This document shows, in pieces, positions 1 through 64,000 of a DNA stretch of 64,000 nucleotides. Origin of the DNA: a virus; IMG/VR virus record IMGVR_UViG_3300050821_009780, positions 62,001 through 126,000 of that record; one strand, 5' to 3'. The notes beneath the pieces were generated by a model, which had not been told where the DNA came from, did not search any database, and worked only from the letters and a program-made list of their open reading frames with translations. The position numbers were made by a program, and so were the translations under genes. The first letter of the stretch is position 1. The number at the start of each line of letters is the position of its first letter.

Positions 1-918
1 CAGCCCGTCCTGTCCCTCGGAGAGGTACACGTTCACGCCGCGCTTGAACGTCTTGGCCAGCAGCCGGCCGCCGTCCACGTAGGACTGCACGGTGCGCTCG
101 GCATCCTTGCGGTTCAGCGTCTGGACCGACAGCTCCAGCGTCTCGTTCTTGCGCGCCAGCTCCACGATCGCGCCGACCACGTCGGACTGCTCCAGCGAGT
201 CGCCGGACAGGGCGACGGCACCGGAGCCGCGGAGGGCGTCGGTGATCGCGGCGGTGAGGGACGCGGTGTCCGTCTGGGCGGTAGCGGCAGCCTGAAGCGC
301 CTCCACGTCAATGCCGTGGTCGGCCTTGAGGGCCGCAATCAGCTCTTCCCTGGTCGGCACTGGGTCCTCCGTAGATAGCACGACAGGTTCATCAAAGTCC
401 ATATCGGCGGAGTCCACGGTGGCGGCCACGATTTCCTGGTAGGGTTCCAGGTCCAGCACGTGCGGGCGGTTGGTGAAGCAGTGGTGCAGCAGGGCGGGGC
501 CGACCTTCTGGCCGGTGCGGCTGTCCTCGTAATCCATGGACAGCATGGCGCTCGCGCCCATGATGGTCTTGTTGCGCAGGCCCTCGGCGACCTGGGGGTT
601 GCGCACGTCCAGGACGGTGTAGACCTTGTTGCCCTCGCGCTCCAGGCGCACCACCTCGCCGCCGTTGCGCAGCGGATCTTCGGTGTGAGAGTTCTTGGCA
701 TCGGCAACCGGGGCCTGCACCATAGAAACACGGTTGTCGAAGTTCCGCTTCATCCCGTCCCAGAACTTCTCGTCAAGGTTATAGACCTTACCGTGGAAGT
801 TCAGTGGGCCGAGATTGAGGATGTGCTTGCGGAACAGTGCCCCAGACGCACCCTGACGGCCCAGCTCGACATAAGACTCAGTGCCTGCGCCGGCAGGGAT
901 GATAACAAGGTCACTCAT
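1..918 (-). CDS. Capsid maturation protease/scaffold-like protein, 3' end cut by window edge
   Basis: The frame is open from the ATG at 918 to base 1 (306 codons) with no stop, so the C-terminus lies outside the window. The N-terminal part reads as a phage prohead protease of the Mu protein I type: PLNFHGKVYNLDEKFWDGM, a His in NSHTEDPL that could be catalytic, and a GASAMLSMDYED segment where these proteases carry the Ser and acidic residues. From about residue 190 it becomes Glu/Ala/Leu-rich and helical, as expected of a fused scaffold. It would cleave scaffold and head proteins during assembly. The start overlaps the end of the HNH gene by 8 bp (ATGAGTGA). Its place downstream of portal and MuF-like genes fits. 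The catalytic residues are inferred from the family pattern. Confidence 0.75.
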   Translation of the reverse strand, partial: MSDLVIIPAGAGTESYVELGRQGASGALFRKHILNLGPLNFHGKVYNLDEKFWDGMKRNFDNRVSMVQAPVADAKNSHTEDPLRNGGEVVRLEREGNKVYTVLDVRNPQVAEGLRNKTIMGASAMLSMDYEDSRTGQKVGPALLHHCFTNRPHVLDLEPYQEIVAATVDSADMDFDEPVVLSTEDPVPTREELIAALKADHGIDVEALQAAATAQTDTASLTAAITDALRGSGAVALSGDSLEQSDVVGAIVELARKNETLELSVQTLNRKDAERTVQSYVDGGRLLAKTFKRGVNVYLSEGQDGL

Positions 919-1582
919 GCACCTGACTATCGGGGACTGCCTGAAGCCTCCGACGCAGCTCACTGTTCTCGGCGGTAAGCTGGCGCACCTGCGCTTCCAG
1001 AGCAGCGATTGTCCGCCTGCTCAACAACTGCTCCGATGCAGTCGCCCACTGCATATTACCCGGCTCATATCCCCGATCATTGTTGACGCGATCAAGCGAC
1101 TGCCCCTGCGGTCGCGGCCCTAGCTCTGCCTCGATGTCGCGGACAAACACCGCCACGTCATGCCACTGCGGAGCCACGCTTATCCCACGTGCACCATAGT
1201 TCCTGTAGGCATCCGCAGAAGGGTTGTAGCAGCGGGACATCATCTTCCGCCAAGCACCATAAAGCGGATGCCTGCTCAAGCCATGGGTGGTATTCGACAG
1301 CCTTAGCCTGTCCAAACTCTCCGCAGTCTGACCTCTGGCGCGCTGAACATCCACCCGCCAGCATCCGCAGGACTTACTAAGTCCTGCGACCAAAGCGGAT
1401 ACGCGTGTAACTAGAACCGCTCCACAGTCACAAACACACTCGGCGTACCGCTGCCCGTTACTGCTCCACCTTGCAGCAGGATCTACTACCTCAAGTCGCT
1501 CGAACCTATCACCTACACGCACCTGAGTTATCCGAGCATTCTTATGCCTGCCGCACTCGCAGCCTGGGTTACACCTCGCCAT
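911..1582 (-). CDS. HNH homing-type endonuclease (free-standing)
   Basis: A 223-residue protein with an N-terminal Cys-rich segment (CDCG, SCGCW) and a central block typical of phage HNH/AP2-associated endonucleases: GAWRKMMSRCYNP, NYGARGISV, then SLDRVNNDRGYEPGNMQWAT, which carries the D-R-x-N and N-x-x-W-A-T core. The last 30 residues form a Leu-rich helix. Such proteins nick or cut DNA and spread their own gene. It sits directly before the capsid protease and its stop overlaps that start, so it has been inserted without breaking the operon. Third-position GC looks lower than in its neighbours, which fits recent arrival. An 18-bp direct repeat covers its start codon. Confidence 0.85.
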   Translation of the reverse strand: MARCNPGCECGRHKNARITQVRVGDRFERLEVVDPAARWSSNGQRYAECVCDCGAVLVTRVSALVAGLSKSCGCWRVDVQRARGQTAESLDRLRLSNTTHGLSRHPLYGAWRKMMSRCYNPSADAYRNYGARGISVAPQWHDVAVFVRDIEAELGPRPQGQSLDRVNNDRGYEPGNMQWATASEQLLSRRTIAALEAQVRQLTAENSELRRRLQAVPDSQVHE

Positions 1583-1609
1583 GATTACAGATTACACCTC
1601 GCCATGATT
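1569..1609. repeat. Two direct copies of an 18-bp sequence over the HNH start codon
   Basis: The sequence TTACACCTCGCCATGATT occurs at 1569-1586 and again at 1592-1609, a 23-bp period. The left copy contains the ATG of the HNH gene on the minus strand; the right copy supplies a second, duplicated ATG and upstream region. It may be a small tandem duplication or a scar of the HNH insertion. Confidence 0.8.
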
Positions 1610-1617
1610 GCACAAGA

Positions 1618-1653
1618 AGAAGGGCTGCCCCGTTGCGCGGGGACAGCCCTTCT
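1618..1653 (-). terminator. Intrinsic terminator after the gene at 1688
   Basis: On the minus strand a long hairpin (arms AGAAGGGCTG and CAGCCCTTCT extended by CCCCG/CGGGG, loop CGCAA) is followed by TCTTG. It lies 35 bp past the stop of the gene at 1688-1957 and before the HNH gene. The stem is near-perfect, with one unpaired base, so it could also work on the other strand. Confidence 0.85.
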
Positions 1654-1687
1654 CTCGCAGCGGTAGCGCCCGCCCGTACGCCTTGCG

Positions 1688-1957
1688 CTACCGCACGCTG
1701 AAGGTCGTCGGCCCCTCGCCGAGGGGGACGTTGTGCTTGATGTAGTGGTTACCGGTGAAGCTGAACACCATGAGGTGCACGGTGCCCGGCTCGGGCCGGG
1801 AGGTCCCGGACTGCGCATCGTACATGTCGCCGATGGTCTCGGGCGTGGCCACGATGAAGGCGGCCTTGCGCCGGCCGTCGCGGTCGCGGTACTCGACGCC
1901 GGTGCTGAGGGCCAGTCCGCTGACCAGGGCGCTCGTGGCTTCGGTTGTCTCACTCAT
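1688..1957 (-). CDS. Hypothetical protein (89 aa), monocistronic unit
   Basis: Not recognised. An 89-residue protein starting MSETTEATSALVSG, with a beta-rich body (VEYRDRDGRRKAAFIVATPE, TVHLMVFSFTGNHYIKHNV) and no signal peptide or membrane segment. The ATG at 1957 was chosen over longer readings because AAAAAGGGGAG lies just upstream and because a promoter (TTGACT-17-TAAAAT) sits at 2010-2038, inside the longer reading. With the terminator at 1618 it forms a single-gene transcription unit, so it is probably expressed apart from the head genes around it. Confidence 0.8.
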   Translation of the reverse strand: MSETTEATSALVSGLALSTGVEYRDRDGRRKAAFIVATPETIGDMYDAQSGTSRPEPGTVHLMVFSFTGNHYIKHNVPLGEGPTTFSVR

Positions 1958-2009
1958 GGGCTGCTTCTCCCCTTTTTCCTGTTCCGGAGCCTTCCCCCGG
2001 ACGTCTCTG

Positions 2010-2041
2010 ATTTTACTCGCTGACTTGGCTTGAGTCAAGTC
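2010..2041 (-). promoter_or_regulatory. Promoter with palindromic -35 element
   Basis: On the minus strand TTGACT (2033-2038) and TAAAAT (2010-2015) are 17 bp apart, a good sigma-70-type promoter. The -35 box is inside the near-perfect 20-bp palindrome GACTTGACTCAAGCCAAGTC (2022-2041), shared with other promoters here. It also encodes the last codons of the upstream gene: the -10 box contains that gene's TAA stop. Confidence 0.85.
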
Positions 2042-2300
2042 TCGGCAGTGTGCGCAGATCCTCTGCCTTGACTGCATCAAACTCTTCGGCTGTCCGCATT
2101 GCTTCCTGGCGGCTGCGCCTCGGCGTCGCGTACACGGTGCGCGGCTCCTGGAACTCGACCACCTTGACGACGACCGGGTGCTTCGTCTTGACCACCTGGC
2201 CGACCAGCAGGCAGGCGGTGTACGGGTCGGGGGCCGCCTGCTCGCGCACGGCCGGGGTGGTGGTCAGCTCCCCCTGGTAGGTGACCTGGTACCTAGGCAC
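2013..2300 (-). CDS. Hypothetical protein (95 aa)
   Basis: Not recognised. It starts at GTG 2300, which overlaps the previous stop by 8 bp (GTGCCTAG). The sequence RYQVTYQGELTTTPAV, then VVVKVVEFQEPRTVYATP, looks like a small beta-rich domain; the C-terminus is charged and helical and ends LDSSQVSE, those residues being encoded by the promoter palindrome of the next gene. Third-position GC is high throughout, supporting coding. First-start evidence is translational coupling rather than a clear ribosome site. Confidence 0.7.
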   Translation of the reverse strand: MPRYQVTYQGELTTTPAVREQAAPDPYTACLLVGQVVKTKHPVVVKVVEFQEPRTVYATPRRSRQEAMRTAEEFDAVKAEDLRTLPRLDSSQVSE

Positions 2301-2562
2301 GCGGGGCCTCCCATCCCCCCAGGCGCTTGTCGCGCTGGCCCATGCTCTCGGCCTGCCACAGCCAGCGGTCGCCGGCGGAGCTGGCGACCCGGAAGAGACG
2401 GCGGCCGATGTCCGCCTTCGTGATGTATCCCAGGAACGCGAACACCGGGATGACCTCGGCCGTGGTCTCGATGCGGGTCTTGCCCACGTCATCCGGCTGC
2501 ACCGTGTAGAACACCCGGCCAGGGTCGGGCGGCGGGCCGGCCGGCTTGAACACCTCACGCAC
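2293..2562 (-). CDS. Hypothetical protein (89 aa)
   Basis: Not recognised. The GTG at 2562 is preceded by GGAGGAGG at good spacing, so longer readings were rejected. The protein begins VREVFKPAGPPPDPGR and contains a segment (TAEVIPVFAFLGYITKAD) of hydrophobic residues flanked by charges; it is not long enough to call a membrane helix with confidence. It overlaps both neighbours by 8 bp and belongs to the small-gene block at 2.0-6.6 kb. Confidence 0.75.
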   Translation of the reverse strand: MREVFKPAGPPPDPGRVFYTVQPDDVGKTRIETTAEVIPVFAFLGYITKADIGRRLFRVASSAGDRWLWQAESMGQRDKRLGGWEAPRA

Positions 2563-2902
2563 GGTCTGCCTCCTCCAGCACCGTGAACGACGCGCGGCGC
2601 ACGAAGTAAACGGCCTGGTCGCGGTTGCCGAACTTGAACTCCACGCCGACGGGCCACAGCTCGTAGGCAATGCCGTCCGGCCAGTGCTCCGCGATGGCCT
2701 CCTCGGGCAGGTCGTGCCGGGTACTCAGGTCGCTGTACCCGATGACCTCGTACTCGCCGCGCAGGTGCCGCACGCTGCCGTGGTAGCGGACCCTGGTGCC
2801 GACCGGCACCTTCGCGGCCTCGCCAGCCTGGCAGGCACAGGAACCCGGAGCGTGCGGGCACACCCGCCCGGTCGCGTCGTAGCGGACCCCTGACTCGCTC
2901 AT
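2555..2902 (-). CDS. Hypothetical protein (115 aa) with Cys/His N-terminus
   Basis: Not recognised. Start at ATG 2902, preceded by GGTGAAGAG and overlapping the DUF6283-type gene's stop by 4 bp. Residues 14-24 (CPHAPGSCACQ) could bind metal. The rest (VPVGTRVRYHGSVRHLRGEYEVIGYSD, later VGVEFKFGNRDQAVYFVRRASF) looks like a small beta-barrel. The GTRVRYHGS pattern resembles SH3-like folds, which is only a suggestion. Confidence 0.75.
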   Translation of the reverse strand: MSESGVRYDATGRVCPHAPGSCACQAGEAAKVPVGTRVRYHGSVRHLRGEYEVIGYSDLSTRHDLPEEAIAEHWPDGIAYELWPVGVEFKFGNRDQAVYFVRRASFTVLEEADRA

Positions 2903-3324
2903 CTCTTCACCGGCTTCCCCCGGGCGCTGCGCACCCTGGCAATCTTCTCGATGGCACCGCACGCCGCGTCGGACGGGTACTCAAGCTCCGCCTGCCCGTG
3001 GTCGGCGGCCTCGGCCCCGGAGGAGAACAGCGGCACCGGGGCCTCGTAGTCCAGTACCGAGGCGTCCAGCTCGTGCAGGTGCAGCCGGACCGCGAGCAGG
3101 TCGTCCGACAGGCTGCGGTGCCCGGCCCAGCCGGCGCACAGCTGCCCGTCCGCCTGGTGGCACATGAACAGCATGTGCCCCCCGGCGCGCATCTGATCCA
3201 GGATGTCGCCATCGTAAGCGCGCAGCTTCTCGTACTCCTCGTGCGACCAGACGCCGGACGGCACGTCCCGGCGGTACGGGCAGAACGCACACGGCTTCGG
3301 CCGCACCTCGGTCTTCTCTGTCAT
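2899..3324 (-). CDS. DUF6283-type Cys-rich protein (141 aa)
   Basis: Start at ATG 3324, shorter than the longest reading because MTEKTEVRPKPCAFCPYR matches the usual N-terminus. The pattern C-x2-C-P-Y-R...SGVW...Y.KL...FMCHQADGQLCAGWAGH is the family hallmark, with Cys/His residues spaced for metal binding. The family is common in actinobacteria and their phages and, as far as I know, has no assigned function. It lies in the block of small non-structural genes at 2-6.6 kb and overlaps neighbours by 4 bp. Confidence 0.8.
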   Translation of the reverse strand: MTEKTEVRPKPCAFCPYRRDVPSGVWSHEEYEKLRAYDGDILDQMRAGGHMLFMCHQADGQLCAGWAGHRSLSDDLLAVRLHLHELDASVLDYEAPVPLFSSGAEAADHGQAELEYPSDAACGAIEKIARVRSARGKPVKR

Positions 3325-3497
3325 GACCAGCTCCCCTGGCACCGTTCCTCTTCGCTGCCCTCGTGGTAGGCGAGGGACCGTACCTCGTGCAGTATTTCCC
3401 GGATCTCCCTGCGGCGCTCGGCCTCGTCCGGGATGCACTCCGCGACCATGACCCGGGCCAGCGCCTCGTCCACGGTCAGGCCGTAGCGGCTAGGCAC
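3321..3497 (-). CDS. Hypothetical protein (58 aa)
   Basis: Not recognised. Start at GTG 3497 inside a GTGCCTAG overlap with the previous stop; the longer reading to 3572 would overlap the zinc-finger gene and is Ser/Ala/Gly-rich, so it was rejected. The body (LTVDEALARVMVAECIPDEAERRREIREILHEVRS) is strongly helical and charged. Ends EERCQGSWS. Confidence 0.65.
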   Translation of the reverse strand: MPSRYGLTVDEALARVMVAECIPDEAERRREIREILHEVRSLAYHEGSEEERCQGSWS

Positions 3498-3636
3498 CGC
3501 GCTGCCCGGAGCCGCCGCACTGCCGTCCGGCGCTGACCCCGTCCTTGACCTGGTGCTTGCGGAGCTTGCCATCCTTGGTCAGCGCCTGCGTGCGCCCGCA
3601 GTACGGGCACTTGGCGCGCGGCAGCTTATGCGCCAT
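3490..3636 (-). CDS. Small zinc-finger-like protein (48 aa)
   Basis: A short gene with start ATG 3636 and stop TAG at 3490. It reads MAHKLPRAKCPYCGR, then a Lys-rich linker (KDGKLRKHQ) and RQCGGSG. C-x2-C followed by His and Cys fits a single zinc site, and the basic linker suggests nucleic acid contact. Small proteins of this sort are frequent in actinophages. Function unknown. It ends in the GTGCCTAG overlap that starts the next gene. Confidence 0.75.
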   Translation of the reverse strand: MAHKLPRAKCPYCGRTQALTKDGKLRKHQVKDGVSAGRQCGGSGQRGA

Positions 3637-3838
3637 GGCTCCCTGCCTCCCCGAGCGCCCTGCGCCCGGCTTCCGTCAGCTGGTAGCGGTAACTAGTCTG
3701 GTCAGCCGGCTCAACCAGGCCCTTTTCTGCCAGTCTCCAGACCTGCGGCACGATGCTCGCCGCGTCCCAGATGTACGGCCCCTGCTCGTAGCTGCGCAGC
3801 AGCTCCAGCTCGCCCTTGGTCAGCTCCACGGCACTCAC
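3626..3838 (-). CDS. Small winged-helix-like protein (70 aa)
   Basis: Start at GTG 3838 in a GTGA overlap with the upstream stop. The sequence LTKGELELLRSYEQGPY, VPQVWRLAEKGLVEPADQ and YRYQLTEAGRRALGE follows the helix-turn-helix plus wing pattern of MarR/PadR-like regulators (ending L-T-x-x-G-R-x-A-L). It may bind DNA and control the small-gene block, possibly the palindromic promoters. The fold call is by pattern only. Confidence 0.65.
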   Translation of the reverse strand: MSAVELTKGELELLRSYEQGPYIWDAASIVPQVWRLAEKGLVEPADQTSYRYQLTEAGRRALGEAGSHGA

Positions 3839-4341
3839 CACCCGGCCTTTTCCAGCAGTGTCAGCCACATGCCGAGCGAGACCCGGTGCCTGTCGTCCAT
3901 GACGACCTCCGCCTTGACCCACAGGCGGTCGCGGACATCCTGCCACGTCTGCTCGGCGGCCTCGTCAAGCTGCTTGCGGACTGCTGCCGCAGCAACCTCG
4001 GTATCCCACTTCGCTGGGCTGTACCAGAGCACCGCAGCGGAGAACCGCCTGGCCCCGTCGGGGGCGCACTCGCCCTTGCCAGCCTTGCGAAGGGCACCCT
4101 CCTGCGTCAGCAGACGGAGCACCCGCCCGACCCTGGCCTGGAAAGCCTTCTGCCGATCCGCTCCCTCCCACCGCCAGCCCGGCTTGACGCCGAGGCTCTC
4201 GTCGCTGTACACGTCGGCACCCAGCTCCTTGGCCACCGCGACGGCGGTCTCCCAGGTGCCCTCGGTCCGGCCCTTGGCCAGGACGTACTTCAGTGCCTCC
4301 GCCTTCAGCTGCTCGACGGTCAGATCCCTGAGCTTGTTCAT
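3835..4341 (-). CDS. Hypothetical protein (168 aa), possible DNA-binding
   Basis: Not recognised. Start ATG 4341 (MNKLRDLTVEQLKAEALKYVLAKG). The middle (KAFQARVGRVLRLLTQEGALRKAGKGE) looks like a winged-helix segment, followed by RRFSAAVLWYSPAKWD and a helical C-terminus. The pattern resembles phage proteins that carry a small wHTH. It overlaps the next gene by 4 bp, suggesting co-translation. Confidence 0.75.
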   Translation of the reverse strand: MNKLRDLTVEQLKAEALKYVLAKGRTEGTWETAVAVAKELGADVYSDESLGVKPGWRWEGADRQKAFQARVGRVLRLLTQEGALRKAGKGECAPDGARRFSAAVLWYSPAKWDTEVAAAAVRKQLDEAAEQTWQDVRDRLWVKAEVVMDDRHRVSLGMWLTLLEKAGW

Positions 4342-4348
4342 GTCTCCC

Positions 4349-4603
4349 TCAGCACTCCATTAGCCAGTGACGGCGCGTCTCCGGAAGCCTGTCGCACGGA
4401 CCGGGCTGCGGCTCGCCGGTGGCGAACACCGGGTCGCTGCTGCACTGCCATTCCGACGAGATCCCGGTGGGGGAGACGGCGTTGACCGCCGCCTCCACCG
4501 CATCCGCGTCCATGTCCGCCGAGGCGCAGACGCTGCAGACGACCAGCCCTGTCGCGTAGACCACGACCTCGCGCTCGCCTGCGTCGGCAACCTCCCTGCT
4601 CAT
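4349..4603 (-). CDS. Hypothetical protein (84 aa), Cys-containing
   Basis: Not recognised. Start ATG 4603 overlaps the end of the 272-residue gene by 4 bp. It begins MSREVADAGEREVVVYATGL and carries VCSVCASAD and scattered Cys (QCSSD, GPCD, MEC). The ADMDADAVEAAVNAV segment is an acidic helix. The Cys pattern is loose, so metal binding is not claimed. Confidence 0.65.
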   Translation of the reverse strand: MSREVADAGEREVVVYATGLVVCSVCASADMDADAVEAAVNAVSPTGISSEWQCSSDPVFATGEPQPGPCDRLPETRRHWLMEC

Positions 4604-5418
4604 ACTGTTGCCTCCACGTCCGCCCAGTGCAGCGACAGCTCGTTGCCGAGCGCGCTGAGCTTCTGCCGGGTGCCGCACATGGGGCACACGCCCGTCTCCT
4701 GGTACCCGTTGTCCGGGACGGACAGCTCGGTGCTGCCCTCGACGGGGGCTACCCACGAACCCTCGCAGGCCCCGGTGCCGTCCAGGTAGCTGCCGGGAGC
4801 GGGCTGCGCGGCAGGCGACTTCTTCGGCTGCTGCTTGGCGGACGCCTGCTTGCGCGGCTTGCGGGCGCGCTGCTTCTTCGGGTAGCCGGGCGGGAAGACC
4901 TTCTCCGGCCCTGCCTCGGGGTAGGGGGACGGGTTGGGCACGCCGCAGTCCTTGCACTTCCTGCTCTTCTCCGGCCACCAGTGGCCCCACCGGCGGCACG
5001 CCTCGATGCCGGTCGGCCAGACGCTGCCGTACTTGCTGTCGTAGAGGCTGGTCCCGTCGCCGGCGGCGAGGAGGTCGTCCCACACCTTGTGGTAGGCGGT
5101 CACCAGGCCGCTGCGCAGCACCGGGTCCTTCAGGCCGTGCTGCTCGCTGGCCGCAGCGTTCTTGAAGTTGGTGTAATCGAGGCCCAGCACGATGCGCGCC
5201 ATGGCCCGGGCCACATCCTCGGGGCGGGCGTACGCCCGCCAGCTGTAGTCCGCCTTGCCATCCGCGAACATGTTCTCGCCCAGCTCGGGGCAGTAAACCC
5301 GGAAGCTGTCCAGCCACTCGACCCGGCGGGCACGCACCTGCAGGGTCCTGTCGTCGTTCTCATCAACCTTGGTGCGCTGGACGATGCTCAGCGCCCCGTC
5401 CGGAAGCATTACCCACAT
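4600..5418 (-). CDS. Hypothetical protein (272 aa) with two zinc-ribbon-like pairs
   Basis: Not recognised. Start ATG 5418 with AAGGAG eight bases upstream; promoter at 5473-5501. The N-terminal half (MWVMLPDGALSIVQRTK, ENMFADGKADYSWRAY, VARAMARIVLGLDY) is a folded domain without a known motif. Then comes CKDCGVPNP, a basic Lys/Arg/Pro linker around residues 175-200, and CPMCGTRQK near the C-terminus, so two C-x2-C pairs flank a disordered basic stretch. That composition fits nucleic acid contact. It is the first gene of the run 5418-2013, up to the next promoter. Confidence 0.8.
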   Translation of the reverse strand: MWVMLPDGALSIVQRTKVDENDDRTLQVRARRVEWLDSFRVYCPELGENMFADGKADYSWRAYARPEDVARAMARIVLGLDYTNFKNAAASEQHGLKDPVLRSGLVTAYHKVWDDLLAAGDGTSLYDSKYGSVWPTGIEACRRWGHWWPEKSRKCKDCGVPNPSPYPEAGPEKVFPPGYPKKQRARKPRKQASAKQQPKKSPAAQPAPGSYLDGTGACEGSWVAPVEGSTELSVPDNGYQETGVCPMCGTRQKLSALGNELSLHWADVEATV

Positions 5419-5456
5419 AACCTGGCTCCTTCGCTCCGCCTTCCCGGCGGTGCCTA

Positions 5457-5504
5457 CTTGGCTTATACCAAGAGTATAGGACTAGACTTGGCTCAAGTCA
5501 AGTC
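5457..5504 (-). promoter_or_regulatory. Promoter with two palindromic operator-like sites
   Basis: Minus-strand TTGACT (5496-5501), 17 bp, TATACT (5473-5478). The -35 lies in the 20-bp palindrome GACTTGACTTGAGCCAAGTC (5485-5504). A second inverted repeat, CTTGG-6-CCAAG (5457-5472), covers the expected transcription start near 5466. Two sites placed over the -35 and +1 are a classic repressor layout. Drives the gene at 4600-5418. Confidence 0.88.
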
Positions 5505-5823
5505 CTAGCTCCTGCTGGAGCACGAACACGGCCACATCGTGCTTCCACGCCTTGTACACGACAGTGCCGCAGCGGTCAGGCGGGAAGGGGTACTTGTCCA
5601 GCGCGGCCTGGACGACCCACCGGAACGCCTGAGCTGTGTCGGACAGGCCGATAGCCTCGGCGGCCTGGCAGAACGCCGTCAACTTCGCCTCGACCACGGC
5701 ATATGCCTTCAGGTTCGTGTTGTAGGAAAAGCTGCGTCGGTCGCGCTCAGCACCGGCAGCTCTGGCTATCAAGGTAGCCAGCTCTTCAAGTCCCACCGTC
5801 AAGGCAGGAGTTTCTTTGCTCAT
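5482..5823 (-). CDS. Hypothetical protein (113 aa), probably leaderless
   Basis: Not recognised. The ATG at 5823 (MSKETPALTVGLEELATLI) was chosen because the -10 box TAATCT ends only 7 bases upstream, which puts the transcription start at the ATG; there is no room for a ribosome site. Helical protein (LIARAAGAERDRRSF, LKAYAVVEAKLTAFCQAAEA) with no clear family. Its last residues (DLSQV) are encoded within the palindrome of the next promoter. It forms its own unit between two promoters. Confidence 0.75.
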   Translation of the reverse strand: MSKETPALTVGLEELATLIARAAGAERDRRSFSYNTNLKAYAVVEAKLTAFCQAAEAIGLSDTAQAFRWVVQAALDKYPFPPDRCGTVVYKAWKHDVAVFVLQQELGLDLSQV

Positions 5824-5830
5824 GCCAAGA

Positions 5831-5862
5831 AGATTACTTATCCGCTTGGCTTGAGTCAAGTC
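5831..5862 (-). promoter_or_regulatory. Promoter with palindromic -35 element, leaderless start
   Basis: Minus-strand TTGACT (5854-5859), 17 bp, TAATCT (5831-5836). The -35 is inside CTTGACTCAAGCCAAG. The start codon of the driven gene (5821-5823) begins 7 bases after the -10 box. It overlaps the last codons of the upstream gene (LDSSQADK). Confidence 0.82.
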
Positions 5863-6148
5863 CGTGGCTGACGGCCTTCTCCCTTACGTGCCAGAGAGCG
5901 GCGTGCGCGTCGTACCCGTCCGGGACGTCCTCAACGGTCCACCGGCCGTTGTACGGCAGCCGCTCCGCCAGGCGCCCGCCGTGCTGCGGCCAGGTCGGCT
6001 GGCTGCCCTTATCCAGCAGCTGACCCTCCACTCCCGGCGGCACTCCCTGCGGGATACGAGCCATATCAGGCCACTGACCTGCCTTCAGCGGCAGCGTCGC
6101 GGCGAACGCCGGACCATGGTACGGGCTGTGCCAGACGGCGACCTTCAC
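5834..6148 (-). CDS. Hypothetical protein (104 aa)
   Basis: Not recognised. GTG 6148 is preceded by GAGGAGGACGG, a clear ribosome site, so the longer reading was rejected. It starts VKVAVWHSPYHGPAFAATLP and is rich in aromatic and Pro residues (GQWPDMARIPQGVPPG). No membrane segment. Co-transcribed with the 2797-residue gene upstream; its 3' end carries the next promoter. Confidence 0.75.
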   Translation of the reverse strand: MKVAVWHSPYHGPAFAATLPLKAGQWPDMARIPQGVPPGVEGQLLDKGSQPTWPQHGGRLAERLPYNGRWTVEDVPDGYDAHAALWHVREKAVSHGLDSSQADK

Positions 6149-6558
6149 CCGTCCTCCTCGTCGCCGCGGAAGACCCGGCCCTCGGCGGACAACCGCAGCG
6201 ACTCCTGCCGATCCTTCGCCAGCGCCTTCGCCTGGGCGGGGGAGACGTTGCCGCTGCACACCATATCCATGTACCGGTGCGCCGGGGTCTCCCCGCCCAG
6301 GTCCAGGGTCAGCTTCAGCAGCGCGCAGGGCTGCTCCTGCACCAGCGCGCAGGCGGTGACCGCGCCGGAGAAGCTGCGGCCCTCGGAGGGGCTGTCGAAG
6401 AACACCACCGGGTCGATGCCGCGCAGCCGGACGACCTCCGGCCGGGGCACCGGGAGCGTGTGGGCCTGCGGGCTGTCGGCGGACGTGACGATGCAGCCGT
6501 GCGGGAACAGGCGGTCGAACATCGCCTGGTACTTGCGGGCCTGCTCGGGAGGTTCCAT
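6145..6558 (-). CDS. Hypothetical protein (137 aa)
   Basis: Not recognised. ATG 6558 shares one base with the stop of the giant protein (TGATG). The protein begins MEPPEQARKYQAMFDRLFPH and contains a conserved-looking core (VVRLRGIDPVVFFDSPSEGR) followed by helices. No motif assigned. Because it directly follows the giant protein it could be a partner or chaperone, which is only inferred from position. Confidence 0.75.
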   Translation of the reverse strand: MEPPEQARKYQAMFDRLFPHGCIVTSADSPQAHTLPVPRPEVVRLRGIDPVVFFDSPSEGRSFSGAVTACALVQEQPCALLKLTLDLGGETPAHRYMDMVCSGNVSPAQAKALAKDRQESLRLSAEGRVFRGDEEDG

Positions 6559-9500
6559 CAGAACGGCGGACCTTCCCCTCCAGAAACAGCAGCATCCTTG
6601 GCTTCCTGAAGGGTATCGAAGGTACCGAGGTACTCAGTGCCATCGTAGGTCATGTAGCCCCCGTACGTGGCCTTCTCGACCTGCAGATCGCCGTTCTTCC
6701 AGGTGGGGTACGCCTCGCCGCCGCCCTTCACCCAGTTGAGGTCGGTGATCTGGCCGAGCAGCTCGCTGACCGTCGGCGGTGCGGCACCCGTCTCCTGGGC
6801 GGCCTGCTGCGCGGCGGCCTGGCCGGACTCGGCGGCCTGGGCGGACGGCTCGGTGGCCCCGGTGTACACCTGGGACTCGGCGAGCGGGTCGAGCAGCTCG
6901 GGGTGCGCGGCGAGGTTGGCCTTGACCTTGTCCACGGACGCCTTGCCGATGTGCTGGACAATCCTATCCTCGACGGGCAGGTAACGGATCTCGGTGATGC
7001 CGTGGTTCTTGAGGTAGGCGATGAGCTCGGCCCGGTCTTCCGCGTAGGACGACTGGACCAGCTCCACGTCGTCGAGCAGGGACAGCGCGTCGGAGATCAT
7101 GGTCTCGTTGCTGCCGCCGCTGTACTTGCGCCACACGTCCGGGTTCCAGTGGGCGTCCTTGCGCCGGTAGACGCCCTCGGCGCTGTACCCGCCCTCGCTG
7201 TACGGTATCTGGTTGCCGAAGTAGTCGTTGTCGTAGGAGTAGTTCCGGGTCCGGGCCAGGGTCAGCGGGCTGAACACGGCGGCGCGGTTATCGGTCACGT
7301 TGAGCCGGGTGAACACGTAGCCGGGGCCGCCGGACTCGTACGGGTTGCCGAGGCCGCCGGCCTCCGTCCCGGCCACCCGGATGAGGGCATCCTTGCCGTA
7401 TGACCCGCCTGCCTTGACGATGTAGGACGCAGCACTGCCGCTGCTGGACTGCCTGATGGGCATGGGCAGGCTCTTGACCTTCGCGGCCAGGTCGAACCGG
7501 TACCAGTCGGGCTTGCCGCCGACAACCGCCGGAGCGGTAGGGTCGAAGTGCTTCTGCCGGGGGAAGAAGCCGCCGCGCTCGGCCCAGTCCGCCACCTGCG
7601 CGGGGGAGGTCAGGGTGGCGAACGCGTCGCGGTACGCCCGCACCTCGGCCTGCGGGTCGGCCTTGCCCAGCGTCTCCAGTGCAGCGATGATCTTCCGGTG
7701 CTCGTTCTTGCCCGGCTTGGCGCCGCCGACAACCGGGTACGCCGTGCCCAGCCTCTCCTGCAGCACCTTCCACACCGGCTGGTCCTTGCTGTCCGCCCGA
7801 TCGTTCATGACGGACAGCAGGTGCCGCCAGTAGAACAGCTCGAAGTCGGGCACCTCGGCCTCGCGCATGTCCAGTCCGGCGAGCTGCAGGGCGGCGCGGA
7901 CGCGCTCCAGCGACGCGGCGCTGCCGTCCTTGCTGGTGAACCGGACGCGGCCCCAGTGGGAGACCTTGACGCCGGTGTCCTGGCCGTCGCCGAACTCGAT
8001 CTGCTCCCCGTCCGGCAGGGTCATCCGCCAGAACTTGCCGGGGTCCTGGTGCGCGCTGGTGTAGCTACCTGGGTTGAACTCGCCGGTGGTCTCGTCGATG
8101 CTGCCCTTGTCGTGCTTGGAGGCGGTGCCGGCCTGCAGCTTGATGCCGAGCGCGGACAGCTCATCCTTGACCTCGGGCTTGGGGGTGCTCTTCGGCAGCC
8201 AGCGGGGCAGATCGCCCTCGCCGAACCCGAACGAGCCTGCCTTGGCGTCCAGCACAGCCGCGATGTGCGACAGGTAGGTCTGGGCCATGTCGAGCAGGTT
8301 GCGGGACTGCTGAACCCCTGGGTCGGTGCTATCCGGGTGGGCACCGACCACGGCTTCTGCCGCCTGCTGCACCAGCTGCAGCTTCTGCTGCACCTCGGCC
8401 ATGGCGTCGAGCTTTCCCTGGTTGTACTGCCCGTCGGTCTTGTGCATGGTGACGCTGCGGGCCGCCGTGATGATCGTGTTGTAGTAGTTCTTTTCCCCGG
8501 CGAGGCCGCCGCGGTCGGGCGAATCGTACGGGGCCTTGCCGGGGCCGTAGCTGTCAGCCGGGTAGCTCACGGTGGTGTCGTCGGCGGGCGCGGCGTCCTT
8601 GCCGCTGTGGCTCTTGAGCCAGCCGATGACCTTGTCGTAGGCGGTGCCCTTGAGGAACGTCTCCCCGTGGGTGACCTTGGCTCCCTGGCCGTCGTTCTGC
8701 TGCCAGAGCAGCACGTGCATATCGCGCAGCTCGGGGCCGCCGAAGAACGCGGGGACGCCGTGGCTCTTGGCGGCGGCGACGTGGTCCAGCAGGCCCGGCT
8801 CGCTGAACCCGGAGTGCAGCGGGGCGCCGTGCGCGTCGGGGAGCCGCTGGACCGGGACCTCGGGCAGCCCGGTGACGCTGCCCTGCTTCAGCACCGGCTT
8901 GTCCGGGGGCAGCGCCTGCCATGCCTTGAGCGCGGCATCCAGGATCGCCTGGTCGCGGGCGGCGACGGTCTTGCTCTCGCTCTGCGCGAGGAGCTGCTTC
9001 GCCTCCTCCAGTGCCACCCATTTCGTCTGCTCGGTCTCCCCGTTGTCCAGCTCCGGGGTAGCGACCGCGCCCTCGGCCTTGGCCAGATAGAAGTAGGAGG
9101 TGGACTGGGTGCCGGTGAAGGCACCGGGCACGTAGCCGACCGGCTGGTACCTGGCGCCCATCTCCTCGGCGGTCTCCCGCACGGCGGCCTGCAGGGAGGT
9201 CTCGCCCGGATCGGCCCCGCCCTTGGAGAAGCTCCACGCGGTGCTGTTGTAGTGGTTCTTGACCTCGCGCAGCTGCACCTGGCCCTGATCGTTGAACACC
9301 ACCAGGCCGTAGCGGGGGTTGTGCCCGGGGGCATCGCCCCACGGGCTGCTCTTGCCGAAGTCGGAGGAGGCCCCGGCGTACCCGGCGTCCTGGTAGACCT
9401 GCGCCCACAGCTTGGTGAAGTCGTCTGCGAGGCTGTTCTTGCGGCGCAGCACCTCGTCGATGAGCGCCTGCCTGGACCCGAGGGAGCCGAACTTGGTGCG

Positions 9501-12500
9501 GTGCGCGAAGCCCTGCTCCAGGATGTTCTGCACGCTGGCGTCGGACACGTTCTGAATCTTGCGCGCCTGCTGGATGACCTGGAGGAACGCCTGGTCGGCA
9601 GCGTCCTTGGTGACCTGGTGGTTGCGGATGCCGTCGTACAGCCGGGTGTAGACGAGCTGGGTCATGGTGTCCATGGCGCTGGTGCCGGCCAGGCCGGGCC
9701 AGTCCATGTTGCCCCAGGCGCGGCCCTTGTCGATGCCGGCGATGTGCCCGTCCGGCGTCTTGATCATGTTGTTGGCGGAGCTGTCATCGTTGGACAGCAC
9801 CCAGTCGAGCAGGTGCTCGGACGCGATGTCGGCGACCTGCGCGGGGGTGAACGCGGACCAGGGCGGCAGGTCGGTGTAGTAGCCGAGCGGCTCGCCGGGG
9901 ATGGCCTTCTGCGCCTGCACCGGGCTGCCGCCGAACGCGGGGTCGGTCAGCAGCTGGGACTCGGCGGTCCGGAACCCGAACAGCTTGCCGAGCCGGTTGG
10001 CGGCGTGCTCCTGCTCCAGCCGGAACAGCCCGCCCCCGGCGCTGCTGGAGGGAGGCGCTGGCTTGACGTACCAGGTGCTGGTCTCCCCGGTGTAGGGGAT
10101 GGTCCTGGTGGCCTTCCACACCTCGTGCCCGTGGCTGGGCATATCCCCCGTGGGGATCTTCTTCCACACCGGGACGGACTGCTCGGCGACGGCCTTGACG
10201 TGCTCGTTATCGAGCCACTTCTGGATCGCCTGCTTCTTGTAGAAGGTGTAGTCCAGGACGTAGGCGAGGGTGTTGCCCATCTCGTCGGCGAGCTGCTGGA
10301 GGTAGGGGGTGACCTCGGCCTCGTGGTCGTCGGCGAACGCCTGCACAGCGGTCTCGGACCACTCGTCGGCGGGGGTGCTCGCCTGCACGTACGCGTCGTA
10401 GGCGTTGGCTGGCTGGAGGCCGTCGGTCCAGACGGGCGGCTCGGTCTTGGGAGACTGGCCCTGGCCGAACCGGTCGTTCGCGGTGCCGGTGAGCTGGTCC
10501 ACCGCAGCCTGGTCGTGGCCGCGGTGCGCCTTGACGACCATCTCCCGCTCGTAGGGGTACAGGTGCTCGGCGTGCTGGAAGCCCATTTTGATCAGGTAGT
10601 TGGCGACCTCTGCGGCGGGAAGGTTGGCCAGCCCGGCGGAGGACCAGGTGCCGGGGATGTCCTGGCTGGCCGGGACCTGGTGCGGGTCGAGCGGGGACCA
10701 GGTGACCTGGTGGGTTTCCGTGTTGTCCGGGGCTCCGGGGTGGGCGGGGGAGACCTTGCCGCCCTTGGCGTCCAGCTCGAAGACAGCCTTCATGTCCCCG
10801 GCCTTCCACGCCTTGGCCCACAGCAGGAGATCGTAAGCCGACAGTGAGGACAGGTGCGTGCCGACCACCTGGCCCTTGCCGAACTGCTGGGAAATGTCCT
10901 TGATCTTGGCGATGGTCTCAGTCTTGGTGCCGAGCATCCCCGAGTCGGGGAGGAACCCGGTGTAGGGCTGCGCCCAGCCCTGCGGGGTGAAGGTGAAGAT
11001 GTCCTTGGCAGAGGTGACGCCCTCCGGCATGGTCTTCAGGAAAACGGGGCCTTCGGACTTCTCTGCCTTGGCCGCCTTAGCCGGGACTGCGCCTGGTTCG
11101 ACCTTGCTGACCTCCGCGCCCTCCGGCAGTCCGGGCACGGCGAGCAGCTCGGTCAGCAGCCCGGTGACTGCGGCCTTCTGCTTGTCCCCGGTATCCCCCT
11201 GGTGGTCGGCCATGAACTGCTTGCCGAAGCCCTTGTAGCTGTTCCACTTGACGAAATCGTCCCCTGCCAGGAACTTCTGGAACTCCGGGACGAACTGCAG
11301 TCCCGGGCTGTTGTTCAGCGTGTCGAGCAGCGCCTGAATCTCGTCCCTGGTCTTGATATCGCTGCCCCAGATGTGGTAGCCCGTCGGCTTGGTCCCCGGC
11401 TCGACGACGGTGGTGCCATACTTGTCGAGTACGGTCCCGGACTGCATGAGCGCGTCTACCGTGTAGTCCGGGACGACATTCGGGGCGGCCCCGTCGTTGG
11501 ACTTCCACTGGGCGCTGCCATCGCTGAAGACGACAAGCTCCCCCGCTGTTTCCGGAGCCTTCCCGGCGCCGCTCCACAGTTTGAGGTCACTGGCAGGAGC
11601 CAGCACGGTGGCGTAGGCGACCTGGTCCGGGGGCTGCCCCGCCTGCGGGAACGGGACGCTTGAGTACTGGGTGGCCTTCTCCAGCTGCTTCGCGGCGGCG
11701 GCCGGAGTCAGCTCCTTGCTGCTGCCGTCGGTGGCGAAGTAGATGTACTTGCCCCACGCCTTGGTGCCGTACTTCCAGAAGTCGGAGTTGTAGCCGCCGA
11801 CCTTGACGGGCTGCACGTGCAGGTAGGACTTGCCCTTGGGGTTCTTCCAGTACCCGGCCCCGAACAGCTTGCCGTCCACGTTGACGGCGGCGGGCACGAC
11901 GTTCGCCTTGACCGCCTGCAGCAGCTGGTCCTGCAGCTCGGGCGACGGGGCCGCCAGGTCCCCGCCCTGCGGGTGGTAGGACACCTCCAGGGTCAGCGGG
12001 TTGACCTTGTAGTACTCGTCGGTGCTGCTCTGCAGGTACCCGCCGTGCCAGTTGCCGTACTCGTGCGAGATGTACTCGGTATCGCTGCCCTGGCTGCCCT
12101 TCTCGGCCAGCTTGTAGGCGGCGGCGAGCAGCCAGGTCGGGAAGAGCTTTTCGCTGCCGTGCTCGCTTATCGCCTGCCCGGCGGTCATGGCCCCGAACGA
12201 GACGGTCTTCAACGCGTCGGCGACCTCCTTGCCGTGCGCAGCCTCCTCGACGGACGGCGGCTCCTTCGGCGTCAGGGAACTACCGTTCAGGTCCTTATCG
12301 CTGACGTAGTACGACGGAGCCTTCTTGACCTGAGTGTTACCGCTGTAGCTCTGGATGTACCACCACTGACCGGACGGGTCGCGGGCATAGGCGCCACCGT
12401 AGGGTCCGGTCTTCTCGTAGACCACCGAGCCGGGCGGGAACTCCCCGACCAGCACCCCGCCCTTGAGGGCGGGCACGGGAGACTCGGCGGGCTTGTACGA

Positions 12501-14951
12501 CGGCTCGTCTGCCGGGATAGGGACCGGAGACCCTCCTGGCCCGAGTCCGGGTGCCTCCGGCTCCGGAGCAGCAGGCGGCTCCTCGGCGGGCTTGACGCCC
12601 TGCTTCAGGTAGAGCAGCACCGACTCCGGCTCGCGCGGGAACAAGGTGCCGCCCGGGGCGTGCATGAGCACCCGGTGGTCCGGGGTGACCTCGTAGAACA
12701 GCTCGCCGGGGGCACCGAGGGTGCCCTCAGTCGGCTTGGAGGTGGTGGTCTCCCAGCTGCCGGCGTCGTTCTTGTAGAGGTACTGCTTAGTATCCAGCGC
12801 GCTGGTGTAGACCAGCAGCCGGGCCAGGTGCTGGGCCAGGGTCGTCGCCTCGTGCGGGTTGTAGAGATCTGTCGGCTGAAGGTCGGTCAGCTTCTCGTCG
12901 ATCTCCTTCCACTGCGGGTTCTTCTTCCACTGCGCCGCCGTCGCCCAGTCCGGCAGCCGGGCGGCGGCGGACGGCTCGGGGGCCTGCTCCGCAGCGGCCT
13001 GGGACTTATCCTGCGCGGCCTCGGTCCCGCCCTGCGGCTCCAGCCAGATGTGCACAGCATTCCACAGCAGCGTGTCGGCGCTGGTCGGCTCGCCGCCGAA
13101 CATGTCGTGGTAAGTGGCCTTCAGCTGCGGGGTGACCTTGTAGTACGGCACACCATCTGGAGCAACCGGCTGGACTCCGAACTGGCCCGCCACGGGCGTC
13201 GTATAGTAGTCCTGGCCGAAGTCCGCGGCGTTCTGCGCGGCCTTGGCCATGGCACCATACGCAGTGCTGTACCAGCTCTTCTTGATGTTGCCGTTCTTGG
13301 CCAGGTCGTACAGCTCGGCGGCCTCGGTGTGCCCGGTGGCGTCGTCGGCCTTGGCGAGCAGCCCGGCCTTCTCGGTCAGCGCGGCGATGAACACCGTCTT
13401 GGCGTAGCCGAAGTGCTGCTGCTTGGTGCCCTTCTGCTGCGGCAGGTGCTCGGTATCGGGGTGCTGGTCCTCGTAGGCGTGGATGACGGCCCAGTAGTCG
13501 GACTCGGCGAGGGGGTTGCCCTTGGCCTTGAGCACCTGCTTGATCGCGGTGGACTTGGCGGCGGTCAGCGCGTCCACCGCATCCTGCACCTGCTCGGCGG
13601 TGGCGGTGACCCCGCCCAGCTCGAAGGTGTGCGGGGTGAGTAGCTGAGCGTGCTCCGCCTCGGCCTGCACCTTGTCCTGGGCGGCCTGCAGCGCATCCTG
13701 CTCGGCCTCGGTGTGCGCCAGGTGCGCGGCCCGCCCGGCCAGGTGGTGGATGACCGCCGACTTGACCTGCCCGACGTGCTCCTTCTTAGTGCCGGGAGCG
13801 ACCTTCAGCTCGGGGTGCTTGCTCAGTTCCTGCTGAGCTACCTGGTGGTAGTCCATCGCTGCCAGCGCGTGGCCGGCCTTGGCGAGGGGCTGCTTGACGG
13901 CGGTGGACTTGTCGTCCTGGAGGATTTTCAGGGCATGCTGGATCTCGTCCTTGGTGACGGCGAGCGGCGGGCCCTCCTTAGCAGCAACCTCGGCCTTAAG
14001 CTTGCCGGGCTGGCTCTCGCCAGGGACGGGCAGCGGCGCGTGCTGCTCCGCCTGGTCGTCGTCCGGGACAATGGCACCAGCCTTGAGCCAGGCGTCCTGA
14101 TGCTGCTCGGCTGGCTCCTTAACCACCTCGCCGCTGTGGAGCACAAGGTGCCAGGCACCTTGCGGGTCCTTAGCCCACTTGCCGTGCAGGTTCTTATCAT
14201 CCGCGTTGACTGCCTTGTAGACCTTCCAGTCAGCGGGTACCCAGGCGGCGTGCTTGCCGTTAAAGCTGACCGATTTCTGCGGCGGTGCCTCGTCCAGCTT
14301 CTTCCAGTGCTGGGCGAGGATCTCCTGAGCGGTCTTAGCGGTCGGCAGGGCCGACGAATCGGCCGGGTGGTCCGAGTGGAACAGGACGTGCTCGGCAGGC
14401 TTGCCGTCCTGATCCTTCTTGACGATAACCTTGGGCGCGGCCTTGACCGCCGCCGGGTTGTGCACGTCGGTGCTGTTCGGCACGTGCACATCGAGGTCCT
14501 TGTGCACGGCGAACTCGTGGTTGCCGGACTGGACCCACTTGTGGGTGCCGGCCTCGACCGCCTGGTGCGCGTCCTTGTCGGCCTTATCCGGGTCCTTCCA
14601 CTGGTTGGCGACCCACTTGGCCTCGGAGGTGTCGTAGATGAAGTGCGACGGAGCGCCCTTGACGTAGTGGGCGGTGCCGCCGTGCGCCTCGGAGGGAGCG
14701 TGCTGCGGGTGCGGGATGATCAAGCTGCCGATGGGGGCCTTGTAGAACGCCTCGCCGAGAGCGGAGGCGACCTTCTTCGGCGGCCCGTGCTGCCCCTGCA
14801 GCCCGGCAGCCTTCTGCGCGGCATCTTGGGCAGCCTCGGTGGTGGCTGCGGCCTGCTGGGCGATGGTGGCCCCGGGCAGCGCCGCAGCGGCGGGGTTGCC
14901 TGCCAGGTAAAGCAGCCCGAGCGTCAGGGCCTGCTGCTTCGTGAGGGCCAC
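6558..14951 (-). CDS. Giant multi-domain protein (2797 aa) with kinase-like and Nudix domains
   Basis: Start GTG 14951 with GGGGAG four bases upstream. The N-terminus has a module (HYVKGAPSHFIYDTSEAKW, about residues 92-110) also present in the zeta-domain protein. Helical repeats of about 80 residues begin near 330 and 449 (TKDEIQHALKIL, TAEQVQDAVDAL), with a weaker copy near 1200. Short Y-Y-K-V-x-P units recur. Residues about 1620-1850 resemble the HipA/PI3K-like kinase fold (VLSNDDSSANNM, GHIAGIDKGRAWG). Residues about 1880-1990 hold a complete Nudix box (GGADPGETSLQ, VRETAEEMGA). The C-terminal 700 residues are unassigned. It lies among head genes after the MuF-like gene and before the protease, so it is probably a virion protein carrying enzymes into the host, as described for polyvalent proteins. 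Delivery is inference. Confidence 0.85.
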   Translation of the reverse strand: MALTKQQALTLGLLYLAGNPAAAALPGATIAQQAAATTEAAQDAAQKAAGLQGQHGPPKKVASALGEAFYKAPIGSLIIPHPQHAPSEAHGGTAHYVKGAPSHFIYDTSEAKWVANQWKDPDKADKDAHQAVEAGTHKWVQSGNHEFAVHKDLDVHVPNSTDVHNPAAVKAAPKVIVKKDQDGKPAEHVLFHSDHPADSSALPTAKTAQEILAQHWKKLDEAPPQKSVSFNGKHAAWVPADWKVYKAVNADDKNLHGKWAKDPQGAWHLVLHSGEVVKEPAEQHQDAWLKAGAIVPDDDQAEQHAPLPVPGESQPGKLKAEVAAKEGPPLAVTKDEIQHALKILQDDKSTAVKQPLAKAGHALAAMDYHQVAQQELSKHPELKVAPGTKKEHVGQVKSAVIHHLAGRAAHLAHTEAEQDALQAAQDKVQAEAEHAQLLTPHTFELGGVTATAEQVQDAVDALTAAKSTAIKQVLKAKGNPLAESDYWAVIHAYEDQHPDTEHLPQQKGTKQQHFGYAKTVFIAALTEKAGLLAKADDATGHTEAAELYDLAKNGNIKKSWYSTAYGAMAKAAQNAADFGQDYYTTPVAGQFGVQPVAPDGVPYYKVTPQLKATYHDMFGGEPTSADTLLWNAVHIWLEPQGGTEAAQDKSQAAAEQAPEPSAAARLPDWATAAQWKKNPQWKEIDEKLTDLQPTDLYNPHEATTLAQHLARLLVYTSALDTKQYLYKNDAGSWETTTSKPTEGTLGAPGELFYEVTPDHRVLMHAPGGTLFPREPESVLLYLKQGVKPAEEPPAAPEPEAPGLGPGGSPVPIPADEPSYKPAESPVPALKGGVLVGEFPPGSVVYEKTGPYGGAYARDPSGQWWYIQSYSGNTQVKKAPSYYVSDKDLNGSSLTPKEPPSVEEAAHGKEVADALKTVSFGAMTAGQAISEHGSEKLFPTWLLAAAYKLAEKGSQGSDTEYISHEYGNWHGGYLQSSTDEYYKVNPLTLEVSYHPQGGDLAAPSPELQDQLLQAVKANVVPAAVNVDGKLFGAGYWKNPKGKSYLHVQPVKVGGYNSDFWKYGTKAWGKYIYFATDGSSKELTPAAAAKQLEKATQYSSVPFPQAGQPPDQVAYATVLAPASDLKLWSGAGKAPETAGELVVFSDGSAQWKSNDGAAPNVVPDYTVDALMQSGTVLDKYGTTVVEPGTKPTGYHIWGSDIKTRDEIQALLDTLNNSPGLQFVPEFQKFLAGDDFVKWNSYKGFGKQFMADHQGDTGDKQKAAVTGLLTELLAVPGLPEGAEVSKVEPGAVPAKAAKAEKSEGPVFLKTMPEGVTSAKDIFTFTPQGWAQPYTGFLPDSGMLGTKTETIAKIKDISQQFGKGQVVGTHLSSLSAYDLLLWAKAWKAGDMKAVFELDAKGGKVSPAHPGAPDNTETHQVTWSPLDPHQVPASQDIPGTWSSAGLANLPAAEVANYLIKMGFQHAEHLYPYEREMVVKAHRGHDQAAVDQLTGTANDRFGQGQSPKTEPPVWTDGLQPANAYDAYVQASTPADEWSETAVQAFADDHEAEVTPYLQQLADEMGNTLAYVLDYTFYKKQAIQKWLDNEHVKAVAEQSVPVWKKIPTGDMPSHGHEVWKATRTIPYTGETSTWYVKPAPPSSSAGGGLFRLEQEHAANRLGKLFGFRTAESQLLTDPAFGGSPVQAQKAIPGEPLGYYTDLPPWSAFTPAQVADIASEHLLDWVLSNDDSSANNMIKTPDGHIAGIDKGRAWGNMDWPGLAGTSAMDTMTQLVYTRLYDGIRNHQVTKDAADQAFLQVIQQARKIQNVSDASVQNILEQGFAHRTKFGSLGSRQALIDEVLRRKNSLADDFTKLWAQVYQDAGYAGASSDFGKSSPWGDAPGHNPRYGLVVFNDQGQVQLREVKNHYNSTAWSFSKGGADPGETSLQAAVRETAEEMGARYQPVGYVPGAFTGTQSTSYFYLAKAEGAVATPELDNGETEQTKWVALEEAKQLLAQSESKTVAARDQAILDAALKAWQALPPDKPVLKQGSVTGLPEVPVQRLPDAHGAPLHSGFSEPGLLDHVAAAKSHGVPAFFGGPELRDMHVLLWQQNDGQGAKVTHGETFLKGTAYDKVIGWLKSHSGKDAAPADDTTVSYPADSYGPGKAPYDSPDRGGLAGEKNYYNTIITAARSVTMHKTDGQYNQGKLDAMAEVQQKLQLVQQAAEAVVGAHPDSTDPGVQQSRNLLDMAQTYLSHIAAVLDAKAGSFGFGEGDLPRWLPKSTPKPEVKDELSALGIKLQAGTASKHDKGSIDETTGEFNPGSYTSAHQDPGKFWRMTLPDGEQIEFGDGQDTGVKVSHWGRVRFTSKDGSAASLERVRAALQLAGLDMREAEVPDFELFYWRHLLSVMNDRADSKDQPVWKVLQERLGTAYPVVGGAKPGKNEHRKIIAALETLGKADPQAEVRAYRDAFATLTSPAQVADWAERGGFFPRQKHFDPTAPAVVGGKPDWYRFDLAAKVKSLPMPIRQSSSGSAASYIVKAGGSYGKDALIRVAGTEAGGLGNPYESGGPGYVFTRLNVTDNRAAVFSPLTLARTRNYSYDNDYFGNQIPYSEGGYSAEGVYRRKDAHWNPDVWRKYSGGSNETMISDALSLLDDVELVQSSYAEDRAELIAYLKNHGITEIRYLPVEDRIVQHIGKASVDKVKANLAAHPELLDPLAESQVYTGATEPSAQAAESGQAAAQQAAQETGAAPPTVSELLGQITDLNWVKGGGEAYPTWKNGDLQVEKATYGGYMTYDGTEYLGTFDTLQEAKDAAVSGGEGPPF

Positions 14952-14961
14952 CGTACTCCCC

Positions 14962-15180
14962 TCACTCGTCCGACAGGTACAGCCCGGGCACCTTCTCCAG
15001 CAGCCGGGTCACCATCTCAAGATCGGGGCCGGTGACGGTCAGGCCCTCGCGGTGCAGCTGCTCCAGCGAATCAGGCCCGAAGTCGAACTCCGCCTGGCTG
15101 CCGCGACCGTACTCGGCCAGCGCAATGAACGCGTTCGCGTAAGAGACGGTGCTCGCGGCACGGTACCGGACGGTGGTCAC
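14962..15180 (-). CDS. Hypothetical protein (72 aa)
   Basis: Not recognised. GTG 15180 overlaps the MuF-like stop by 4 bp. It begins VTTVRYRAASTVSYANAFI and has an FDFGPDSLEQLHREGLTV segment that resembles small phage head or connector proteins only in size and place. Soluble, mixed alpha/beta by eye. Confidence 0.7.
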   Translation of the reverse strand: MTTVRYRAASTVSYANAFIALAEYGRGSQAEFDFGPDSLEQLHREGLTVTGPDLEMVTRLLEKVPGLYLSDE

Positions 15181-16187
15181 GTCCCTAGTACCTTCCGCAG
15201 CCGGGACAGTGCCTGACCCAGCTCGTGGGTGGCGGCCTTGAGGAAGTGCAGCAGCGCCTGGTACTTGTCCTCGGGCAACTCCCGGACATCGGAGGCGGCC
15301 AGGAGGCTGCCGGAACCTGGCCGGTCCGGGCTACCTGAGACTTTCTGATGGGGAGCAGCAGCAGTCTTGGCGCCCCCCTGGCCGCTCCCTGATGGTACCT
15401 GCCCGGCCTGGGGCGGAGGAAGATCAGCGACAATCACTGCGCCGCACCGGCACCGGGGATGCCGGGGCGGGCCGCGCAGCACGCCGTGGTAGAGCCGGGG
15501 CGGGCGGGTGAGCCGCCCGTGCCCGGCCAGGTCGGCCGGCTCCCCGGCCGGGAAGTTGCCGTGCAGCGGGACGACCATGCCGTTCAGGGCCCGGCACCAG
15601 TGGCAGGTGCGGGCATCGGGCGGCGCGGGCCAGGAACTGCACCGCCACTGCTTCCACACCCGCTCCCCGGACTCCTCGCGCAGGGTGCCGTCGGCGATCT
15701 CCTTCTCGGTGCGAGCGGCGACGGCAGCGGACTCCAGGGACAGCCGGTTGCGGAGCGCCAGCTCGAAGCCGACCTGGAGGACGGCAGCCCGGACGTGCGC
15801 GGCGCGCTCGCGGGCGGACTCGGCGACCGGGGCCTGGCGGGGCGGGGTGACGCCCGCCCGGAAGTGCCGGGTTTCCACCGAGGTGTGAGCGGCCCGGATC
15901 TCCGCCCGCAGGCGGCCGAGCGCATCATAGGAGCGGTCCACGTCGTCCACCAGCCAGGACAGGTAGTCGTGCGGTGGCCCCCCGGCGGCAGCCCACGCCT
16001 GGCGCACCGCCTCGGCAGCGGTCTCCCGGGCGCGATCGAGGGTCTCCTGGAGCACCGCGTCCACGTCCGGGCGGGTCAGCAGGGCGGAAGCGGACCCCTG
16101 CGGGTTGTTCTGCACCAGCAGCCCGATATACCGGGCGGCGTAGGCGAACGCCTCACGGACGCTGCGGCTCAGCTCCTCCGGGGTCAC
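15177..16187 (-). CDS. MuF-like head morphogenesis protein (336 aa)
   Basis: The C-terminal half shows the MuF (phage head morphogenesis) signature: DARTCHWCRALNGMVVPL near residue 194 and HPRCRCGAVIV near residue 244, with spacing typical of the Cys pairs in this family. The N-terminal half is helical (LVDDVDRSYDALGRLRAEI). MuF-type proteins attach to the portal and are needed in early head assembly. It follows portal and the zeta-domain protein, the normal place. The start is GTG 16187, overlapping the previous gene by 35 bp; a shorter start is possible. The last 60 residues are Gly/Pro/Ala-rich and then helical. Confidence 0.85.
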   Translation of the reverse strand: MTPEELSRSVREAFAYAARYIGLLVQNNPQGSASALLTRPDVDAVLQETLDRARETAAEAVRQAWAAAGGPPHDYLSWLVDDVDRSYDALGRLRAEIRAAHTSVETRHFRAGVTPPRQAPVAESARERAAHVRAAVLQVGFELALRNRLSLESAAVAARTEKEIADGTLREESGERVWKQWRCSSWPAPPDARTCHWCRALNGMVVPLHGNFPAGEPADLAGHGRLTRPPRLYHGVLRGPPRHPRCRCGAVIVADLPPPQAGQVPSGSGQGGAKTAAAPHQKVSGSPDRPGSGSLLAASDVRELPEDKYQALLHFLKAATHELGQALSRLRKVLGT

Positions 16188-16476
16188 GCTGCGGATGATC
16201 GCCCGACGCCGCCTCGTAGGCGGCGTGCAGCTGCTCGTACTGCCGATAGTCCACCCGCCCGGAGTGGAAGGCGCTGTTCACCTCGCCGAAGCTGCCCGGC
16301 GGCGGCAGCTCGCCCAGCTGCCCGATGGCATCGGCGAGCCTGGTCTGGAAGGCGGTCTTGCCGGCGGCGCGGGGCCAGTTCATGCCGCGGACCTGGGCGC
16401 AGGCTTCGGCGAGGCTGATGCGCCCGTTCTCCAGGTCGTCGAGCAGCGCGGACAGCCGCTTCTCCTGATCGCTCAC
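16153..16476 (-). CDS. Hypothetical helical protein (107 aa)
   Basis: Not recognised. GTG 16476 sits in a GTGA overlap with the stop of the zeta-domain protein. Reads VSDQEKRLSALLDDLENGRI, then ACAQVRGMNWPRAAGKTAFQ and YRQYEQLHAAYEA. Helical throughout. Position between two head proteins suggests a small virion or assembly role. Confidence 0.7.
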   Translation of the reverse strand: MSDQEKRLSALLDDLENGRISLAEACAQVRGMNWPRAAGKTAFQTRLADAIGQLGELPPPGSFGEVNSAFHSGRVDYRQYEQLHAAYEAASGDHPQRDPGGAEPQRP

Positions 16477-19022
16477 GGTGCCCCCGGAGACTCGATGCCG
16501 GCCACCACCATGGCCGCCTTCCATGCATCCTCGCTGAACCCCGGCTCCGTGCTGGCCTGCTCGCGGACAGCATCCAGATCCAGGTCGTCCATCCCCGTGC
16601 CGGCGGTCATAGCTACCTGCCCCTTCTCCGCTGCCCGGGCCTGCGCCTCGGTAGCCCCTACGTACTCCATGATGTGGTAGTCCGGGTGATCGAACTTCTC
16701 CGTGTTCCAATCCGGTGCGGCCAGCGCCGGGTCGAACGGGAAGACCTGCTTGTCCCGGAACCCGAGCGACGCGTACAGCTTGGGCAGCACGGGACCGTAC
16801 GCCTCGATGTAGTTCGCCCCGTGCTCACTGACGGCCAGCCTGAGCAGCGCCAGCCCGGTGCCCTTATCCCCGGAGGTGTTGAACAGCCCGGTCGGCTCGA
16901 TGCGCCCATCCTTGTGGTCGTGGATGAGTATCCCGGCCTTCCCGCCGGCTGCGAGGATAGCTGTCATGCCCGCGTTCCTGATGTCCGCTGCGGTGTAGTG
17001 GTTGACGAAGGCACTGTACGGGCTGCCCTCGAATGCCTTGTTGAGCGTGCTCGCGAACTCCTCGGGGCTGGCCAGCCGAGTGCCGGGCGGCCCCGACCCG
17101 GCGGCGCGGGCTGCCTCCTGCGCCCGGGCCTCCTTGCTGCCGGGCTGCAGCGTGCGCAGCAGCGCCTCCACCGACGGGATGCCGGCGGGCACGGACGGCG
17201 CGGACTTCTCCGCCAGCCTGGGCGCGGTCCCGTTGTTGTCCCAGAGCTGCCAGTCGGCGAACCGGGACTTCAGCGCCTCGAAGACGAGCTTGTTGCGGGT
17301 GATGCCGCGGACGACCTCCTGGGAGCGGATCAAGTCGGGCGGCACGTACCGGCCGCCGAGCGGATCGCGTCCCTCCCGGTAGGCTTCCAGGCCCTGCCGG
17401 TAGCGCTTAGCGGCGCGCTGCACGGCCCGTTCCACCGGGCTATCCACGAACACGCCGCGAGTGGTGTACCCGTGCTGCTCCAGGGCAGCGAGGCGCTGGG
17501 AGACGCTGGCCTCGTCGGCCATGGTGATATCCCAGGCGATGTTCTTGCCGCGCTCGGCCAGCAGCCGGGCGGCCTGGTCGGCCAGGTAGGACGACTCGTC
17601 GTGCACCAGCGGGGAGGCTTCCAGCGGGGACAGCCCGGCGACCTCGGGGACCAGCCCGCGCCGGGCCAGCTCGGCCTTGAAGTCGTCGGGGTTGACGACG
17701 GCGTAGTCGCGCAGGCTGATGTCCGGGATCTGCTTGAGCACGGTGGTCTTGCCGGCCCCGCCGAGCCCGCCCATGACCAGCGCCCGGTGCTCGGACGGCA
17801 CGGATACCTGCCTGGCCAGGAAGTCCTGGAGGATCTGCTGGTGCTCCAGGGCGCGCTGCGGCAGCCAGGAGTAGCCGCCGTCGCGGGAGTGCAGCACGGA
17901 GGTGGCCTGGCCCTTGCCGGCGGCGGCGTTGACCTTCTCCTGCACGTCGCGGGCGTGCACGGCGTACTGCTCGTCGGTGAGCGGCGCGTACTGGCCGGGG
18001 GCGGCCTGCCCGGCGGCAGCGGCACGGGCGGCGGCCTGCGCGGCGCGGGCGCCGGACTCGGCCTTGCGCAGCTCCCCGAGGTGGTCGCGGAGATCGGACT
18101 GCCGCTGGCTCTCCTCGCGCTGGGCGTAGCCTTCCAGCCGCCGGTTGGCCTGATCCAGCGCGGAGTCCTGGGGAGAGGGTGCCTGCTGCGGCAGCGGCTG
18201 CGGCACGTGCGCGTGCGCGTGCCGGCTGAGGGTGTCCCCGGCCAGCGGGGTGACGAACCGGGAGCCGAGGTGCGGGTGGACCGCCTGCGCGCCCGTGGGG
18301 GGCGGCGGCAGCTTAGGCGGCTCGGGCTGCACGGCCGGGTGCTGCGGGCCCTCCTGAAGCCGCTCCGCCGCGCGGGCGGCCCGTTCGGGGACGGCCCCGG
18401 TGAGGCGGCGGGTGCGGGTGGACCTGACCCCGGACTGCTTGTCGATGTCCCGCATCCGGGACTGGACGTGGGAGATGCTATCGCGGACAGACTGCTTCTG
18501 CTGGTCGGTCTCCGCACGGGGCAGCAGCTGCTCGGCGGCGGTCCGGTGCGCCTCGTGCAGCTGCTCGTAGCCCTTGGCCAGAGCGGGACTATCCGGGTCG
18601 GACAGGTGCTGGTGGGCGGCGTCCACGTGCCCGGCGAACTTCTCAGCAGACGGCTTGTCGATATCGTGGAAGCGCTGGCTGCCCCACAGCGCCTGGCCCT
18701 TCTTCGCCCACGCCTGCTGCGCGGCCAGCCACTTGGCCTGGCTGGTGTCGTCGATGACGTGGCCGGGGGCACCCTGGACGAAGTGCGGGTCGTGGCCGCC
18801 GGGGTGCGGCAGGTCGCTGCGCAGCTCGGTGTGCGCCTTGACGTGCTCGGGGATGACCTTGCCCTGCTTGGTCTTCTGCAGCCGGGAGAACGGCCGGACC
18901 TGGAAGCTGGCCAGCTCCAGCGCCTCCGGGTCGGCGGCCAGCTCCAGCGCCCGCCCGGCGCTGATCTCCTCGACCAGATCGCGGGCCAGCGCGGCCAGGG
19001 CCTCCTCGGCGGGACTGGTCAC
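16473..19022 (-). CDS. Head-region protein with zeta-type kinase and GNAT-like domains (849 aa)
   Basis: Start GTG 19022. Residues about 78-103 carry the module HFVQGAPGHVIDDTSQAKWL shared with the 2797-residue protein. A coiled, Pro/Gln-rich region follows. Near residue 417 is a P-loop (GGLGGAGKTTVLKQ) and, downstream, VVNPDDFKAEL, an Asp-rich zeta-toxin pattern, then AWDITMADEASV and RAAKRYRQ, all typical of zeta/ParT-like kinases, which in some cases phosphorylate cell-wall sugar precursors. Residues about 660-800 (ALLRLAVSEHG, LPKLYASLGFRDK) look like a GNAT acetyltransferase end. It lies between portal and MuF-like genes, so it is likely carried in the capsid. The target is unknown; no antitoxin-like partner is seen. 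Confidence 0.82.
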   Translation of the reverse strand: MTSPAEEALAALARDLVEEISAGRALELAADPEALELASFQVRPFSRLQKTKQGKVIPEHVKAHTELRSDLPHPGGHDPHFVQGAPGHVIDDTSQAKWLAAQQAWAKKGQALWGSQRFHDIDKPSAEKFAGHVDAAHQHLSDPDSPALAKGYEQLHEAHRTAAEQLLPRAETDQQKQSVRDSISHVQSRMRDIDKQSGVRSTRTRRLTGAVPERAARAAERLQEGPQHPAVQPEPPKLPPPPTGAQAVHPHLGSRFVTPLAGDTLSRHAHAHVPQPLPQQAPSPQDSALDQANRRLEGYAQREESQRQSDLRDHLGELRKAESGARAAQAAARAAAAGQAAPGQYAPLTDEQYAVHARDVQEKVNAAAGKGQATSVLHSRDGGYSWLPQRALEHQQILQDFLARQVSVPSEHRALVMGGLGGAGKTTVLKQIPDISLRDYAVVNPDDFKAELARRGLVPEVAGLSPLEASPLVHDESSYLADQAARLLAERGKNIAWDITMADEASVSQRLAALEQHGYTTRGVFVDSPVERAVQRAAKRYRQGLEAYREGRDPLGGRYVPPDLIRSQEVVRGITRNKLVFEALKSRFADWQLWDNNGTAPRLAEKSAPSVPAGIPSVEALLRTLQPGSKEARAQEAARAAGSGPPGTRLASPEEFASTLNKAFEGSPYSAFVNHYTAADIRNAGMTAILAAGGKAGILIHDHKDGRIEPTGLFNTSGDKGTGLALLRLAVSEHGANYIEAYGPVLPKLYASLGFRDKQVFPFDPALAAPDWNTEKFDHPDYHIMEYVGATEAQARAAEKGQVAMTAGTGMDDLDLDAVREQASTEPGFSEDAWKAAMVVAGIESPGAP

Positions 19023-19144
19023 GACTCGCTCCAGGTGCAGTTATTGCAGCACAGGAACTCCTCGCCGGAAGCTGTAACCTCGGTGCCTAGGTCAGCGCTG
19101 CCGCACCGGGGGCAGTGCTCCTCGCACTCAGCGGAATCCGGCAC
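19019..19144 (-). CDS. Small zinc-ribbon protein (41 aa)
   Basis: Short gene between portal and the zeta-domain protein. GTG 19144 overlaps the portal stop by 17 bp, and the stop overlaps the next GTG. It reads VPDSAECEEHCPRCGSADLG then EEFLCCNNCTWSES: two C-x2-C pairs 16 residues apart, a complete zinc ribbon. Function unknown. Confidence 0.72.
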   Translation of the reverse strand: MPDSAECEEHCPRCGSADLGTEVTASGEEFLCCNNCTWSES

Positions 19145-20744
19145 CGCTGCCTCCGCCCGACGGCCCCTGCCCGCTCACCGGCTGGCTGTTCCCGCCGCCT
19201 CCGCCTGCGGCGGGCTGCGGCGAGGGCACGGCGGGAGACTGGGCGGCCATGTTGCCGGCGGTGTTCCCGGCCATGACCGGCATGCCGCCCATCATCTGCT
19301 GCTGGGCCTGGTCCTGCATGAGCTTCTGCTGCTTCTCCCGGTCGGCCTTGATCTTGTCGTAGTCGATGTCGAACGCCAGCTCCTCGCTCATCCGCTGCTC
19401 CAGCTCCAGCATGAACTCAGGGGTGACGTTGGCACTCTGCCCTGCTACGGCCAGCTTGTCGAAGGTGTCCTGGATCGCGGCCTTCTGCTCGGCGGTGAGC
19501 GCCCCCCACTTGAACTCGGGGTACTTCTCGGAGCCGAAGTTCCAGTCCACGAACCGCGGGAAGATGCAGTTGTTAATGACCTCGGCCATCTCCTCCAGGA
19601 TGCCCTCCAGCATCATCATGAAGGTGGTGTCGTTCTGCTTGCCGAAGTCCACCAGGGTGGAGTCGCCCTGGCCGGCCCCCGCCCCGGAGTCGGAGTCGAA
19701 CCACTGGGCCAGCACCGACTTGGACATCTGGCTGTTGTGGTGGTTGATGAGGCCGAGGAAGTCGAACCGGGAACTGGTCTCGTTGATGGACTGCACCGTC
19801 CAGTCGGCGGACGGGACGACCATGTACTGGGCCAGGCCGAGCTGGGACAGCGCCCGGGTGAAGTTGTTCTTGTCCTGCGGGGTCGGGTTGGGCACCATGG
19901 TGCCGACCCGCAGCCCGACGGCGGCGCGCTGCGCGGCCAGGTGCGCGATGAAGTAGAGCTTTTCCTTCTTGTCGTAGTGGTAGAAGGCGCTCTCGAACAT
20001 GCTCACGCCGTAGAACGGGCGCTCGGCCTCGTCGTGGGCGAAGTAGACGGCGGTGTCCTTGGGGATCTTCACGTCGATGGTGCGGCCCTGGAAGAACGTG
20101 CGCTGCCGGAAGCCGTTCCACCGGCCCTGGCCGTCGAGCAGGAAGGTCAGCGTCTCGGCGGGGCGCCAGTCCAGGGCGCGCAGCGTGGTCTTGCCCTTGT
20201 TGGGGCCGGTCTTCGGGGTCCAGTAAATCATTTCCCAGGCGCTGAACCCGGAGAACAGGGCGAGCAGCATCTGCTTGACGAACCGGGTGAAGCTGAACTC
20301 CATGCCGCCCGCGGACGGCGGCAGGAACAGCAGATCCTTGCAGAACTGGGCTTCCTCGGTGCCGCCGACCACCCCGTCGCGGGGAATCACGTCGGAGTGC
20401 TTGAGGCTGGCGAGAATCGGCTTGGTGATGAGCCGGAACAGGGCCCGGGCCTGGCCGTCGCGCCGCCGCATGGTGACAAGCTGACGGACCGTGACTGGAT
20501 CGTCCCTGAATAGCTCCCAGCTATCCCGGTACGGAGTGGCGAACGGGAGAAAGTACGGGACACCGACGCTGAAGTTGTCCGCCTCGGGCGGCGGCTGGGG
20601 CAGGGCCTGCGCGTCCTCCAGGACATAGCCCTCCTGGCCGAACCCCTGGGACGTGACTCCCATACCGCCCGGAGGGGACAGCCGTCCCTCGGATGAGCCG
20701 AAGCCGCTACCTGGTGTCGTCACACCGAGGTAGATCGGTGCCAA
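19128..20744 (-). CDS. Portal protein, Mu gp29-like
   Basis: A 538-residue protein of the DUF935/Mu gp29 portal type: a Gly/Pro-rich N-terminus, then LFRLITKPILASLKHSDVI, a long mixed region with FSGFSAWEMIYWTP and YFAHDEAERPFYGVSMFE, and SQMSKSVLAQWFDSDSG, followed by a helical stem-like part and a Gln/Gly-rich tail. The portal is the DNA channel at the capsid vertex. Start uncertain: TTG 20744 gives the longest form; GTG 20723 and ATG 20663 are alternatives without clear ribosome sites. Gene order terminase, portal, MuF-like, protease is normal. Confidence 0.88.
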   Translation of the reverse strand: MAPIYLGVTTPGSGFGSSEGRLSPPGGMGVTSQGFGQEGYVLEDAQALPQPPPEADNFSVGVPYFLPFATPYRDSWELFRDDPVTVRQLVTMRRRDGQARALFRLITKPILASLKHSDVIPRDGVVGGTEEAQFCKDLLFLPPSAGGMEFSFTRFVKQMLLALFSGFSAWEMIYWTPKTGPNKGKTTLRALDWRPAETLTFLLDGQGRWNGFRQRTFFQGRTIDVKIPKDTAVYFAHDEAERPFYGVSMFESAFYHYDKKEKLYFIAHLAAQRAAVGLRVGTMVPNPTPQDKNNFTRALSQLGLAQYMVVPSADWTVQSINETSSRFDFLGLINHHNSQMSKSVLAQWFDSDSGAGAGQGDSTLVDFGKQNDTTFMMMLEGILEEMAEVINNCIFPRFVDWNFGSEKYPEFKWGALTAEQKAAIQDTFDKLAVAGQSANVTPEFMLELEQRMSEELAFDIDYDKIKADREKQQKLMQDQAQQQMMGGMPVMAGNTAGNMAAQSPAVPSPQPAAGGGGGNSQPVSGQGPSGGGSGAGFR

Positions 20745-20769
20745 GCGGGCAGCTTATCCCCGCTAATCC

Positions 20770-21318
20770 CTACCGCAGCACCTGTATTTTCAGGGTGGTC
20801 GCCACCAGGACACCGGTGGTGGACTTCGCCCCCGGCTGCTGCAGGGTGAGGTCCAGCTCAGGGGCGTTGTTGGCGATCTTCTGCGCCTTCGCCGCCGCAT
20901 TCAGGATGACCTGCGGGTCGGCGGCGGCGCTGACGCCCGCGCCCGCGCTCGCGGTGGACTTGGCAGTGGAGGAAGTATTCACGCCCGCGCCCGCACTCGC
21001 GGTGGACTTGGGCCCGGCGGTGTTCACGCCCGCCCCCGCAGTCTTGGTGCCCGCTGTGTTCGGCTTGGCTGCAGCCGACGTAGGCTTGTACGGCTTGATG
21101 GCGGTCACCGTGTACGCGGTCCGGCCGACCTGGATGACGTTCCCCGGCTTGAGCGACGAAGCAGGCATAAGGCCCGATCCTCCGGCGACGTGGCCCTGCA
21201 CGTGCTGCCGGACCACCTGGGGACGGCCCCGCTCGACCCGCTGGTACATGCGGACGGGCACCGTCTGGCGGGCGGTGCCGGCCAGGCGCAGCAGCTTGCC
21301 CAGGGGAGTCTCGGTCAC
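20770..21318 (-). CDS. Hypothetical head-region protein with Ala/Gly repeats (182 aa)
   Basis: Not recognised. Codons from GTG 21318 onward have about 90 percent G or C at the third position, so that start is preferred; a later ATG at 21168 has a very good GGAGG upstream and would give 132 residues. The N-terminal part (RMYQRVERGRPQVVRQHV) and GNVIQVGRTAYTVTAI look folded; the middle repeats AGAGVNTAGPKSTAS with variation three times; the C-terminus ends beta-like (LVATTLKIQVLR). It precedes the portal gene and follows a terminator. Confidence 0.65.
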   Translation of the reverse strand: MTETPLGKLLRLAGTARQTVPVRMYQRVERGRPQVVRQHVQGHVAGGSGLMPASSLKPGNVIQVGRTAYTVTAIKPYKPTSAAAKPNTAGTKTAGAGVNTAGPKSTASAGAGVNTSSTAKSTASAGAGVSAAADPQVILNAAAKAQKIANNAPELDLTLQQPGAKSTTGVLVATTLKIQVLR

Positions 21319-21335
21319 ACCGGACAAATCGGTGC

Positions 21336-21370
21336 CGGAAAACAAGCAGCCCCGGCGAGCCGGGGCTGCT
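21336..21370 (-). terminator. Intrinsic terminator after the small basic gene
   Basis: Minus strand: perfect 11-bp stem AGCAGCCCCGG/CCGGGGCTGCT with a CTCG loop (21345-21370) followed by TGTTTT. It begins 10 bases after the stop of the 49-residue gene and lies before the portal operon. Confidence 0.88.
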
Positions 21371-21379
21371 CCTGGGGTA

Positions 21380-21529
21380 CTAGCGCTTCCTGCCATGCGG
21401 AGTCCTCTCCGGGTTCCGCTGCGTGCGCGCCGGGTTGTTCTTCGTCCGCCGGTGCTCGGCGGCGTACCTGGCGCACTTGACGCGGTTCCTGTTGAACTTC
21501 CGGTTCTTCTTTCCCTGCTTGTGGGGCAT
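21380..21529 (-). CDS. Small basic protein (49 aa)
   Basis: ATG 21529 with AGAGGA directly upstream; stop TAG at 21380. It reads MPHKQGKKNRKFNRNRVKCA, then YAAEHRRTKNNPARTQRN and ends GRKR. Very basic with one Cys. Short basic proteins of this sort (MPHKQGKK...) recur near head genes in actinophages. It may bind nucleic acid. Both flanks are terminators, so it is a separate unit or is read through. Confidence 0.75.
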   Translation of the reverse strand: MPHKQGKKNRKFNRNRVKCARYAAEHRRTKNNPARTQRNPERTPHGRKR

Positions 21530-21609
21530 TTCCTCTCACCCCCTCTCACATCCGGTCCTAGGACTGGGGTGTGAGATGGCGCAGAAGAACCACGGCCCCT
21601 CCTCTCGAC

Positions 21610-21646
21610 AAGAAACAGCTCCCGCCGGGGGTGCGGCGGGAGCTGT
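21610..21646 (-). terminator. Strong intrinsic terminator ending a short transcript
   Basis: Minus strand: perfect 13-bp stem ACAGCTCCCGCCG/CGGCGGGAGCTGT (21615-21646), loop CACCCC, then TTCTTG. It sits about 70-100 bases downstream of the promoter at 21720-21747 with no gene in between. Confidence 0.9.
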
Positions 21647-21713
21647 CGGGCTGCAGGCGGTTGCCCGCAGCGGGGTTGTGGACGGCCGATGCAGCTGACA
21701 AGGCTGCTAGCCG
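21610..21713 (-). ncRNA. Candidate short structured RNA or leader
   Basis: From the expected start near 21713 to the terminator is about 100 bases without a usable open frame. The transcript has a hairpin GCTGCGGGC-AACC-GCCTGCAGC (one wobble pair) right before the terminator hairpin. It does not fold as a tRNA by eye. It could be a phage sRNA, an antitermination (put-like) leader of the head operon, or an attenuator. Confidence 0.5.
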
Positions 21714-21719
21714 CCAGCC

Positions 21720-21747
21720 ATACTACCGGACGGTTGCCTCAAGTCAA
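21720..21747 (-). promoter_or_regulatory. Promoter of the short RNA / head region
   Basis: Minus-strand TTGACT (21742-21747), 16 bp, TAGTAT (21720-21725). The -35 lies in GACTTGACTTGAGGCAAC, a shared element whose right arm is less conserved here. It overlaps the end of the gene at 21739-22023. Confidence 0.78.
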
Positions 21748-22023
21748 GTCGGTCATGGTCCCGGTCTCCACGCCGCCGGTGACGACATCGTGGCACAGGC
21801 AGAGGCAGCCCGAGCCTTGCGGCGGCTCCTCGCCCTTGCAGGCCGCATGCAGGTGACGGGCATATTCCGGCTTACTGCCAGTGAGCTTCATGGCGTCCTG
21901 GCAGGTGAGGCTGAGCCTGCTGTTCGCCGCTATCCGGTGCGCCTTCTGGAGCTGCCGGGCCAATATCTCCTCGCGGAGCCTGCGGCGCTCCAAGATGGTC
22001 ATTCCCCGCCGGAAGCTAGGCAT
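21739..22023 (-). CDS. Hypothetical protein (94 aa), Cys-rich C-terminus
   Basis: Not recognised. Start ATG 22023 (MPSFRRGMTILERRRLREEI). Helical and basic at first, then LSLTCQDAMKL and HAACKGEEPPQGSGCLCLCH, a cluster of Cys and His that may bind metal. Ends within the next promoter. Overlaps the upstream gene by 8 bp. Confidence 0.7.
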   Translation of the reverse strand: MPSFRRGMTILERRRLREEILARQLQKAHRIAANSRLSLTCQDAMKLTGSKPEYARHLHAACKGEEPPQGSGCLCLCHDVVTGGVETGTMTDLT

Positions 22024-22252
22024 ACCGCACGCTCGTCTTCCCCTGGTAAGTGGCTACTGTCATCTTGTCGGCCTGGTCGCCTGGCAGCAGGTGGCAGTAC
22101 GCTGCCCCGCTCAGGTGCACCAGGCCGAACGAACGGCCGTCCGGCATTCCCGGACGTACATCAGCTCCGCAGTGATCGCATTTCCTGATCCAGACAGCAG
22201 CACAGTCGCACCCGAGCAGCCCGGTGATGCACTCGCCGTACAGGCACGCCAC
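22016..22252 (-). CDS. Hypothetical Cys-rich protein (78 aa)
   Basis: Not recognised. GTG 22252 (VACLYGECITGLLGCDCAAV). C-x2-C in RKCDHCGADVRPGM plus further Cys suggests a zinc-ribbon fold; DGRSFGLVHLSGAAYCHLL also fits a small treble-clef-like protein. Next to two other small Cys-rich or membrane genes. Confidence 0.7.
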   Translation of the reverse strand: MACLYGECITGLLGCDCAAVWIRKCDHCGADVRPGMPDGRSFGLVHLSGAAYCHLLPGDQADKMTVATYQGKTSVRYA

Positions 22253-22369
22253 CTACAGCACCCCCACCAGGATCAAGCCTCCGAGGGTGCCTGCGGCAAC
22301 CGCGAAGAACAGGGCAGCTCCGAACAGCCAGTACAGCAGACAGCCCAGATCACGCCCGAAGTCATCCAC
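22253..22369 (-). CDS. Small membrane protein (38 aa)
   Basis: GTG 22369 overlaps the upstream stop (GTGGATGA). Reads VDDFGRDLGCLLYWLFGAAL, then FFAVAAGTLGGLILVGVL: one membrane helix of about 28 residues, C-terminus reaching the end. It ends one base before the next GTG. The role is unknown; no holin partner lies close by. Confidence 0.65.
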   Translation of the reverse strand: MDDFGRDLGCLLYWLFGAALFFAVAAGTLGGLILVGVL

Positions 22370-22658
22370 GGAGACGCTCCAGCAGCAGCTCCCCGTCGCT
22401 CGGGTATCCCCGGCCCGGATACCGCTGATAGGCAAGAAGCGGCGGGACAGTACGCCGGGCCTTCTTCGCAGGGCGCCACTTATCGCCCATATCCCGCATA
22501 AGACCGTGACCGGCCGGGCACCGGGGTCCTCCGCCGAAACCGAGGTGCGGGGCCTTGCACACGTGCAGGCACGTCTCGCACAGGAACTTGCTCTTCGGGC
22601 CGGACCGGCAGCAGCGGCAAAACGCGTTGATACCCGGACCGACGTAACCGTGCGCCAC
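22362..22658 (-). CDS. Zinc-ribbon-like protein (98 aa)
   Basis: Not assigned to a family. Begins at GTG 22658 (VAHGYVGPGINAFCRCCRSG), with AAGG 11 bases upstream; GTG 22667 is an alternative. C-x-C-C, CETCLHVC and PRCPAGH give two metal-binding groups. The C-terminus is basic (KKARRTV). The palindrome at 22671 lies just upstream. Confidence 0.7.
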   Translation of the reverse strand: MAHGYVGPGINAFCRCCRSGPKSKFLCETCLHVCKAPHLGFGGGPRCPAGHGLMRDMGDKWRPAKKARRTVPPLLAYQRYPGRGYPSDGELLLERLRG

Positions 22659-22670
22659 TAACCTCACCGC

Positions 22671-22690
22671 CTTGTCTTGAGACAAGTATA
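22671..22690 (-). promoter_or_regulatory. Palindromic operator-like site with possible -10 box
   Basis: CTTGTCTCAAGACAAG (22671-22686) has perfect 7-bp arms. Upstream on the minus strand it touches TATACT (22685-22690), so the site would cover the start of transcription, as at 5457-5472. No good -35 is seen for that box, so the promoter call is weaker than for the others. Confidence 0.55.
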
Positions 22691-22694
22691 CCAG

Positions 22695-24701
22695 CTACTG
22701 CTGGTGGTACCCGGCCTCTCCTACGTCGTACACCCGCTCGCCGCCCGGCAGGCTGTAGTACTCCATCTCCCGGTCCTTGACCTCCTCCGGGATAGGGTCC
22801 TCCGATATCAGGTAGGTCATGTCCGGCATGCCGATGGGCAGCAGCGACCGGTCGGCGGACCCGCCCCACGAGTAGTTGCCGGACGGGAACGCGCGCCGTC
22901 CCTGCTCGTCCTCCTGCCCGCCGAGGCGCAGCGCCCCGGACACCGCCCCGGACAGGCCGTCGGCCAGGTCCTTGCTGCCGCCGGCCGGGTGATCGATCTT
23001 CCCGTTCGGCATCCGGGACAGGGTGAGCAACTCGCGCATCATGATCTCGTTGCCGGGCATCTCCAGCCGGCTCTCGTACGCCGTGTCGCGCAGGTTGCGC
23101 CAGCCGGTCTCGTCGCGGTCCAGGGAGAACTTGTCGGTCTCGATGCCGGCGCTCGCCAGCCGCTGCAGCAGGTCGGTGGACTGCCACTGGTCGGCGGTGA
23201 ACAGGGCGAGGATGAAGCCGCGGCGGCGCAGCTCCAGCGCCAGGTCGCCTACCCAGCGGATCTGGATCTCCCGGGCGGGGACGGCGGACTTGTCGGCCTC
23301 GTAGCCGATGACGAAGTCCACCTTGACCAGGGGACGGGACTCGTGCAGGGCCACGTCCAGCCCGCCCTCGTCGGCGCCGAGCACGGTGACGTCGTTCCAG
23401 CTCTTGACGTGCGCGAGGGCGACCCCGGCCCGGCAGGCGTCCACCGCGAGGTCGGCGTGCAGCGCGTACCGCGCGCCCTGGATGGGAATCAGGTCGGGGC
23501 TGAACTTGTAGACCGGGCGCCACGCTTTGCCGTCCCGGACGTAGTCCACTTCCAGCGGCTGCACGTCGTGGCTGGAGGTGTAGACGCAGGAGCGCAGCGC
23601 CAGCTCGTTGGCGAAGTAGGGCGACACGGTGTAGGAGGGCTTGCACTCGTACCGCGCCCGGGCCATGACGGGGTCGTCCCGGTAGTCCTTGGCGAACTGC
23701 TCCTTGCCCTTGACCCGGGGGTTGACCTCCCAGGTGGCGAAGGGGCCGGAGACGTAGTGCCGGGACTGGTCGCCGTGCGCCGCCAGATCCTGGTTGCCCT
23801 CGTCCACCAGCTGCTGGATCTTGCTGCCCAGGTAGCGGGGCCAGGAGATACGGATGTTCTTGTAGGTCTCGAACCGGGTGGAGGCCGAAGTCTGGAGCAT
23901 CATGAGGATGGCCTCGGCAGTGGTGGTGGACTCGCGGGCCCCGCGCCGCCCGCCGGACTTCTCCAGCTCGCCGACCGTCTTGAACGCGTCGATCTCGTCG
24001 GCGACGCCGAGGATCAGGTTGAGGCCCTCCTGGCTGTCGGCGTCGGAGTGGCCGGAGACCGCCTCGATGTTCTTCGGGAAGCGGATGGTGTCCAGCAGCG
24101 CGGTGGCGTTGCGCTCCTCGCCGGGCTTGGGCTTGGGCGGCCTTCCGCGCCCGGCCTTGCGCTCGTTGATCTCCACCGCACCCATGGTGGTGAACCAGTT
24201 GCCGGAGCGGGTGACCGCCTTGCGGAGCGGGGCGAAGAACGCGCGCTGCGCCTGCCGGGAGTTGGACGCCACGTTGAGCACGTGGATCGAGTCCTGCGGC
24301 GGCATCTCGTAGTACGCCTGCGGGGAGCGCAGGCACAGCAGCAGGTAGCAGACCCGCAGCACCGCGATGCGGGACACGTGGTCCTTGCCAGAGCCCTTGC
24401 CCCACTCCAGCTCCAGGAAGTTGACCTGGCGGACCGGGGTCTTCCAGAACGCGCGGCCGACCGGGTCCGGGTGGTGGGCGGCGATGTACTCGTAGGTCTC
24501 CGGGTAGTAGATACGCTCGGCGTGCAGCACCGAATCGTACTGGATCTCCGACAGCCGGGGGTTGGCCAGGTACAGCGGGCTGGTGACGAACTCGGTCAGG
24601 GTGACCGGCCACTCCTCGAAGACACGGTCGGTGGAGCTGCCGCCGCGAGTGATCTTCGGCGGGGCGAGCGCGGAGAAGTCGGAGTTGGCCCACTCAGTCA
24701 T
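22695..24701 (-). CDS. Terminase large subunit
   Basis: 668 residues from ATG 24701 (MTEWANSDFSALAPP); longer readings are low-quality. It packages DNA into the prohead. Walker A is ELEWGKGSGKDH (residues about 98-108), Walker B is NLILGVADEIDAF (D235-E236), and the C-terminal nuclease has LHADLAVDACRAG (D417) with later acidic residues (VDFVIGYEAD). No small terminase subunit was recognised; one of the small genes next to it could fill that role. It overlaps the upstream gene by 8 bp. Confidence 0.9.
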   Translation of the reverse strand: MTEWANSDFSALAPPKITRGGSSTDRVFEEWPVTLTEFVTSPLYLANPRLSEIQYDSVLHAERIYYPETYEYIAAHHPDPVGRAFWKTPVRQVNFLELEWGKGSGKDHVSRIAVLRVCYLLLCLRSPQAYYEMPPQDSIHVLNVASNSRQAQRAFFAPLRKAVTRSGNWFTTMGAVEINERKAGRGRPPKPKPGEERNATALLDTIRFPKNIEAVSGHSDADSQEGLNLILGVADEIDAFKTVGELEKSGGRRGARESTTTAEAILMMLQTSASTRFETYKNIRISWPRYLGSKIQQLVDEGNQDLAAHGDQSRHYVSGPFATWEVNPRVKGKEQFAKDYRDDPVMARARYECKPSYTVSPYFANELALRSCVYTSSHDVQPLEVDYVRDGKAWRPVYKFSPDLIPIQGARYALHADLAVDACRAGVALAHVKSWNDVTVLGADEGGLDVALHESRPLVKVDFVIGYEADKSAVPAREIQIRWVGDLALELRRRGFILALFTADQWQSTDLLQRLASAGIETDKFSLDRDETGWRNLRDTAYESRLEMPGNEIMMRELLTLSRMPNGKIDHPAGGSKDLADGLSGAVSGALRLGGQEDEQGRRAFPSGNYSWGGSADRSLLPIGMPDMTYLISEDPIPEEVKDREMEYYSLPGGERVYDVGEAGYHQQ

Positions 24702-24990
24702 CCCAGTCGAACCCCCAGCGCGGCTCGTACTCCACGCTCTCGCCCGAAGCCAGGCGGAGCGGGGCCTCCTCGGGGGCGTACCGGTGGCCGGGAACGCTCC
24801 AGTAGTGAGCCATGGCGCAGCGGCGGGACTCCCAGCACGCCCGCACACCCTCGTCGGTCAGGCCGCCGTTGATGCGCTCCTCGCCGCAGTACAGGTGCCA
24901 GTAGATGCCCTCATCTACCAGGGAGAAGCGGCGGGTGTACCCGGCGGGCAGCCGGTACGTCCGGTCGAGATCTAGGTAGTTCTGTGCCAC
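24694..24990 (-). CDS. Hypothetical protein (98 aa)
   Basis: Not recognised. GTG 24990 (VAQNYLDLDRTYRLPAGYTR). Beta-rich first half (FSLVDEGIYWHLYCGEERI) then a helix with Cys. Ends FDWDD. It overlaps the terminase start by 8 bp. Position would allow a small terminase or packaging role, but nothing in the sequence shows it. Confidence 0.7.
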   Translation of the reverse strand: MAQNYLDLDRTYRLPAGYTRRFSLVDEGIYWHLYCGEERINGGLTDEGVRACWESRRCAMAHYWSVPGHRYAPEEAPLRLASGESVEYEPRWGFDWDD

Positions 24991-25008
24991 GCAGCAGGCA
25001 ATCGCCTG

Positions 25009-25557
25009 CTACCAGTCGCGGTCCCCGCCCGTCGTGTGGTTGGAGTCGTTATTGTGGTGGTGGTCGCCATCCTCGACGCGGATAACACGATGCGGGTGGC
25101 TGTGAGTGCCGTTGAACCGGCCGTGCTCCATGGCGACCGCCTGGGAGGCGGGGGCCTTGCCGGCCAGCCGCATGAACGTCTCGGAGTCGCTCTCGGCTGC
25201 CTCGCGGGCGGGCACCCGGGACAGGAGCAGCTCGCCGCCCTGCAGCGCGGACAGCGCGACCATGGCCTCCTGCACCAGCGCGGACGCCTTGACCTTCTTC
25301 TTGCCTGCGTCCTGGTCCGCCTTGGCGCCCTTGGCCTTCTTCTTGCCGAGCCACGGCGGCTTCTTCTTGCCGCCCTTGGCGTCGTCCTCATCCTCGTCGT
25401 CATCTTCGTCGTCGCCATCACCGTCGTCGTCCGTGTCGGCGAGCAGCAGCACCAGCTCGTTCAGCCGCTCAGCCGCCGCACGGACCAGCTCCTCGGCATC
25501 GTCGGCCGGGCCGCCCTCGGGGGCGGCGAGCCGCAGAACCTTTTCCAGGGCAGACAA
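25009..25557 (-). CDS. Hypothetical protein with acidic, basic and His/Asn-rich tracts (182 aa)
   Basis: TTG 25557 is the start: GGAGG lies 5 bases before it. The N-terminus (MSALEKVLRLAAPEG) matches that of the gene at 26714 almost exactly. Then a run of Asp/Glu (about residues 40-60), a Lys-rich run (KKKPPWLGKKKAKGAK), a helical segment (ALVQEAMVALSALQGGELLL) and a tail GRFNGTHSHPHRVI followed by EDGDHHHNNDSNH. Such tails can bind metal. Not recognised; perhaps a head-interior or decoration protein. Confidence 0.75.
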   Translation of the reverse strand: MSALEKVLRLAAPEGGPADDAEELVRAAAERLNELVLLLADTDDDGDGDDEDDDEDEDDAKGGKKKPPWLGKKKAKGAKADQDAGKKKVKASALVQEAMVALSALQGGELLLSRVPAREAAESDSETFMRLAGKAPASQAVAMEHGRFNGTHSHPHRVIRVEDGDHHHNNDSNHTTGGDRDW

Positions 25558-25599
25558 TGAGACCTCCGGTGTCGTTAGCTACGGCTGTCTAATCGCCCT

Positions 25600-26721
25600 C
25601 TACATCCGGAGGTTGGGCAGGTAGCCGTTGACCCGCCCGGCGAAGTAGTGGCGCCGCACCCGGTCGATGAGCCGGGCGACCTCGGTGCCGATCTTGCGCC
25701 AGGCGTTAGCCTGGTCCTGGTAGTCCTTCAGCATCTGGGCGAGCGCGCTGCCCTGCTCGGCAGGCGGCACCGCCTGCGCCCCGTAGACGGCGGGCCGACC
25801 AGCCCCGGCATCCTTCTTGCTGGCCGAGTACAGCGCGGACTGGGCCTGGCGCAGGCAGGCGAGGGCCTGGATGACGTCGTTCTTCTCCAGCTTGAGCGCG
25901 GCCATGCGCAGCGCCTGCCGGACGGTGTTGGACAGCGTGACATCGATGCCGTCGGGCACCAGCTTCACCAGCGCGGTGCACTCCTTCGGCGTCGGCAGCG
26001 CCACGTGGGGCGGCAGCGGCGGGGACGGGGAGACAGCCTGGCTGGGCACCTGGTGCAGCCCGTACTGGCCGCGCGGGGCGGGCGCGGCCAGCTTCAGCGC
26101 CTTCCAGGCCGGCTCGTCGGTGACCAGCTGCCCGTCCTGCAGCTGCTTGAGCAGCCGGACCCAGCGGCCCTCGCCCGGGTAGTTGTCCACTACGTGCTCG
26201 GACAGCTTGTCGATGTGCTCCTGCGCGCCCTTCAGGTGCTTGCGGGCGTGGTCGGCGTTGAACTCCCAGACCACCTTCGGGTCCGGCTTGAGCATCTCGT
26301 CGGCGTGCCGCTTGGCGTGCGCCAGCTCGTGCAGCACGGTCTCGGTGAGGTGCGCGGTCGTCGCGATCCGGAGGGACTTGTTCAGCGACCGGGCCAGCCC
26401 GACGCACTGCCGGACCGCCTCCAGCTCGGCGGCCTCGGCCGGGTAGTGGTGCCGGAGGTCGTCCACCAGGAAGTGCATGTTGTCCAGGGCGACGGACAGG
26501 TGGTTGGCGATGTGCGTCGAGTGGTACTTGCGCAGCTCGGCGGTGCCTGCCTTCAGCGCGGCGGACATCCGCTCCTCCCCGTGCCCCACCGCCCGCACCG
26601 TATCGTCGATGCGGTGCGCGACGAGCATCTCCCTGGAGTCCTTGTCACCGGGGGTGGCCGGGAGCGGCAGCTTGTCCCGGCCGGGGAAGGGGGAGGCCCC
26701 GGGGAACCCGCGCTCAGCCAT
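25600..26721 (-). CDS. Hypothetical helical protein (373 aa)
   Basis: Not recognised. ATG 26721 (MAERGFPGASPFPGRDKLPL), overlapping the upstream stop by 8 bp. Mostly long helices with many His (HSTHIANHLSVALDNMHFL, TVLHELAHAKRHADEML) and a Pro-rich linker near residue 240. HELAHAKRH looks like a zincin HExxH only at first sight; the motif reads H-E-L-A-H, which does satisfy HExxH, but no other protease features are seen. Lies between terminase and the sugar island, probably virion-related. Confidence 0.72.
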   Translation of the reverse strand: MAERGFPGASPFPGRDKLPLPATPGDKDSREMLVAHRIDDTVRAVGHGEERMSAALKAGTAELRKYHSTHIANHLSVALDNMHFLVDDLRHHYPAEAAELEAVRQCVGLARSLNKSLRIATTAHLTETVLHELAHAKRHADEMLKPDPKVVWEFNADHARKHLKGAQEHIDKLSEHVVDNYPGEGRWVRLLKQLQDGQLVTDEPAWKALKLAAPAPRGQYGLHQVPSQAVSPSPPLPPHVALPTPKECTALVKLVPDGIDVTLSNTVRQALRMAALKLEKNDVIQALACLRQAQSALYSASKKDAGAGRPAVYGAQAVPPAEQGSALAQMLKDYQDQANAWRKIGTEVARLIDRVRRHYFAGRVNGYLPNLRM

Positions 26722-27199
26722 TCTTCTTCCCGCCCATGGTGCGATCCTTCTCCCACTCGGCGACGTTGCGCTGCGCGGCGGCGCGGACATCTGGGTGCGT
26801 CCGCTTGCCCTTGCCGCTCTTGGTCTTCCACCCGCCGGGGTTGACTCCCGCTGCCCATTTCTTCACGACCCCCACGGCGACCCGGTAGGCATCGTGCTTG
26901 CCGTACCGCTTGACCAGGTGGAACCACAGGTGCTGAATGTACGGCGGCAGGTGCAGGCCCTTGTGGTGGAACAGCCCGGGGCCGCCCGACGGGACGGTGG
27001 GCTTGTCCACGGTGGACGCCTCGGCGGTGTGCGGGGTAAGGCTGACCGTCAACCTGCCGTGTGCTCGGCGGCAGCTAGCCGGGTCGGCATTCTCGCCGTG
27101 GTGGACTTTGGCGTACCACGGGCACTCGCTCATGAGGAAGTCGTGGGCGTGCTGCTCCTCCTCGGCGGCGAGCCGCAGCACCTTCTCCAGGGCGGTCAC
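26714..27199 (-). CDS. Hypothetical protein sharing an N-terminal tag (161 aa)
   Basis: GTG 27199. The first residues (TALEKVLRLAAEEEQ) match the gene at 25009. Then ECPWYAKVHHGENADPASC, a Pro/Ser-rich linker, and a folded part YIQHLWFHLVKRYGKHDAYR with GVVKKWAAGVNPGGWKT, which resembles the short basic domain found in some phage head-associated proteins. Ends Lys-rich (MGGKKNG). Function unknown. Confidence 0.72.
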   Translation of the reverse strand: MTALEKVLRLAAEEEQHAHDFLMSECPWYAKVHHGENADPASCRRAHGRLTVSLTPHTAEASTVDKPTVPSGGPGLFHHKGLHLPPYIQHLWFHLVKRYGKHDAYRVAVGVVKKWAAGVNPGGWKTKSGKGKRTHPDVRAAAQRNVAEWEKDRTMGGKKNG

Positions 27200-27702
27200 T
27201 CGACCAGGCCCTCCTTCTGCATGTGCGGGAACAGGGTGGACTGGACCCAGAACTGCAGGTCGGTGCCGGCCACCGGGTCCTGGACGCTGACCGCCTGCTG
27301 CAGCAGGGCCTGGACGCAGCGGATAAACTTCTGATCCCGTTCGGCGAGCGCGGACTGGAGCTGCTCCGGGTTGGCCCGGACCACCCGCAGCCGCAGCATG
27401 GCGTCGCGCAGCGCCGAGAGCGCGCTGTTGAGGGAGGACAGCGCGGCCCGCTCGCTGCCGGGGTCGGTGTAACCGCCCAGCTCGGGGTACCCATACGGCT
27501 TGCGGGACGCCTGCATGTGCTTGGAGAACTGGTTGATGGCGGCGGACGCCTCCATCAACACCTCGACCGGGGCACCGACCGCGAGCAGATCGGCCTTGAG
27601 CGTCTCGGCGAGCTGGGCAACCGCCGCGCGCAGGTCCTTATCCGCTACCGATTCGGGCACGTTGAACAGGCACTCAAGGCTGGCCGGGAAGGAATCGCTC
27701 AC
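27196..27702 (-). CDS. Hypothetical helical protein (168 aa)
   Basis: Not recognised. GTG 27702 (VSDSFPASLECLFNVPESVA), with GGAAG just upstream. Four long helices by eye (RAAVAQLAETLKADLLAVG, VLMEASAAINQFSKHM, LSSLNSALSALRDAMLRLR, KFIRCVQALLQQAVS). Co-translated with the next gene (4-bp overlap). Confidence 0.72.
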   Translation of the reverse strand: MSDSFPASLECLFNVPESVADKDLRAAVAQLAETLKADLLAVGAPVEVLMEASAAINQFSKHMQASRKPYGYPELGGYTDPGSERAALSSLNSALSALRDAMLRLRVVRANPEQLQSALAERDQKFIRCVQALLQQAVSVQDPVAGTDLQFWVQSTLFPHMQKEGLVE

Positions 27703-27718
27703 CTTCCGGTAATCGGGC

Positions 27719-28060
27719 CTACTTGGGCGGGTCGATGCCGTGGCACTCCGGGTCGCCCGGCACCACGTACATCACGCCGAACTGGTCCACGTACATGCCG
27801 TCGGTGCCGAGGCAGGCGCGCATCAGGGACGGATACCCGGCAGGGGTGTCCACCCTGGTCCAGCGCGGGATCTTCGCAGCCGACGAGTACTTATCCGGAG
27901 TGGCGTTCGCCGGGAGCGCCAGTCCGGTGCGCACGGTGATGTAGGTGACAGCGGGCGCGCGGTGGGTCGTGGACCAGACGGTATTCCAGATGACCGCGAA
28001 CAATATCACGGCGAGGACACCGAACAGGAAGTGGTCGAACCTGAACTGGAGCTTCTTCAC
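27719..28060 (-). CDS. Membrane-anchored hypothetical protein (113 aa)
   Basis: GTG 28060 preceded by TAGGAC. A basic N-terminus (VKKLQFRFDH) leads into one membrane helix (FLFGVLAVILFAVIWNTVW, residues about 11-29), then a roughly 84-residue extracytoplasmic domain with two Cys (MRACLGTDG, DPECHGIDPP) that may form a disulfide. N-in, C-out topology is predicted. It could face the cell wall side during infection. Not recognised. Confidence 0.75.
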   Translation of the reverse strand: MKKLQFRFDHFLFGVLAVILFAVIWNTVWSTTHRAPAVTYITVRTGLALPANATPDKYSSAAKIPRWTRVDTPAGYPSLMRACLGTDGMYVDQFGVMYVVPGDPECHGIDPPK

Positions 28061-28077
28061 GGCAGGTCCTATCGCGG

Positions 28078-28545
28078 TTACGGCAGCTTGCGCAGGCCGA
28101 AGTTCATCTCCTGGCCTTCCAGCCGATAGTTGTCCTTGGCGAACTTCACCTTGCCGCCGAGGCCGTAGGCGGCGCCGTACCGCGCGCTCAGGTGGTTGCC
28201 GGGCACCCAGTAGTCGAAGGTCTCCTCGGTGCAGAACCGGCGGTGGGTCGGATCGGTGTAGGCGTTCCGGTGCTTCCAGTGGGAGACCCGGATGTCGAGC
28301 ACGCCGTCCTCGTGCAGCACCCGCCAGCACTCCTGCATGAACAGGACGGGCTTGTCCACGTGCTCGAAGATGTCGTAGGCGCGGATGCAGGAGACGCTGC
28401 CGTCGGCCCAGGGCCACGGAGCGGTGTCCAGATCATAGACGACATCTACTTCCGGGATGTCGGCGATGTCCACGTTGACGTACCGCGGCAGCCGGTCGGT
28501 GCCGCTGCCCAGGTTCAGGTAGATTCCCACGGCAGTGTTACCCAT
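28078..28545 (-). CDS. SAM-dependent methyltransferase (155 aa)
   Basis: ATG 28545 (MGNTAVGIYLNLGSG). Compact class I methyltransferase: YLNLGSGTDRLPRYVNVDI is the SAM-binding motif I region, VYDLDTAPWPWADGSVSCI and RAYDIFEHVDKP motif II/III, then WRVLHEDGVLDIRV. Short versions with this N-terminus are typical of sugar or glycan methyltransferases in polysaccharide clusters. It is the last gene of the sugar island and overlaps the glycosyltransferase gene by 8 bp. Confidence 0.82.
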   Translation of the reverse strand: MGNTAVGIYLNLGSGTDRLPRYVNVDIADIPEVDVVYDLDTAPWPWADGSVSCIRAYDIFEHVDKPVLFMQECWRVLHEDGVLDIRVSHWKHRNAYTDPTHRRFCTEETFDYWVPGNHLSARYGAAYGLGGKVKFAKDNYRLEGQEMNFGLRKLP

Positions 28546-29248
28546 CAGCCAGGAGGTACCGCTGGGGCGGCGCGTCCGGCAGGTAGCAGCGGGACTGCAG
28601 GTCCTCGAAGGCGGCCGGTGAGCAGTGCGCCCCGCCGTACTGGCCGATGTGCTGGGACCTCGCCAGGTGCGGGTAGACGACCTTCCGGCCCTGCTCCCGG
28701 CACCAGTAGTCGTTGAGCCGCCAGTCCCAGCCGTTGTGCTCGTAGTTGAACGTCCAGTCGGCGGCCAGCTGCTCCCAGCGGTCGCGCCAGGTGCCCCAGA
28801 CCCAGCCGTGAAACTCCTGCTCGACGCTGACGGCGGCGGCCTGCTGCGGGTCTCGCGGGTACTGCCGGTAGGTAGAGACCGCCAGGATGCCTGGGTCAGC
28901 GGCGAACCGCTCACTCGCCCAGGCAAAGTACTCCAGGGTGTCCGCGCCGACCGTGATGTCGTCCTCGGCGAGGATGACGAAATCGTCCGGCTGCGAGTAA
29001 TCGGGGAAGGCCCCGAACCCGCAGGTGACGGCGTGGAACGGGTTGGCCTGCACGCCGAGGTGCCTGCTGTTGACGTGCACGGTCACGGACGGCAGGGCCG
29101 CCTCGGCGATGACGCGTTCCATGTGCGGGCAGCCCGGTTCCACGTGGAAGTCCAGGGGCGTGTTCTCGACGCCGCGCACCCGCGCCCAGCTGGCCAGCAC
29201 CTCCTGCATGTAGTTGGCCCGACTGAACGCGGTAAAGACGACCCTCAT
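28538..29248 (-). CDS. Glycosyltransferase (236 aa)
   Basis: ATG 29248 (MRVVFTAFSRANYMQEVL). GT-A type: begins with the VVFTAF-R strand, ends the nucleotide-binding half with DDFVILAEDDITVGADTL, an acidic EDD metal site as in N-acetylglucosaminyltransferase-like enzymes. The C-terminal half is Trp/Tyr-rich (WGTWRDRWEQL, NGWDWRLNDYW), giving acceptor contacts. It is a paralogue of the gene at 29910 (both start V/A-F-T-A then W/RVRG-E). Transfers a sugar to an unknown acceptor. Confidence 0.82.
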   Translation of the reverse strand: MRVVFTAFSRANYMQEVLASWARVRGVENTPLDFHVEPGCPHMERVIAEAALPSVTVHVNSRHLGVQANPFHAVTCGFGAFPDYSQPDDFVILAEDDITVGADTLEYFAWASERFAADPGILAVSTYRQYPRDPQQAAAVSVEQEFHGWVWGTWRDRWEQLAADWTFNYEHNGWDWRLNDYWCREQGRKVVYPHLARSQHIGQYGGAHCSPAAFEDLQSRCYLPDAPPQRYLLADG

Positions 29249-29913
29249 CACCCGTTCGGCCTCGCAATCTCGGGGGGCGGCCACGGCTCGGTCCACTGCC
29301 CGGCCTCGACCATCTTCCTGGCCTGCTGGAACAGCAGCTCGTCGTACTGCATGCGCCCGCCCTCGGTCATGCCCGCGCCGCGCAGGTGCTGCGCCCAGTG
29401 GTGGGTGAAGCTGTAGCCGGTGCGGAGCCGGGACCGCCAGCCTTGCCGTGACCCTCGGTAGCTGAACCAGTCATCTGTGTAATAATGACAGGTGAGCAGC
29501 GGGACGATCTTCTCCAGCTGCGCCCGGGACACGAACGGCAGCGCGGTCATGCTGACCTCAGCCCAGTCCCGGCCGACGACGCCGACCTGCGGGCAGGACT
29601 GGGGGTAGCCGTCCGGAGCGTACACCTGCGGGGCGGGCAAGAAGCCGAGGTCGGCGGCCTCGACGGCCGGCTGCGCCCAGCCCGGGTGCGGCTCGATGTC
29701 ATCGCAGGTGAAGTGAAAGTACCGGGCACGGGTGCTGGCCCGGTCCAGCCCGGCCTGCCAGGCGGCCCCGCAGGTGGGGTGGTTGCGCTCGATGATGAGG
29801 TTCAGCTCGTAGGCACCGCCGGCGCAGTCACGGTACGCCTGCCAGCAGCGCTCGAAGTGATCTTCCCGGCCATCGACTGTCGGAATTATTACACTGATGA
29901 CGGGAAGGCTCAC
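29248..29913 (-). CDS. Glycosyltransferase-like protein (221 aa)
   Basis: GTG 29913 with GAGGAGAC upstream. VSLPVISVIIPTVDGRE is a GT2-type opening; YFHFTCDDIEPHPGWA provides the acidic metal-binding site. The rest (YAPDGYPQSCPQVG, YYTDDWFSYRG) is acceptor-side. One of four adjacent glycosyltransferase-like genes. The substrate is unknown. Confidence 0.8.
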   Translation of the reverse strand: MSLPVISVIIPTVDGREDHFERCWQAYRDCAGGAYELNLIIERNHPTCGAAWQAGLDRASTRARYFHFTCDDIEPHPGWAQPAVEAADLGFLPAPQVYAPDGYPQSCPQVGVVGRDWAEVSMTALPFVSRAQLEKIVPLLTCHYYTDDWFSYRGSRQGWRSRLRTGYSFTHHWAQHLRGAGMTEGGRMQYDELLFQQARKMVEAGQWTEPWPPPEIARPNG

Positions 29914-30638
29914 GTCTCCTCGATCCACGTGCTGAGGTACCCGCACTCGCGGCGCCCCTTGACCTCGTAGTACTGCTGCGGCGGGTAGTGCTGGCTGAAG
30001 CACCGCGACTGGACCTGATCGAGCGGGGGCTGCGGCTGGTAGCCGAACTCGCCGATGTCCTGCGCCCGGCTCAGGGCGGGCCGGAGGACGTCGTAACCCC
30101 GGCGCTGGCACCACGCCTGATCGATCCACTGGTACCAGTCCCCGTACCGGGACTCCGCCCAGGCAGCGCTGAGCAGCGCCCACTTCTCCCGGTGGAAGCC
30201 GTGCAGCCAGCCGATGGTCTGGGTACGCCAGACAGCGGCGGGGCCGCCGTCCAGGGCGGTATCGCGCCAGCAGGACAGGGCGAGGACGGTAGGGTCGTCG
30301 CGGTAGTTGTCGCGGTGCCAGGCGTGCAGCTCCAGCGCGTCATCGGAGGGCAGGTAGTCGTCCGAGGCGAGCACGGCGTAGCCCGCCCGGCGGCAGCCGA
30401 TGTCCAGCGCCTGCTGGGTATTGCGCGAGGCACCGAGCTGCTTCAGGTTGACATAGACGTACCGCTCGGCGAAGTCCACCGACCAGCACAGCTCCCGCAC
30501 CTCCTCGCAGCCAGGCTCGCAACAGAACTGGAGGACGGCATCTTCGATACCGCGGACCTTGGACCAGGCGTCCAGGGTCTGCCGGAGGTAGTCCGGGCGG
30601 TTCCAGGCGGTGAAGGCGACAGCGGTGCGCTCAGCCAC
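29910..30638 (-). CDS. Glycosyltransferase (242 aa), paralogue of 28538
   Basis: GTG 30638 (VAERTAVAFTAWNRPDYLRQ). Same layout as the gene at 28538: AVAFTAWNRPDY, VRGIEDAVLQFCCEPGCEE, YAVLASDDYLPSDDALELH with an SDD metal site, then WLHGFHREKWALL and YQWIDQAWCQRRG. Most likely arose by duplication. It overlaps both neighbours by 4-8 bp, so the enzymes are made together. Confidence 0.82.
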   Translation of the reverse strand: MAERTAVAFTAWNRPDYLRQTLDAWSKVRGIEDAVLQFCCEPGCEEVRELCWSVDFAERYVYVNLKQLGASRNTQQALDIGCRRAGYAVLASDDYLPSDDALELHAWHRDNYRDDPTVLALSCWRDTALDGGPAAVWRTQTIGWLHGFHREKWALLSAAWAESRYGDWYQWIDQAWCQRRGYDVLRPALSRAQDIGEFGYQPQPPLDQVQSRCFSQHYPPQQYYEVKGRRECGYLSTWIEET

Positions 30639-31068
30639 GGCCGGCCTCCAGCACCCGGCGGCGGATCTCGGTGGTGGAGATAGACAGGCTCTGCCGGTAG
30701 GGCACCCAGGCGAGGATGACCCCCTGGGCATCGAGCCAGTCCTGGGTCACGCCGACCTGGGCCAGGTAGTCCTTCCCCCGGCCCGGTGCCCAGTCCGTCC
30801 CGATCGCGAGCACGTCCGGATGGAATTCGGCCACCATCTCCTTGCCGGCCGAATCGTTCAGCCGGGTCTCGTAGCCGAGCAGATGGAGCGCCAGGATACG
30901 CTCCCGCTCACTCATGATCGGGGCGGGCTTGAACTCCCGCACGAACCGGTCGGTATTAATCCCGACGACGAGCCGGTCGCCGAGAGCCGCGCACTGCTGG
31001 AGAAATGCCACGTGCCCGAAATGCAGGATATCGAACGTGCCGATGGTCAGCACCAGCCGGGGACTCAC
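30631..31068 (-). CDS. Cytidylyltransferase-like nucleotidyltransferase (145 aa)
   Basis: GTG 31068 in a GTGA overlap. LTIGTFDILHFGHVAFLQQ holds the HxGH nucleotide-binding motif, and SLSISTTEIRRR the ISTTxIxxR motif, both defining TagD/RfaE2-type enzymes. Length equals the family norm. It activates a small phosphate or sugar phosphate as a CDP- or ADP-derivative, giving a donor for the neighbouring transferases. Substrate cannot be read from sequence. Confidence 0.88.
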   Translation of the reverse strand: MSPRLVLTIGTFDILHFGHVAFLQQCAALGDRLVVGINTDRFVREFKPAPIMSERERILALHLLGYETRLNDSAGKEMVAEFHPDVLAIGTDWAPGRGKDYLAQVGVTQDWLDAQGVILAWVPYRQSLSISTTEIRRRVLEAGRG

Positions 31069-31697
31069 TCGCACCACCGGAAACACGGGACGGGGATCTC
31101 CGGCCGCTCGTGCGGCTGAGCAGGCTTCGGCTGCGGCCCGTTCTGCGTGGTGTCCCAGGCGGACCACTGGTAGTCGTACACCGGGCGGCGCAGCAGCACC
31201 TCGTGCTTCAGCAGCGGCAGCACGCTGTTCACGTACACCATGTCCTCACCGGTGTAGCCGTACCCGCCGCGCAGGAAGGTGCCCTGCTTCGCCAAGCTGG
31301 ACCGCACCGGGTTCATGTGGGTGAACCGGCGCTGGTAGCCGGAGTCCCGGTTGCCGGGCTGCAGGGCGATGCTCACGTCGGTGTAGAAGCCGGGGGTGCC
31401 GTGGTTGATGTGCCGCCAGCCGACCACGTCCGGGTCGCTGCGCAGCGCCTCCAGGATGTCGGCCACGTAGTACGAGGCGACCTTGTCGTCGTCGTCCACG
31501 AAGCACAGGTAGTCACCCTCGGCGGCGTACAGCAGCCGCTCGCGGTACGCCTCCAGCAGCTCCTCGCCCTGGTTCTGCAGGGCCACCACCTCAACTTGCT
31601 CGGCGGCGGCCTGGCACTGCGGCAGCAGCTCGCTGAGCAGGTGCAGGAACTTGTGCTGCCGGCGGGCGAGGGTGGGGATGAGGACGGACAGTCTCAC
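31065..31697 (-). CDS. Family 2-like glycosyltransferase (210 aa)
   Basis: GTG 31697 (VRLSVLIPTLARRQHKFLHL). GT-A fold: LSVLIPT strand, EGDYLCFVDDDDKVASYY with the DxD site, YTGEDMVYVNSVLPLL with the acidic catalytic region (ED). Family 2 members build polysaccharides or decorate lipids and proteins. Next to the cytidylyltransferase and FkbM-type methyltransferase. Confidence 0.85.
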   Translation of the reverse strand: MRLSVLIPTLARRQHKFLHLLSELLPQCQAAAEQVEVVALQNQGEELLEAYRERLLYAAEGDYLCFVDDDDKVASYYVADILEALRSDPDVVGWRHINHGTPGFYTDVSIALQPGNRDSGYQRRFTHMNPVRSSLAKQGTFLRGGYGYTGEDMVYVNSVLPLLKHEVLLRRPVYDYQWSAWDTTQNGPQPKPAQPHERPEIPVPCFRWCE

Positions 31698-32353
31698 AGC
31701 GTCGCCCGTATCCAGCCGTTCTGCGGCTCAGCATCATAAGGCGGCACCCCGTCCGGGTAAGGGTAAGGGATGACCTCCAGCCGGTAGGCGGACAGCATCT
31801 CCTGGCAGGTGTCCCGCAGCGCGGGGGAGTGCCATTCGACCAGCCACTCGGTGCGGCCCATGAGGGTGCCGGCCCCCTCCAGCACCCGGACCTCGCCACC
31901 CTCGGTATCCACCTTCACCAGCTGCGGCACCCCGTACTGCGCGGCGAGGGCATCCAGGGTGACGCACCGGACGGTACGACGGCCGGTCTCGCCGCTCCAC
32001 CACAGATCCGGGGAGTGCCCGACCAGCTCCGGGGCCAGCAGCTCCCCGCCCTGGATGGCGCCCGCGCACACGGACAGCTCCAGAGTGCCGGTGCGCTCGG
32101 CGGCAGCCCCCTGGAGGAGGGTGACCCGGCCGTCGCTGCCGAACTCCCGCACGAGCACCTCCCACGCCTCGGCGGACGGCTCCAGCGCCACCGCCCGGCG
32201 GAACCGCCCGGCGGTCACCATGGCCCGCAGCGACTGGCCGTGGTTGGCGCCTACGTCAAAGGCGAGGTCTCCCTCGAAGTTCCACAGCCAGTAGTGCAGC
32301 GGGACCGGGTCGTTGGTCTCGTAGGAGACCCCGTTGTACTGGACCGGCGTCAT
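31694..32353 (-). CDS. FkbM-type methyltransferase (219 aa)
   Basis: ATG 32353 in an ATGA overlap. FDVGANHGQSLRAMV is the SAM site, AVALEPSAEAWEVLVREF and RVTLLQGAAAERTGTLEL follow the family order, and VTLDALAAQYGV with LVKVDTEGGEVRVLEGA is the FkbM hallmark. These enzymes O-methylate sugars or glycans. It follows the epimerase gene in the island. Confidence 0.88.
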   Translation of the reverse strand: MTPVQYNGVSYETNDPVPLHYWLWNFEGDLAFDVGANHGQSLRAMVTAGRFRRAVALEPSAEAWEVLVREFGSDGRVTLLQGAAAERTGTLELSVCAGAIQGGELLAPELVGHSPDLWWSGETGRRTVRCVTLDALAAQYGVPQLVKVDTEGGEVRVLEGAGTLMGRTEWLVEWHSPALRDTCQEMLSAYRLEVIPYPYPDGVPPYDAEPQNGWIRATL

Positions 32354-33312
32354 CCCTGCCACGCCCCGTTCCGGTCAAACTTGCGGAAGTACTCGTAGGT
32401 GCGCTTCATCCCGTCGGCCAGGTCCATCTCCGGCTCCCAGCCCAGCGCCCGCAGGTGCGAGTCGTCCAGGGACTTGCGGAAGGTAATCTGCCCCGGCGGC
32501 GGGACCTCCACGATGCACGACTTGCTCCCGGCCAGCTCTCTGGCCATCTGAGCCAGCTCCAGGACCGGGTAGTGGTCGTCGTTGCGGCAGACGTTCCAGG
32601 TGCCAGCCTTGCCGGCCTCCAGGATGGCGGCCAGGCCGCGCACGCTATCGCCGACCCAGGTGAGGCAGCGCTCGGTGCCGAGGTGGACGCGCAGGTCCAT
32701 CCCGTGCTCGGCCTCCCAGAGCATGGAGTGCAGCACGTTGTATCCGACGGTACCGGGCTTGCCAGAGATGTGCGGCTTCTCGGCCGTCCGGGGCGGCCAG
32801 TAGGCGGGACCGTAGGGCATGTTCAGCCGGGCGACCATGAGGCCCTTCGGGGCGTAGACCCGGCATGCCTCCTCGCCCCACTTCTTGGACAGGCCGTACA
32901 TGTTGACCGGCCGAAGCTGCGAACCGGGGCCGACGGTGCCGCTGTTGGCGGACTCGCCGTACACCTCGGAGGAGGACATGAACATGAGCCGGGAGCCGTA
33001 GTGCGCGCAGTCGCGGGCCAGCTGCCCGGTGAGGCCGGCGTTCATGCCTGCGGTCTTGTGCATGTCCACCTCGCCCCACACCCGGCCGTACAGCGCGGCG
33101 AGGTGGACCACGACATCAGGGCGGCGGTCCTCCAGCCAGTCCTCGCGGGCCTCGCGGCAGTTCAGGTCGAACAGGCGGAAGGTATCCCAGACCGGCTCGG
33201 TGGTGTTGGGGTAGACCAGGTCCTGGGCGTGGACCTCGTGGCCGCAGCGGTGCAGCTCGGCGAGCAGCCAGCCGCCGACATATCCTGACGCGCCAGTAAC
33301 AGCGATTCTCAT
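32350..33312 (-). CDS. NAD-dependent sugar epimerase/dehydratase (320 aa)
   Basis: ATG 33312. Extended short-chain dehydrogenase: RIAVTGASGYVGGWLLAEL is the G-x2-G-x2-G NAD site, VVVHLAALYGRVWGEV, then MFMSSSEVYGES and MYGLSKKWGEE supply the Ser and Y-x3-K catalytic set. Full length for UDP-glucose 4-epimerase/GDP-mannose dehydratase-like enzymes. It would make or reshape a nucleotide sugar. First gene of the island, directly after dnaX (4-bp overlap). Confidence 0.88.
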   Translation of the reverse strand: MRIAVTGASGYVGGWLLAELHRCGHEVHAQDLVYPNTTEPVWDTFRLFDLNCREAREDWLEDRRPDVVVHLAALYGRVWGEVDMHKTAGMNAGLTGQLARDCAHYGSRLMFMSSSEVYGESANSGTVGPGSQLRPVNMYGLSKKWGEEACRVYAPKGLMVARLNMPYGPAYWPPRTAEKPHISGKPGTVGYNVLHSMLWEAEHGMDLRVHLGTERCLTWVGDSVRGLAAILEAGKAGTWNVCRNDDHYPVLELAQMARELAGSKSCIVEVPPPGQITFRKSLDDSHLRALGWEPEMDLADGMKRTYEYFRKFDRNGAWQG

Positions 33313-34460
33313 GCGGTGAAGTACTCCGTTTTCAGCAGTCCGGCCGCCGTCAGCGGCGCGTGGTGGCCGTTCCCGTTGCCGTTCGTCGGCGGCAGGGGCG
33401 GGCAGAGCTTCTCGCTCAGCACGGCAGCGGCCAGCTCCAGCCCGGCCCGGCGGTCCTCGGTGCGGCACCTGACCTGCAGGTCCCACAGCACGCCCATCGC
33501 CCGCACCACGCGCCGGGAGTCCACGCTGTGTGCCAGCAGCAGGCGGCCCTGCAGGGCCTCGCCCTGGGCGGCAACCGTGCCCCCGGCGGACAGCACCAGC
33601 ACGTCGCGCAGGCAGGTAACCAGCTGCCGGGTAAGGGCGGGGTAGTCGCTGCAGGTGAGCAGCGCCCGGTCCAGCTCGGCGTACATCCCCTTGTGGTCGC
33701 CCTGCGCGGCGGCGGCGAGCAGGGCCGGGGCGAAGTCCTCGTCGCAGGTGAGCTGCTGCCAGGCGTCCAGGGTGACGATGTCCACCGACGCAGCCTGGTC
33801 GAGCAGCATGAGTCCGTCGCGCATGATCCCGTCGGCCCGGTCGGCCAGGTGGAGGAGCAGGCTGTCCTCGACGACAATGTCCTCGGCGGCGCAGACGTGG
33901 CGCAGCCGGGAGGCGATGACGGACGGGGCCAGCCGGGCGAACGCGAAGGGGATGCAGCGCGACCCGATCGTGTCCGGCACCTTGCCGTGCTCGGTGGTGG
34001 CGAGCACGAAAGCGGTGCGCGGCGGCGGCTCCTCCAGCGTCTTGAGCAGCGCGTTGGAGGCATCACGGCTCATGGAGTGGCACTCGTCGAGTATCACGAC
34101 CCGCCACTCGCCAGGGGCGCCGTACTGCACCAGGTCGCAGATGCTCCGGATCTTGTCCACGGTGCCGTTGGAGGCGGCGTCCACCTCGATCACGTCCAGG
34201 GAAGTGCCGCCGGCGACCGCCTTGCAGGACGAGCAGGCGGTGCAGGGCCAGGAGGCGGCCGGGCCAGGCGGCTCGTGGCAGTTGAGGGCGGCGGCGAAGA
34301 TGCGGGCGCTGGTGGTCTTGCCCGAGCCGAAGGCCCCGTAGAACAGCAGTCCGGCGGGCACGCGCTTGCGCTGGGCCATCCGGTTCAGCACCCCCGCCAC
34401 CTCGCGCTGGCCGACCAGCTCGGCGAACCGCTGAGGACGGTATTTCGTGGCCAGCCTCAT
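33309..34460 (-). CDS. dnaX: Clamp-loader gamma/tau-like subunit (DnaX-like)
   Basis: 383 residues. YRPQRFAELVGQREV is the DnaX opening, GAFGSGKTTSAR the P-loop, then the zinc site (CHEPP, CTACSSCK), VVILDECHSMSRDASNAL Walker B and sensor 1, and LEEPPPRTAFVLATTE with GSRC (the SRC arginine finger). This loads the beta clamp on DNA. It lacks the long tau tail, so it is gamma-like. Delta- and delta-prime-like genes (59.3, 60.7 kb) and a beta clamp (42.4 kb) complete the set. Confidence 0.93.
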   Translation of the reverse strand: MRLATKYRPQRFAELVGQREVAGVLNRMAQRKRVPAGLLFYGAFGSGKTTSARIFAAALNCHEPPGPAASWPCTACSSCKAVAGGTSLDVIEVDAASNGTVDKIRSICDLVQYGAPGEWRVVILDECHSMSRDASNALLKTLEEPPPRTAFVLATTEHGKVPDTIGSRCIPFAFARLAPSVIASRLRHVCAAEDIVVEDSLLLHLADRADGIMRDGLMLLDQAASVDIVTLDAWQQLTCDEDFAPALLAAAAQGDHKGMYAELDRALLTCSDYPALTRQLVTCLRDVLVLSAGGTVAAQGEALQGRLLLAHSVDSRRVVRAMGVLWDLQVRCRTEDRRAGLELAAAVLSEKLCPPLPPTNGNGNGHHAPLTAAGLLKTEYFTA

Positions 34461-34732
34461 TGCGGTCTCCTGCCGATCGTGGTTCCCAGGAACACGTGCG
34501 CTGGGCTATCGGGTACGGGCGTGCTGGCCTTGCGCCGCACACCCTCCGGAATTCCCAGGGAGCAGCTGCCGGCGGCGGACTCGTCGGGCACCAGCTCGTA
34601 GCCGAACTCCATCTCGCACTGCGTGCAGCGCCAGTAGCAGAGCATGCCGCCCTCGGCCAGCTCCTCCTCCGGCTCGGCGGCGCCCCCGCAGTCGCTATCC
34701 AGGCAGGCGCGGTTCAGTTCGTAGCGTTCCAC
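34457..34732 (-). CDS. Zinc-ribbon-like protein (91 aa)
   Basis: GTG 34732, embedded in the end of the methyltransferase gene. ACLDSDCGG, then LCYWRCTQCEMEFGYELV give a zinc ribbon. Basic C-terminus (RRKASTPVP). Function unknown. Overlaps dnaX start by 4 bp. Confidence 0.7.
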   Translation of the reverse strand: MERYELNRACLDSDCGGAAEPEEELAEGGMLCYWRCTQCEMEFGYELVPDESAAGSCSLGIPEGVRRKASTPVPDSPAHVFLGTTIGRRPQ

Positions 34733-35859
34733 GGCAGCCTCTCCAGCAGGATGAGCAGGGCCAGCACGGCCTGCCGCGGAACGACCCCGTTGCCGAGGAT
34801 CTTCAGCTGGGCGTTGCGGGACAGGCCGTCCACCCCGGTGACCCAGCCCTCCGGCAAGCCGAGCATCCACTCCACGAAGACGGGGGCGAGCACGCGGTTG
34901 CCCTTGCTGCCCGGCTCCAGCGGGTGCGGCACCATCCGGCCGGTGACCTGCTGCCAGCGCAGGACGGCCCGGGAGTACTTGCCCCAGTCCACCACCGGGC
35001 CGCTGCCCAGGTGCTCGGCCAGGCCAGGGAGCAGCAGCTCCCCGCTGCGTGCCCCGGAGCGGTTCCTGTGGCCTCCGGTCACGTCGGCGACCTGCGGGGT
35101 GGGCAGGAGCGCGCCGGCCAGGGTCGGGTTACCGCGCTTGTACGCCAGGCTGCGCCGCTCCCCGTCAGCAGCTGCCGGGGTGGGGAGAAGGCTGCCCCCG
35201 GTGCCCATCATGTCGTTCTCCACCATGATCCGCAGGTCGGTGACCGAGGTGCGGCCCGGCTTCTTGCGCAGGTGGTTCTCCGGGGTGTTCTGGCTGTAGC
35301 TGGCGACCGGGGTGGGCAGCAGCTCGTGCTCGGCCTGGTCGGCGAGAGTGGGGCCGTGGCCGCCGGCCCGGCGCTTATCCGGGTGCTGGCTGCCGCCGTT
35401 GACGGCGAGCTGCGCGGTGGGGGTCTTCAGCAGACTGACCGCCTCGGGCAGGTCCGCGTCCGCTGCGGTGCGCGCCCGGCCGTCCCTGCGGACCCGGCCC
35501 ACCGACACGGTAGGGCCCTTGTGGTCGCTGGCCTGCGGGGTGGGCAGCATGGACAGCGTCTCGATGAGGGTGCCGCCCTCGCGGGCCTTGGCGGGGGTGA
35601 CCAGTCCGCCGTTACTGCCCAGCGTCGCCGAGGGCGTCGGGAGCAGCAGGCCATGCGGTGATGAAGATCCGCTCCCGCCGGTGGCAGGACCCGGCATCTG
35701 AGGCGCGTACATTCTGCCATTCCGCATCGTACCCGAGGGTGGAAAGGTCTCCGAGAACAGCTCCGAGTGCCCGCAGAGCATGTCCTGCCCTTTTTCCCAG
35801 ACAGATCTCGCAGGATTCCACGTCGCTATGGGCGGAGGCAGAGCATATCCCTCGGACAT
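34714..35859 (-). CDS. Cytosine-5 DNA methyltransferase, target-recognition/C-terminal part
   Basis: 381 residues from ATG 35859. It lacks the catalytic motifs. The first part (PPPIATWNPARSVWEKGQ, SETFPPSGTMRNGRMYAP) and the repeated LLPTP units (LLPTPSATLGSN, SMLPTPQASDHKGPT, LLPTPVAS, LLPTPQVAD) are typical of the target-recognition half of actinophage Dcm proteins. The C-terminus (VEWMLGLPEGWVTGVDG, RNAQLKILGNGVVPRQA) is motifs IX-X. With the gene at 35612 it makes a complete enzyme. The two frames overlap by 248 bp, and both look coding there. Confidence 0.85.
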   Translation of the reverse strand: MSEGYALPPPIATWNPARSVWEKGQDMLCGHSELFSETFPPSGTMRNGRMYAPQMPGPATGGSGSSSPHGLLLPTPSATLGSNGGLVTPAKAREGGTLIETLSMLPTPQASDHKGPTVSVGRVRRDGRARTAADADLPEAVSLLKTPTAQLAVNGGSQHPDKRRAGGHGPTLADQAEHELLPTPVASYSQNTPENHLRKKPGRTSVTDLRIMVENDMMGTGGSLLPTPAAADGERRSLAYKRGNPTLAGALLPTPQVADVTGGHRNRSGARSGELLLPGLAEHLGSGPVVDWGKYSRAVLRWQQVTGRMVPHPLEPGSKGNRVLAPVFVEWMLGLPEGWVTGVDGLSRNAQLKILGNGVVPRQAVLALLILLERLPWNATN

Positions 35860-36193
35860 TTTCGATTACCACCAGTTCCGGCCGGAGAATTCCGATTGCG
35901 TAAGCCATGTACGTCCACACGCCGCTGCGGGTGCCGGGGCGCAGCCCGGCCCGCTGGCCGGCGCAGGACACGTCCTGGCAGGGGAACCCCCCGCAGAAGA
36001 TGTCCACCGGCTCGACCTGGTCCCACTCCACGGTGCTGATGTCGCCCAGGTTCGGCACGTCCGGGTAGCGCTGCTTGAGCAGCAGGGACACATCCGGGTC
36101 GTTGTCGGCAACCCAGGCCAGCTCGGCGCCGAACACGGCCTCGACGGCCCCGTCCAGGCCGGCGTAGCCGGTGCAGGCCGACCCGAGCCTCAC
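35612..36193 (-). CDS. Cytosine-5 DNA methyltransferase, catalytic part
   Basis: 193 residues from GTG 36193 in a GTGA overlap. SACTGYAGLDGAVEAVFG is motif I, DIFCGGFPCQDVSCAG motif IV with the catalytic Cys, ELVVIENVRG motif VI (ENV), and HRRERIFITA motif VIII. Then the frame stops (GDAGQ). It carries motifs I-VIII only; the rest is in the overlapping gene at 34714. Whole enzyme methylates C5 of cytosine, likely to resist host restriction. A two-subunit enzyme like M.AquI or a frameshifted gene are the two readings. Confidence 0.88.
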   Translation of the reverse strand: MRLGSACTGYAGLDGAVEAVFGAELAWVADNDPDVSLLLKQRYPDVPNLGDISTVEWDQVEPVDIFCGGFPCQDVSCAGQRAGLRPGTRSGVWTYMAYAIGILRPELVVIENVRGICSASAHSDVESCEICLGKRAGHALRALGAVLGDLSTLGYDAEWQNVRASDAGSCHRRERIFITAWPAAPDALGDAGQ

Positions 36194-36480
36194 CGGTGCC
36201 CCGCCACCCAGCGGTGATGCGCAGCCCGGACCCTCATGTGACGCGGCAGGGTAACAGTCATGATGGACTGCCAGCCGTTCCTCTTGGCCCGGAACCCGTA
36301 GGACGGCGGATCGCACATGGTGCAGAGCCAGCGCCACGGGTACTCTCCCCAGCCGTGGCTCTCAGCGTAGCCGCCCTTGCCGTAAAGGATGAACCGATCG
36401 CGCCAAACATAGAACCTGCGCTCGGTCGGGCGCCGGTAGTTCGTGCTGGGCGGGTTACGCCAGCTGGTCTGGATTTTCAC
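36190..36480 (-). CDS. Hypothetical protein (96 aa), aromatic-rich
   Basis: Not recognised. GTG 36480 (VKIQTSWRNPPSTNYRRPTE). Rich in Trp, Tyr and Arg (RFYVWRDRFILYGKGG, WGEYPWRWLCTMCDPP) with one C-x2-C. Looks like a small folded basic domain. Overlaps neighbours by 4-26 bp. Confidence 0.7.
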   Translation of the reverse strand: MKIQTSWRNPPSTNYRRPTERRFYVWRDRFILYGKGGYAESHGWGEYPWRWLCTMCDPPSYGFRAKRNGWQSIMTVTLPRHMRVRAAHHRWVAGHR

Positions 36481-36694
36481 AGCCCCGCTCGTCCCCCAGG
36501 TCGTCGTCCAGAACGGCAGCGGCATCTGCCCGCAGCAGCTCCTCGTAACGCTCGTCGTCGGTCAGCAGGTTCACTTCCCTGGACGGCCGGCGCTCCTGCA
36601 CTGCATCGAGCAGCTCGCCCTGCTCCGCAGGACTATCCCCGAACTCCTGGCCGTAGCCGTGCGTCGGCTTGGTGAACCCCGGCGAGTCACACAC
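36455..36694 (-). CDS. Hypothetical acidic protein (79 aa)
   Basis: Not recognised. GTG 36694 with AAGGAGG nine bases upstream, after a terminator. VCDSPGFTKPTHGYGQEFGD, then a helical acidic part (SPAEQGELLDAVQERRP, TDDERYEELLRADAAAV). It is the first gene of the methyltransferase-dnaX-sugar operon after the terminator at 36716. Confidence 0.7.
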   Translation of the reverse strand: MCDSPGFTKPTHGYGQEFGDSPAEQGELLDAVQERRPSREVNLLTDDERYEELLRADAAAVLDDDLGDERGCENPDQLA

Positions 36695-36710
36695 AGATCC
36701 TCCTTGGGCA

Positions 36711-36757
36711 AAAGGGCGGCCCGGCAGGCCACAAGGGGGGCGAGCCTGCCGGGCCGC
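36711..36757 (-). terminator. Intrinsic terminator after the radical SAM gene
   Basis: Minus strand: perfect 13-bp stem GCGGCCCGGCAGG/CCTGCCGGGCCGC (36716-36757) with a 16-base loop, followed by CCTTTTG (36711-36716 side). It ends the transcript from the replication genes before the methyltransferase operon. Confidence 0.85.
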
Positions 36758-36780
36758 AGGGGGTCGGGGGAACCCCTCCC

Positions 36781-39700
36781 TTATACGAGCCTGCTGAGGC
36801 CGACCGCGAAACCGGACGCTCCCAGCTCGTCCCGGCAGCGGGGGCAGTAGTCCATATCGAACACCTCGCCGAGCAGCCCGGCCGGGACGGCGGTGCCGCA
36901 GCCGATGCACACCGGGCGCAGCAGGCTGCCCTGGAGCGGGTCGGCACCGTCGAAGAACGCGAGCCGACGGGCGGTGTAGCGCATAGCATCCACCCAGGAC
37001 TTCTTGCCGCACAGCGGAGCGTACGCCTGGTAGGGGCCGAGCTTGCCGTTGAGGATCATGCGCAGCAGCAGCCGATCAGCGTCGCGGACCAGCCAGGCGT
37101 CGGCGATGTGATCCTTGGCGTTGGCCTCCTCGGCGCTCATGCCGGAGTAGAAACTTTCCTGTTTGAGCAGCACCCGCACCTCGGGAGCCTCATCGTAGGC
37201 GCGCAGGGCGGCGGCGAGGGCCTGCTCGCCTCCCGCCACCTCCAGCTCCCAGAAGGATTTGGGGGTCGCCGGAAGCTGGGACTCCTTGGGGTAAAGCATC
37301 CAGCTCTGAAGGGCCAGCCACGGGTCCAGCTCCGCCTTGAACCAGGCGATGAAATTGTTCATCTTGTGCGGCTGACGGGTGAGGCCGAACTCGGCGTAGT
37401 CCGTCCCGGCACTGCGGTCGCGGAACTTGTAGGCATCGCTGACGATGCGGACCGACCGCTTGGCGATGGGCGGGAACCCCTCGGTGTGCTCCTGGGCGCG
37501 GTAGGCGGCGCGGCGGATGGCGAACTTCCAGTGCGCGTTCGACACGAACCGGTGCTTCTCCGACCGTTCGTACCGGAACCGGACCTTGCACGCGACGGTG
37601 GTCTGATCGAGGGGGCGGACCGGCCGGGCCTCCAGGTCGCGGTCGGTCGCCTTGAGGTAGCCCTGGCGGATCTTCAGGTCGGTCTTGTCGCAGCAGCCGC
37701 AGGTGTTGCCGGAGCAGTGCTGGTCGCAGCGGGCAATCCACTCGCTGCCGCGGTAGCTCTCGTCGAACTGCTCGTCGTAGCTCTCGCTGTCGGTTCCCTC
37801 CAGGAACTGCACCATGTGCCGGTAGGCGCCCCACATGAGCTGCTTGGAGACGCCGGTGTCGATGTGCTCCCAGCCGAACAGGTCGTCCTCGCCCATCTCC
37901 AGGAACAGGTCGTCCAGCCCGTTGCGGAACCCGTGGTTCTTCAGCGCGGCGTTGAGCCGGTCCTTCATGTCCTTGGCGACGCCGCCCCAGCAGCCGGCGG
38001 CGAGGTCCTCGATCACGTCGGTGATGGCCTCCCCGGCGTCGCGGCTGGCCCGCTGGCACGCCTGGAACAGGGCGATCTTCTCCGGCTGGGCCTTGCTGCC
38101 GAGCTTCATCTCGATCCGCTGGTCGCGGAGGTCGGCCATGGCCTGCTGGAGGGTGTAGTCGGGGGCGGTGGGGGCGAACCACTGCATGGGGGTCTGCGCC
38201 TCGATGAGCAGCGGCGTCCAGGAGAACTGGATCCGCACGCCGGGCTGGCCGAGCTGCTCGCGGATCTCTGCCAGCCGCTGGCCGAGCCTGACGATCCGCA
38301 TGACATCCCCCGCTTCCTCGCCGGGCATGTTGGAGATCATGAACAGCTTGACCTTGCGGATGCCGGCCCGGATGGCACGGGTGACGGCCTCCTCGACGTC
38401 CTGGTCGGAGACGCCCTTGCCGATCAGGTCGCGCATCCGCTGGCTGTTGCCCTCCAGGCCGAGGGTGACCGCATCGGTACCGCCGAAAGCGAGCAGCATG
38501 GAGTAATCCGGGTCGCCGATGAAGTCATCTACCCGCATCGCCCCGGTATCCACCTCGTCGGACACCTGCTCCAGCAGCCCGCCGAGCAGCTCCTTCTTGC
38601 GGGTGTACATGGGGAAGTCGGGGCCGTAAGGAGACAACTCGTTCGATCCCATGTTGAGCCGCCACTGCCTGGCCTGCTCGATCAGGTACTCCACGCTGTG
38701 CTCGCGGTAGGGCTTGTCCACGTAGGTGAGGTGGCAGTTCATCGTAAACACGCCGTCCGCCAGCGAGAAGCGGTGCGAACCCGGCACAGTCAGGCAGTAG
38801 ACCTCCTGCGGCTTGTCCAGCGGCTCGATGGCCTCAACGCACCACCCGTGCCTTTCCGGCTTGACCAGGGTGTGCTGCATGAGCGGAGCGCTACGCGGCC
38901 CGAAGTTGGTTACGTCGGAACGGCTCTGACAGCAACCGACGTACACCCAGCCTCCCTGCGCAGCGTGTCGCTCCAGCCACTGGCTGGGAGACGTGTCGCC
39001 ATGGTGCTGAGCACTGTACTGCGCAGCAAGAACATAAGAGGTCTCCTTAGCACGCAGGGTGCCATCTGCGGCAAGCCAGCCTTCCAGGAACCCAGCTACG
39101 TAAGCGGTATCAACTGCGGGCGAAGGCCATGACTTGACATCGAAGGCGGCCCACCCATAGACCACAACATCACCCTTGGCGTAATCCGGGTTCTGAATGG
39201 AACTGACCCGGAGGTCAGGGCGGACAGCCCAAGAATCCCGGTCGTCCTGGTCAGGCTGCCAAAACTTCTCGAACCAAGGCCGAACGGCGGCGTCCTTGCC
39301 AAACAGGCGCACCTTGAAGGAACCCGACAGCACAGGCCGCCGTTCACCGGTAGAGAGCTTCCGCTGGTGGCCGTCCCCGAACAGGAACCCGTGCACCCGG
39401 CCGAGGTCGTAGCTCGACCCGTCGTACTGCACCGAGGCAGCAGCAGCAGGCACAAAGTCTCCAGCCCGTAGCGCATGCGTCTCCGTACCATCTACCAGCT
39501 CCCAGCCATGCGCCGCAGTGGCTGTGACCTGAACCCGATGCGTGGCCTTGGGGTTACGTCGCCAGGCTCCGTTCGCCGTTCCGCAGTCGGCGGGACGGAA
39601 GGTGATGCGCTGCACCGCCTGGACCCCGTGCGACTCTACGGTAGCGCTAGCCCAAGCCGCGCCATCCCAGACCTCAGCCTTCCCGACCCCGTGCAACCAG

Positions 39701-40659
39701 TCGATGGATGAGATGCCCCACTCGCGAGACAAAACCTGAGTCTCCCCGATCAACGGGAAGCTGCACCAGGCCGGGCAGCCCTTGCCTGCCTCGATGTCCC
39801 CCGCGCCCATGCCCGGGTCGGAGTACAGCAGCGGGGCCTGGGTGTGCGGGGCGGCGCTGTCCAGGTCCTTGACGTACCGCTTCTTGAACCTGACCGCCGG
39901 GCCGCCGAGCGCCGTAGGGCCGGACCACCCGCTCACCAGCTTGGTCGGCTCGGGCAGCCCGCGGTCCTCGTACCTGTAGCCGAACTCCACCTCGCGGGGG
40001 AAGTACAGGAACGGGAACTCCACCGCCAGCATCCGGTAGCACATGGACCGCTCGGCCCGCCACAGGCCGTCCGCCTTCATGTCCGCGATGGCTTCCATGA
40101 CCACCGAGATGCCGGGGTTGCCGGGGGCGTCCTCGGCCTCGCCGAGGAAGACGCAGTCCACTACCGGGGCCATGAACTCGGGGTGGCTCCACGCCTGCCC
40201 GCCGGCCATGACCATGGGGTAGGCACCCGGGTCACCCAGGCGGTCGCGCCAGCGCAGCGGGATGCCACTTACCCGGAGGTACTGGCAGAAGTTGAGCCAG
40301 AGGACGGTGTAAGAAATAGAAGTAGCGAAGACGTCGAAGTCCTGTACGCCGTGCTTGGTCTCAATCCCGAAGACAGGTAGACCCGCCCGCTCCAGCAGGC
40401 GGAAGTCACGTGGGGTGGCAGGCAGGTAGAAACGGTCACAGAGCGCTCCAGGAGAGTCGTTGACGCACCGGTAGACGACCGGGGTGGAGTTGTTCCCCGC
40501 CGCCTGCATGTACGGCCAGGAGGCCGCCAGGAGCATGCGGACGGACGCCTGGTCCCACGGCTTACGGACGGAGCCCGGCTCGTCGCCCAGGTATGCCTCG
40601 GGGCCGTCCAGCTTCCACAGATTGCCGTCCAGCCAGCGCTGGATATGCCCAGGGTCCAC
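36781..40659 (-). CDS. Radical SAM protein interrupted by an intein (1292 aa precursor)
   Basis: GTG 40659. The extein (952 residues after splicing) has a B12-domain-like N-terminal part (SISYTVLWLNFCQYLRVSGI, PMVMAGGQAWSHPEFMAPVV, VFLGEAEDA), then the [4Fe-4S] motif. In the precursor only CPAWCSF is continuous; joining it to CHLTY after removal of residues 302-641 restores C-x3-C-x2-C. The middle is the radical SAM barrel (LLAFGGTDAVTLGLEGNSQR, RKVKLFMISNMPGEEAGD). A Cys-rich segment (CDQHCSGNTCGCCDK) and a C-terminal zinc ribbon (CIGCG, DYCPRC) follow. It would cleave SAM to make a radical; target unknown. A terminator follows the gene. Confidence 0.87.
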   Translation of the reverse strand: MDPGHIQRWLDGNLWKLDGPEAYLGDEPGSVRKPWDQASVRMLLAASWPYMQAAGNNSTPVVYRCVNDSPGALCDRFYLPATPRDFRLLERAGLPVFGIETKHGVQDFDVFATSISYTVLWLNFCQYLRVSGIPLRWRDRLGDPGAYPMVMAGGQAWSHPEFMAPVVDCVFLGEAEDAPGNPGISVVMEAIADMKADGLWRAERSMCYRMLAVEFPFLYFPREVEFGYRYEDRGLPEPTKLVSGWSGPTALGGPAVRFKKRYVKDLDSAAPHTQAPLLYSDPGMGAGDIEAGKGCPAWCSFPLIGETQVLSREWGISSIDWLHGVGKAEVWDGAAWASATVESHGVQAVQRITFRPADCGTANGAWRRNPKATHRVQVTATAAHGWELVDGTETHALRAGDFVPAAAASVQYDGSSYDLGRVHGFLFGDGHQRKLSTGERRPVLSGSFKVRLFGKDAAVRPWFEKFWQPDQDDRDSWAVRPDLRVSSIQNPDYAKGDVVVYGWAAFDVKSWPSPAVDTAYVAGFLEGWLAADGTLRAKETSYVLAAQYSAQHHGDTSPSQWLERHAAQGGWVYVGCCQSRSDVTNFGPRSAPLMQHTLVKPERHGWCVEAIEPLDKPQEVYCLTVPGSHRFSLADGVFTMNCHLTYVDKPYREHSVEYLIEQARQWRLNMGSNELSPYGPDFPMYTRKKELLGGLLEQVSDEVDTGAMRVDDFIGDPDYSMLLAFGGTDAVTLGLEGNSQRMRDLIGKGVSDQDVEEAVTRAIRAGIRKVKLFMISNMPGEEAGDVMRIVRLGQRLAEIREQLGQPGVRIQFSWTPLLIEAQTPMQWFAPTAPDYTLQQAMADLRDQRIEMKLGSKAQPEKIALFQACQRASRDAGEAITDVIEDLAAGCWGGVAKDMKDRLNAALKNHGFRNGLDDLFLEMGEDDLFGWEHIDTGVSKQLMWGAYRHMVQFLEGTDSESYDEQFDESYRGSEWIARCDQHCSGNTCGCCDKTDLKIRQGYLKATDRDLEARPVRPLDQTTVACKVRFRYERSEKHRFVSNAHWKFAIRRAAYRAQEHTEGFPPIAKRSVRIVSDAYKFRDRSAGTDYAEFGLTRQPHKMNNFIAWFKAELDPWLALQSWMLYPKESQLPATPKSFWELEVAGGEQALAAALRAYDEAPEVRVLLKQESFYSGMSAEEANAKDHIADAWLVRDADRLLLRMILNGKLGPYQAYAPLCGKKSWVDAMRYTARRLAFFDGADPLQGSLLRPVCIGCGTAVPAGLLGEVFDMDYCPRCRDELGASGFAVGLSRLV
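38737..39756 (-). mobile_element. Class 3-type intein with LAGLIDADG homing endonuclease (340 aa)
   Basis: Inserted between SF and CHLT of the radical SAM iron-sulfur motif. It begins PLIGETQVLSREWG, so residue 1 is Pro, not Cys or Ser. Block B has T-x2-H-G-W (W85 of the intein), block F reads VYCLTVPGSHRFSLADG with Cys (C321) in place of the usual Asp, and it ends FTMN with Thr before Met-Asn (T338, N340) and +1 Cys. That W-C-T set defines class 3 inteins, which use the block F Cys as nucleophile. Two LAGLIDADG-like motifs (VHGFLFGDGH near precursor residue 420, VAGFLEGWLAADGT near 520) mark a homing endonuclease. Lower third-position GC than the extein supports horizontal transfer. Confidence 0.9.
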
Positions 40660-40668
40660 GGCTACATC

Positions 40669-40923
40669 CTATCCGGTTTTCCGCTTCCACCGGGGGTGCG
40701 GCTTGGTTCGGTGCACCACGTGCCGCGTAGCCCAGGCAATGTCCCTGCGGTTGCAGAAGTCCCCCGCCCAGCCGAGCACCGCGCGCCAGCCGGTCGGGTG
40801 CTGCGGGATGTCCCAGCGCAGGCCCTTGCCGTGGGGGCGGACACCGTAGAAGAAGCCCTCCAGCCGTTCCCACGGCCCCTCGTAGTCGATGCACAGCAGG
40901 AGCCGCCTGTCCTCGTCTAGCAC
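40669..40923 (-). CDS. Hypothetical protein (84 aa), possible small nuclease-like fold
   Basis: Not recognised. GTG 40923 (VLDEDRRLLLCIDYEGPWER). FFYGVRPHGKGLRWDIPQ, AVLGWAGDFCNRRD, then a basic tail (HPRWKRKTG). Its stop is 10 bases before the radical SAM start. Shares one base with the upstream stop. Confidence 0.7.
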   Translation of the reverse strand: MLDEDRRLLLCIDYEGPWERLEGFFYGVRPHGKGLRWDIPQHPTGWRAVLGWAGDFCNRRDIAWATRHVVHRTKPHPRWKRKTG

Positions 40924-41123
40924 TACAGGTCTTCCCGGTGCACTTCGAGGATGCGGTTCCGCAGCTCGCGCTCCAGCTTCTCCAGGCCGAAGCTATCCAC
41001 CTGGTGGAGCACGACGAACTTGCTGCCGCGCGTGAGCCCGTCGCCGTGGAACCGCGCCACGTCCCGGACAATATCCCACTCGGGATTGTTCTTCGGGTGA
41101 TCCAGCTTGATGCGGAACTTCAC
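40923..41123 (-). CDS. Hypothetical protein (66 aa)
   Basis: Not recognised. GTG 41123 (VKFRIKLDHPKNNPEWDIVR), in a GTGA overlap with the SbcC-like half. LTRGSKFVVLHQVDSFGLEK looks beta-rich. No known motif. Confidence 0.7.
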   Translation of the reverse strand: MKFRIKLDHPKNNPEWDIVRDVARFHGDGLTRGSKFVVLHQVDSFGLEKLERELRNRILEVHREDL

Positions 41124-41767
41124 TCGGACTCCCCCTCGTGGACCTCGGTCACCCCGTCCGCCCCTAGTACAAGGCGGTAACGTGCGTCGGCCAGGTCACC
41201 GAAGGCCGTGCTGTGCGTGACGAGCAGGATCTGCACTCCAGCCTTGTCAGCGACCTCACGCAGGAACTCGGCCACCCGAGGCTCATAGGACGCTGAGACG
41301 TGGGCAAATGACTCGTCCAGTGCCAGAAAGCGGCGCGCTCCCGGGGTGAGCAGGAGCACGACCAGCCGTAGAACGAATCCCACGACAGCAGCCATCCCTC
41401 CGCCCCGGGCATCCAGCACTGGAGTCTCGACCACGTCATCTCCGTAGCTGCTCCTGATCACGAAGTCCACCTCGGCGCGGTTCGCCTTAACGGACGGGAC
41501 CATGTGGAAGGTCAGGTTCTCGGAGAAGATCACCTGCAGCGCCCGGGTGACCAGCCCCTCGACCTGCTGCCGGGCGGATTCCTGGCGCTCCTCGCCGATG
41601 GTGGTGAGCAGCGCGCACGCCTTCTCGTGCAGCTCCTGGGCGGCGCGCAGCTCGCGGACCCGCTCCTGAGCCTCCTTGCCCTGCCGGGCCACCTGGGCGG
41701 CCTGCCCGGCCTCCCGGTCCAGGCCCCGCTGCACCTGGGCCAGGCGCGCGGACAGCGCAGGAATCAC
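41120..41767 (-). CDS. SbcC/Rad50-like ATPase, C-terminal half (215 aa)
   Basis: GTG 41767 in a GTGA overlap. A coiled-coil start (LSARLAQVQRGLDREAGQAA, KEAQERVRELRAAQELHE) leads to an ABC/SMC-type head: the signature-like DARGGGMAAVVGFVLRLVVL, Walker B RFLALDESFAHVS and VQILLVTHSTAF (H-loop). There is no P-loop here; it is in the gene at 48856, which ends at a zinc hook. Together they would rebuild one SbcC/gp46-type ATPase that works with the SbcD-like nuclease at 45909. Confidence 0.82.
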   Translation of the reverse strand: MIPALSARLAQVQRGLDREAGQAAQVARQGKEAQERVRELRAAQELHEKACALLTTIGEERQESARQQVEGLVTRALQVIFSENLTFHMVPSVKANRAEVDFVIRSSYGDDVVETPVLDARGGGMAAVVGFVLRLVVLLLTPGARRFLALDESFAHVSASYEPRVAEFLREVADKAGVQILLVTHSTAFGDLADARYRLVLGADGVTEVHEGESE

Positions 41768-41970
41768 TGCCCTCCGCCGATCCAGATGCCCTTCTTCTGC
41801 GGGGAACAGCACGAGCACCGGGCCCGCCTGACGGTACCGTCCTCCGCAACTATCAGCGGCAGTCCCTCGTGGCTGTGCGCCTTGGAGGAGTGCTCCTTGT
41901 GCTTCAGCCTGCGCCGCTGCGCCGGGGTGGGGCTGCTGCCGTACAGCTTCGCGCGCTCTTCATGCGTCAT
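41764..41970 (-). CDS. Small basic Cys-containing protein (68 aa)
   Basis: ATG 41970 (MTHEERAKLYGSSPTPAQRR). Basic helix (RLKHKEHSSKAHSHEG), VRRARCSCCSPQKKG. Not recognised. Ends GGAGGGCAGTGA, where the GGAGG serves the next gene, so translation is coupled. Confidence 0.7.
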   Translation of the reverse strand: MTHEERAKLYGSSPTPAQRRRLKHKEHSSKAHSHEGLPLIVAEDGTVRRARCSCCSPQKKGIWIGGGQ

Positions 41971-41977
41971 AGCCCTG

Positions 41978-42352
41978 CTACGCCACCCAGCCGCGCTGGC
42001 GGGCCCGGGCCAGCGCGACCCCGCACCCCTCGTCCCACAGGGTGCGGAACTCCTCCTCGGACAGCGGCCTCGTGCTGGGCTGGACCCCGGCAGAGCTGTC
42101 CTGGTGCGCCTCGGTGTACTCCGGCCAGGCGTCCTCCCGGCTGGCGGACAGCACCTGGACCTGCGCGGCCTTGGTCCCCCGGTCGCCGTGCTCCTCCTCG
42201 TAGGACACCCGGACGCCTGGGCGGAGCTGGCGCGCATCGCCGCCGCGGGCGAGCGCGGAGACGTGCATGAACACGTCCCGGTCGCCGTTGTCGGGGGAGA
42301 CGAAGCCGAAGCCCCGGTCGGTGTCGAAACGAACGATCTTCCCGTACTGCAT
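41978..42352 (-). CDS. Cold-shock domain protein (124 aa)
   Basis: Residues 1-60 are a cold-shock domain: MQYGKIVRFDTDRGFGFVSP holds RNP1 (RGFGFV), followed by DVFMHVSAL (RNP2-like VFMHV). Such proteins bind single-stranded RNA or DNA and melt structure. The C-terminal half is helical and unassigned (STRPLSEEEFRTLWDEG). Next to the beta clamp gene. The start is ATG 42352. Phage copies may act on mRNA or as helper at replication forks. Confidence 0.9.
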   Translation of the reverse strand: MQYGKIVRFDTDRGFGFVSPDNGDRDVFMHVSALARGGDARQLRPGVRVSYEEEHGDRGTKAAQVQVLSASREDAWPEYTEAHQDSSAGVQPSTRPLSEEEFRTLWDEGCGVALARARQRGWVA

Positions 42353-42354
42353 TT

Positions 42355-43554
42355 CTAGTATCCCACCAGCGAAGAAGCCATCTGCGTGAGCACCTGAACG
42401 GTCCCGGTGCCCTCCAGAAGGATAACGGAGCGGCGCTTGCCGAGGTCCTTGCCGAGCCGGAACGCGCAGGTCACATCAGGGTGCGCGGCCAGCATCTCGG
42501 CGAGGAACACGTGGTTGACGCACAGCACCCGCTCCTTGCCGGGCCAGTCGGTGACCAGCTGAACGGGCACGGACGCGGAGTGGCCCACCTGATCGCGGGA
42601 CACCACGGTAACGGTGCTGCCCTCGACGACCAGCGCGATGGCGGCGGTGTCGGCGTCGGCGTTGACCCGGACGCACCGCACGGCAGCCGACAGCTCCTCG
42701 CGGTCCACGGCGAGTACCTGGTCGTTATCCCCCGCCGGGCCGAGCAGCTGCTTGTCCATGTCCGGGAACGGGGTGGAGCGGCGGGCCACGGCGAACACCA
42801 CGTGGTCGGCGCGGAACACCAGGGCATCCTCGGTGACGGCCACGCCGACGGCGTCGCCCTGGCTGCCGGACACCAGCCGGACGATGTCGTCCAGGGCCGA
42901 GGAGGGGATGCACATGGGGTGGGGGAACTCGTCCAGCTCGGCGCGGGCGAACCGGGTGCCGTCGGAGGCGGTGATGCGCCTGCCCTCGAACCCGTCCGAG
43001 CCTTCGGGGGCGCCGATCTCCACCTGGGTGAGCATGGGGCGGCCGGCGTCGCGGCACACCGCATGGCGTACCGCCTTCAGCCCGGCGAGGAACTTCTCCG
43101 CCGGGTACAGGAAGAACCCCAGCTCGGACGGCTCCAGCAGCTGCGGGTACTCGCCGCTGTCCGGCAGGGCGAACACCCAGGAGGCGCTCCCGGCGGTGAC
43201 GGTCGCCCGATCCTTCTTCACCGCGACGGTAATGCTCTCCTCCGTCGCCTCCTTCAGCACGGCCTGGAGCTTCTTCGCCGGGATGAACGCCTCGGCGGAA
43301 GCTGACTCGTCCACGCTGTCGCCGGTCCACACCGCCTCCGTGGAGGCGAGGACGATGCGCTCCATGTCGGTGGCGGCCAGCTCCAGCCCGGCATGGCTCA
43401 CCCGGACCCGGTAGCAGCTAAGCACGGGGAACTGGCCGGAGGAGGGCACCGCCGGTGCCACGGCAGCGGCCAGGGCCTTCAGCACGTACGGCTTGACCCG
43501 GAAGGTGAACTCCCCGTAATCGGTTCCCGCAGCCGGTTCGTCCGCCTCGTTCAC
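42355..43554 (-). CDS. dnaN: DNA polymerase III beta sliding clamp
   Basis: 399 residues from GTG 43554. Three similar domains of about 125 residues: the first has FRVKPYVLKALAAAVA and LELAATDMERIVLAST, the second YPAEKFLAGLKAVRHAV and GRRITASDGTRFARAELD (the SDGTR-A clamp motif), the third LAVDREELSAAVRCVRVNAD. The clamp holds the polymerase on DNA. A clamp-loader set is present in the same window. Its C-terminus ends LVGY. Confidence 0.92.
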   Translation of the reverse strand: MNEADEPAAGTDYGEFTFRVKPYVLKALAAAVAPAVPSSGQFPVLSCYRVRVSHAGLELAATDMERIVLASTEAVWTGDSVDESASAEAFIPAKKLQAVLKEATEESITVAVKKDRATVTAGSASWVFALPDSGEYPQLLEPSELGFFLYPAEKFLAGLKAVRHAVCRDAGRPMLTQVEIGAPEGSDGFEGRRITASDGTRFARAELDEFPHPMCIPSSALDDIVRLVSGSQGDAVGVAVTEDALVFRADHVVFAVARRSTPFPDMDKQLLGPAGDNDQVLAVDREELSAAVRCVRVNADADTAAIALVVEGSTVTVVSRDQVGHSASVPVQLVTDWPGKERVLCVNHVFLAEMLAAHPDVTCAFRLGKDLGKRRSVILLEGTGTVQVLTQMASSLVGY

Positions 43555-43811
43555 GCCTTCTCCTCCGCCTTATCCAGAAGCTCCTGCACCCTGCGCACCT
43601 CGGCGTCCAGATCGACTGTCAGCTTCTCCGCAAGAGCGGGCACTTCCTCGGGGGTGACCCCGAACTCGTCCTTCAGGGCCTTCTCCGCCTGCTGGGCGCG
43701 GTCCGCCGCGACGGCGTGCTGCTGCTCGGCACGGGCACGGTCCTGCTGCATGCCGACGATGCGCTTCTTCAGCGCGGCCACCCGCGCGTCGAGCGCGCTG
43801 GGGTCAGTCAC
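43551..43811 (-). CDS. Coiled-coil protein (86 aa)
   Basis: GTG 43811 (VTDPSALDARVAALKKRI), overlapping upstream stop by 8 bp. Long heptad helix (QQDRARAEQQHAVAADRAQQ, AEVRRVQELLDKAEEKA). No catalytic motif. Might bridge or regulate beta clamp. Confidence 0.7.
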   Translation of the reverse strand: MTDPSALDARVAALKKRIVGMQQDRARAEQQHAVAADRAQQAEKALKDEFGVTPEEVPALAEKLTVDLDAEVRRVQELLDKAEEKA

Positions 43812-43986
43812 GGCGCACCGCCTCATCCCAGCCTGCCGCAGCCCGGAGATGCCGGGCGAGCGCGGACAGCCGCCATATGACCAGGCCCTGGCAGCTCGAA
43901 CGGCGCCGCAGCACGTCAGCGGCCCGCTCCAGGATGACAGCGTCCGCGACCTTGCGCTCCGCGTTCTCCCGCAGGATGTCCCTCAT
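43804..43986 (-). CDS. Hypothetical helical protein (60 aa)
   Basis: ATG 43986 in an ATGA overlap with the nuclease. MRDILRENAERKVADAVILE, ADVLRRRSSCQGLVIWRLSA. Basic, helical. Not recognised. Confidence 0.65.
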   Translation of the reverse strand: MRDILRENAERKVADAVILERAADVLRRRSSCQGLVIWRLSALARHLRAAAGWDEAVRRD

Positions 43987-44870
43987 GCCCCTCCTACCGC
44001 CACCCGGCCGCTCTTCGGCCCGCGTCCCTTGACCGGGCAGGCGTGCTTGACGTCGCAGTACCGGCACTTAGCCGGGGTCGGAGTAGGGTCCACGCGACCG
44101 TCCAGGATGTCGTTGGCCACGGCGACGATGCGCTGGAACATCTGCGTCCGGTGGTCCGCAGTGAACTGCCAGGACGGCATGGTCTCATCGCACAGCGGCT
44201 GCAGCAGCCCGGAGCAGACCGGCCACCGGCCCTTCTTCATGGCCCACACGGCGATCTCGTAGAAAACGAGCTGGCCGAGGGTCTTGCGCCAGTACTGGTT
44301 ATCTCTGGTGGTCTTCAGATCCCAGACCTCGACGACCATGCCGTTCTCGTCGGTACCGTTGACCTGGACCTCGCCTGGCAGAAGCCGGCGGCGGACCAGC
44401 AGGTCTATCTCTCCGTGGAGAAGGATCTGCACCTTGCTCCCGTCCGGGCGCGGGATGACGAGCGGCACCTCGAACCGCGGCGCCGGGTCCCAGTCGTAGG
44501 ACGGCGGCTCGTACAGGTGCAGCAGGGTCCGCAGGTCGTCCTCCAGCTGGTGCACCGCGTCCCGGCACATCTCACGGACCTCGGCGCGGTCGGAGAGGTG
44601 CTTCCAGCGGATGATGCCGTCGCCCGCCTCCTGGGTGCCCTTCTCCAGCTCGTCCATGATCCGGTCCACCTGCGCGGTCATCCAGCCGCGCTGGGGGTCG
44701 TCGCCCTGCAGCCACTGGCGCATGCACCGGTCGGCGACGTTGCCGGCGAAGAACACGCGTCCATCCGCCACCTTGGACCGGCGGCCCAGCGCGATGAGGT
44801 GGCCCTTCTGCGGGCATTCGCTGTGCAGCCTAATCCGACTCCAACTTATCTTCAACGGACTGTCGGTCAC
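43983..44870 (-). CDS. RecB-like PD-(D/E)XK nuclease (295 aa)
   Basis: GTG 44870 (VTDSPLKISWSRIRLHSECP). PD-(D/E)XK superfamily of the Cas4/RecB type: LLHGEIDLLVRRRLLPGEV holds the Asp, VVEVWDLKTTRDNQY the E/D-x-K, followed by GQLVFYEIAVWAMKKG (the Q-x3-Y motif). Four Cys (C19, and CRYCDVKHACP near the end) fit a [4Fe-4S] cluster. It would resect DNA ends, matching SbcCD, RecA and SSB nearby. Confidence 0.85.
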   Translation of the reverse strand: MTDSPLKISWSRIRLHSECPQKGHLIALGRRSKVADGRVFFAGNVADRCMRQWLQGDDPQRGWMTAQVDRIMDELEKGTQEAGDGIIRWKHLSDRAEVREMCRDAVHQLEDDLRTLLHLYEPPSYDWDPAPRFEVPLVIPRPDGSKVQILLHGEIDLLVRRRLLPGEVQVNGTDENGMVVEVWDLKTTRDNQYWRKTLGQLVFYEIAVWAMKKGRWPVCSGLLQPLCDETMPSWQFTADHRTQMFQRIVAVANDILDGRVDPTPTPAKCRYCDVKHACPVKGRGPKSGRVAVGGA

Positions 44871-45124
44871 AGAGCCAGGCCCTCCACCTCGTGCGCGGCA
44901 GCCACCTGGTAAAGACCCGGCCTGTCAAAGCAGCAGACGAGAAAACTACGGCTGAACATAGCCAGCCACAGGTGGATCTTGCAGTCGTGCAGGTCCATCC
45001 CGCTTTCACGTTCCGAGTCGGTATGCGCAATGGAGAAGCCCTCGTCCAGGTCAACCCACGCGACGTGGGTGTCGCGCAGCCCCAGGTCGGCCTGCACCCG
45101 CTTGACATCCTCGACGGTGAACAC
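44867..45124 (-). CDS. Hypothetical protein (85 aa)
   Basis: Not recognised. GTG 45124 (VFTVEDVKRVQADLGLRDTH). VAWVDLDEGFSIAHTDSE, IHLWLAMFSRSFLVCCFDRP: mixed alpha/beta. Overlaps both neighbours by 1-4 bp. Confidence 0.7.
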   Translation of the reverse strand: MFTVEDVKRVQADLGLRDTHVAWVDLDEGFSIAHTDSERESGMDLHDCKIHLWLAMFSRSFLVCCFDRPGLYQVAAAHEVEGLAL

Positions 45125-45669
45125 TACAGCCCGGTGCCCGGGACTTCGCCGTCGAACGGGTTGATGCCGATAACCGGGATACCGGTCTCACAGCGAATCT
45201 GCTCCGCCGACTCCTTCCAGTCCTCGAAGTACAGCCGGACGTCGGCGCCGTTCCGGCGCAGCGCCTGCAGCACCCGGGTCTTCCAGATGCCGTTCGGCGA
45301 ATGGTCCTCCGAAGGCCGCAGAATGACGGCGGACAATGGCACCTGGTGCTTCTTCACCCACTCCCAGGTCAGGTCGTAGGCGAGCAGGCTGCGGCCGGAC
45401 ACCGCGATGTGCGTGTACCAGCCCATCTCGCGCATGAGCGCGACGCTGCCGTGCACCGGCTCGTCGTCGGCGCACTGGAGGCTGTAGTCACACCAGGTAG
45501 GCGCGTCCGGTCCTCCGGCCTTGATGGCCGGAACCATGTCGCGGCGGTGGACAGTGCTGCACAGGGTGCTGTCCAGGTCCCAGCCGATGACGGGACGGTG
45601 CTGGGCCAGCCACCACCCGGCCTCGGTCCGGACCATGTCGTCCAGCACGGCATCAGGAGTCTTAGGCAC
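45124..45669 (-). CDS. HAD-like phosphatase (181 aa)
   Basis: GTG 45669 in a GTGCCTAA overlap. VIGWDLDSTLCSTVHR is HAD motif I (D-x-D-x-T); YTHIAVSGRSLLAYDL motif II (S/T), KTRVLQALRRNGADVRLYFED motifs III/IV. It may dephosphorylate nucleotides or DNA ends (5'-nucleotidase or kinase/phosphatase-like). Sits in the recombination block. Confidence 0.82.
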   Translation of the reverse strand: MPKTPDAVLDDMVRTEAGWWLAQHRPVIGWDLDSTLCSTVHRRDMVPAIKAGGPDAPTWCDYSLQCADDEPVHGSVALMREMGWYTHIAVSGRSLLAYDLTWEWVKKHQVPLSAVILRPSEDHSPNGIWKTRVLQALRRNGADVRLYFEDWKESAEQIRCETGIPVIGINPFDGEVPGTGL

Positions 45670-45922
45670 GGCTGGCCTCACAGAAGGTGCAGCCGGCCCC
45701 CGTGCAACCCTCGCCGCAGGTTGCGCCGAGCGCGACGACCAGCTTCGGGATATCCGCATCCTCGACGCAGATTTCCTCGTAGCAACGGTCCTTGATCGAG
45801 AAATACCCGTAGTTACGTGTCACCCGCAGGCTCTCCAGGCCGTCGTCTGCGATGCCTATCCTAGTCTCGTGCCCAAGGGTCATGCGCTTCTCGTACGACG
45901 GCTCGTACTCAGCGGTCGCCAT
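45662..45922 (-). CDS. Hypothetical protein with Cys-rich tail (86 aa)
   Basis: ATG 45922 (MATAEYEPSYEKRMTLGHET). Beta-rich middle (YGYFSIKDRCYEEICVED), then ATCGEGCTGAGCTFCEAS, four Cys that could hold zinc. Overlaps SbcD by 14 bp. Not recognised. Confidence 0.68.
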   Translation of the reverse strand: MATAEYEPSYEKRMTLGHETRIGIADDGLESLRVTRNYGYFSIKDRCYEEICVEDADIPKLVVALGATCGEGCTGAGCTFCEASRA

Positions 45923-46934
45923 GCTGTGCTCCTGTCAGCAGTTCCTCCACGAGGTCCTCCACGTCCTTGCCTAGGCCTAGCGACTTCACGTGCGCGATGA
46001 CGGACCCGGTGTTCAAGATCTCCAGCCTGGCATCGCCAGCTGACTGGAGGAACTCGTCGAGCCGGCCCTGCATGTCGGTGGCCTGCTGCTTCTCCTGCAG
46101 CCGGAAGACCTCGCCGGCGGGCTTGGCATCGAGCGGGACGAACTCGAACGCCCCGGTGTCCTGATCCCAGAAGGTGACGCCTACCTGGCGGGTCAGATTG
46201 TACTCGTGCAGGCTGCCGCGGCTCAGCGCCCCGTTGTTGCAGAAGGTCACGCCGCCGTGCTGGAACATACGGTGCGGCTCGTGCACATGCCCGTAGAAGA
46301 CATTGCCTCCGTAGCCCATGTGCTCGGACCAACGCATGCCGGGAAACCACTCGTAGGGCAGGTTCTCGCCTGGCGGGTAGAGCGGCGCGTGGGTGACGAC
46401 CAGGTACGGCTCGCGGATGTTCACCTCCCGGTACAGGCGCAGCGCCTCGGCAACAGCAGTATCGATGCCCGGCTGAAGCGGCAGCGGAGCGCTGCGCGCC
46501 ATCACCTTGACCAGCTCCTCATCCCACAGCCCGTATCCCTGCAGCCAGGGCACGCCGAACACCTTGAAGGGGCTGCCCCAGCCGTTCAGCTCGGTCGCCC
46601 CGGCGCGGTACAGCATGCCGAGGGGCTGCTTGGTGCTCACCGACTCCAGCCGGTCGTTGGACATGTCGTGGTTACCGGCCAGGATGAGCACCGGGAAGTG
46701 AGGAATACAGCTCTTGATGAACTCGCAGGTCCGGTGCACCAGGCTGTAGGACACCCGGCTGGGGGCCTTGCAGTGGAAGGTGTCCCCGGCCCACACCATG
46801 GGGGAGCCGCGCTCGATGCACAGCTCGCGGGCCTGCTCCAGCAAGTCGAAGAGATCATCCGTGTAGGACTCGGTGCAGCTAGCGGGCGGCTTGTCCGACA
46901 GATGAATATCTGAGATGAGACACAGGCTAGTCAC
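45909..46934 (-). CDS. SbcD-like DNA repair nuclease
   Basis: 341 residues. Calcineurin-like phosphoesterase motifs in order: LCLISDIHLSDKP (D-x-H), VWAGDTFHC (GD), LILAGNHDMSND (GNHD), LVVTHAPLY (TH), NVFYGHVHEPH (GHxH). This is the Mre11/SbcD/gp47 nuclease; the ATPase partner is split between 41120 and 48856. Start: ATG 46934 (MTSLCLISDIHLS). The pair would process double-strand ends. Strong call. Confidence 0.93.
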   Translation of the reverse strand: MTSLCLISDIHLSDKPPASCTESYTDDLFDLLEQARELCIERGSPMVWAGDTFHCKAPSRVSYSLVHRTCEFIKSCIPHFPVLILAGNHDMSNDRLESVSTKQPLGMLYRAGATELNGWGSPFKVFGVPWLQGYGLWDEELVKVMARSAPLPLQPGIDTAVAEALRLYREVNIREPYLVVTHAPLYPPGENLPYEWFPGMRWSEHMGYGGNVFYGHVHEPHRMFQHGGVTFCNNGALSRGSLHEYNLTRQVGVTFWDQDTGAFEFVPLDAKPAGEVFRLQEKQQATDMQGRLDEFLQSAGDARLEILNTGSVIAHVKSLGLGKDVEDLVEELLTGAQHGDR

Positions 46935-47214
46935 CGTGCGCTCCCCGGTACCTGTCTCCGGTCTCCATGTAGCGGAAGCACACAGCCGCGACCTGAACGG
47001 CTTCAGTCAGCACCCGCTCAGTCGGCTCGTCTGCTTTTATCGCATCCCACAGCTCGTCTACCTTCTCCTTGAGGATGACGTAGAACTCGTGCAGTCCCCA
47101 CGGCTCCCGTCCGTGCTTGGCGTAAGCACGCTCCAGCTCCTGCTCCACTGCCACAACAGCAGCGCTACGGCTGGCCTCAAAGTTCCTGGCTATCAGGTCG
47201 TCTAGATGACTCAT
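46927..47214 (-). CDS. MazG-like nucleotide pyrophosphohydrolase (95 aa)
   Basis: ATG 47214 (MSHLDDLIARNFEASRSAAV). Helical MazG/dATP-dGTP pyrophosphohydrolase pattern: GLHEFYVILKEKVDELWDAI (the E-x2-E/D-E-x-x-D set) and VLTEAVQVAAVCFRYMETG (E-x-x-x). Could hydrolyse non-canonical or surplus dNTPs, or ppGpp-like signals in some phages. Small single-domain form. Confidence 0.75.
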   Translation of the reverse strand: MSHLDDLIARNFEASRSAAVVAVEQELERAYAKHGREPWGLHEFYVILKEKVDELWDAIKADEPTERVLTEAVQVAAVCFRYMETGDRYRGAHGD

Positions 47215-47465
47215 GACTCTTTTACGATTTCCTCGGTCCACCAGTGCACCGCGACACCCTTCCGGACCCACGGGCTCTCGTACTTCCCTGTCGCGATACG
47301 GCGGATCTCGGCAATACGGTTCGGGTCCAGCAAGGGACCGTACCCGTGGCCATCCTCGGGAGACGCCCACGTGCGCCCGTGGCCGTCGCTGCGGGGCAGG
47401 TAATCATGCGGCCTGCCGCACGTCTTGCAGGCCGCCGCCTTGCGCAGCAGCTCGGGAACGGTCAC
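47211..47465 (-). CDS. Hypothetical protein with C-x2-C (84 aa)
   Basis: GTG 47465 (VTVPELLRKAAACKTCGRPH). One C-x2-C, with YLPRSDGHGRTWASPEDGHG and a C-terminal domain EIRRIATGKYESPWVRK. Not recognised. It overlaps the peptidoglycan-binding gene by 4 bp. Confidence 0.68.
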   Translation of the reverse strand: MTVPELLRKAAACKTCGRPHDYLPRSDGHGRTWASPEDGHGYGPLLDPNRIAEIRRIATGKYESPWVRKGVAVHWWTEEIVKES

Positions 47466-48859
47466 GGCAGCGCGTGCGCGGCGAGCAGGCTCCAGGTGAC
47501 CGGGCCGACGGTACCATCCTGCTGCGCCGGGTCGTTCGGGTAGTAAGCCCGCTGCACTGCGACGACGGCGTTCTCAGTGTTCTGCCCGAAGTTCCCGTCG
47601 ATGGCGAGCTGCAGCCCGTGCGCCTCGCACAGCGCCTGCACCCGCTTGACAGAGGCAGCCACAGGCAGGCCGGAACCCTTAGTCAGGGTCAGCAGCTGAG
47701 CGTTCGGCGAGCCGCCGACCAGCACCTCCCAGGTCACCGGGTCGGTCCAGCCGGTGGTCAGCAGCCCGGCGGTGGCCTGCAGGGCCTCCAGCGCGGTCTG
47801 GGTCTCGGCCCCGAAGTCCCCGTCCACCGGCACCGCCTGGCTGGCGGGAAGCGCCACGTTGAGGAGCAGCTGCACCTGGCGGACCCACGTCACGTTCCCG
47901 GCGGCGTCCTGGTCGCCCAGCCGGATGCCGGGGAGCTTGGAGTACAGCGTGGTCTCCCAGGCAGCGAGCGGAGCCGGGGCAGGAGCTGGCGGAGCAGGAG
48001 CCGGGGCGGGCGGCGGCGGGGGCGCGTACAGCCACAGGGTCACGTCGGAGGGAACAGGGGCAACCGGGGAGATCGTCCCGGCGAACATGCCGTTGATGAA
48101 GTCGGTGAGCGCGGCGTTCCAGCCGTACTTGACGTAGGTCCCGGCCAGGATGCCGGCGACGGTCTGGCCCGGCGCGAGCGCGGCGGCCTCGTACATGGCG
48201 GTCCGGCCATCTCCGCGCCACTGCTGCGGCACGGCGGGATCGGGCGCGGGGAGCTGGAAGAACGCGGGGCTGTTCACCGCCGACTCGTCCCACCCGGCGG
48301 TGGAGACGTACTGGGTGCCGTCCGCCTGGGGGTACCCGCAGGCGCTGGGCGAGCAGATGTGCCGGCCGATCCAGTGCGCGGACCAGATCCGGTACTTGGT
48401 CCTCGGTATCCCTGCGGCGGTGCACGCGTCGATGCAGTCCTGCACCGAGTAGCCGGCCGCCGCGCCGGGGGAGGCGTAGAAGCCGAGGCCGCCCGCCTTG
48501 ATGAACGCGGGCACGCTGGAGGCGGTCACGTTGCCCGGCTCGATGTCGGTGTACATAGCCCCCTTGGCCCCGTCCGGGGTGACGGACACCAGCTGGGCGG
48601 CGGGGAACCGGGCCCTCAGCGCGGCCATGTTCTCGTAGATGCCGTTGAAGTACCCGGCGTAGGCGAACGCCCCGGCGGGGTCCGACCCGACGGCGGTGCT
48701 GTCGTACATGGCCTCGACGCCGGACGGGAGGTTCGCGGCGGCCAGCAGGTGCGCGGCGGTATCAAACCGGGCCCCGTTCGGGCCTGCCTGCATGGTGGCG
48801 GCGATCCAGGCGGCATCGTGCAGCAGGTTCTGCGGCTGGACCACGGTCTGCTCTGTCAT
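47462..48859 (-). CDS. Peptidoglycan-binding protein, probable lysin/glycoside hydrolase-like
   Basis: 465 residues. The N-terminal part (AMYDSTAVGSDPAGAFAYAG, AAQLVSVTPDGAKG, MYTDIEPGNVTASSVPAFI) resembles Rv2525c/GH25-like glycosidase-like folds in which an Asp starts strand ends. A Pro/Ala linker near residue 280 leads to two peptidoglycan-binding domains (VRQVQLLLN with VDGDFGAETQ; VKRVQALCEAHG with IDGNFGQNTE). It may be the endolysin. No signal peptide is seen, and no holin is adjacent. It lies among recombination genes, which is odd for a late lysis gene. Confidence 0.75.
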   Translation of the reverse strand: MTEQTVVQPQNLLHDAAWIAATMQAGPNGARFDTAAHLLAAANLPSGVEAMYDSTAVGSDPAGAFAYAGYFNGIYENMAALRARFPAAQLVSVTPDGAKGAMYTDIEPGNVTASSVPAFIKAGGLGFYASPGAAAGYSVQDCIDACTAAGIPRTKYRIWSAHWIGRHICSPSACGYPQADGTQYVSTAGWDESAVNSPAFFQLPAPDPAVPQQWRGDGRTAMYEAAALAPGQTVAGILAGTYVKYGWNAALTDFINGMFAGTISPVAPVPSDVTLWLYAPPPPPAPAPAPPAPAPAPLAAWETTLYSKLPGIRLGDQDAAGNVTWVRQVQLLLNVALPASQAVPVDGDFGAETQTALEALQATAGLLTTGWTDPVTWEVLVGGSPNAQLLTLTKGSGLPVAASVKRVQALCEAHGLQLAIDGNFGQNTENAVVAVQRAYYPNDPAQQDGTVGPVTWSLLAAHALP

Positions 48860-49794
48860 GACGTTCCCTCTCCCACTGACTGCCCGCAGGTAGGACAGGT
48901 CCCGGCGGCTACCAGCGCCTCGTGCAGCGCCCGGTGCGCCTTATCTTCCTCGACGGCGAGTATCTGCTGCTGCCGCTCCGTTGTCCTTGCGGCCTGATCG
49001 GCCTGCTGGTACTGGCTGTGCAGGTTGCGGAGACGGCCGAGCCGGGAACCCAGGAGGTCAAGCTGCTCCGCCGACGGAGCACTCAGCACGGCCAGCCTGG
49101 TCTCAGCGGCACTCTGGGCGGCGATGCCCTGGCGGAAGGCGGACCACAGCGCCCCGAGCCGCTCTCTCTGGTCGGTGATGTACTCCAGGCTGTCCATCCG
49201 GTCACGGGCCTCCATAAAGGCAGCCCGGCGGGCTTTCAGCGTGCGGAACGGCTGCGCGGCTGCAGTCAGCGCCCGCACCATATCCTCATAGGACTTAAGC
49301 TCGCGGGCGATCTCCAGCTTGCGCCGGTTGGCCTCGCGGGCGGCGTCGAAGACCAGGGTGACGTTGGTCAGCTCGCCGAGCGCCCGGGCGACCTGGCTGC
49401 CGGAGTCGGCCAGCAGGAACGGCCGGTCGAACTGCCCGGCGAAGTTGATGTCCTGCAAGGCCAGCAGGGCGCTGACCTCCTCCGGCACCGCCCCGGCGAG
49501 CTTGGTGTACGTCTTCTTCTCGCCCAGCACGTTCACGGTGTAGGCGTCCTGGCCCCGGCCGCCGCGCACGATCCCTGCTGTCAAGCCGCTGTCATCCTGC
49601 ACGATGGCCTTGCAGGACTTCGCCCCGTGCCTGATGTAGGCGGTGCCGCGGGCGTTGAACACGACCAGCTTCAGCGCCCGGACGACAGCGGACTTGCCGG
49701 AGCCGGTGGGGCCGGTGACGACGGTGAGCCGGCCCAGGCGCAGCTGCGCCTTGCGGAGCGCCTGGTAGTCCTCGATGGCGATGTCGGTGATCAC
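48856..49794 (-). CDS. SbcC/Rad50-like ATPase, N-terminal half (312 aa)
   Basis: GTG 49794 (VITDIAIEDYQALRKAQLRL). P-loop TVVTGPTGSGKSAVVRAL, then LALQDINFAGQFDRPFLLAD and a coiled coil, ending in CPTCGQSVG, a zinc hook (C-x2-C). It lacks Walker B, which is in the gene at 41120. It partners with SbcD at 45909. Splitting exactly at the hook suggests the two proteins join by the hook or by coiled-coil pairing. Start GTG chosen because the longer reading is low-quality; no strong ribosome site is seen. Confidence 0.82.
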   Translation of the reverse strand: MITDIAIEDYQALRKAQLRLGRLTVVTGPTGSGKSAVVRALKLVVFNARGTAYIRHGAKSCKAIVQDDSGLTAGIVRGGRGQDAYTVNVLGEKKTYTKLAGAVPEEVSALLALQDINFAGQFDRPFLLADSGSQVARALGELTNVTLVFDAAREANRRKLEIARELKSYEDMVRALTAAAQPFRTLKARRAAFMEARDRMDSLEYITDQRERLGALWSAFRQGIAAQSAAETRLAVLSAPSAEQLDLLGSRLGRLRNLHSQYQQADQAARTTERQQQILAVEEDKAHRALHEALVAAGTCPTCGQSVGEGTS

Positions 49795-49808
49795 GTCTGT
49801 TGTACGGG

Positions 49809-50057
49809 TCAGGCCGGGCAGGAGGACGTAGCCGCCAGCTCGGCGTCGTAGTCCTTGTCGGTCTTGATGGTCATGTTCGAGGTCTCCGAGCAGCCGCACG
49901 GGCAGCTGTAGCAGTCGCCGCCGCCGAAGCTGCCCGCCCCGCACACCCCGGCCCCGCAGTTCCAGCAGACGTGGTGCCAGTGCGCGGAGGTGTACAGCCG
50001 GGACTGCTCGCACCGGTCAGGCAGCCGGACTGCCTTCAGCGCCATACCAGGGACCAT
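49809..50057 (-). CDS. Cys-rich small protein (82 aa)
   Basis: ATG 50057 with AGGCAGG upstream. MVPGMALKAVRLPDRCEQSR, HHVCWNCGAGVCGAGSF, DCYSCPCGCSE: many Cys likely fold around two zinc ions. Lysine/Asp tail. Function unknown. Confidence 0.72.
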   Translation of the reverse strand: MVPGMALKAVRLPDRCEQSRLYTSAHWHHVCWNCGAGVCGAGSFGGGDCYSCPCGCSETSNMTIKTDKDYDAELAATSSCPA

Positions 50058-50059
50058 CG

Positions 50060-50245
50060 TTAGCCTGCCTCGCCGAAGGTGGTCCAGCCGGGGTACTCGG
50101 CCGGGAACACGTCCCCGCACTCCGGGCACTCCTGGTCGGCGACGGGCGGCCCGTCCATCTGCTCGATGTCGATGGAGTCATCGTGCCACTGCCCCTCCAG
50201 CGTGGTATCGCAGGAGGGGCAGTCGATGAGGGCGGTGAAGTTCAC
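50060..50245 (-). CDS. Zinc-ribbon protein (61 aa)
   Basis: GTG 50245 (VNFTALIDCPSCDTTLEG). C-x2-C, acidic linker, then QECPECGDVFPAEYPGW: complete zinc ribbon. The stop TAA is just before the next ATG. Function unknown. Confidence 0.78.
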   Translation of the reverse strand: MNFTALIDCPSCDTTLEGQWHDDSIDIEQMDGPPVADQECPECGDVFPAEYPGWTTFGEAG

Positions 50246-50248
50246 GGC

Positions 50249-51373
50249 CTAGGCATCTTCGTGCACCAGCTCGCCGTCCACCACCCGGTGCACCTTGCCG
50301 AGGTCGCAGCGGCGGCTGTGGCTGCTGACGATGTGCCCGCCCATGCCCATGAGCCGGTCCACCGCGCGGTAGTCCAGGTCGGGCAGGTTGGCGGTGACGG
50401 TGACGGCGTTGAGCAGGCTGTAGGCGGTCATCTCGTCGTCTTCGGCCATCTCGCCGATGACCCGGTGCCGGTCGGCGACGGTGATGCCGTTGTCGTCGAA
50501 CAGGCCCTCCAGCATGCCGCGCACGTCCCCGGTGACCGGCTGGGCGGTGAGGCCCTGCACGTTGTCGAGCATAGGCTCCAGGCCGGCGAGGACCTCGTCC
50601 ACGGTGACGGAAGCCCAGGCGACGGCGTCATCCTCGGTCTGCCCGCGCCGGGAGAAGTTGGGGGAGGCGTTGATGGTGTCGATGCACCCGTTGGTGCACC
50701 ACCAGCGGAACAGGTAGCCGCGCACGGAGGTCTGCCTCAGCCCGGTGAGCGAGTTGCGGTAGTCGATGCCGACGCTCCAGGTATCATCCGGGACGGACGT
50801 GCCGGTGATGACGCGCCGCTGGCCGGGGACGATGAGCCGCAGCGCGGTCGCCTCCAGGTTGTGGTGGAACTTGTAGTCAGCCAGCACCTCGCCCTGGCCG
50901 TACTTCTTCTCGACGCCGGCGATGACGGTGTCGAGCATGCGCAGGTTGGAGAACGGGTTGACGGTGCCCCGGGTGACGGCGGCGACCTTGTCCTGCTGGC
51001 ACAGCGCCTTCAGCTCCTTGGCAGCCACGTCCTCGCCGTTGGCCAGCCACCAGTTGATGAACGGGGCGAGCACGTCGGGCGGGGTCTGCGCCTGCAGGCC
51101 GCGCGGCATGTGGCAAACGGCCCCCAGCTCCAGCGCGCCCTGCTTGGTGAACTGGTACTCGTTGCCGCCCGGCAGCCGCAGGTACGCGCCGGTGTAGGCG
51201 GTGTCCGCGACGGTCTTGGCGGCCCACCCCGGCTCGTAGCGGACCTCGGCGTCGCCGGCGGTGAACTCGACCTCGCTCAGCGGCTCGGTGACGGCCAGGC
51301 GCTCCCGCACCTGGTCCAGGGTAAGGAGCTGGCTCCGCATTTCGTCGAGCGATACCGCACTGGCATGGACCAT
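50249..51373 (-). CDS. DUF932/phage-plasmid-like protein (374 aa)
   Basis: ATG 51373 with GGGAGG upstream and its own promoter at 51408-51439. The body follows the phage/plasmid-like protein pattern (SVGIDYRNSLTGLRQTSVRG, YLFRWWCTNGCIDTINAS; the F/W-C-x-N-G set). Members occur on phages and plasmids, with unknown function and possible links to replication or recombination. Full length for the family. It is the last gene of the 51.4-41 kb run's start and its promoter is a palindromic one. Confidence 0.82.
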   Translation of the reverse strand: MVHASAVSLDEMRSQLLTLDQVRERLAVTEPLSEVEFTAGDAEVRYEPGWAAKTVADTAYTGAYLRLPGGNEYQFTKQGALELGAVCHMPRGLQAQTPPDVLAPFINWWLANGEDVAAKELKALCQQDKVAAVTRGTVNPFSNLRMLDTVIAGVEKKYGQGEVLADYKFHHNLEATALRLIVPGQRRVITGTSVPDDTWSVGIDYRNSLTGLRQTSVRGYLFRWWCTNGCIDTINASPNFSRRGQTEDDAVAWASVTVDEVLAGLEPMLDNVQGLTAQPVTGDVRGMLEGLFDDNGITVADRHRVIGEMAEDDEMTAYSLLNAVTVTANLPDLDYRAVDRLMGMGGHIVSSHSRRCDLGKVHRVVDGELVHEDA

Positions 51374-51407
51374 GATGGTTCCTCCCGCATCAGAAGTTCT
51401 TGGCTCC

Positions 51408-51439
51408 AGCCTAGTCACTGACTTGGCTCAGGTCAAGGG
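51408..51439 (-). promoter_or_regulatory. Promoter with palindromic -35 element
   Basis: Minus-strand TTGACC (51431-51436), 17 bp, TAGGCT (51408-51413). The -35 is inside CCCTTGACCTGAGCCAAGTC (51420-51439). A further CTTGG half-site lies at about 51399, near the expected start of transcription. Drives the DUF932-like gene and those after it. Confidence 0.82.
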
Positions 51440-51461
51440 AAGGAGGCTGCTTCCGACACTA

Positions 51462-52538
51462 CTACGTATCCGAGGAGGATTCTTCCTCCCACGGGGGCGG
51501 GTCGTCCCCCGTCAGGCTGGCGCGCGGCTTCGCAACAGGAAGCACGGGAGACGCAGCCCGGACTGCCTTCTCGATGGCGGCAAACCCCTCCGGGTTAGCG
51601 TCCAGGTAGCCCCGGGCGGCAATCTTGCCGTTGCCGATATTCTGCCCATCCCAGACGTACCAGGCCCCGGACTTCTTCAGAGCCCCGCGCTCCACCCCCA
51701 GGTCGAGCAGCTCGGCGGAGCGGCTGATGCCGACGCCGAACAGGAAGTCGAACTCGGCGGTCTGGAACGGGCGGCCCAGCTTGTTCTTGACCACCTTGAC
51801 CCGCACCCGGCTGCCGACGGGCTGGTCGCCGTCCTTGATGGTCGAGATGCGCCGCACGTCGAGCCGGACCGACGCGTAGAACTTCAGTGCCTTGCCGCCC
51901 GGCTGAGTCTCGGAGCTGCCGAAGAACACCCCGACCTTCTCGCGCAGCTGGTTGATGAAGACGAGCGTGGTGCCGGAGTCGTGCGCCTTCCCGGTCAGGA
52001 TACGCAGCGCCTGGCTCATCATGCGCGCCTGCAGCCCGACGTGCGCATCACCGATCTCGCCCTTCAGCTCGGCCTCGGGCACCAGGGCCGCGACCGAGTC
52101 GATGGTGACCATGGAGAACAGCCCGGACGACACCAGGTTGTCGGCGATCTGCAGGCCCTTCTCGCCGCTGTCCGGCTGCGACAGGTACAGGTCGTCCACG
52201 TTCACCCCGAGGATGTCGGCCCACTCGGGGTCCAGGGCGTGCTCGGCGTCGATGAGCGCGACCTTCTTGCCCATCCGCTGCGCGTTGCCCATGGCGGTCA
52301 GCGCCAGGGAAGTCTTGCCGGACGACTCAGGACCGTAGATCTCCACGATGCGCCCGGCCGCGAACCCGCCGACCTTCAGCGCCTCATCCAGCGCGATAGA
52401 CCCGCTCGGGACCACGTCCACCGGCTCCGGATCAGTGTCATCGCCGAACCGGATGAGCGCGCCCTTGCCGAACTGCTTGTCCATTCCGGCCATGAGGTCG
52501 GACATCTTCTGCTCGGGGGTCAGCTCGGCCTTCGCCAT
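51462..52538 (-). CDS. recA: RecA recombinase
   Basis: 358 residues from ATG 52538 ([19 protein letters not shown]). Walker [13 protein letters not shown], the MAW-like motif, DNA-binding loops around [20 protein letters not shown] and [20 protein letters not shown], and [14 protein letters not shown]. Complete and near host length, with an acidic tail ([12 protein letters not shown]). It catalyses strand exchange. Neighbouring SSB and resolvase-like genes complete a recombination set. Confidence 0.96.
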
Positions 52539-52933
52539 CAGATGGTCTCCCAGCCGTTGTTGTCCCCCAGGAGGCGCAGCCGCCGCAGCTCGGTCAGCAG
52601 GCGGACGAAGTGCTCGCCGGACATGGTGACGTAGCCGGTGCCTGGGTCGGTGGCCTGGAGGCGGGGCGAGAGCCGGCGGCGGTGCCACACGGCCCCGACC
52701 GGCACCTTGGCGTTATCCGCCTCGGCCACGGCCTCGTCCACCCACTGGGCCAGGGTCTGGCCCTTGCAGTTCTTCGCCTCGATGACGACACCGGGCACCG
52801 ACGGCACCTCGATATCTCCCTCGTCCTTGCTCCCGGCCTGGACCTTGCGCCGGGCCGGGAGGCCGCGGAGCGCCAGGTAGGCGACCACCGAGACCTCCCA
52901 CGAGGTGCCTTTTTTCTTGGCGGGGTTCGACAT
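52538..52933 (-). CDS. Holliday junction resolvase-like PD-(D/E)XK nuclease (131 aa)
   Basis: ATG 52933 ([20 protein letters not shown]). [17 protein letters not shown] gives the E of motif [21 protein letters not shown] gives D and E/D, and [20 protein letters not shown] gives the E-x-K. This is the usual small resolvase in actinophages, cutting branched DNA after recombination. It shares a base with recA. Confidence 0.85.
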
Positions 52934-54141
52934 CAGACCCCGTCGAGCAAGTTGTCGAAGTCGAAGTCCCCGCTAGAAGACGCCGTCTCCGGAGACGGCG
53001 TAGAGGAGGGCGCACTGGCAGGGGCTGAACCCGCAGCACTCTCACTCTCATCCCCGAAAGGGTCGTCAAGAACCTTCCGGGCCTTCTCCGCCTGCTGCGC
53101 AGCCTCCTGCTCCCGCTCGACGCCTGCTACCAGGCCGGCCGCGTCAGAAGGGCGGGCAGTCCGGGGAGTCGCAGGCTTTTTCGTTGAGGCAGAAGCCTTC
53201 TTTGGCGCAGCCTGCGGCGAGTCCGGCAGGAACTCCGCGAAAGGGTCGGCCACCGCAGAGCCCAGCGCCGCCTTCTGCTCGTCGGTCATCGCGTCCAGGA
53301 CCGTGCCGGCATCCTGGGTCTCCTCCCCGAGCAGCTCCTCGATGCCGCCGGACAGGTCGGCGGCCTTGGACTGGAACGCCTCGGAGACCTGGCCCTCGTT
53401 GCGCAGCTTGCGCCACTGGCGCATCGCGAACTCGCAGTCCTCCTGCATCCGCTCGCGCGGCACGGCCGAGCCGCAGCCGTCCTTGAGCTGGGCGTCGGTG
53501 GCCCGGTTGCCCGCCGTGCCGAGCAGCTCCTTCAGGTAGCCTGCCGGGGCTTCCTTGTAGCCCGGGTCCATCTTGAACGCGAGCTTGTTCCGCTGCCAGC
53601 TCGGCTCCTCGCACTCCAGGGTGATGTCGTGCCGGCGCAGGTCGCCGATCTCCTGCTGGATGCCCTCGATCTCATCGTAGATGCGGCCGGTGAACTTCCA
53701 CATCTTGATGGAGGCGCTGAACGGCTTGGCGGTGTTGAAGCTGTTCCCGGCCAGGGTGTAGTACACCACGTTGACCGCGAACCGCTGCACCGGGCCGGCG
53801 ATGTCCCCGCCTGACTTGACAGACGCGTCGCAGGCGGGGCAGTTCCGCTCGTCGATTCCCTTTTCCCTCAGCGTGTCCTCGTCGCCCAGGCAGATCTCGG
53901 TGCGCAGCAGTTCCAGATCGTAGTCGTCGTACTCGTCGCCGTTCTTCCGCCTCTTCTTTTCCTTCTTCGGGGTGCCGTCGTCGTGAAACTTGGGGTGCTT
54001 GATGTAGTGAACGAATTCGCGCCACGGTTCTTCGATGACTGTGAAACGTGCCTTCTGGCCTTTTTCCGTAAGCTTGACTGAGGGGAACCCGGCCGTGCCT
54101 TCGCCGGTCTTGTTCTCGGGTGCGACCGCTACTCTGCCCAT
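52933..54141 (-). CDS. gp32-like single-stranded DNA-binding protein (402 aa)
   Basis: ATG 54141 (MGRVAVAPENKTGEG). T4 gp32-type layout: a core with a Cys pair (ERNCPACDASVKSG), FNTAKPFSASIKMWKFTGRI, basic and aromatic residues, then a long Ser/Ala/Glu-rich linker and an acidic tail (DFDFDNLLDGV) that would contact partners. Coats ssDNA during replication and repair. It is the first gene upstream of recA in the transcript. The fold call rests on overall pattern. Confidence 0.8.
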   Translation of the reverse strand: MGRVAVAPENKTGEGTAGFPSVKLTEKGQKARFTVIEEPWREFVHYIKHPKFHDDGTPKKEKKRRKNGDEYDDYDLELLRTEICLGDEDTLREKGIDERNCPACDASVKSGGDIAGPVQRFAVNVVYYTLAGNSFNTAKPFSASIKMWKFTGRIYDEIEGIQQEIGDLRRHDITLECEEPSWQRNKLAFKMDPGYKEAPAGYLKELLGTAGNRATDAQLKDGCGSAVPRERMQEDCEFAMRQWRKLRNEGQVSEAFQSKAADLSGGIEELLGEETQDAGTVLDAMTDEQKAALGSAVADPFAEFLPDSPQAAPKKASASTKKPATPRTARPSDAAGLVAGVEREQEAAQQAEKARKVLDDPFGDESESAAGSAPASAPSSTPSPETASSSGDFDFDNLLDGV

Positions 54142-54260
54142 GTGCCGTTCTCGCTTCTGCTCGTGCCGTTTCCGATGCGCGCCTGCCCGAGCGCTACGCA
54201 GTAGCAGGCCGCATAACTCTTATATACACACCGGGTCTGACATTCTGGAGATCACCAGGA

Positions 54261-54434
54261 CTACGCCACCCGGTTGAACCGCATGGGCCGCTGGCACTTA
54301 GCGCAGAGCATCGTCTTGACATGACCCATCTCGCGGTTCTTCCGGGCACGGATGACGACCCTCGTCCCGTGGCAGCGCGGGCATGCGTACAGCTCCTTAG
54401 AGGCCCCGCGCCCGGCCCGCAGGTGCCGACCCAC
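54261..54434 (-). CDS. Zinc-ribbon protein (57 aa)
   Basis: A gene too small for most callers: GTG 54434 with GGAG seven bases upstream; stop TAG at 54261. VGRHLRAGRGASKELYACPR, then CHGTRVVIRARKNREMGH, MLCAKCQRPMRFNRVA: C-x2-C twice, a zinc ribbon with a basic surface. The region from 54142 to 54260 after it holds only weak AT-rich sequence (GTGTATATAAGAG). Confidence 0.75.
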   Translation of the reverse strand: MGRHLRAGRGASKELYACPRCHGTRVVIRARKNREMGHVKTMLCAKCQRPMRFNRVA

Positions 54435-54435
54435 C

Positions 54436-54588
54436 TCAGACTCCGGTGAGTACGATCAACGGCAGCGGGCGGCGCAGGCTGGCTACCAGCGCCATACGGG
54501 AGTAGGCGGCGAGCAGCCACGCGATACGGAAGTCATGGCCGTAGTCCTCCCGCAGCTGAAGGGCGCAGGGCACCTGCCAGCGGTCCAT
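54436..54588 (-). CDS. Hypothetical protein (50 aa)
   Basis: ATG 54588 (MDRWQVPCALQLREDYGHDF). RIAWLLAAYSRMALVASLRRP is partly hydrophobic, possibly a weak membrane helix, ending PLPLIVLTGV. Stop is 1 base before the zinc-ribbon gene. Not recognised. Ribosome site is poor. Confidence 0.55.
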   Translation of the reverse strand: MDRWQVPCALQLREDYGHDFRIAWLLAAYSRMALVASLRRPLPLIVLTGV

Positions 54589-54604
54589 TTCGGGCCGCAA
54601 GGGG

Positions 54605-54766
54605 TCAGCGGTCGCAGACGAACCGGTAGACGTTCTCTCCAGGCTCTCGCTCGACTCGGTCAACGGGGTACCACCAGTTCTCCAGGGGGTCGGGCAGCTG
54701 GCACTCGCCGTCGCCGAACTCGTTAACCTGGCGCTCAAGCTCCTCGATTATCTCTGTCGCCTTCAT
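54605..54766 (-). CDS. Hypothetical protein (53 aa)
   Basis: ATG 54766 (MKATEIIEELERQVNEFGDG). ECQLPDPLENWWYPVDRVER and ENVYRFVCDR: acidic helix, then an aromatic beta-like part. It overlaps the upstream gene by 32 bp. Not recognised. Confidence 0.65.
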   Translation of the reverse strand: MKATEIIEELERQVNEFGDGECQLPDPLENWWYPVDRVEREPGENVYRFVCDR

Positions 54767-55082
54767 GGCCTGGCATCAAGTCCTCTACCTCGATCACGGT
54801 CTGCTGCCTCCAGTCCGTGTCCGGGCGGGGCTGACTCGACGGATCGGCAGACTTCGCCTCGGCGAGCTGCTCCTGCTTCTTGTGCGCGTGGTAGCACTTA
54901 CCGTGCGAGAGCTTCACGAGCTGGCCCTTAGCCTGCCTGAGCGGCAGCTCGCCCTTGCCGAAAACGTGTATGTCCAGCCTGCGCTCACTGGTAGCCAGGC
55001 TCTCCACCCGGACGCTGCGCCACTCGTAGCGGTCGGCCAGCTCAGCCCCGCGGATGGGCCGGTGGCATACGAAGCAGATCAC
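54735..55082 (-). CDS. Hypothetical protein with metal-binding N-terminus (115 aa)
   Basis: GTG 55082 with GGAGG five bases upstream and GTGA overlap. VICFVCHRPIRGAELADRYE has C-x2-C-H; later SHGKCYHAHKKQEQ adds C and H. A zinc-binding fold with a disordered C-terminus (PSSQPRPDTDWRQQTVIEV). Not recognised. Confidence 0.7.
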   Translation of the reverse strand: MICFVCHRPIRGAELADRYEWRSVRVESLATSERRLDIHVFGKGELPLRQAKGQLVKLSHGKCYHAHKKQEQLAEAKSADPSSQPRPDTDWRQQTVIEVEDLMPGHEGDRDNRGA

Positions 55083-55210
55083 AGCTTCCTCCGGTACAGC
55101 CACAGGCCTGCCACGACGACAAGCCCTGCGGCGATGACAATAACTGAACCCAGCCCGCGCATGGGCGTACGCCCACCCTGCCAGGCCCAATCCCAGTGAA
55201 GCGGGTTCAT
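55079..55210 (-). CDS. Small membrane protein (43 aa)
   Basis: ATG 55210 in ATGA overlap. MNPLHWDWAWQGGRTPMRGL, then GSVIVIAAGLVVVAGLWLYR forms one membrane helix followed by RKL. N-out or N-in cannot be told. Could be a small holin-like or signalling protein; no support for either. Confidence 0.65.
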   Translation of the reverse strand: MNPLHWDWAWQGGRTPMRGLGSVIVIAAGLVVVAGLWLYRRKL

Positions 55211-55806
55211 AACCTCTCCATGTCGGTCTGCCGCATGAGCGCGGTCAAGCGGCGGCTGAGATCCTGCCGCACACCATCCAGGCCGTAGTAATGCAGCCGG
55301 ATGCGCCGCTCTATGTCGGACGCGGTGTCGGCCAGCGCCCGGGCGTCCCGGGCGCGCTTGCGCTGATCGCGGCAGGCCAGGCGCCAGTAGGCGTACCGTT
55401 CCTGCGCACCCTCGTACTCCCGGCGCCCGTAGCGCTTCTCCTTCATGGCCTGGTCGTCCCAGGCATCGTCCGCCTCGGCCTCCAGCCTGCGGGCCTTGGT
55501 CTCGCAGGCTCCCTTGAGGCCGATGGCCATGGACAGCAGCGTCTCGATGTGGCCCAGGTGCCCGCTGGCGGACACCATCGCCTCGTAGACAGCAGTGTGC
55601 GGCGCAGACGACGACGGAACCCGCGCTGCGGCGCGGTACTTCATGGCGGTCTTCAGCCAGCCCTTGCACTCCTCGACCAAGACTGCGGCCGGATCGGGCA
55701 GCGGCTCCTCCGGCTCGTGATGAACTGGATCATAACGAGGATGCCCGCAGTTGCAGAGAACACTGCCGTGGGTGGGGTCCGACGTGAACGGATGCACCTC
55801 AGCCAC
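55207..55806 (-). CDS. Hypothetical helical protein (199 aa)
   Basis: GTG 55806 (VAEVHPFTSDPTHGSVLCNC). LCNCGHPRYDPVHHE is an N-terminal metal-binding candidate; the rest is long charged helices (ARRLEAEADDAWDDQAMKEK, DQRKRARDARALADTASDIE). Not recognised. Confidence 0.7.
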   Translation of the reverse strand: MAEVHPFTSDPTHGSVLCNCGHPRYDPVHHEPEEPLPDPAAVLVEECKGWLKTAMKYRAAARVPSSSAPHTAVYEAMVSASGHLGHIETLLSMAIGLKGACETKARRLEAEADDAWDDQAMKEKRYGRREYEGAQERYAYWRLACRDQRKRARDARALADTASDIERRIRLHYYGLDGVRQDLSRRLTALMRQTDMERL

Positions 55807-56128
55807 CCGGGGCTGCCCGGAACATGATGGCCTTGATGATCTTGTCCTTCTCGTCCCGGTGCGCCTTCATCTCGGCCTTGACCGCGGCGACCTGCTTGTC
55901 GTCCAGCCTGCCATCAACCAGGAACGGCTGGACCTGGAGCAGGGTCAGCCGGGCGTAGGCCTCGGTCTCGTGGTGCACCAGGCCGAACGCCTCGGCGAAC
56001 CGCAGCTCGGAAGCCTCGGATGGCGGGATGCCGTTCTCCTGGAGGATGCGCTTGATGTCGTCCTCATCCGCCTCGACGTCGAACTTCCGCTCGCCCCACT
56101 TGGTGTTCCACCCTGCTCGTGCTCGCAT
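55799..56128 (-). CDS. Hypothetical protein (109 aa)
   Basis: ATG 56128 (MRARAGWNTKWGERKFDVEA). DEDDIKRILQENGIPPSEAS, then helices (TEAYARLTLLQVQPFLVDGR, KQVAAVKAEMKAHRDEKDKI). A longer GTG start at 56155 would overlap the polymerase by 20 bp. Not recognised. Confidence 0.68.
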   Translation of the reverse strand: MRARAGWNTKWGERKFDVEADEDDIKRILQENGIPPSEASELRFAEAFGLVHHETEAYARLTLLQVQPFLVDGRLDDKQVAAVKAEMKAHRDEKDKIIKAIMFRAAPGG

Positions 56129-56135
56129 GCTCCTG

Positions 56136-58694
56136 CTACAGCTCCAGCCCGGCACCGAGCGCGGTCAGGTCCACCGACGCCTCATCGTAGCGGACCACGG
56201 CCCCGCCGCAGATCACGGACAGGTCGGCCTGGTCGGCCGGGGCCACCCCGCAGGTGCCAGTCATGATGACCCGCTCGCCGTCCGGGAGCACCAGCACCAG
56301 CGTGTTCGGACCTGTCCTGACGCGGCAGTAGCGGACCAGCTCCGGCACCGCTTCCTGCGGCATGCGCCCGGTCAGCTCCACAATCACCGTACGGGGCACC
56401 GGGTGCCCGTGCTCGCTCTCATACTCCTCGCGAGCGGGCGGCAGCGCATCATGCCCGTGCTCGTTCTCGTACTCCTGTGCCTGCCGGGTCCCAGCGTAAT
56501 CCGGTTCCTCCCGCCTGCTCCTTATCTCCGCCAGGGCGGGCAGCACCGGGGCGGGGGCCACATCGTCCTCGTCCTCCTCGGACAGGTCGATGTCGGTTTC
56601 CGGCTTCACGGCCCCGGCGGCGAAGCGGTACCGGCTGTCCGGGCCCTTCTCCAGGGTGCGGACCGACCCCCAGCGCCGCCCGGCGTGCCACTCGGCGAGC
56701 ATGGGCGGCCAGCCGGGGACGGGGAAGATGATCGCGGGCTCCAGCACCGCGATCACGTCGTTGAAGTCCACGTCGTTGCGGACGTACCACTCCAGGGCGT
56801 CGTGGATGTTCATGACGAGCCGGACCTTGTCCTTCAGCCCGGCCTTGCGCAGCGCGGCCTCGGAGCGGACCATGGCGATTTTCATGTAGTCGCCGGTGGC
56901 GGACCCCTGCACCGGGGCGTTGCCGGCGGTGCGCTGCGCATCGCGGCGCTTGCGGCGGTCTGTGCTGTCGATGTCCCAGATGCGGACCTGGCGCCCCCAC
57001 CAGGTGGTGACGTACCCGGTGTCGTACGCGGTCTTGATGCACTCCTCGGTGAACGCCTTGATCTTCGGGTAGGCGGCGTGGAAAGCGGCGAACAGGTCGG
57101 CCGCCTCGGCCCGGCTGATGCCGAGCCGGTCGGCGAGGCCATCTTCGGACAGCCCGTAGACCATGGCCAGGCCGAGCGTCTTGCCGACGTCGCGCTGATC
57201 GGGGGTGACCTCCTCGACCGGGACGGCGAACACCAGCGACGCGGTGACCGAGTGCACGTCCACGTTGTGCTCGAAGGCGTAGAACATCTTCTGCTCGTGC
57301 GCCATGCCGGCGACCGCGCGCAGCTCCGCCTGGGCCAGGTCGTAGCCGAGCTGGTACCAGCCCGGCGGCGCCCCGATCATGTCCCGGAAGTTGAACTTGA
57401 ACTCATCACCGTCGCGCAGCGTGTAGAAGTACTTCTTGGGCGACTGCTGGTAGTTCGGATCGTTGCAGGCAAACCGGCCGGCCGGGACGCCGTGCTGCAT
57501 GAGCGAGGCGTGCACCCGGCCGTCTTCGGCGTAGCCGTAGGCGTCCTCGAACTTGACCAGGAAGTCGCGGTACAGCTTGGTGAGCTTCTTCCACTTCAGG
57601 AAGCTGGCGACCTCGGGGTAGGTCTTAGACAGTCCCTTGAGCGCGACCTTCGCATCTGTGCCCTGCTGCGGCCCGGTAGTCTTCCCGCCCTTGGTCCAGT
57701 GAGTGCACGGCATGCCGCAGTCCTCGTACAGCAGCTTGCGAAGCTGGACCGGGGAGCCGAAGTTGAACGTGGGCAGCAGCGCCTCGCCTCGCAGCGCCCC
57801 GAAGTCCTCGCGGACCTCCTCCATGTAGCGGTCGGCGAAGTCCTTCGCCTTCCGGCCCCACTCGCGCATGCCGTTGAAGTCGTACCAGATGCCCTCGTCC
57901 TCCATCTCGCAGACGACGGGCAGCACGGCCATTTCCAGCTTCCAGATGAACCCCTGGCCCTTGGCCTGGCTCTCGGCGAGCATCTGCTGCAGCCGCGGGT
58001 AGCGGAGCCGGTGGTGGGCCAGCGCGTAGACGGTGTCCTCGCAGGTGTAGCGGACCACCTTGGGGTCGCGCGGGTCCAGCACGTTGAACCGGATCTGCTT
58101 CCGCTGCTTGGCGGTGAGCTTGTCCGGGTACAGCTCCGCCAGCTCCAGCTGCTTGTGCCAGAAGCCGCTGGTGTCGCGGGCCTCCTGCTCCTCGGTCAGC
58201 TCCTTGAGGCCGTGGAGACGGCTGCCGGCCAGGGCGTAGGACTCCAGCATGGTGTCGGAGCGGAGCCGGAACTGCTGGTAGTCCAGGTCGGTGCCGAGCT
58301 GCTCGTTGAACCAGCGGCGCAGCACCCGCAGGTCGAACTTGCCGCCGTGGAAGGTCATGAGCGGCTGCCCGGACTCGCTGCGCGCCTGGGTGAACAGCGG
58401 GTAGAGCAGCTCAGCTACGCCGCGCGGGTCGAGATTGGGTCCGACATCGTGCCCGACGGGGACGTACCGGGACCACTTCAGCGAGTTGGTGAAGGAGACC
58501 CCGGCGATGAAGTTCTCCTCCGGGTGCAGCGACGCCTTATCGCGCGAGTCCCCCAGGTATCCGGTCTCGATGTCGCCGCTGCACGCACGCCCATCGGGCT
58601 TAGCGGGGTCGGTGCACTCGACGGTGACCCGGGCGACGTACTCCCTCAGCTCGTCCAGGCTGCCGATGAGATCGTAACTAGGCTGGAAGGCCAC
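56136..58694 (-). CDS. Family A DNA polymerase (PolA-like), Leu at the 762 position
   Basis: 852 residues. 3'-5' exonuclease motifs: CSGDIETGYLGD (about residue 38), then MTFHGGKFDLRVL and SDTMLESYAL. Polymerase motifs: QLGYDLAQAELRAVAGMAHE (A), the O-helix RDVGKTLGLAMVYG (B, about 500) and NIHDALEWY (C, about 631). Aligned with E. coli Pol I, the O-helix position 762 is Leu rather than Phe/Tyr. The last 190 residues are extra: an acidic linker, then TVIVELTGRMPQEAVPELVR with a DnaE-C-terminal-like look. The start is GTG 58694. It is the replicative polymerase, matching the clamp set nearby. Confidence 0.94.
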   Translation of the reverse strand: MAFQPSYDLIGSLDELREYVARVTVECTDPAKPDGRACSGDIETGYLGDSRDKASLHPEENFIAGVSFTNSLKWSRYVPVGHDVGPNLDPRGVAELLYPLFTQARSESGQPLMTFHGGKFDLRVLRRWFNEQLGTDLDYQQFRLRSDTMLESYALAGSRLHGLKELTEEQEARDTSGFWHKQLELAELYPDKLTAKQRKQIRFNVLDPRDPKVVRYTCEDTVYALAHHRLRYPRLQQMLAESQAKGQGFIWKLEMAVLPVVCEMEDEGIWYDFNGMREWGRKAKDFADRYMEEVREDFGALRGEALLPTFNFGSPVQLRKLLYEDCGMPCTHWTKGGKTTGPQQGTDAKVALKGLSKTYPEVASFLKWKKLTKLYRDFLVKFEDAYGYAEDGRVHASLMQHGVPAGRFACNDPNYQQSPKKYFYTLRDGDEFKFNFRDMIGAPPGWYQLGYDLAQAELRAVAGMAHEQKMFYAFEHNVDVHSVTASLVFAVPVEEVTPDQRDVGKTLGLAMVYGLSEDGLADRLGISRAEAADLFAAFHAAYPKIKAFTEECIKTAYDTGYVTTWWGRQVRIWDIDSTDRRKRRDAQRTAGNAPVQGSATGDYMKIAMVRSEAALRKAGLKDKVRLVMNIHDALEWYVRNDVDFNDVIAVLEPAIIFPVPGWPPMLAEWHAGRRWGSVRTLEKGPDSRYRFAAGAVKPETDIDLSEEDEDDVAPAPVLPALAEIRSRREEPDYAGTRQAQEYENEHGHDALPPAREEYESEHGHPVPRTVIVELTGRMPQEAVPELVRYCRVRTGPNTLVLVLPDGERVIMTGTCGVAPADQADLSVICGGAVVRYDEASVDLTALGAGLEL

Positions 58695-58697
58695 TGC

Positions 58698-58874
58698 TCA
58701 CGCACCTTCCAGGGCCTCGTCTATCTGGCGCTTCAGGTCGGTGAGCGACGGCCCCTCGAACCACGTGTCGCCGCTCTCCGACACGGCGCAGTACAGCTGC
58801 CCGGAAGCGGTCGGCCGCCCGTACCAGAGGGTGTAGCCGTGGTGCCGCTCGACCGGGACGGGCTGGGAGTTCAC
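58698..58874 (-). CDS. Hypothetical protein (58 aa)
   Basis: GTG 58874 (VNSQPVPVERHHGYTLWYGR). Reads PTASGQLYCAVSESGDTWFE and GPSLTDLKRQIDEALEGA: resembles small DUF with beta-hairpins and a C-terminal helix. Stop lies 4 bp before polymerase. Not recognised. Confidence 0.65.
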   Translation of the reverse strand: MNSQPVPVERHHGYTLWYGRPTASGQLYCAVSESGDTWFEGPSLTDLKRQIDEALEGA

Positions 58875-59093
58875 CTACGCAGCCCGGTTGTACCGCGACC
58901 CGGCGAGCGCCTGGCGTGCCTCTTCCCTGGTCGGGAAGCGGAACGCTCCCTGGCGGAACGGGGCGAAGTTCCACTCGTGCATGACCCGGGCGAACTCGCC
59001 CAGGAACTCGTCCTCGGTGACATCCGGGGCGGCGAGCACGACCTCCAGCTCCACATCCAGCCCGGCTATCACGTCCAGTTCAGCTGCCGTCAT
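58875..59093 (-). CDS. Hypothetical protein (72 aa)
   Basis: ATG 59093 with GGTGGGAG upstream. MTAAELDVIAGLDVELEVVL, VTEDEFLGEFARVMHEWNFA and REEARQALAGSRYNRAA: small alpha/beta. Overlaps upstream gene by 14 bp. Not recognised. Confidence 0.68.
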   Translation of the reverse strand: MTAAELDVIAGLDVELEVVLAAPDVTEDEFLGEFARVMHEWNFAPFRQGAFRFPTREEARQALAGSRYNRAA

Positions 59094-59295
59094 CTCCCAC
59101 CCTCCGGTGACTCGCCTGCACAGAACCGGCTCGTTCATCAAGCCGGTCCAGCCTGTCCCGCAGCTGCACAAGCTGCTCCGGGGTAAGAAGTTTCATCGCC
59201 TCCTGGGCGACCCGCTTGGCAGCAGCCAGCCGGTGCTCCGCCTGCATCCGGGCAAAAGCCTCTTCCGCCAGGCTGAGCGCGGCCTCTGCCATCAT
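59080..59295 (-). CDS. Hypothetical helical protein (71 aa)
   Basis: ATG 59295 placed 12 bases after GGAGG; GTG 59307 abuts it and was rejected. MMAEAALSLAEEAFARMQAE, MKLLTPEQLVQLRDRLDRLD: one long helix. Not recognised. It follows the delta-like gene by about 20 bp. Confidence 0.62.
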   Translation of the reverse strand: MMAEAALSLAEEAFARMQAEHRLAAAKRVAQEAMKLLTPEQLVQLRDRLDRLDERAGSVQASHRRVGDDGS

Positions 59296-59314
59296 TTCGT
59301 CCGCCACCCTCCTA

Positions 59315-60235
59315 TTACGCCCAGAGAGCGGCGACCGCCTCCAGGATTCCGTCCCGGGCCCCGGACTTCCAGGCGGACTCGGCCAGAGCGAGGACCTCCC
59401 GGCAGCGGGCCGTCCTGCGCGGGGTGTAGGCGGCAGCGTACGGCCGGAGCAGCCGCACCGAGTACGCGTCTATCTTCAGCCGGATGGCGGCGTCCTGCGC
59501 GCTCACGCCCTTGCGGGCGGCATCGCTGAGCACGGACAGCACGGTCAGCCGGGACGACAGCAGGGCGAGCACCTGGCCGGCCTGGTCCGGGGGGGTAAAT
59601 GCGGCAGCCGCCATGGCGGCCTTCACGTTGCCGGCCACCATCAGGTCGGCGAACTCGTACCGGGCGGCGGGCGGGCACACCAGGTCCAGCGCGGGCACCT
59701 CCGGAGGCAGGTCGGCGAACCCGGCCTTCAGGGCGGCGTGCCGGGCGGCGGCGATATCTCCCGCGCACCGCTCCAGCAGGGCGGCCCCGAAGTTGCGCCC
59801 GGCGCCAGGCCACCAGGAGGCGGCGAGCTGCGCCTGCCCCTCCGGGTCCTTCGGGACGGTGCAGCGGACCAGCTGGCCGTGCCGGGAGTCGCGCAGGGCG
59901 GCCAGCGACGGGGCGAGGACGGACCGCGGCCTGTCCGGCTTCTCGCTGCGCTCCTCGGTGCGCGGGAAGTCGTCGTCAGCGGAGACGAACACGGTGAACG
60001 CGCGGTCGAACTCGTCGGCCAGCAGCAGCGGCAGCCGGTCCAGGTGGCCGAGCTTCTCCGCTCCCCATACGGTAACCAGCCTCGGGCCGGACGGGACGGC
60101 CAGCAGGATATCCCACGGGTTGCTCTCAGGCCACAGGTTCCACCGGCTGGCTCCGGGCAGCGCCTCGGCGTAGGCGGCGGTGACATCATGGCGCAGCACC
60201 GGCTCCGGCCCGCACACCCAGGCGACCCGGGTCAC
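59315..60235 (-). CDS. Clamp-loader delta-like subunit (HolA-like, 306 aa)
   Basis: GTG 60235 (VTRVAWVCGPEPVLRHDVTA); upstream residues (GTYSQWARKKP) look coding but lack a start codon. HolA/delta pattern: RVAWVCGPEPVLRHD, LVTVWGAEKLGHLDRLPLLL, then GQLVRCTVPKDPEGQAQLAA and helical C-terminal collar (AGQVLALLSSRLTVLSVLSD, KIDAYSVRLLRPYAAAYTP). No P-loop, as expected. It opens the beta clamp together with DnaX and delta-prime. Confidence 0.78.
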   Translation of the reverse strand: MTRVAWVCGPEPVLRHDVTAAYAEALPGASRWNLWPESNPWDILLAVPSGPRLVTVWGAEKLGHLDRLPLLLADEFDRAFTVFVSADDDFPRTEERSEKPDRPRSVLAPSLAALRDSRHGQLVRCTVPKDPEGQAQLAASWWPGAGRNFGAALLERCAGDIAAARHAALKAGFADLPPEVPALDLVCPPAARYEFADLMVAGNVKAAMAAAAFTPPDQAGQVLALLSSRLTVLSVLSDAARKGVSAQDAAIRLKIDAYSVRLLRPYAAAYTPRRTARCREVLALAESAWKSGARDGILEAVAALWA

Positions 60236-60273
60236 CGGCTTCTTGCGCGCCCACTGGCTGTAAGTGCCGACGG

Positions 60274-60681
60274 CTAGCTCCCCGGCTTCAGGGAGAAACC
60301 GGTCTCGGCGGCCAGCTGGCGAATCATAGAGGGAGTGAACGACGCACCCAGGCCGAGCTGCGCCTTGCGGCCCTGCTCGCCGGCGGCCTGCTGCTGCTCT
60401 GCTACCTGCTGCTCGAAGGAGATGCGGGCCTGGATCGCCCACAGCTGGCCCGGCGGCCCGAATGCCTCGGCGACCGACTGGATAAGGCTGTCGAGCCGGG
60501 CGCTGAGCACCGTGCCAGGGTCGAACTGGATGCCCCGGCGGGCCAGCTCGGCAAACCCGGCCTTGTTCTGCTCGACGAGCCCGTTCAGGTGCTGCTGCAT
60601 CTGCGCGGCCTGCTGAGCCAGCTGCTGCTCCTGGGTCAATGCCTGCCCGTTCGGCTGCCCGAACCCGTTGGTCCCTGCCAT
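60274..60681 (-). CDS. Hypothetical Gln-rich helical protein (135 aa)
   Basis: ATG 60681 with GGAAAG upstream. MAGTNGFGQPNGQALTQEQQ, then QQAAQMQQHLNGLVEQNKAG, FEQQVAEQQQAAGEQGRKAQ: Gln-rich coiled coil. Lies between delta and delta-prime, so it may be tied to the clamp loader. Not recognised. Confidence 0.7.
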   Translation of the reverse strand: MAGTNGFGQPNGQALTQEQQLAQQAAQMQQHLNGLVEQNKAGFAELARRGIQFDPGTVLSARLDSLIQSVAEAFGPPGQLWAIQARISFEQQVAEQQQAAGEQGRKAQLGLGASFTPSMIRQLAAETGFSLKPGS

Positions 60682-61473
60682 TTACCTTTCCTCCCTGAAC
60701 GCGCTGGACAGCGCAACCGACGAAGCATTCCTCGCACCCTCGTACCGCCCCAGGGCGCGCAGCACCCGGCGGGCCTGGTCGCTGGTCACGCCGGGGGCGA
60801 ACCCGGCGGAGAACCGCACCCACCGGGCGGAGGCGGCCTCTTCCGCCCAGGCGCGCAGCACCCCGGCGTGGGCCGGGGTCCAGAAGCGGAGCGCCAGCTC
60901 CAGCACCGCGCCATCGCCGTCCTGCGCGGCACGCAGGGCTGCGGCGACCACCGAACGAAGCCTGCCGCCATCACTGTCCCGGGCTGCCTCCAGGGCCGGA
61001 GCGACCCGGCCGCGGCCGAGCGGGGCGCACCGCAGCGCCTCGCTGCGACCGCAGTGCTGCTCCAGCACCTCGGCGACCTGCGCATCGGTGAGCAGGCTGA
61101 CCCGGTACACCACGGCCCGGGAGACGACGGTGGGCAGCGGCGGGCGGGACGCGGTAAGCAGGAACCGGATGTGCGGCGGCGGATCCTCCAGCACCTTGAG
61201 CAGAATGTTCTGCGCGGCCTCGGTGGTTCCGTCCAGCCCGATGATCACTGCGATGCTCCCGCCCTGCGGGCGCTGGCGCGGGACCAGCCCGACAATTTCC
61301 CGGGCGAGCGCGGCAGAGGGGCCGTCGTAGCCGTAGGAGGTCATGCGGTGGTGCCGGGCGGCATGCTGGGCCAGCTCGGTCTTGCCGACCGAGGACGGGC
61401 CGAGCAGCAGGGTGACCGGAAGCAGATCGCGCTCCAGCTCAGCCCGCAGCGCCTCGTGACCGACGAGCCTCAC
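60682..61473 (-). CDS. Clamp-loader delta-prime-like AAA+ subunit (263 aa)
   Basis: GTG 61473 in a GTGA overlap. VRLVGHEALRAELERDLLPV, P-loop LLLGPSSVGKTELA, Walker B region VIIGLDGTTEAAQNILLKVL, then LEDPPPHIRFLLTASRPPLP and VVSRAVVYRV (sensor 1 and arginine site). This matches DnaX-family AAA+ proteins, and the PPP-H-R-F segment is the delta-prime/DnaX pattern. It is the third loader subunit in the window. The Walker B has GLD in place of DE, which would lower ATPase activity as in delta-prime. Confidence 0.82.
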   Translation of the reverse strand: MRLVGHEALRAELERDLLPVTLLLGPSSVGKTELAQHAARHHRMTSYGYDGPSAALAREIVGLVPRQRPQGGSIAVIIGLDGTTEAAQNILLKVLEDPPPHIRFLLTASRPPLPTVVSRAVVYRVSLLTDAQVAEVLEQHCGRSEALRCAPLGRGRVAPALEAARDSDGGRLRSVVAAALRAAQDGDGAVLELALRFWTPAHAGVLRAWAEEAASARWVRFSAGFAPGVTSDQARRVLRALGRYEGARNASSVALSSAFREER

Positions 61474-61673
61474 GGAGATACTGCCTCCACTGCCGCGCGG
61501 ACAGCGCGCCGGTGACGCGAGCTGCCTGCACCGCGCCCGTAATCCCAGGATTCGTACACTTCCCGCCGCAACGGCCCGGGCACCTGCTTCCAGTGTGCCG
61601 GGCACATGAGCCTGACGACATCAACCTGCACCGTGCAATCAGGTCCCGGGCACGTATGAGGGGTCCTGGGCAT
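61470..61673 (-). CDS. Small Cys-rich protein (67 aa)
   Basis: ATG 61673 (MPRTPHTCPGPDCTVQVDVV). C-x4-C, then VVRLMCPAHWKQVPGPLRRE: the C-P-x-H-W pattern recurs in actinophage small proteins of unknown role. Metal binding is likely. Ends SRHRRAVRAAVEAVSP. Confidence 0.78.
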   Translation of the reverse strand: MPRTPHTCPGPDCTVQVDVVRLMCPAHWKQVPGPLRREVYESWDYGRGAGSSRHRRAVRAAVEAVSP

Positions 61674-61687
61674 GGGCTTTACCTCCC

Positions 61688-61858
61688 CTACGGACGGTTA
61701 GCGGGTCCCCATGGCGACCAGGTCCAAAGTCCGCCAAGGGCCACAAGGGCAAGGACGACGAACACGAGGGCGATGAGGTGCTGAACCGAGATGGTCTTGT
61801 CCACCCACGCGAGGATGGCACCGATGAGCGCTATGACGAACGCGATAAGACTGAGCAT
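61688..61858 (-). CDS. Small membrane protein (56 aa, two helices)
   Basis: ATG 61858 (MLSLIAFVIALIGAILAWVD) with TAG at 61688. A second helix follows (HLIALVFVVLALVALGGLW). Short loop (KTISVQ) between: hairpin topology with both ends on the same side. This shape fits small holins and superinfection-exclusion proteins; neither is shown here. Confidence 0.7.
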   Translation of the reverse strand: MLSLIAFVIALIGAILAWVDKTISVQHLIALVFVVLALVALGGLWTWSPWGPANRP

Positions 61859-61872
61859 GACGGGATCTCTTT

Positions 61873-62994
61873 CTATGGCTCCGTGTACAGGCGGCGCACG
61901 GCAGCGAGCACGGTATCTACGGCTGCGGCGTCCAGGCCCTTAACGTGCCAGAGTTCGGCCTCCAGCAGCTCCTCACGGGTGAGATCGGGTTCCGGAGCTG
62001 CCGGGGCAGGCAGATACCCCTTCTTCCGGTCCACGCCCTCCAGGACAGAGCCCTCGTACTTCCAGCCGGGCGCAGCCTCGGCGAGCATCCGCTCCAGCCG
62101 GTGGATGACGGCGCGCTTGACATGGTCGGCGGGCTTCTTGTGCGTCTGCTGGTCCATCCCGCACTCCGGGTACAGCTCGCGCTCGGCCCTGGAGAACGAG
62201 TGGTACCAGCCCTTGGGGGCCTCCAGCTGGAGACGGTGGGCGGCCAGCGGGCGGTGCACGTGGTTGCCCTTGGCATCCCTGAGCAGCTCGACGGCCTCGC
62301 GCACCTCGGCAGCGGTCAGCTCCACGCCCTCGACGTTGAACTTCTCCTGCGCAGGAGCGGCCATCCCGTCGCGCACCGCCTGCCCCAGCTCGCGCATGGC
62401 CCGGCCGGCCTGGTTCCGGCTGAGGCCGAGGCGGCTCAGCGGCGGAACGGCACCATCTTCCTTCAGGTGCCCGGCGATCTCGCTGAACAGCGAGAAGAGA
62501 CTGACCGGGCCGTCCCAGTCGTCCGGCACGGTCGCCAGGTAGTCCCTCATCCGGCCGACGAACTGATCGTCGGCCAGCGACGGGTAGTCATCCCAGCTCT
62601 CGCCACCGAACAGCTCCACCCAGCGGGAGCCGCCCTCGCCGGCGACCGTATCGCACAGCAGCAGCTCGCGCCCGGAACGCCGGGAGACCTGCTCGCGCTT
62701 GCCTCGCATGTACAGCGCCACCTTGCCGGACAGGAACGCCCGCCAGGAGACGCGCTGCCCGGTCTTGGCACTGACGAACGAGGAGTCGTACTGCCGGAGG
62801 GCGTTGCGGCCCTCGGCGTTCACCGCGACCAGGAGCCGCTCCATTATGTCGGCAGCGGCGTCCTCCGCATCCTGGGTGTTGCCCCCAGCGCCCAGCAGCT
62901 TCCGCGCCAGGCCCTGAACGTACGCACCATCCTGCCGGAAAAACTCGTCCGCATCTGCGGGCGCGGCATACTTGCCGAAATCACCCATCCCCAT
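61873..62994 (-). CDS. Probable RNA polymerase sigma factor (373 aa)
   Basis: ATG 62994 preceded by GGTGGTGGGAG. Residues about 15-110 follow the sigma region 2 pattern: DEFFRQDGAYVQGLARKLL, TQDAEDAAADIMERLLVAV, SWRAFLSGKVALYMRGKREQ. Residues about 175-215 resemble region 4 (LSRLGLSRNQAGRAMRELGQ, a helix-turn-helix). Extra C-terminal 160 residues are unassigned. It follows its own palindromic promoter. It may redirect host polymerase to phage promoters. Fold assigned by pattern only. Confidence 0.68.
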   Translation of the reverse strand: MGMGDFGKYAAPADADEFFRQDGAYVQGLARKLLGAGGNTQDAEDAAADIMERLLVAVNAEGRNALRQYDSSFVSAKTGQRVSWRAFLSGKVALYMRGKREQVSRRSGRELLLCDTVAGEGGSRWVELFGGESWDDYPSLADDQFVGRMRDYLATVPDDWDGPVSLFSLFSEIAGHLKEDGAVPPLSRLGLSRNQAGRAMRELGQAVRDGMAAPAQEKFNVEGVELTAAEVREAVELLRDAKGNHVHRPLAAHRLQLEAPKGWYHSFSRAERELYPECGMDQQTHKKPADHVKRAVIHRLERMLAEAAPGWKYEGSVLEGVDRKKGYLPAPAAPEPDLTREELLEAELWHVKGLDAAAVDTVLAAVRRLYTEP

Positions 62995-63038
62995 TTACTC
63001 CCACCACCGCGATGAGGGCTGAAACTCACCTGGGTCAG

Positions 63039-63067
63039 ACCCTAGTCCTCGACTTGGCTGAAGTCAA
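63039..63067 (-). promoter_or_regulatory. Promoter with palindromic -35 element
   Basis: Minus-strand TTGACT (63062-63067), 17 bp, TAGGGT (63039-63044). The -35 is in GGCTTGACTTCAGCCAAGTC. The expected start is near 63032, about 38 bp before the sigma-like gene. Confidence 0.82.
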
Positions 63068-63071
63068 GCCT

Positions 63072-63254
63072 TCAGGAGGACGCGTGCCCGGAGCCGGCGT
63101 CACCATCGGAAACGTGGCGGATCACGCCGAAGTACTGGCTGAACGCCTGCGGTGCCCGGGTCCGAGCACACGACTCGCACTGGCCCCCGTCCCACGCCCC
63201 CGGCAGGTAAAACAGCGTCGTCCCCTTCGAGCGGCAGCTGGCGCACTCGTTCAC
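63072..63254 (-). CDS. Small zinc-ribbon protein (60 aa)
   Basis: GTG 63254 (VNECASCRSKGTTLFYLPGA). C-x2-C, then QCESCARTRAPQAFSQYFGV: zinc ribbon. Stop lies 4 bp upstream of the promoter at 63039-63067. Not recognised. Confidence 0.72.
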   Translation of the reverse strand: MNECASCRSKGTTLFYLPGAWDGGQCESCARTRAPQAFSQYFGVIRHVSDGDAGSGHASS

Positions 63255-63532
63255 CGGAGGACCGCACCGCTCTTGCGAGCCTTGCGCAGCGTAACCACGC
63301 CGACCGCGATCTGGGAGCCGGGGATGTCAGTGCTGTCGGCGGCCACCTCCTGCAGCAGCATGCCGCTGGCCCCGCGGGCCGACGACAGCGGGGAGTGGAA
63401 CTTGCCGCCCTCGATGGTGAACCCGCCCTGCAGGAACCGGACCGTGGCCGGGCCGTCGGTCACCGTGCCGGTCTTCTCCGTGGCGACCCGCCACTTCCGG
63501 GTGGCGAAGTACTCATCCCAGCTGCCGTCCAC
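63251..63532 (-). CDS. Hypothetical protein (93 aa)
   Basis: GTG 63532 (VDGSWDEYFATRKWRVATEK). TVTDGPATVRFLQGGFTIEG, then IPGSQIAVGVVTLRKARKSG: beta-rich. Overlaps both neighbours by 4-20 bp. Not recognised. Confidence 0.7.
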   Translation of the reverse strand: MDGSWDEYFATRKWRVATEKTGTVTDGPATVRFLQGGFTIEGGKFHSPLSSARGASGMLLQEVAADSTDIPGSQIAVGVVTLRKARKSGAVLR

Positions 63533-63734
63533 GCTTATCCTCCAGGTAACTGTCGTCGTACACCAGCGTCACCCACGGCTCGTCGGTGTACATCCCCGGC
63601 GGGCTGTGCAGGTTGCAGTGGTCGCGGTGCCTGGTGCCGCACCCTCCGGCCGCACAGGTGCAACCGGGAAACCAGTGACCGACGTGCGGTACCTGCGCTG
63701 CGCAGTGAACGCACTGCACCTCGGGCTTAGTCAT
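63513..63734 (-). CDS. Small Cys-rich protein (73 aa)
   Basis: ATG 63734 (MTKPEVQCVHCAAQVPHVGH). C-x2-C, then WFPGCTCAAGGCGTRHRDHC with several Cys/His: likely two metal sites. Ends EDKRGRQLG. Not recognised. Confidence 0.7.
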   Translation of the reverse strand: MTKPEVQCVHCAAQVPHVGHWFPGCTCAAGGCGTRHRDHCNLHSPPGMYTDEPWVTLVYDDSYLEDKRGRQLG

Positions 63735-63990
63735 CCAGGAAATCCCTCGTGGCGAACCGCGTTGCCATGGCCGCCCTGCGGGTGTCGGTATCGGCGACGG
63801 TCTGCTCGTGCGCGGCGGTCTTCGCGGCGGGCTTGCCGTGCTCCAGCCAGCTCGCGTACTCGTCAGCCGGGCTGAAGATGCTGTCCGGATCGGCTCGGTA
63901 AGCGGCGGCAAAGTTCGGGCAGCTCACCTGGTGCGCCTCGACCAGCCCGGCGGGCGCGGTGTACCCGCAGACGCAGCGCCCGGTGCACAC
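63727..63990 (-). CDS. Zinc-binding N-terminus protein (87 aa)
   Basis: GTG 63990 (VCTGRCVCGYTAPAGLVEAH). Cys C-x3-C-x-C then VSCPNFAAAYRADPDSIFSP and a helical C-terminus ending TRDFLDD. Only 10 bases of the window lie upstream. Not recognised. Confidence 0.65.
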   Translation of the reverse strand: MCTGRCVCGYTAPAGLVEAHQVSCPNFAAAYRADPDSIFSPADEYASWLEHGKPAAKTAAHEQTVADTDTRRAAMATRFATRDFLDD

Positions 63991-64000
63991 TACGGCCCCA

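Follow-up and report, generated by a model that had tools for sequence, protein, structure and literature searches.

A uORF-containing leader as a putative translational control element of a small basic protein gene carried by large soil phages

Upstream of the portal gene of a large phage, a promoter, a structured RNA and two terminators surround one small gene, which raises the question of what this arrangement controls. The first-pass annotation had offered two answers, a phage noncoding RNA or antitermination in the service of the head genes. We analysed the locus within a window of 64,000 nucleotides (bases 62001–126000 of a 143,503-base IMG/VR virus record; GC 68%), and from its composition and promoter type we would guess at an actinobacterial host.

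Transcription unit upstream of the portal gene

On the minus strand the elements follow one another in the order promoter, structured RNA, terminator 1, uORF leader, gene for a 49-residue protein, terminator 2 (Table 1). The promoter, the frameless RNA with its hairpins and strong terminator, and the small basic gene with a second terminator before the portal had all been called in the first-pass annotation and are present. Two elements had been overlooked. One is an extra gene, starting at 21318, that lies between terminator 2 and the portal gene (19128–20744; phrog_113, E 4.7e-30) downstream of the unit. The other is a uORF-hairpin leader (21606–21523, minus strand), a conserved regulatory RNA located 3' of terminator 1 and, judged from its sequence, the translation leader of the small basic gene.

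Table 1 Features of the small-gene unit
Feature	Positions	Strand	Details
Operator-like element CTTGACTTGAGGCAA	21734–21748	−	Overlaps −35; exact match to element of promoters 2038, 5501 and 5859
Promoter TTGACT-16-TAGTAT	21720–21747	−	Putative transcription start near 21713
Hairpin GCTGCGGGC/GCCTGCAGC, 5' RNA	21650–21671	−	9 bp
Terminator 1	21607–21647	−	14-bp stem 21647–21614, loop CACCCC, tail TCTTGTC; −28.5 kcal/mol
Shine-Dalgarno (SD) of uORF, GAGAGGAGG	21598–21606	−	
uORF	21558–21593	−	11 codons, GTG start, TAG stop, peptide MVLLRHLTPQS
Hairpin H1	21544–21576	−	TCTCACA 21576–21570 with TGTGAGA 21550–21544; uORF stop in loop; covaries over 25 loci
SD of small gene, GGGGGTGA	21536–21543	−	Can pair with uORF bases 21576–21566 or codons 1–3
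Gene for 49-aa basic protein	21380–21529	−	ATG at 21529 to stop; conserved phage family
Terminator 2	21337–21371	−	12-bp stem, hairpin 21371–21344, tail GTTTTCC; similar hairpin follows most family members

Within its 5' region the promoter is the top site, with p 0.01 when compared with shuffles. Counting it, four promoter-like sites in the 64-kb window reach 12 bits or more; by itself this number is at chance, since shuffled windows yield 1–6 such sites. All four lie on the minus strand with TTGACT as the −35 hexamer. The four share an over-represented element, CTTGACTYRAGSCAA, matched 22 times in the window, where 4.6 ± 2.2 matches are expected, and 23 times in the full 143.5-kb record, where the reversed control gives none. 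This places the promoter at 21747 within a set of operator-like sites. A family of palindromic sites near CTTGGCTYRAGCCAAG occupies window positions 2024–2039, 5487–5502, 5845–5860, 21733–21748, 22671–22686, 51422–51437 and 63053–63068, with about 15 members in the whole record, some over the −35 and others between −35 and −10. They look like putative operators of a phage repressor, and their spread is comparable to that of the stoperators of cluster A mycobacteriophages.

Further observations concern the genes beyond the unit. A near-identical sequence, GGCACCGATYTNYC(Y)CGGTGTGAC, spans the GTG starts of the pre-portal gene (21336–21314) and the portal gene (20742–20719, both minus strand); it occurs in two copies only, which differ by a one-base indel, and both GTG starts are without a Shine-Dalgarno. 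The 849-aa protein encoded after the portal (16473–19022, minus strand) contains a zeta-toxin/AAA kinase domain (PF06414, E 1.6e-18) and has a weak minor-head-protein match, and a 2797-aa protein (6558–14951, minus strand) contains a NUDIX-like segment.

The RNA ahead of terminator 1

The RNA from 21713 to 21606 folds at −62.1 kcal/mol (z −7.7 against shuffles) and contains a 5' hairpin, the 9-bp hairpin 21671–21650 and the terminator hairpin. A T-rich tail follows three of the 22 strong hairpins of the minus strand (21647–21614, 21371–21344 and 1654–1617), two of which flank the small basic gene. The gap of about 20 nt between terminator 1 and the uORF is too short for another promoter, so the small gene must be reached by read-through, and we infer that terminator 1 is partially read through. 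Conservation of this terminator is weak, comparable hairpins 5' of the leader being found in a minority of relatives. L023, a contig that is close to the window at the terminase and the 94-aa upstream gene, carries a strong terminator in the corresponding position and lacks the small gene and its leader; terminator 1 may therefore merely end the terminase transcript. Further relatives of the 94-aa gene were sought and none was confirmed.

The same stretch could be a separate small RNA, a discrete product of about 100 nt ending at 21610 and possibly 6C-like, with the small gene read by leakage only; such an RNA would possibly act via the C-rich loop CACCCC, which is complementary to GGGGTG. We regard this as quite unlikely. 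The promoter, the stable fold without a reading frame and the strong terminator would suit it, as would the retention of the hairpins and strong terminator in L023, and with 6C RNA (RF01066) the window RNA shares two GC-rich hairpins and a C-rich terminator loop. However, the covariance match to 6C, full-length and covering 21674–21610, scores 37.4 bits against a curated cut-off of 47, and comparable sub-threshold matches arise in non-actinobacterial control genomes. The first hairpin loop, AACC, is not C-rich, and on this and on the score the window RNA falls short of the 6C family. At the gathering threshold Rfam gave no match in the window, nor for the L023 stretch at the same place. Pairing of the upstream hairpin loop with the SD of the small gene, considered as a general rule, reached p < 0.05 in just 3 of 25 loci and was discarded. 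Conservation gives the noncoding RNA proposal no support, the 100-nt stretch not being conserved in relatives.

Distribution of the leader and the small gene

Searches with the 49-aa protein recovered 19 and then 32 viral contigs, together with one contig of a metagenome-assembled bacterial genome. When three exact leader patterns were run against 2.9 million viral contigs, the small gene was present on 6 of 6, 8 of 8 and 11 of 12 matched contigs, the sole match without it being a 4.3-kb contig. Gene and leader were also jointly present or absent across 20 large contigs of the window's portal family, as they are together in the window's own record: 19 contigs carry neither, and in the one that carries both, about 20 kb separate the small gene from the portal gene. 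Elsewhere the neighbours vary and include terminases of different families, another portal family, major capsid protein E, RecE/RecT-like genes, a Ro60-like gene and tRNA arrays. By these sequence comparisons the uORF leader and the 49-aa gene are a mobile cassette among otherwise different large soil phages, and only in this phage does it sit beside the portal gene.

In one of its two answers the first-pass annotation had tied the region to the head genes, and this is not supported: the cassette is absent from 19 of the 20 portal-family contigs and has different neighbours elsewhere, and hence appears not to be part of head-gene control. The corresponding mechanism, in which a put-like first RNA or the basic protein lets polymerase pass terminator 2, appears highly improbable. 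It is true that the next gene starts 18 nt past the tail of terminator 2 and that this gap contains no sigma-70 promoter, and in L023, which has the same layout, a strong hairpin immediately precedes the homologous GTG start; but the sigma-70 scan leaves room for late promoters of another type. A put RNA is about 70 nt long with two stem-loops near an early promoter, and polymerase then reads through downstream terminators. The window region resembles the HK022 put RNA (PMC9378689) in having two hairpins shortly after a phage promoter; it differs in that the second hairpin is itself the T-tailed terminator, there is no sign that it serves downstream genes, and no shared sequence was shown.

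Some observations on other loci were made in the course of these comparisons. Weak model matches at portal genes of relatives, considered as possible leaders before other genes, were rejected as a different SD hairpin; this distinct SD-sequestering hairpin lies right before the start codon (L027:2675–2744, L041:4042–4113, L054:4396–4466, L056:441–533). A Ro60/TROVE homolog lies 5' of the small gene in L086 (3–1589; tested in this contig), with homologs in L094 (72–1868) and L095 (1445–3232). The 5' RNA of exactly these three contigs shares GGCTCTCCGC..CAGGCGCCTGG..CGTGATTCC, perhaps a Y-RNA-like element. For the window a Y-RNA link via Ro60 was rejected, the TROVE gene being absent from its record.

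The 49-aa protein has a pI of 12, with K or R at 18 of its 49 residues, and is modelled at low confidence as a single helix. Its family has no PHROG or Pfam match, and solved structures gave no match to the protein. Three members of the family, used as protein queries against phage and plasmid records, returned nothing credible, a result to be read with the BLAST low-complexity filter in mind, which may hide basic proteins. A nucleotide search of phage records was likewise without a match. In L114 (around 2983) the small gene has no in-frame ATG, GTG or TTG start; where the usual spacing from the Shine-Dalgarno would place the start there is an ATT codon.

Leader architecture and proposed control

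In 25 non-redundant members the leader has a common order, consisting of an SD, a uORF, H1 with the uORF stop in its loop, a second SD directly behind and the gene. The leader is absent from the diverged members L123 and L133. A short uORF with its own Shine-Dalgarno precedes the regulated gene at all 25 loci; it is 9–11 codons long in 24 and 18 codons in the remaining one. The best SD/start pair is in frame with the H1-loop stop in 25 of 25, where chance would give one third for each. The stops are UAA (13 loci) and UAG (12), never UGA, whereas at these loci UGA terminates 65% of the long genes and half of the small genes. Either the release factor or the loop structure could account for this rule. 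Coding bias is weak in codons 2–5 of the related uORFs, with 29 third-position differences against 19 and 18 at the other two positions. The uORF is probably translated. A programmed frameshift or bypass of the T4 gene 60 type was rejected, as the frame between uORF and gene is inconstant and 0, 1 and 2 all occur.

Hairpin covariation in related phages had been put forward as a check in the first-pass annotation; the stretch between the promoter and terminator 1 is not conserved, and the hairpin that covaries, H1, lies downstream. The two H1 types misalign, and MAFFT with RNAalifold recovered just 4 pairs; an alignment-free arm-swap test was used instead. Over the 25 loci the H1 arms pair at −18.8 kcal/mol with their own partner and −10.6 with a swapped one, and SD and anti-SD at −9.6 against −8.2 kcal/mol, with p 2e-4 in each case, values that are optimistic because the loci are related and not independent. 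Pairing of uORF codons with the start codon in a closing helix gave p 0.16 in this test and was dropped. Against shuffles the leaders have a mean z of −3.4, and 23 of 25 fall below −2. Most relatives sequester the gene's SD with a dedicated anti-SD that immediately precedes the start codon; in most, too, H1 itself does not hold the SD, and the anti-SD hairpin begins about 17 nt behind the uORF stop. The window leader is the weakest of the set (z just −0.8) and is without an anti-SD before the start codon. It has two near-equal folds, of −21.8 and −21.2 kcal/mol, each sequestering the SD, either by pairing of the uORF arm TCTCACaCCCC with GGGGGTGAGA or by pairing of codons 1–3 with GGGG. SD sequestration, as expected of a leader-peptide translational attenuator, is significant across loci; in the window it is provided by two alternative folds only.

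The uORF, the in-frame loop stop, H1, the SD pairing, the specificity for one gene and the promoter family can all be seen in the sequence. What we infer from them is a switch, and its direction, by which translation of the uORF would set expression of the small gene. On balance we favour the reading that the leader acts as a translational attenuator or coupler of the small gene and its uncharacterised basic phage protein, although by no wide measure of certainty. The locus would then form a transcription unit of its own, devoted to one small basic protein and with two levels of control. Transcription would start at the promoter under the operator-like site and would have to pass the strong terminator-type hairpin 21647–21614, an attenuation step present in a minority of relatives only. 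Ribosomes would load at the good Shine-Dalgarno, translate the 11-codon uORF and end in the H1 loop. With the uORF untranslated, the gene's SD would be held in structure; a ribosome at the uORF stop would melt H1, and either the freed SD or short-range reinitiation would allow translation of the gene. Terminator 2 would close the unit. In most relatives it is not obvious that the terminating ribosome would open the anti-SD hairpin, given its distance from the uORF stop, and since H1 does not hold the SD there, reinitiation may outweigh simple melting.

The main rival, which we consider unlikely, is autoregulation, in which the basic protein acts on its own leader and the uORF is secondary. The very basic composition and predicted helix of the protein fit this, as does the constant co-occurrence of leader and gene, with no other gene preceded by the leader; the UA common to the H1 loops is a candidate binding site. 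Outside this loop UA, however, the sequence of H1 is almost wholly variable, and the uORF keeps its SD, its start codon and its frame in 25 of 25 loci, which binding alone would not demand.

Attenuation by the leader also invites comparison with known systems. In the LEU element of the actinobacterial leuA leader peptide, leader-peptide codons pair with the downstream SD (PMC1262725). The window leader is similar in its short leader ORF, in codons able to pair with a downstream SD, in its alternative folds and in its high GC; it differs in having no run of regulatory codons and in serving one phage gene. The cassette family as a whole differs in the stop fixed in a hairpin loop and in the separate anti-SD of most members. 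The erm-type translational attenuators, which are drug-resistance leaders, are the functional archetype (see PMC5118997). Like these, the cassette has a uORF with its own SD and hairpins hiding the SD of the regulated gene; unlike them, it has no known inducer or arrest motif, its loop stop is never UGA and a small basic phage protein is encoded downstream. Within the open-access literature, we know of no LEU element or erm-type leader whose stop codon has a fixed place in the loop of a hairpin.

UAA and UAG are the stops read by release factor 1. A more specific and very doubtful version of the attenuator is a termination-gated switch, in which the uORF would be selected for UAA or UAG in the loop and the rate of termination or recycling would decide whether the SD opens.

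By its distribution, the apparent head-gene control region is an inserted cassette. It pairs a conserved, probably cis-regulatory RNA with a protein, both new to the libraries searched (Rfam, PHROG and Pfam gave no match, and no phage record was similar), and may offer a compact, testable case of uORF-controlled translation in phages, with a uORF stop that lies in a hairpin loop and is never UGA. Were the termination-gated reading true, the phage would sense the translation-termination state of its host to dose the small basic protein.

Follow-up and report, generated by a model that had tools for sequence, protein, structure and literature searches.

Class 3 inteins are defined by a Trp, Cys and Thr set (WCT) in the absence of a nucleophile at position 1 (PMC3196547, PMC5050341, PMC7891396). 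A survey counted 1701 inteins with this signature, of which 82.5% carried LAGLIDADG motifs (PMC7891396). The residue following the intein (+1) is mostly Ser or Thr in this class, and in 2016 a Cys at +1 was known only in Bvi IcmO (PMC5222942). In phage inteins, penultimate residues other than His are common and functional in splicing (PMC5050341).

The locus described here lies in a window of 64,000 nucleotides, the whole stretch of DNA that was analysed (positions 62,001 to 126,000 of the IMG/VR viral record IMGVR_UViG_3300050821_009780). Very probably, it encodes a full-length intein, in which a LAGLIDADG homing endonuclease is nested within a Hint splicing domain. The host is a phage radical SAM protein resembling the TIGR03960 family, and the intein sits right in front of its third cluster cysteine. 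Several described systems can be compared with it. The inteins found in NrdD of Morganella phage MP1, Klebsiella phage FBKp34 and Vibrio phage V6Aob are 23-29% identical to the window intein over the whole length. They share with it the Hint and LAGLIDADG parts, the His-x-Trp motif, the block F Cys, Thr at G:5, a terminal Asn and Cys at +1, and they are also inserted before a functional cysteine. However, they start with Cys, have a penultimate Gly and reside in another host protein. The class 3 inteins MP-Bethlehem DnaB, Msm DnaBi1 and Bvi IcmO resemble the window intein by the lack of a position-1 nucleophile, by Trp at B:12, Cys at F:4 and Thr at G:5, and by their phage association; unlike it, they usually have Ser or Thr at +1 and a penultimate His. 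The class 3 intein of AceL NrdHF, which splices well, also comes from a phage-like contig and also lacks the penultimate His, but it is split, has no endonuclease and carries Met in place of the Trp. As for the host, MoaA is a radical SAM enzyme, and its intein in Pyrococcus abyssi, for which redox control has been published, is likewise preceded by an N-extein Cys at -3; in contrast with the window intein, it is archaeal and starts with Cys1.

A literature search of partial coverage gave no description of a phage radical SAM protein with an intein at this position. The type of element is known; the literature searched has no earlier case of this host, of this insertion site or of a Cys1 loss in a family of Cys1 inteins. 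Next to archaeal MoaA, this would be the second type of radical SAM enzyme to carry an intein, and here the intein splits the cluster site itself.

The precursor gene and its insert

The precursor frame contains no internal stop and is open through the insert (Table 1). The gene sits in the replication block of the viral record, which spans 143.5 kb, with a sliding clamp, a cold-shock protein and an ATPase on one flank and DNA methyltransferases and a clamp loader on the other. Pfam Radical_SAM_N2 matches the N-terminal part of the protein (E 4e-25) and Pfam Radical_SAM the part after the insert (E 9e-10), both above cut-off. Over its full length, the protein is best matched by TIGR03960, a family of B12-binding radical SAM proteins whose function is unknown; since the score is 165 bits against a cut-off of 462, the host is named TIGR03960-like only. 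Megablast of the gene against phages gave no match, and no relatives were found either in a single-protein scan of viral contigs with the N-extein or in a scan of genome contigs with the whole precursor.

Table 1. Features of the precursor gene, in positions of the window. Intein residues are counted from Pro1, other residues along the precursor.
Feature	Position	Strand	Details and support
Whole precursor ORF, radical SAM protein split by the intein	36781..40659	-	1292 aa; Pfam
N-extein, residues 1-301, ending CPAWCSF with the first two cluster cysteines	39757..40659	-	
Cluster Cys295, position -7	39775-39777	-	pair with Cys299 spans 39763..39777
Cluster Cys299, position -3 to the splice site	39763-39765	-	
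Intein, 340 aa, Pro1-Asn340 (residues 302-641)	38737..39756	-	gap-free homologues, family alignment, model and fold search
Block B: Thr80-x2-His83 (B:10)-Gly-Trp85 (B:12)	39502..39519	-	Thr80, His83 and Trp85 invariant in alignment A2
LAGLIDADG-like helix 1, residues 114-130, Asp128	39367..39417	-	helix 114-128 in model
LAGLIDADG-like helix 2, residues 217-233, Asp231	39058..39108	-	helix 217-231 in model
Block F Cys321 (F:4), proposed initiating nucleophile	38794..38796	-	invariant in alignment A2
Block G: Thr338 (G:5), Met339 (G:6), Asn340 (G:7)	38737..38745	-	
Cys642, +1 splicing nucleophile and third [4Fe-4S] cysteine	38734..38736	-	
C-extein, residues 642-1292 and stop	36781..38736	-	

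The junctions of the precursor read GCPAWCSF/PLIGETQVL and GVFTMN/CHLTY. It had been predicted that removal of Pro302 to Asn641 would restore a C-x3-C-x2-C motif at Cys642. Joining the flanks bears this out: CPAWCSFC is the sole motif of this kind in the 952-residue extein, and the protein thus has both the radical SAM domain and its cysteine motif, the latter only once the insert is removed. At the insertion site, a homologue of the host encoded by another viral contig (L002, 55% identity) is uninterrupted and reads GCDNWCVFCKLGW, and two more distant homologues from fecal phages (L045 and L046) read GCVRGCRFCQAG. The motif occurs in the three proteins with no gap, as CDNWCVFC, CVRGCRFC and CVRGCRFC, respectively. 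Because these homologues are continuous at the site, the insert is an insertion and not a domain of the family; the original prediction had allowed that homologues might keep it as a normal domain, and none of the three does. Both boundaries are obtained independently from the intein alignment, where residue 1 of the relatives falls on Pro302, and from the gap-free extein alignment. They coincide with those first proposed, as does the position before the third cluster cysteine.

The L002 homologue also follows an ATPase-like ORF, which by eye resembles the ATPase ORF of the window (41120-41818).

Homology and predicted fold of the insert

With the insert alone, tblastn retrieved inteins in phage NrdD genes (E 7e-12). 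Phmmer of the intein alone against the PDB gave no match, a family profile being needed for matches, and the intein, used as a single-protein query on viral contigs, found no relatives. A scan with a four-sequence alignment of the insert and the phage NrdD inteins detected 21 viral loci, and three bacterial (genomic) loci with inteins of the family came from a later scan. Family members reside, among others, in class II ribonucleotide reductases, NrdD, zinc-ribbon proteins, a GMC-type oxidoreductase and a DUF5906 protein; we assigned the names zinc-ribbon and GMC by reading the sequences ourselves. Among solved structures, the family profile matches the DnaE intein (E 2.8e-8), PI-PfuI and PI-SceI, as well as DnaB and VMA inteins and LAGLIDADG endonucleases. 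In the precursor, TIGR01443 (intein_Cterm) reaches 15.9 bits for a cut-off of 15.6, while Pfam Intein_splicing alone, with 13.5 bits, stays below its cut-off of 35.8. A search of the whole 143.5-kb record found no second intein of this type.

The AlphaFold model of the insert has a mean pLDDT of 81 and a pTM of 0.83, with one poorly predicted loop (residues 168-179, pLDDT under 50). Its best PDB matches in Foldseek are the TliVMA, PI-SceI, PhoVMA and PI-PfuI inteins (E 5e-10 to 3.5e-8, probability 1.00), which points to a Hint fold, and the best viral fold matches include phage ribonucleotide reductases carrying inteins. Splicing blocks A, B, F and G were recognised by profile and by predicted fold, together with the terminal Asn and the +1 nucleophile. 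A lack of correspondence between these blocks and inteins, envisaged at the outset as an argument against the assignment, was thus not observed.

Splicing residues and the apparent loss of Cys1

Judged from its residues, the insert is a class 3-type intein. Position 1 is Pro, and not Cys, Ser or Thr. Trp85 is found two residues past His83, Cys321 is located in VYCLTV and Thr338 is at G:5, so that the W-C-T set claimed for the insert is complete. The nucleophilic +1 residue is Cys642, the rare choice in this class. The replacement of the penultimate His by Met was also correctly announced (Met339), and it is not unusual in phage inteins, since L016, a member of the intein family residing in a zinc-ribbon protein, also ends with TMN. 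Cys at +1 and Met instead of the penultimate His are two departures from the usual class 3.

Because position 1 is Pro, the N-S acyl shift of class 1 is impossible, and the insert would splice by the class 3 route. In the proposed mechanism, Cys321, aided by His83 and Thr338, would attack the Phe301-Pro302 peptide bond to form a branched thioester. The N-extein would then be transferred to Cys642, cyclisation of Asn340 would free the intein, and an S-N shift would produce CPAWCSFC. Before splicing, Cys642 is 343 residues apart from Cys299 in the sequence, which makes a normal three-cysteine cluster site unlikely in the precursor. The unspliced form would hold no cluster and the enzyme should be inactive, since the three cluster cysteines are in register only afterwards.

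In the family alignment (A2, 19 rows), His83, Trp85, Cys321 and Asn340 are invariant, and Thr338 is present in 16 of the 19 rows. Conservation of the Trp is partly selected for, because the search patterns contained TxxHxW; neither the block F Cys nor Cys1 was part of these patterns. Every relative in the alignment starts with Cys, the window intein being the only exception. Cys1 also occurs in the three bacterial loci and in more distant inteins of actinophages, coliphages and cyanophages. Among the relatives inspected, it is kept alongside Trp at B:12 and Cys at F:4, mostly with Thr at G:5. The family thus carries both possible initiating nucleophiles, and the window intein, alone among those inspected, appears to have lost Cys1. 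Mixed signatures of this kind, WCT with a position-1 nucleophile, were reportedly already discussed by Tori and Perler in 2011, so that the mixed type cannot be claimed as new.

In outgroup-rooted trees, the window intein, on a long branch, is placed within or beside the Cys1 family, its nesting inside this family not being significant (p-AU 0.07 and 0.22). Since the outgroup inteins also begin with Cys, except the Val1 intein L013_b2, the simplest reading takes Pro1 as the derived state. It may be imagined that the window intein came to class 3 chemistry on its own, independently of the DnaB class 3 clade: Cys1 would have been lost in an intein already holding a second nucleophile, without any inactive intermediate. 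This separate origin, which we consider possible but doubtful, is a proposal and not a result, the trees covering the family and its outgroups; the class 3 inteins of DnaB and TerL form a monophyletic clade. Screening with a DNA pattern built on canonical class 3 ends yielded a single match, by chance, and the stretches of pBVIE04 that were examined contained no recognisable IcmO intein. The loss of Cys1 would offer a natural case of class 1 chemistry giving way to class 3, and a phage family with two nucleophiles and one Cys1-less member allows this question to be addressed directly through single substitutions.

Because its nearest kin all have Cys1, the window intein may have started as a class 1 intein and decayed, the change from Cys1 to Pro having left poor splicing and a mostly dead enzyme; among the published class 3-like inteins, one is a pseudogene (PMC3196547). 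However, no damage is seen in the other catalytic residues, the reading frame, the two endonuclease aspartates or the extein, and the class 3 Trp, Cys and Thr are present to take over. Such a decay appears improbable. A class 2-like route, with Cys642 attacking the N-junction directly and Cys321 as a mere helper, may also be envisaged, considering that a Cys at +1 goes with a non-nucleophilic residue 1 in KlbA inteins (PMC4031507). It is very improbable: the WCT set is complete in the window intein, and F:4 is Cys whereas class 2 inteins need Asp there (PMC4031507). That the insert is an ordinary domain of the host, never spliced out, would agree with the single open frame of the precursor, but the alignments already refute this reading and leave it practically no chance. 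The insert is absent from the three homologues without a gap, it splits a cluster motif, and it is homologous to inteins in unrelated host proteins. We retain a genuine intein of class 3 type, apparently intact and equipped with a homing endonuclease, at the third cysteine of the cluster site.

Possible redox control and mobility

Compatible with the class 3 assignment is the idea that the insert is not a mere parasite and that it would act as a redox switch delaying the activation of an oxygen-sensitive enzyme. In the MoaA intein of Pyrococcus abyssi, a disulfide between Cys-3 and Cys1 stops splicing under oxidised conditions (PMC3922620, PMC10663303), and the class 3 intein Msm DnaBi1, a demonstrated sensor of oxidants, is halted when its block F Cys enters a disulfide (PMC6195587). 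Like MoaA, the window protein has a Cys at -3 (Cys299); position 1 is Pro, however, which makes a bond of the MoaA type impossible. Cys299 or Cys295 may instead pair with Cys321 or Cys642. The other cysteines of the intein (58, 275, 276 and 306) are not conserved in its kin, and an intact endonuclease suits a plain parasite. Altogether, we regard a switching function as unlikely. The idea is reasonable but not new, because the intein of MoaA, a radical SAM protein with a Cys at -3, has already been published; by analogy, a switch in the window intein would be plausible and not unprecedented. A disulfide between Cys306 and Cys321 was also considered and was dropped, Cys306 being not conserved and alternating with conserved core positions of its strand.

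The two LAGLIDADG-like stretches, GFLFGDG and GFLEGWLAADG, had suggested a homing endonuclease. This suggestion is supported by both helices, by their catalytic aspartates and by the matching predicted fold. In the relatives, Asp128 is conserved (Glu once) and Asp231 is invariant, and relatives of the family exceed the cut-off of Pfam LAGLIDADG_3. The endonuclease is probably active; it would cut intein-free alleles and thereby spread the gene. GC3 is 0.73 in the intein versus 0.90 and 0.93 in the exteins; among 340-codon windows taken from 22 phage ORFs, the intein value ranks in about the lowest 1%. This low GC3 agrees with DNA acquired from elsewhere.

Insertion sites of the intein family

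Inteins of this family seem to favor insertion immediately ahead of a cysteine with a functional role; this residue would then act as the +1 nucleophile. Three such members are listed below.

Coordinates of inteins, intein-containing genes and window ORFs
Feature	Location	Strand	Remark
Family intein	L016:3660-4628		directly 5′ of first Cys in CPFC zinc-ribbon-like motif
Family intein	L022:3656-4645		directly 5′ of first Cys in CPFC zinc-ribbon-like motif
Family intein	L023:653-1636		directly 5′ of first Cys in CPFC zinc-ribbon-like motif
Terminase gene with intein	L037:2022-5141		Gordonia phage
Terminase gene with intein	L036:2013-5081		Gordonia phage
2797-aa ORF	window 6558-14951	-	long antisense ORFs present
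Methyltransferase-matching ORF	window 34714-35859	-	DNA methyltransferase family match
Methyltransferase-matching ORF	window 35612-36337	-	DNA methyltransferase family match

Inteins of other host genes

Of the two inteins in a phage class II ribonucleotide reductase (L013:3566-7153), the second has Val as its first residue (junction NAP|VHGDTRVLT) and contains the block F Cys but neither the Trp nor the Thr of class 3; by these residues, it is of a non-WCT type, devoid of the first nucleophile. Two inteins within one gene are also found in a proteobacterial ribonucleotide-reductase-like ORF (L031:3458-7888), one ending in TGN and the other in TGQ. The two Gordonia phages are closely related, and their common terminase gene harbors different inteins at different sites, one following GIGVGK and the other EGYNVL.

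Other ORFs of the window

The 2797-aa ORF probably encodes a large structural protein; the antisense ORFs are expected with GC-rich DNA. The two methyltransferase-matching ORFs overlap in different frames, and their matches to DNA methyltransferase families cover different parts. Window 34714-36337 (-) would correspond to a methyltransferase gene that is split or has a frameshift, or else reflect a sequence error.
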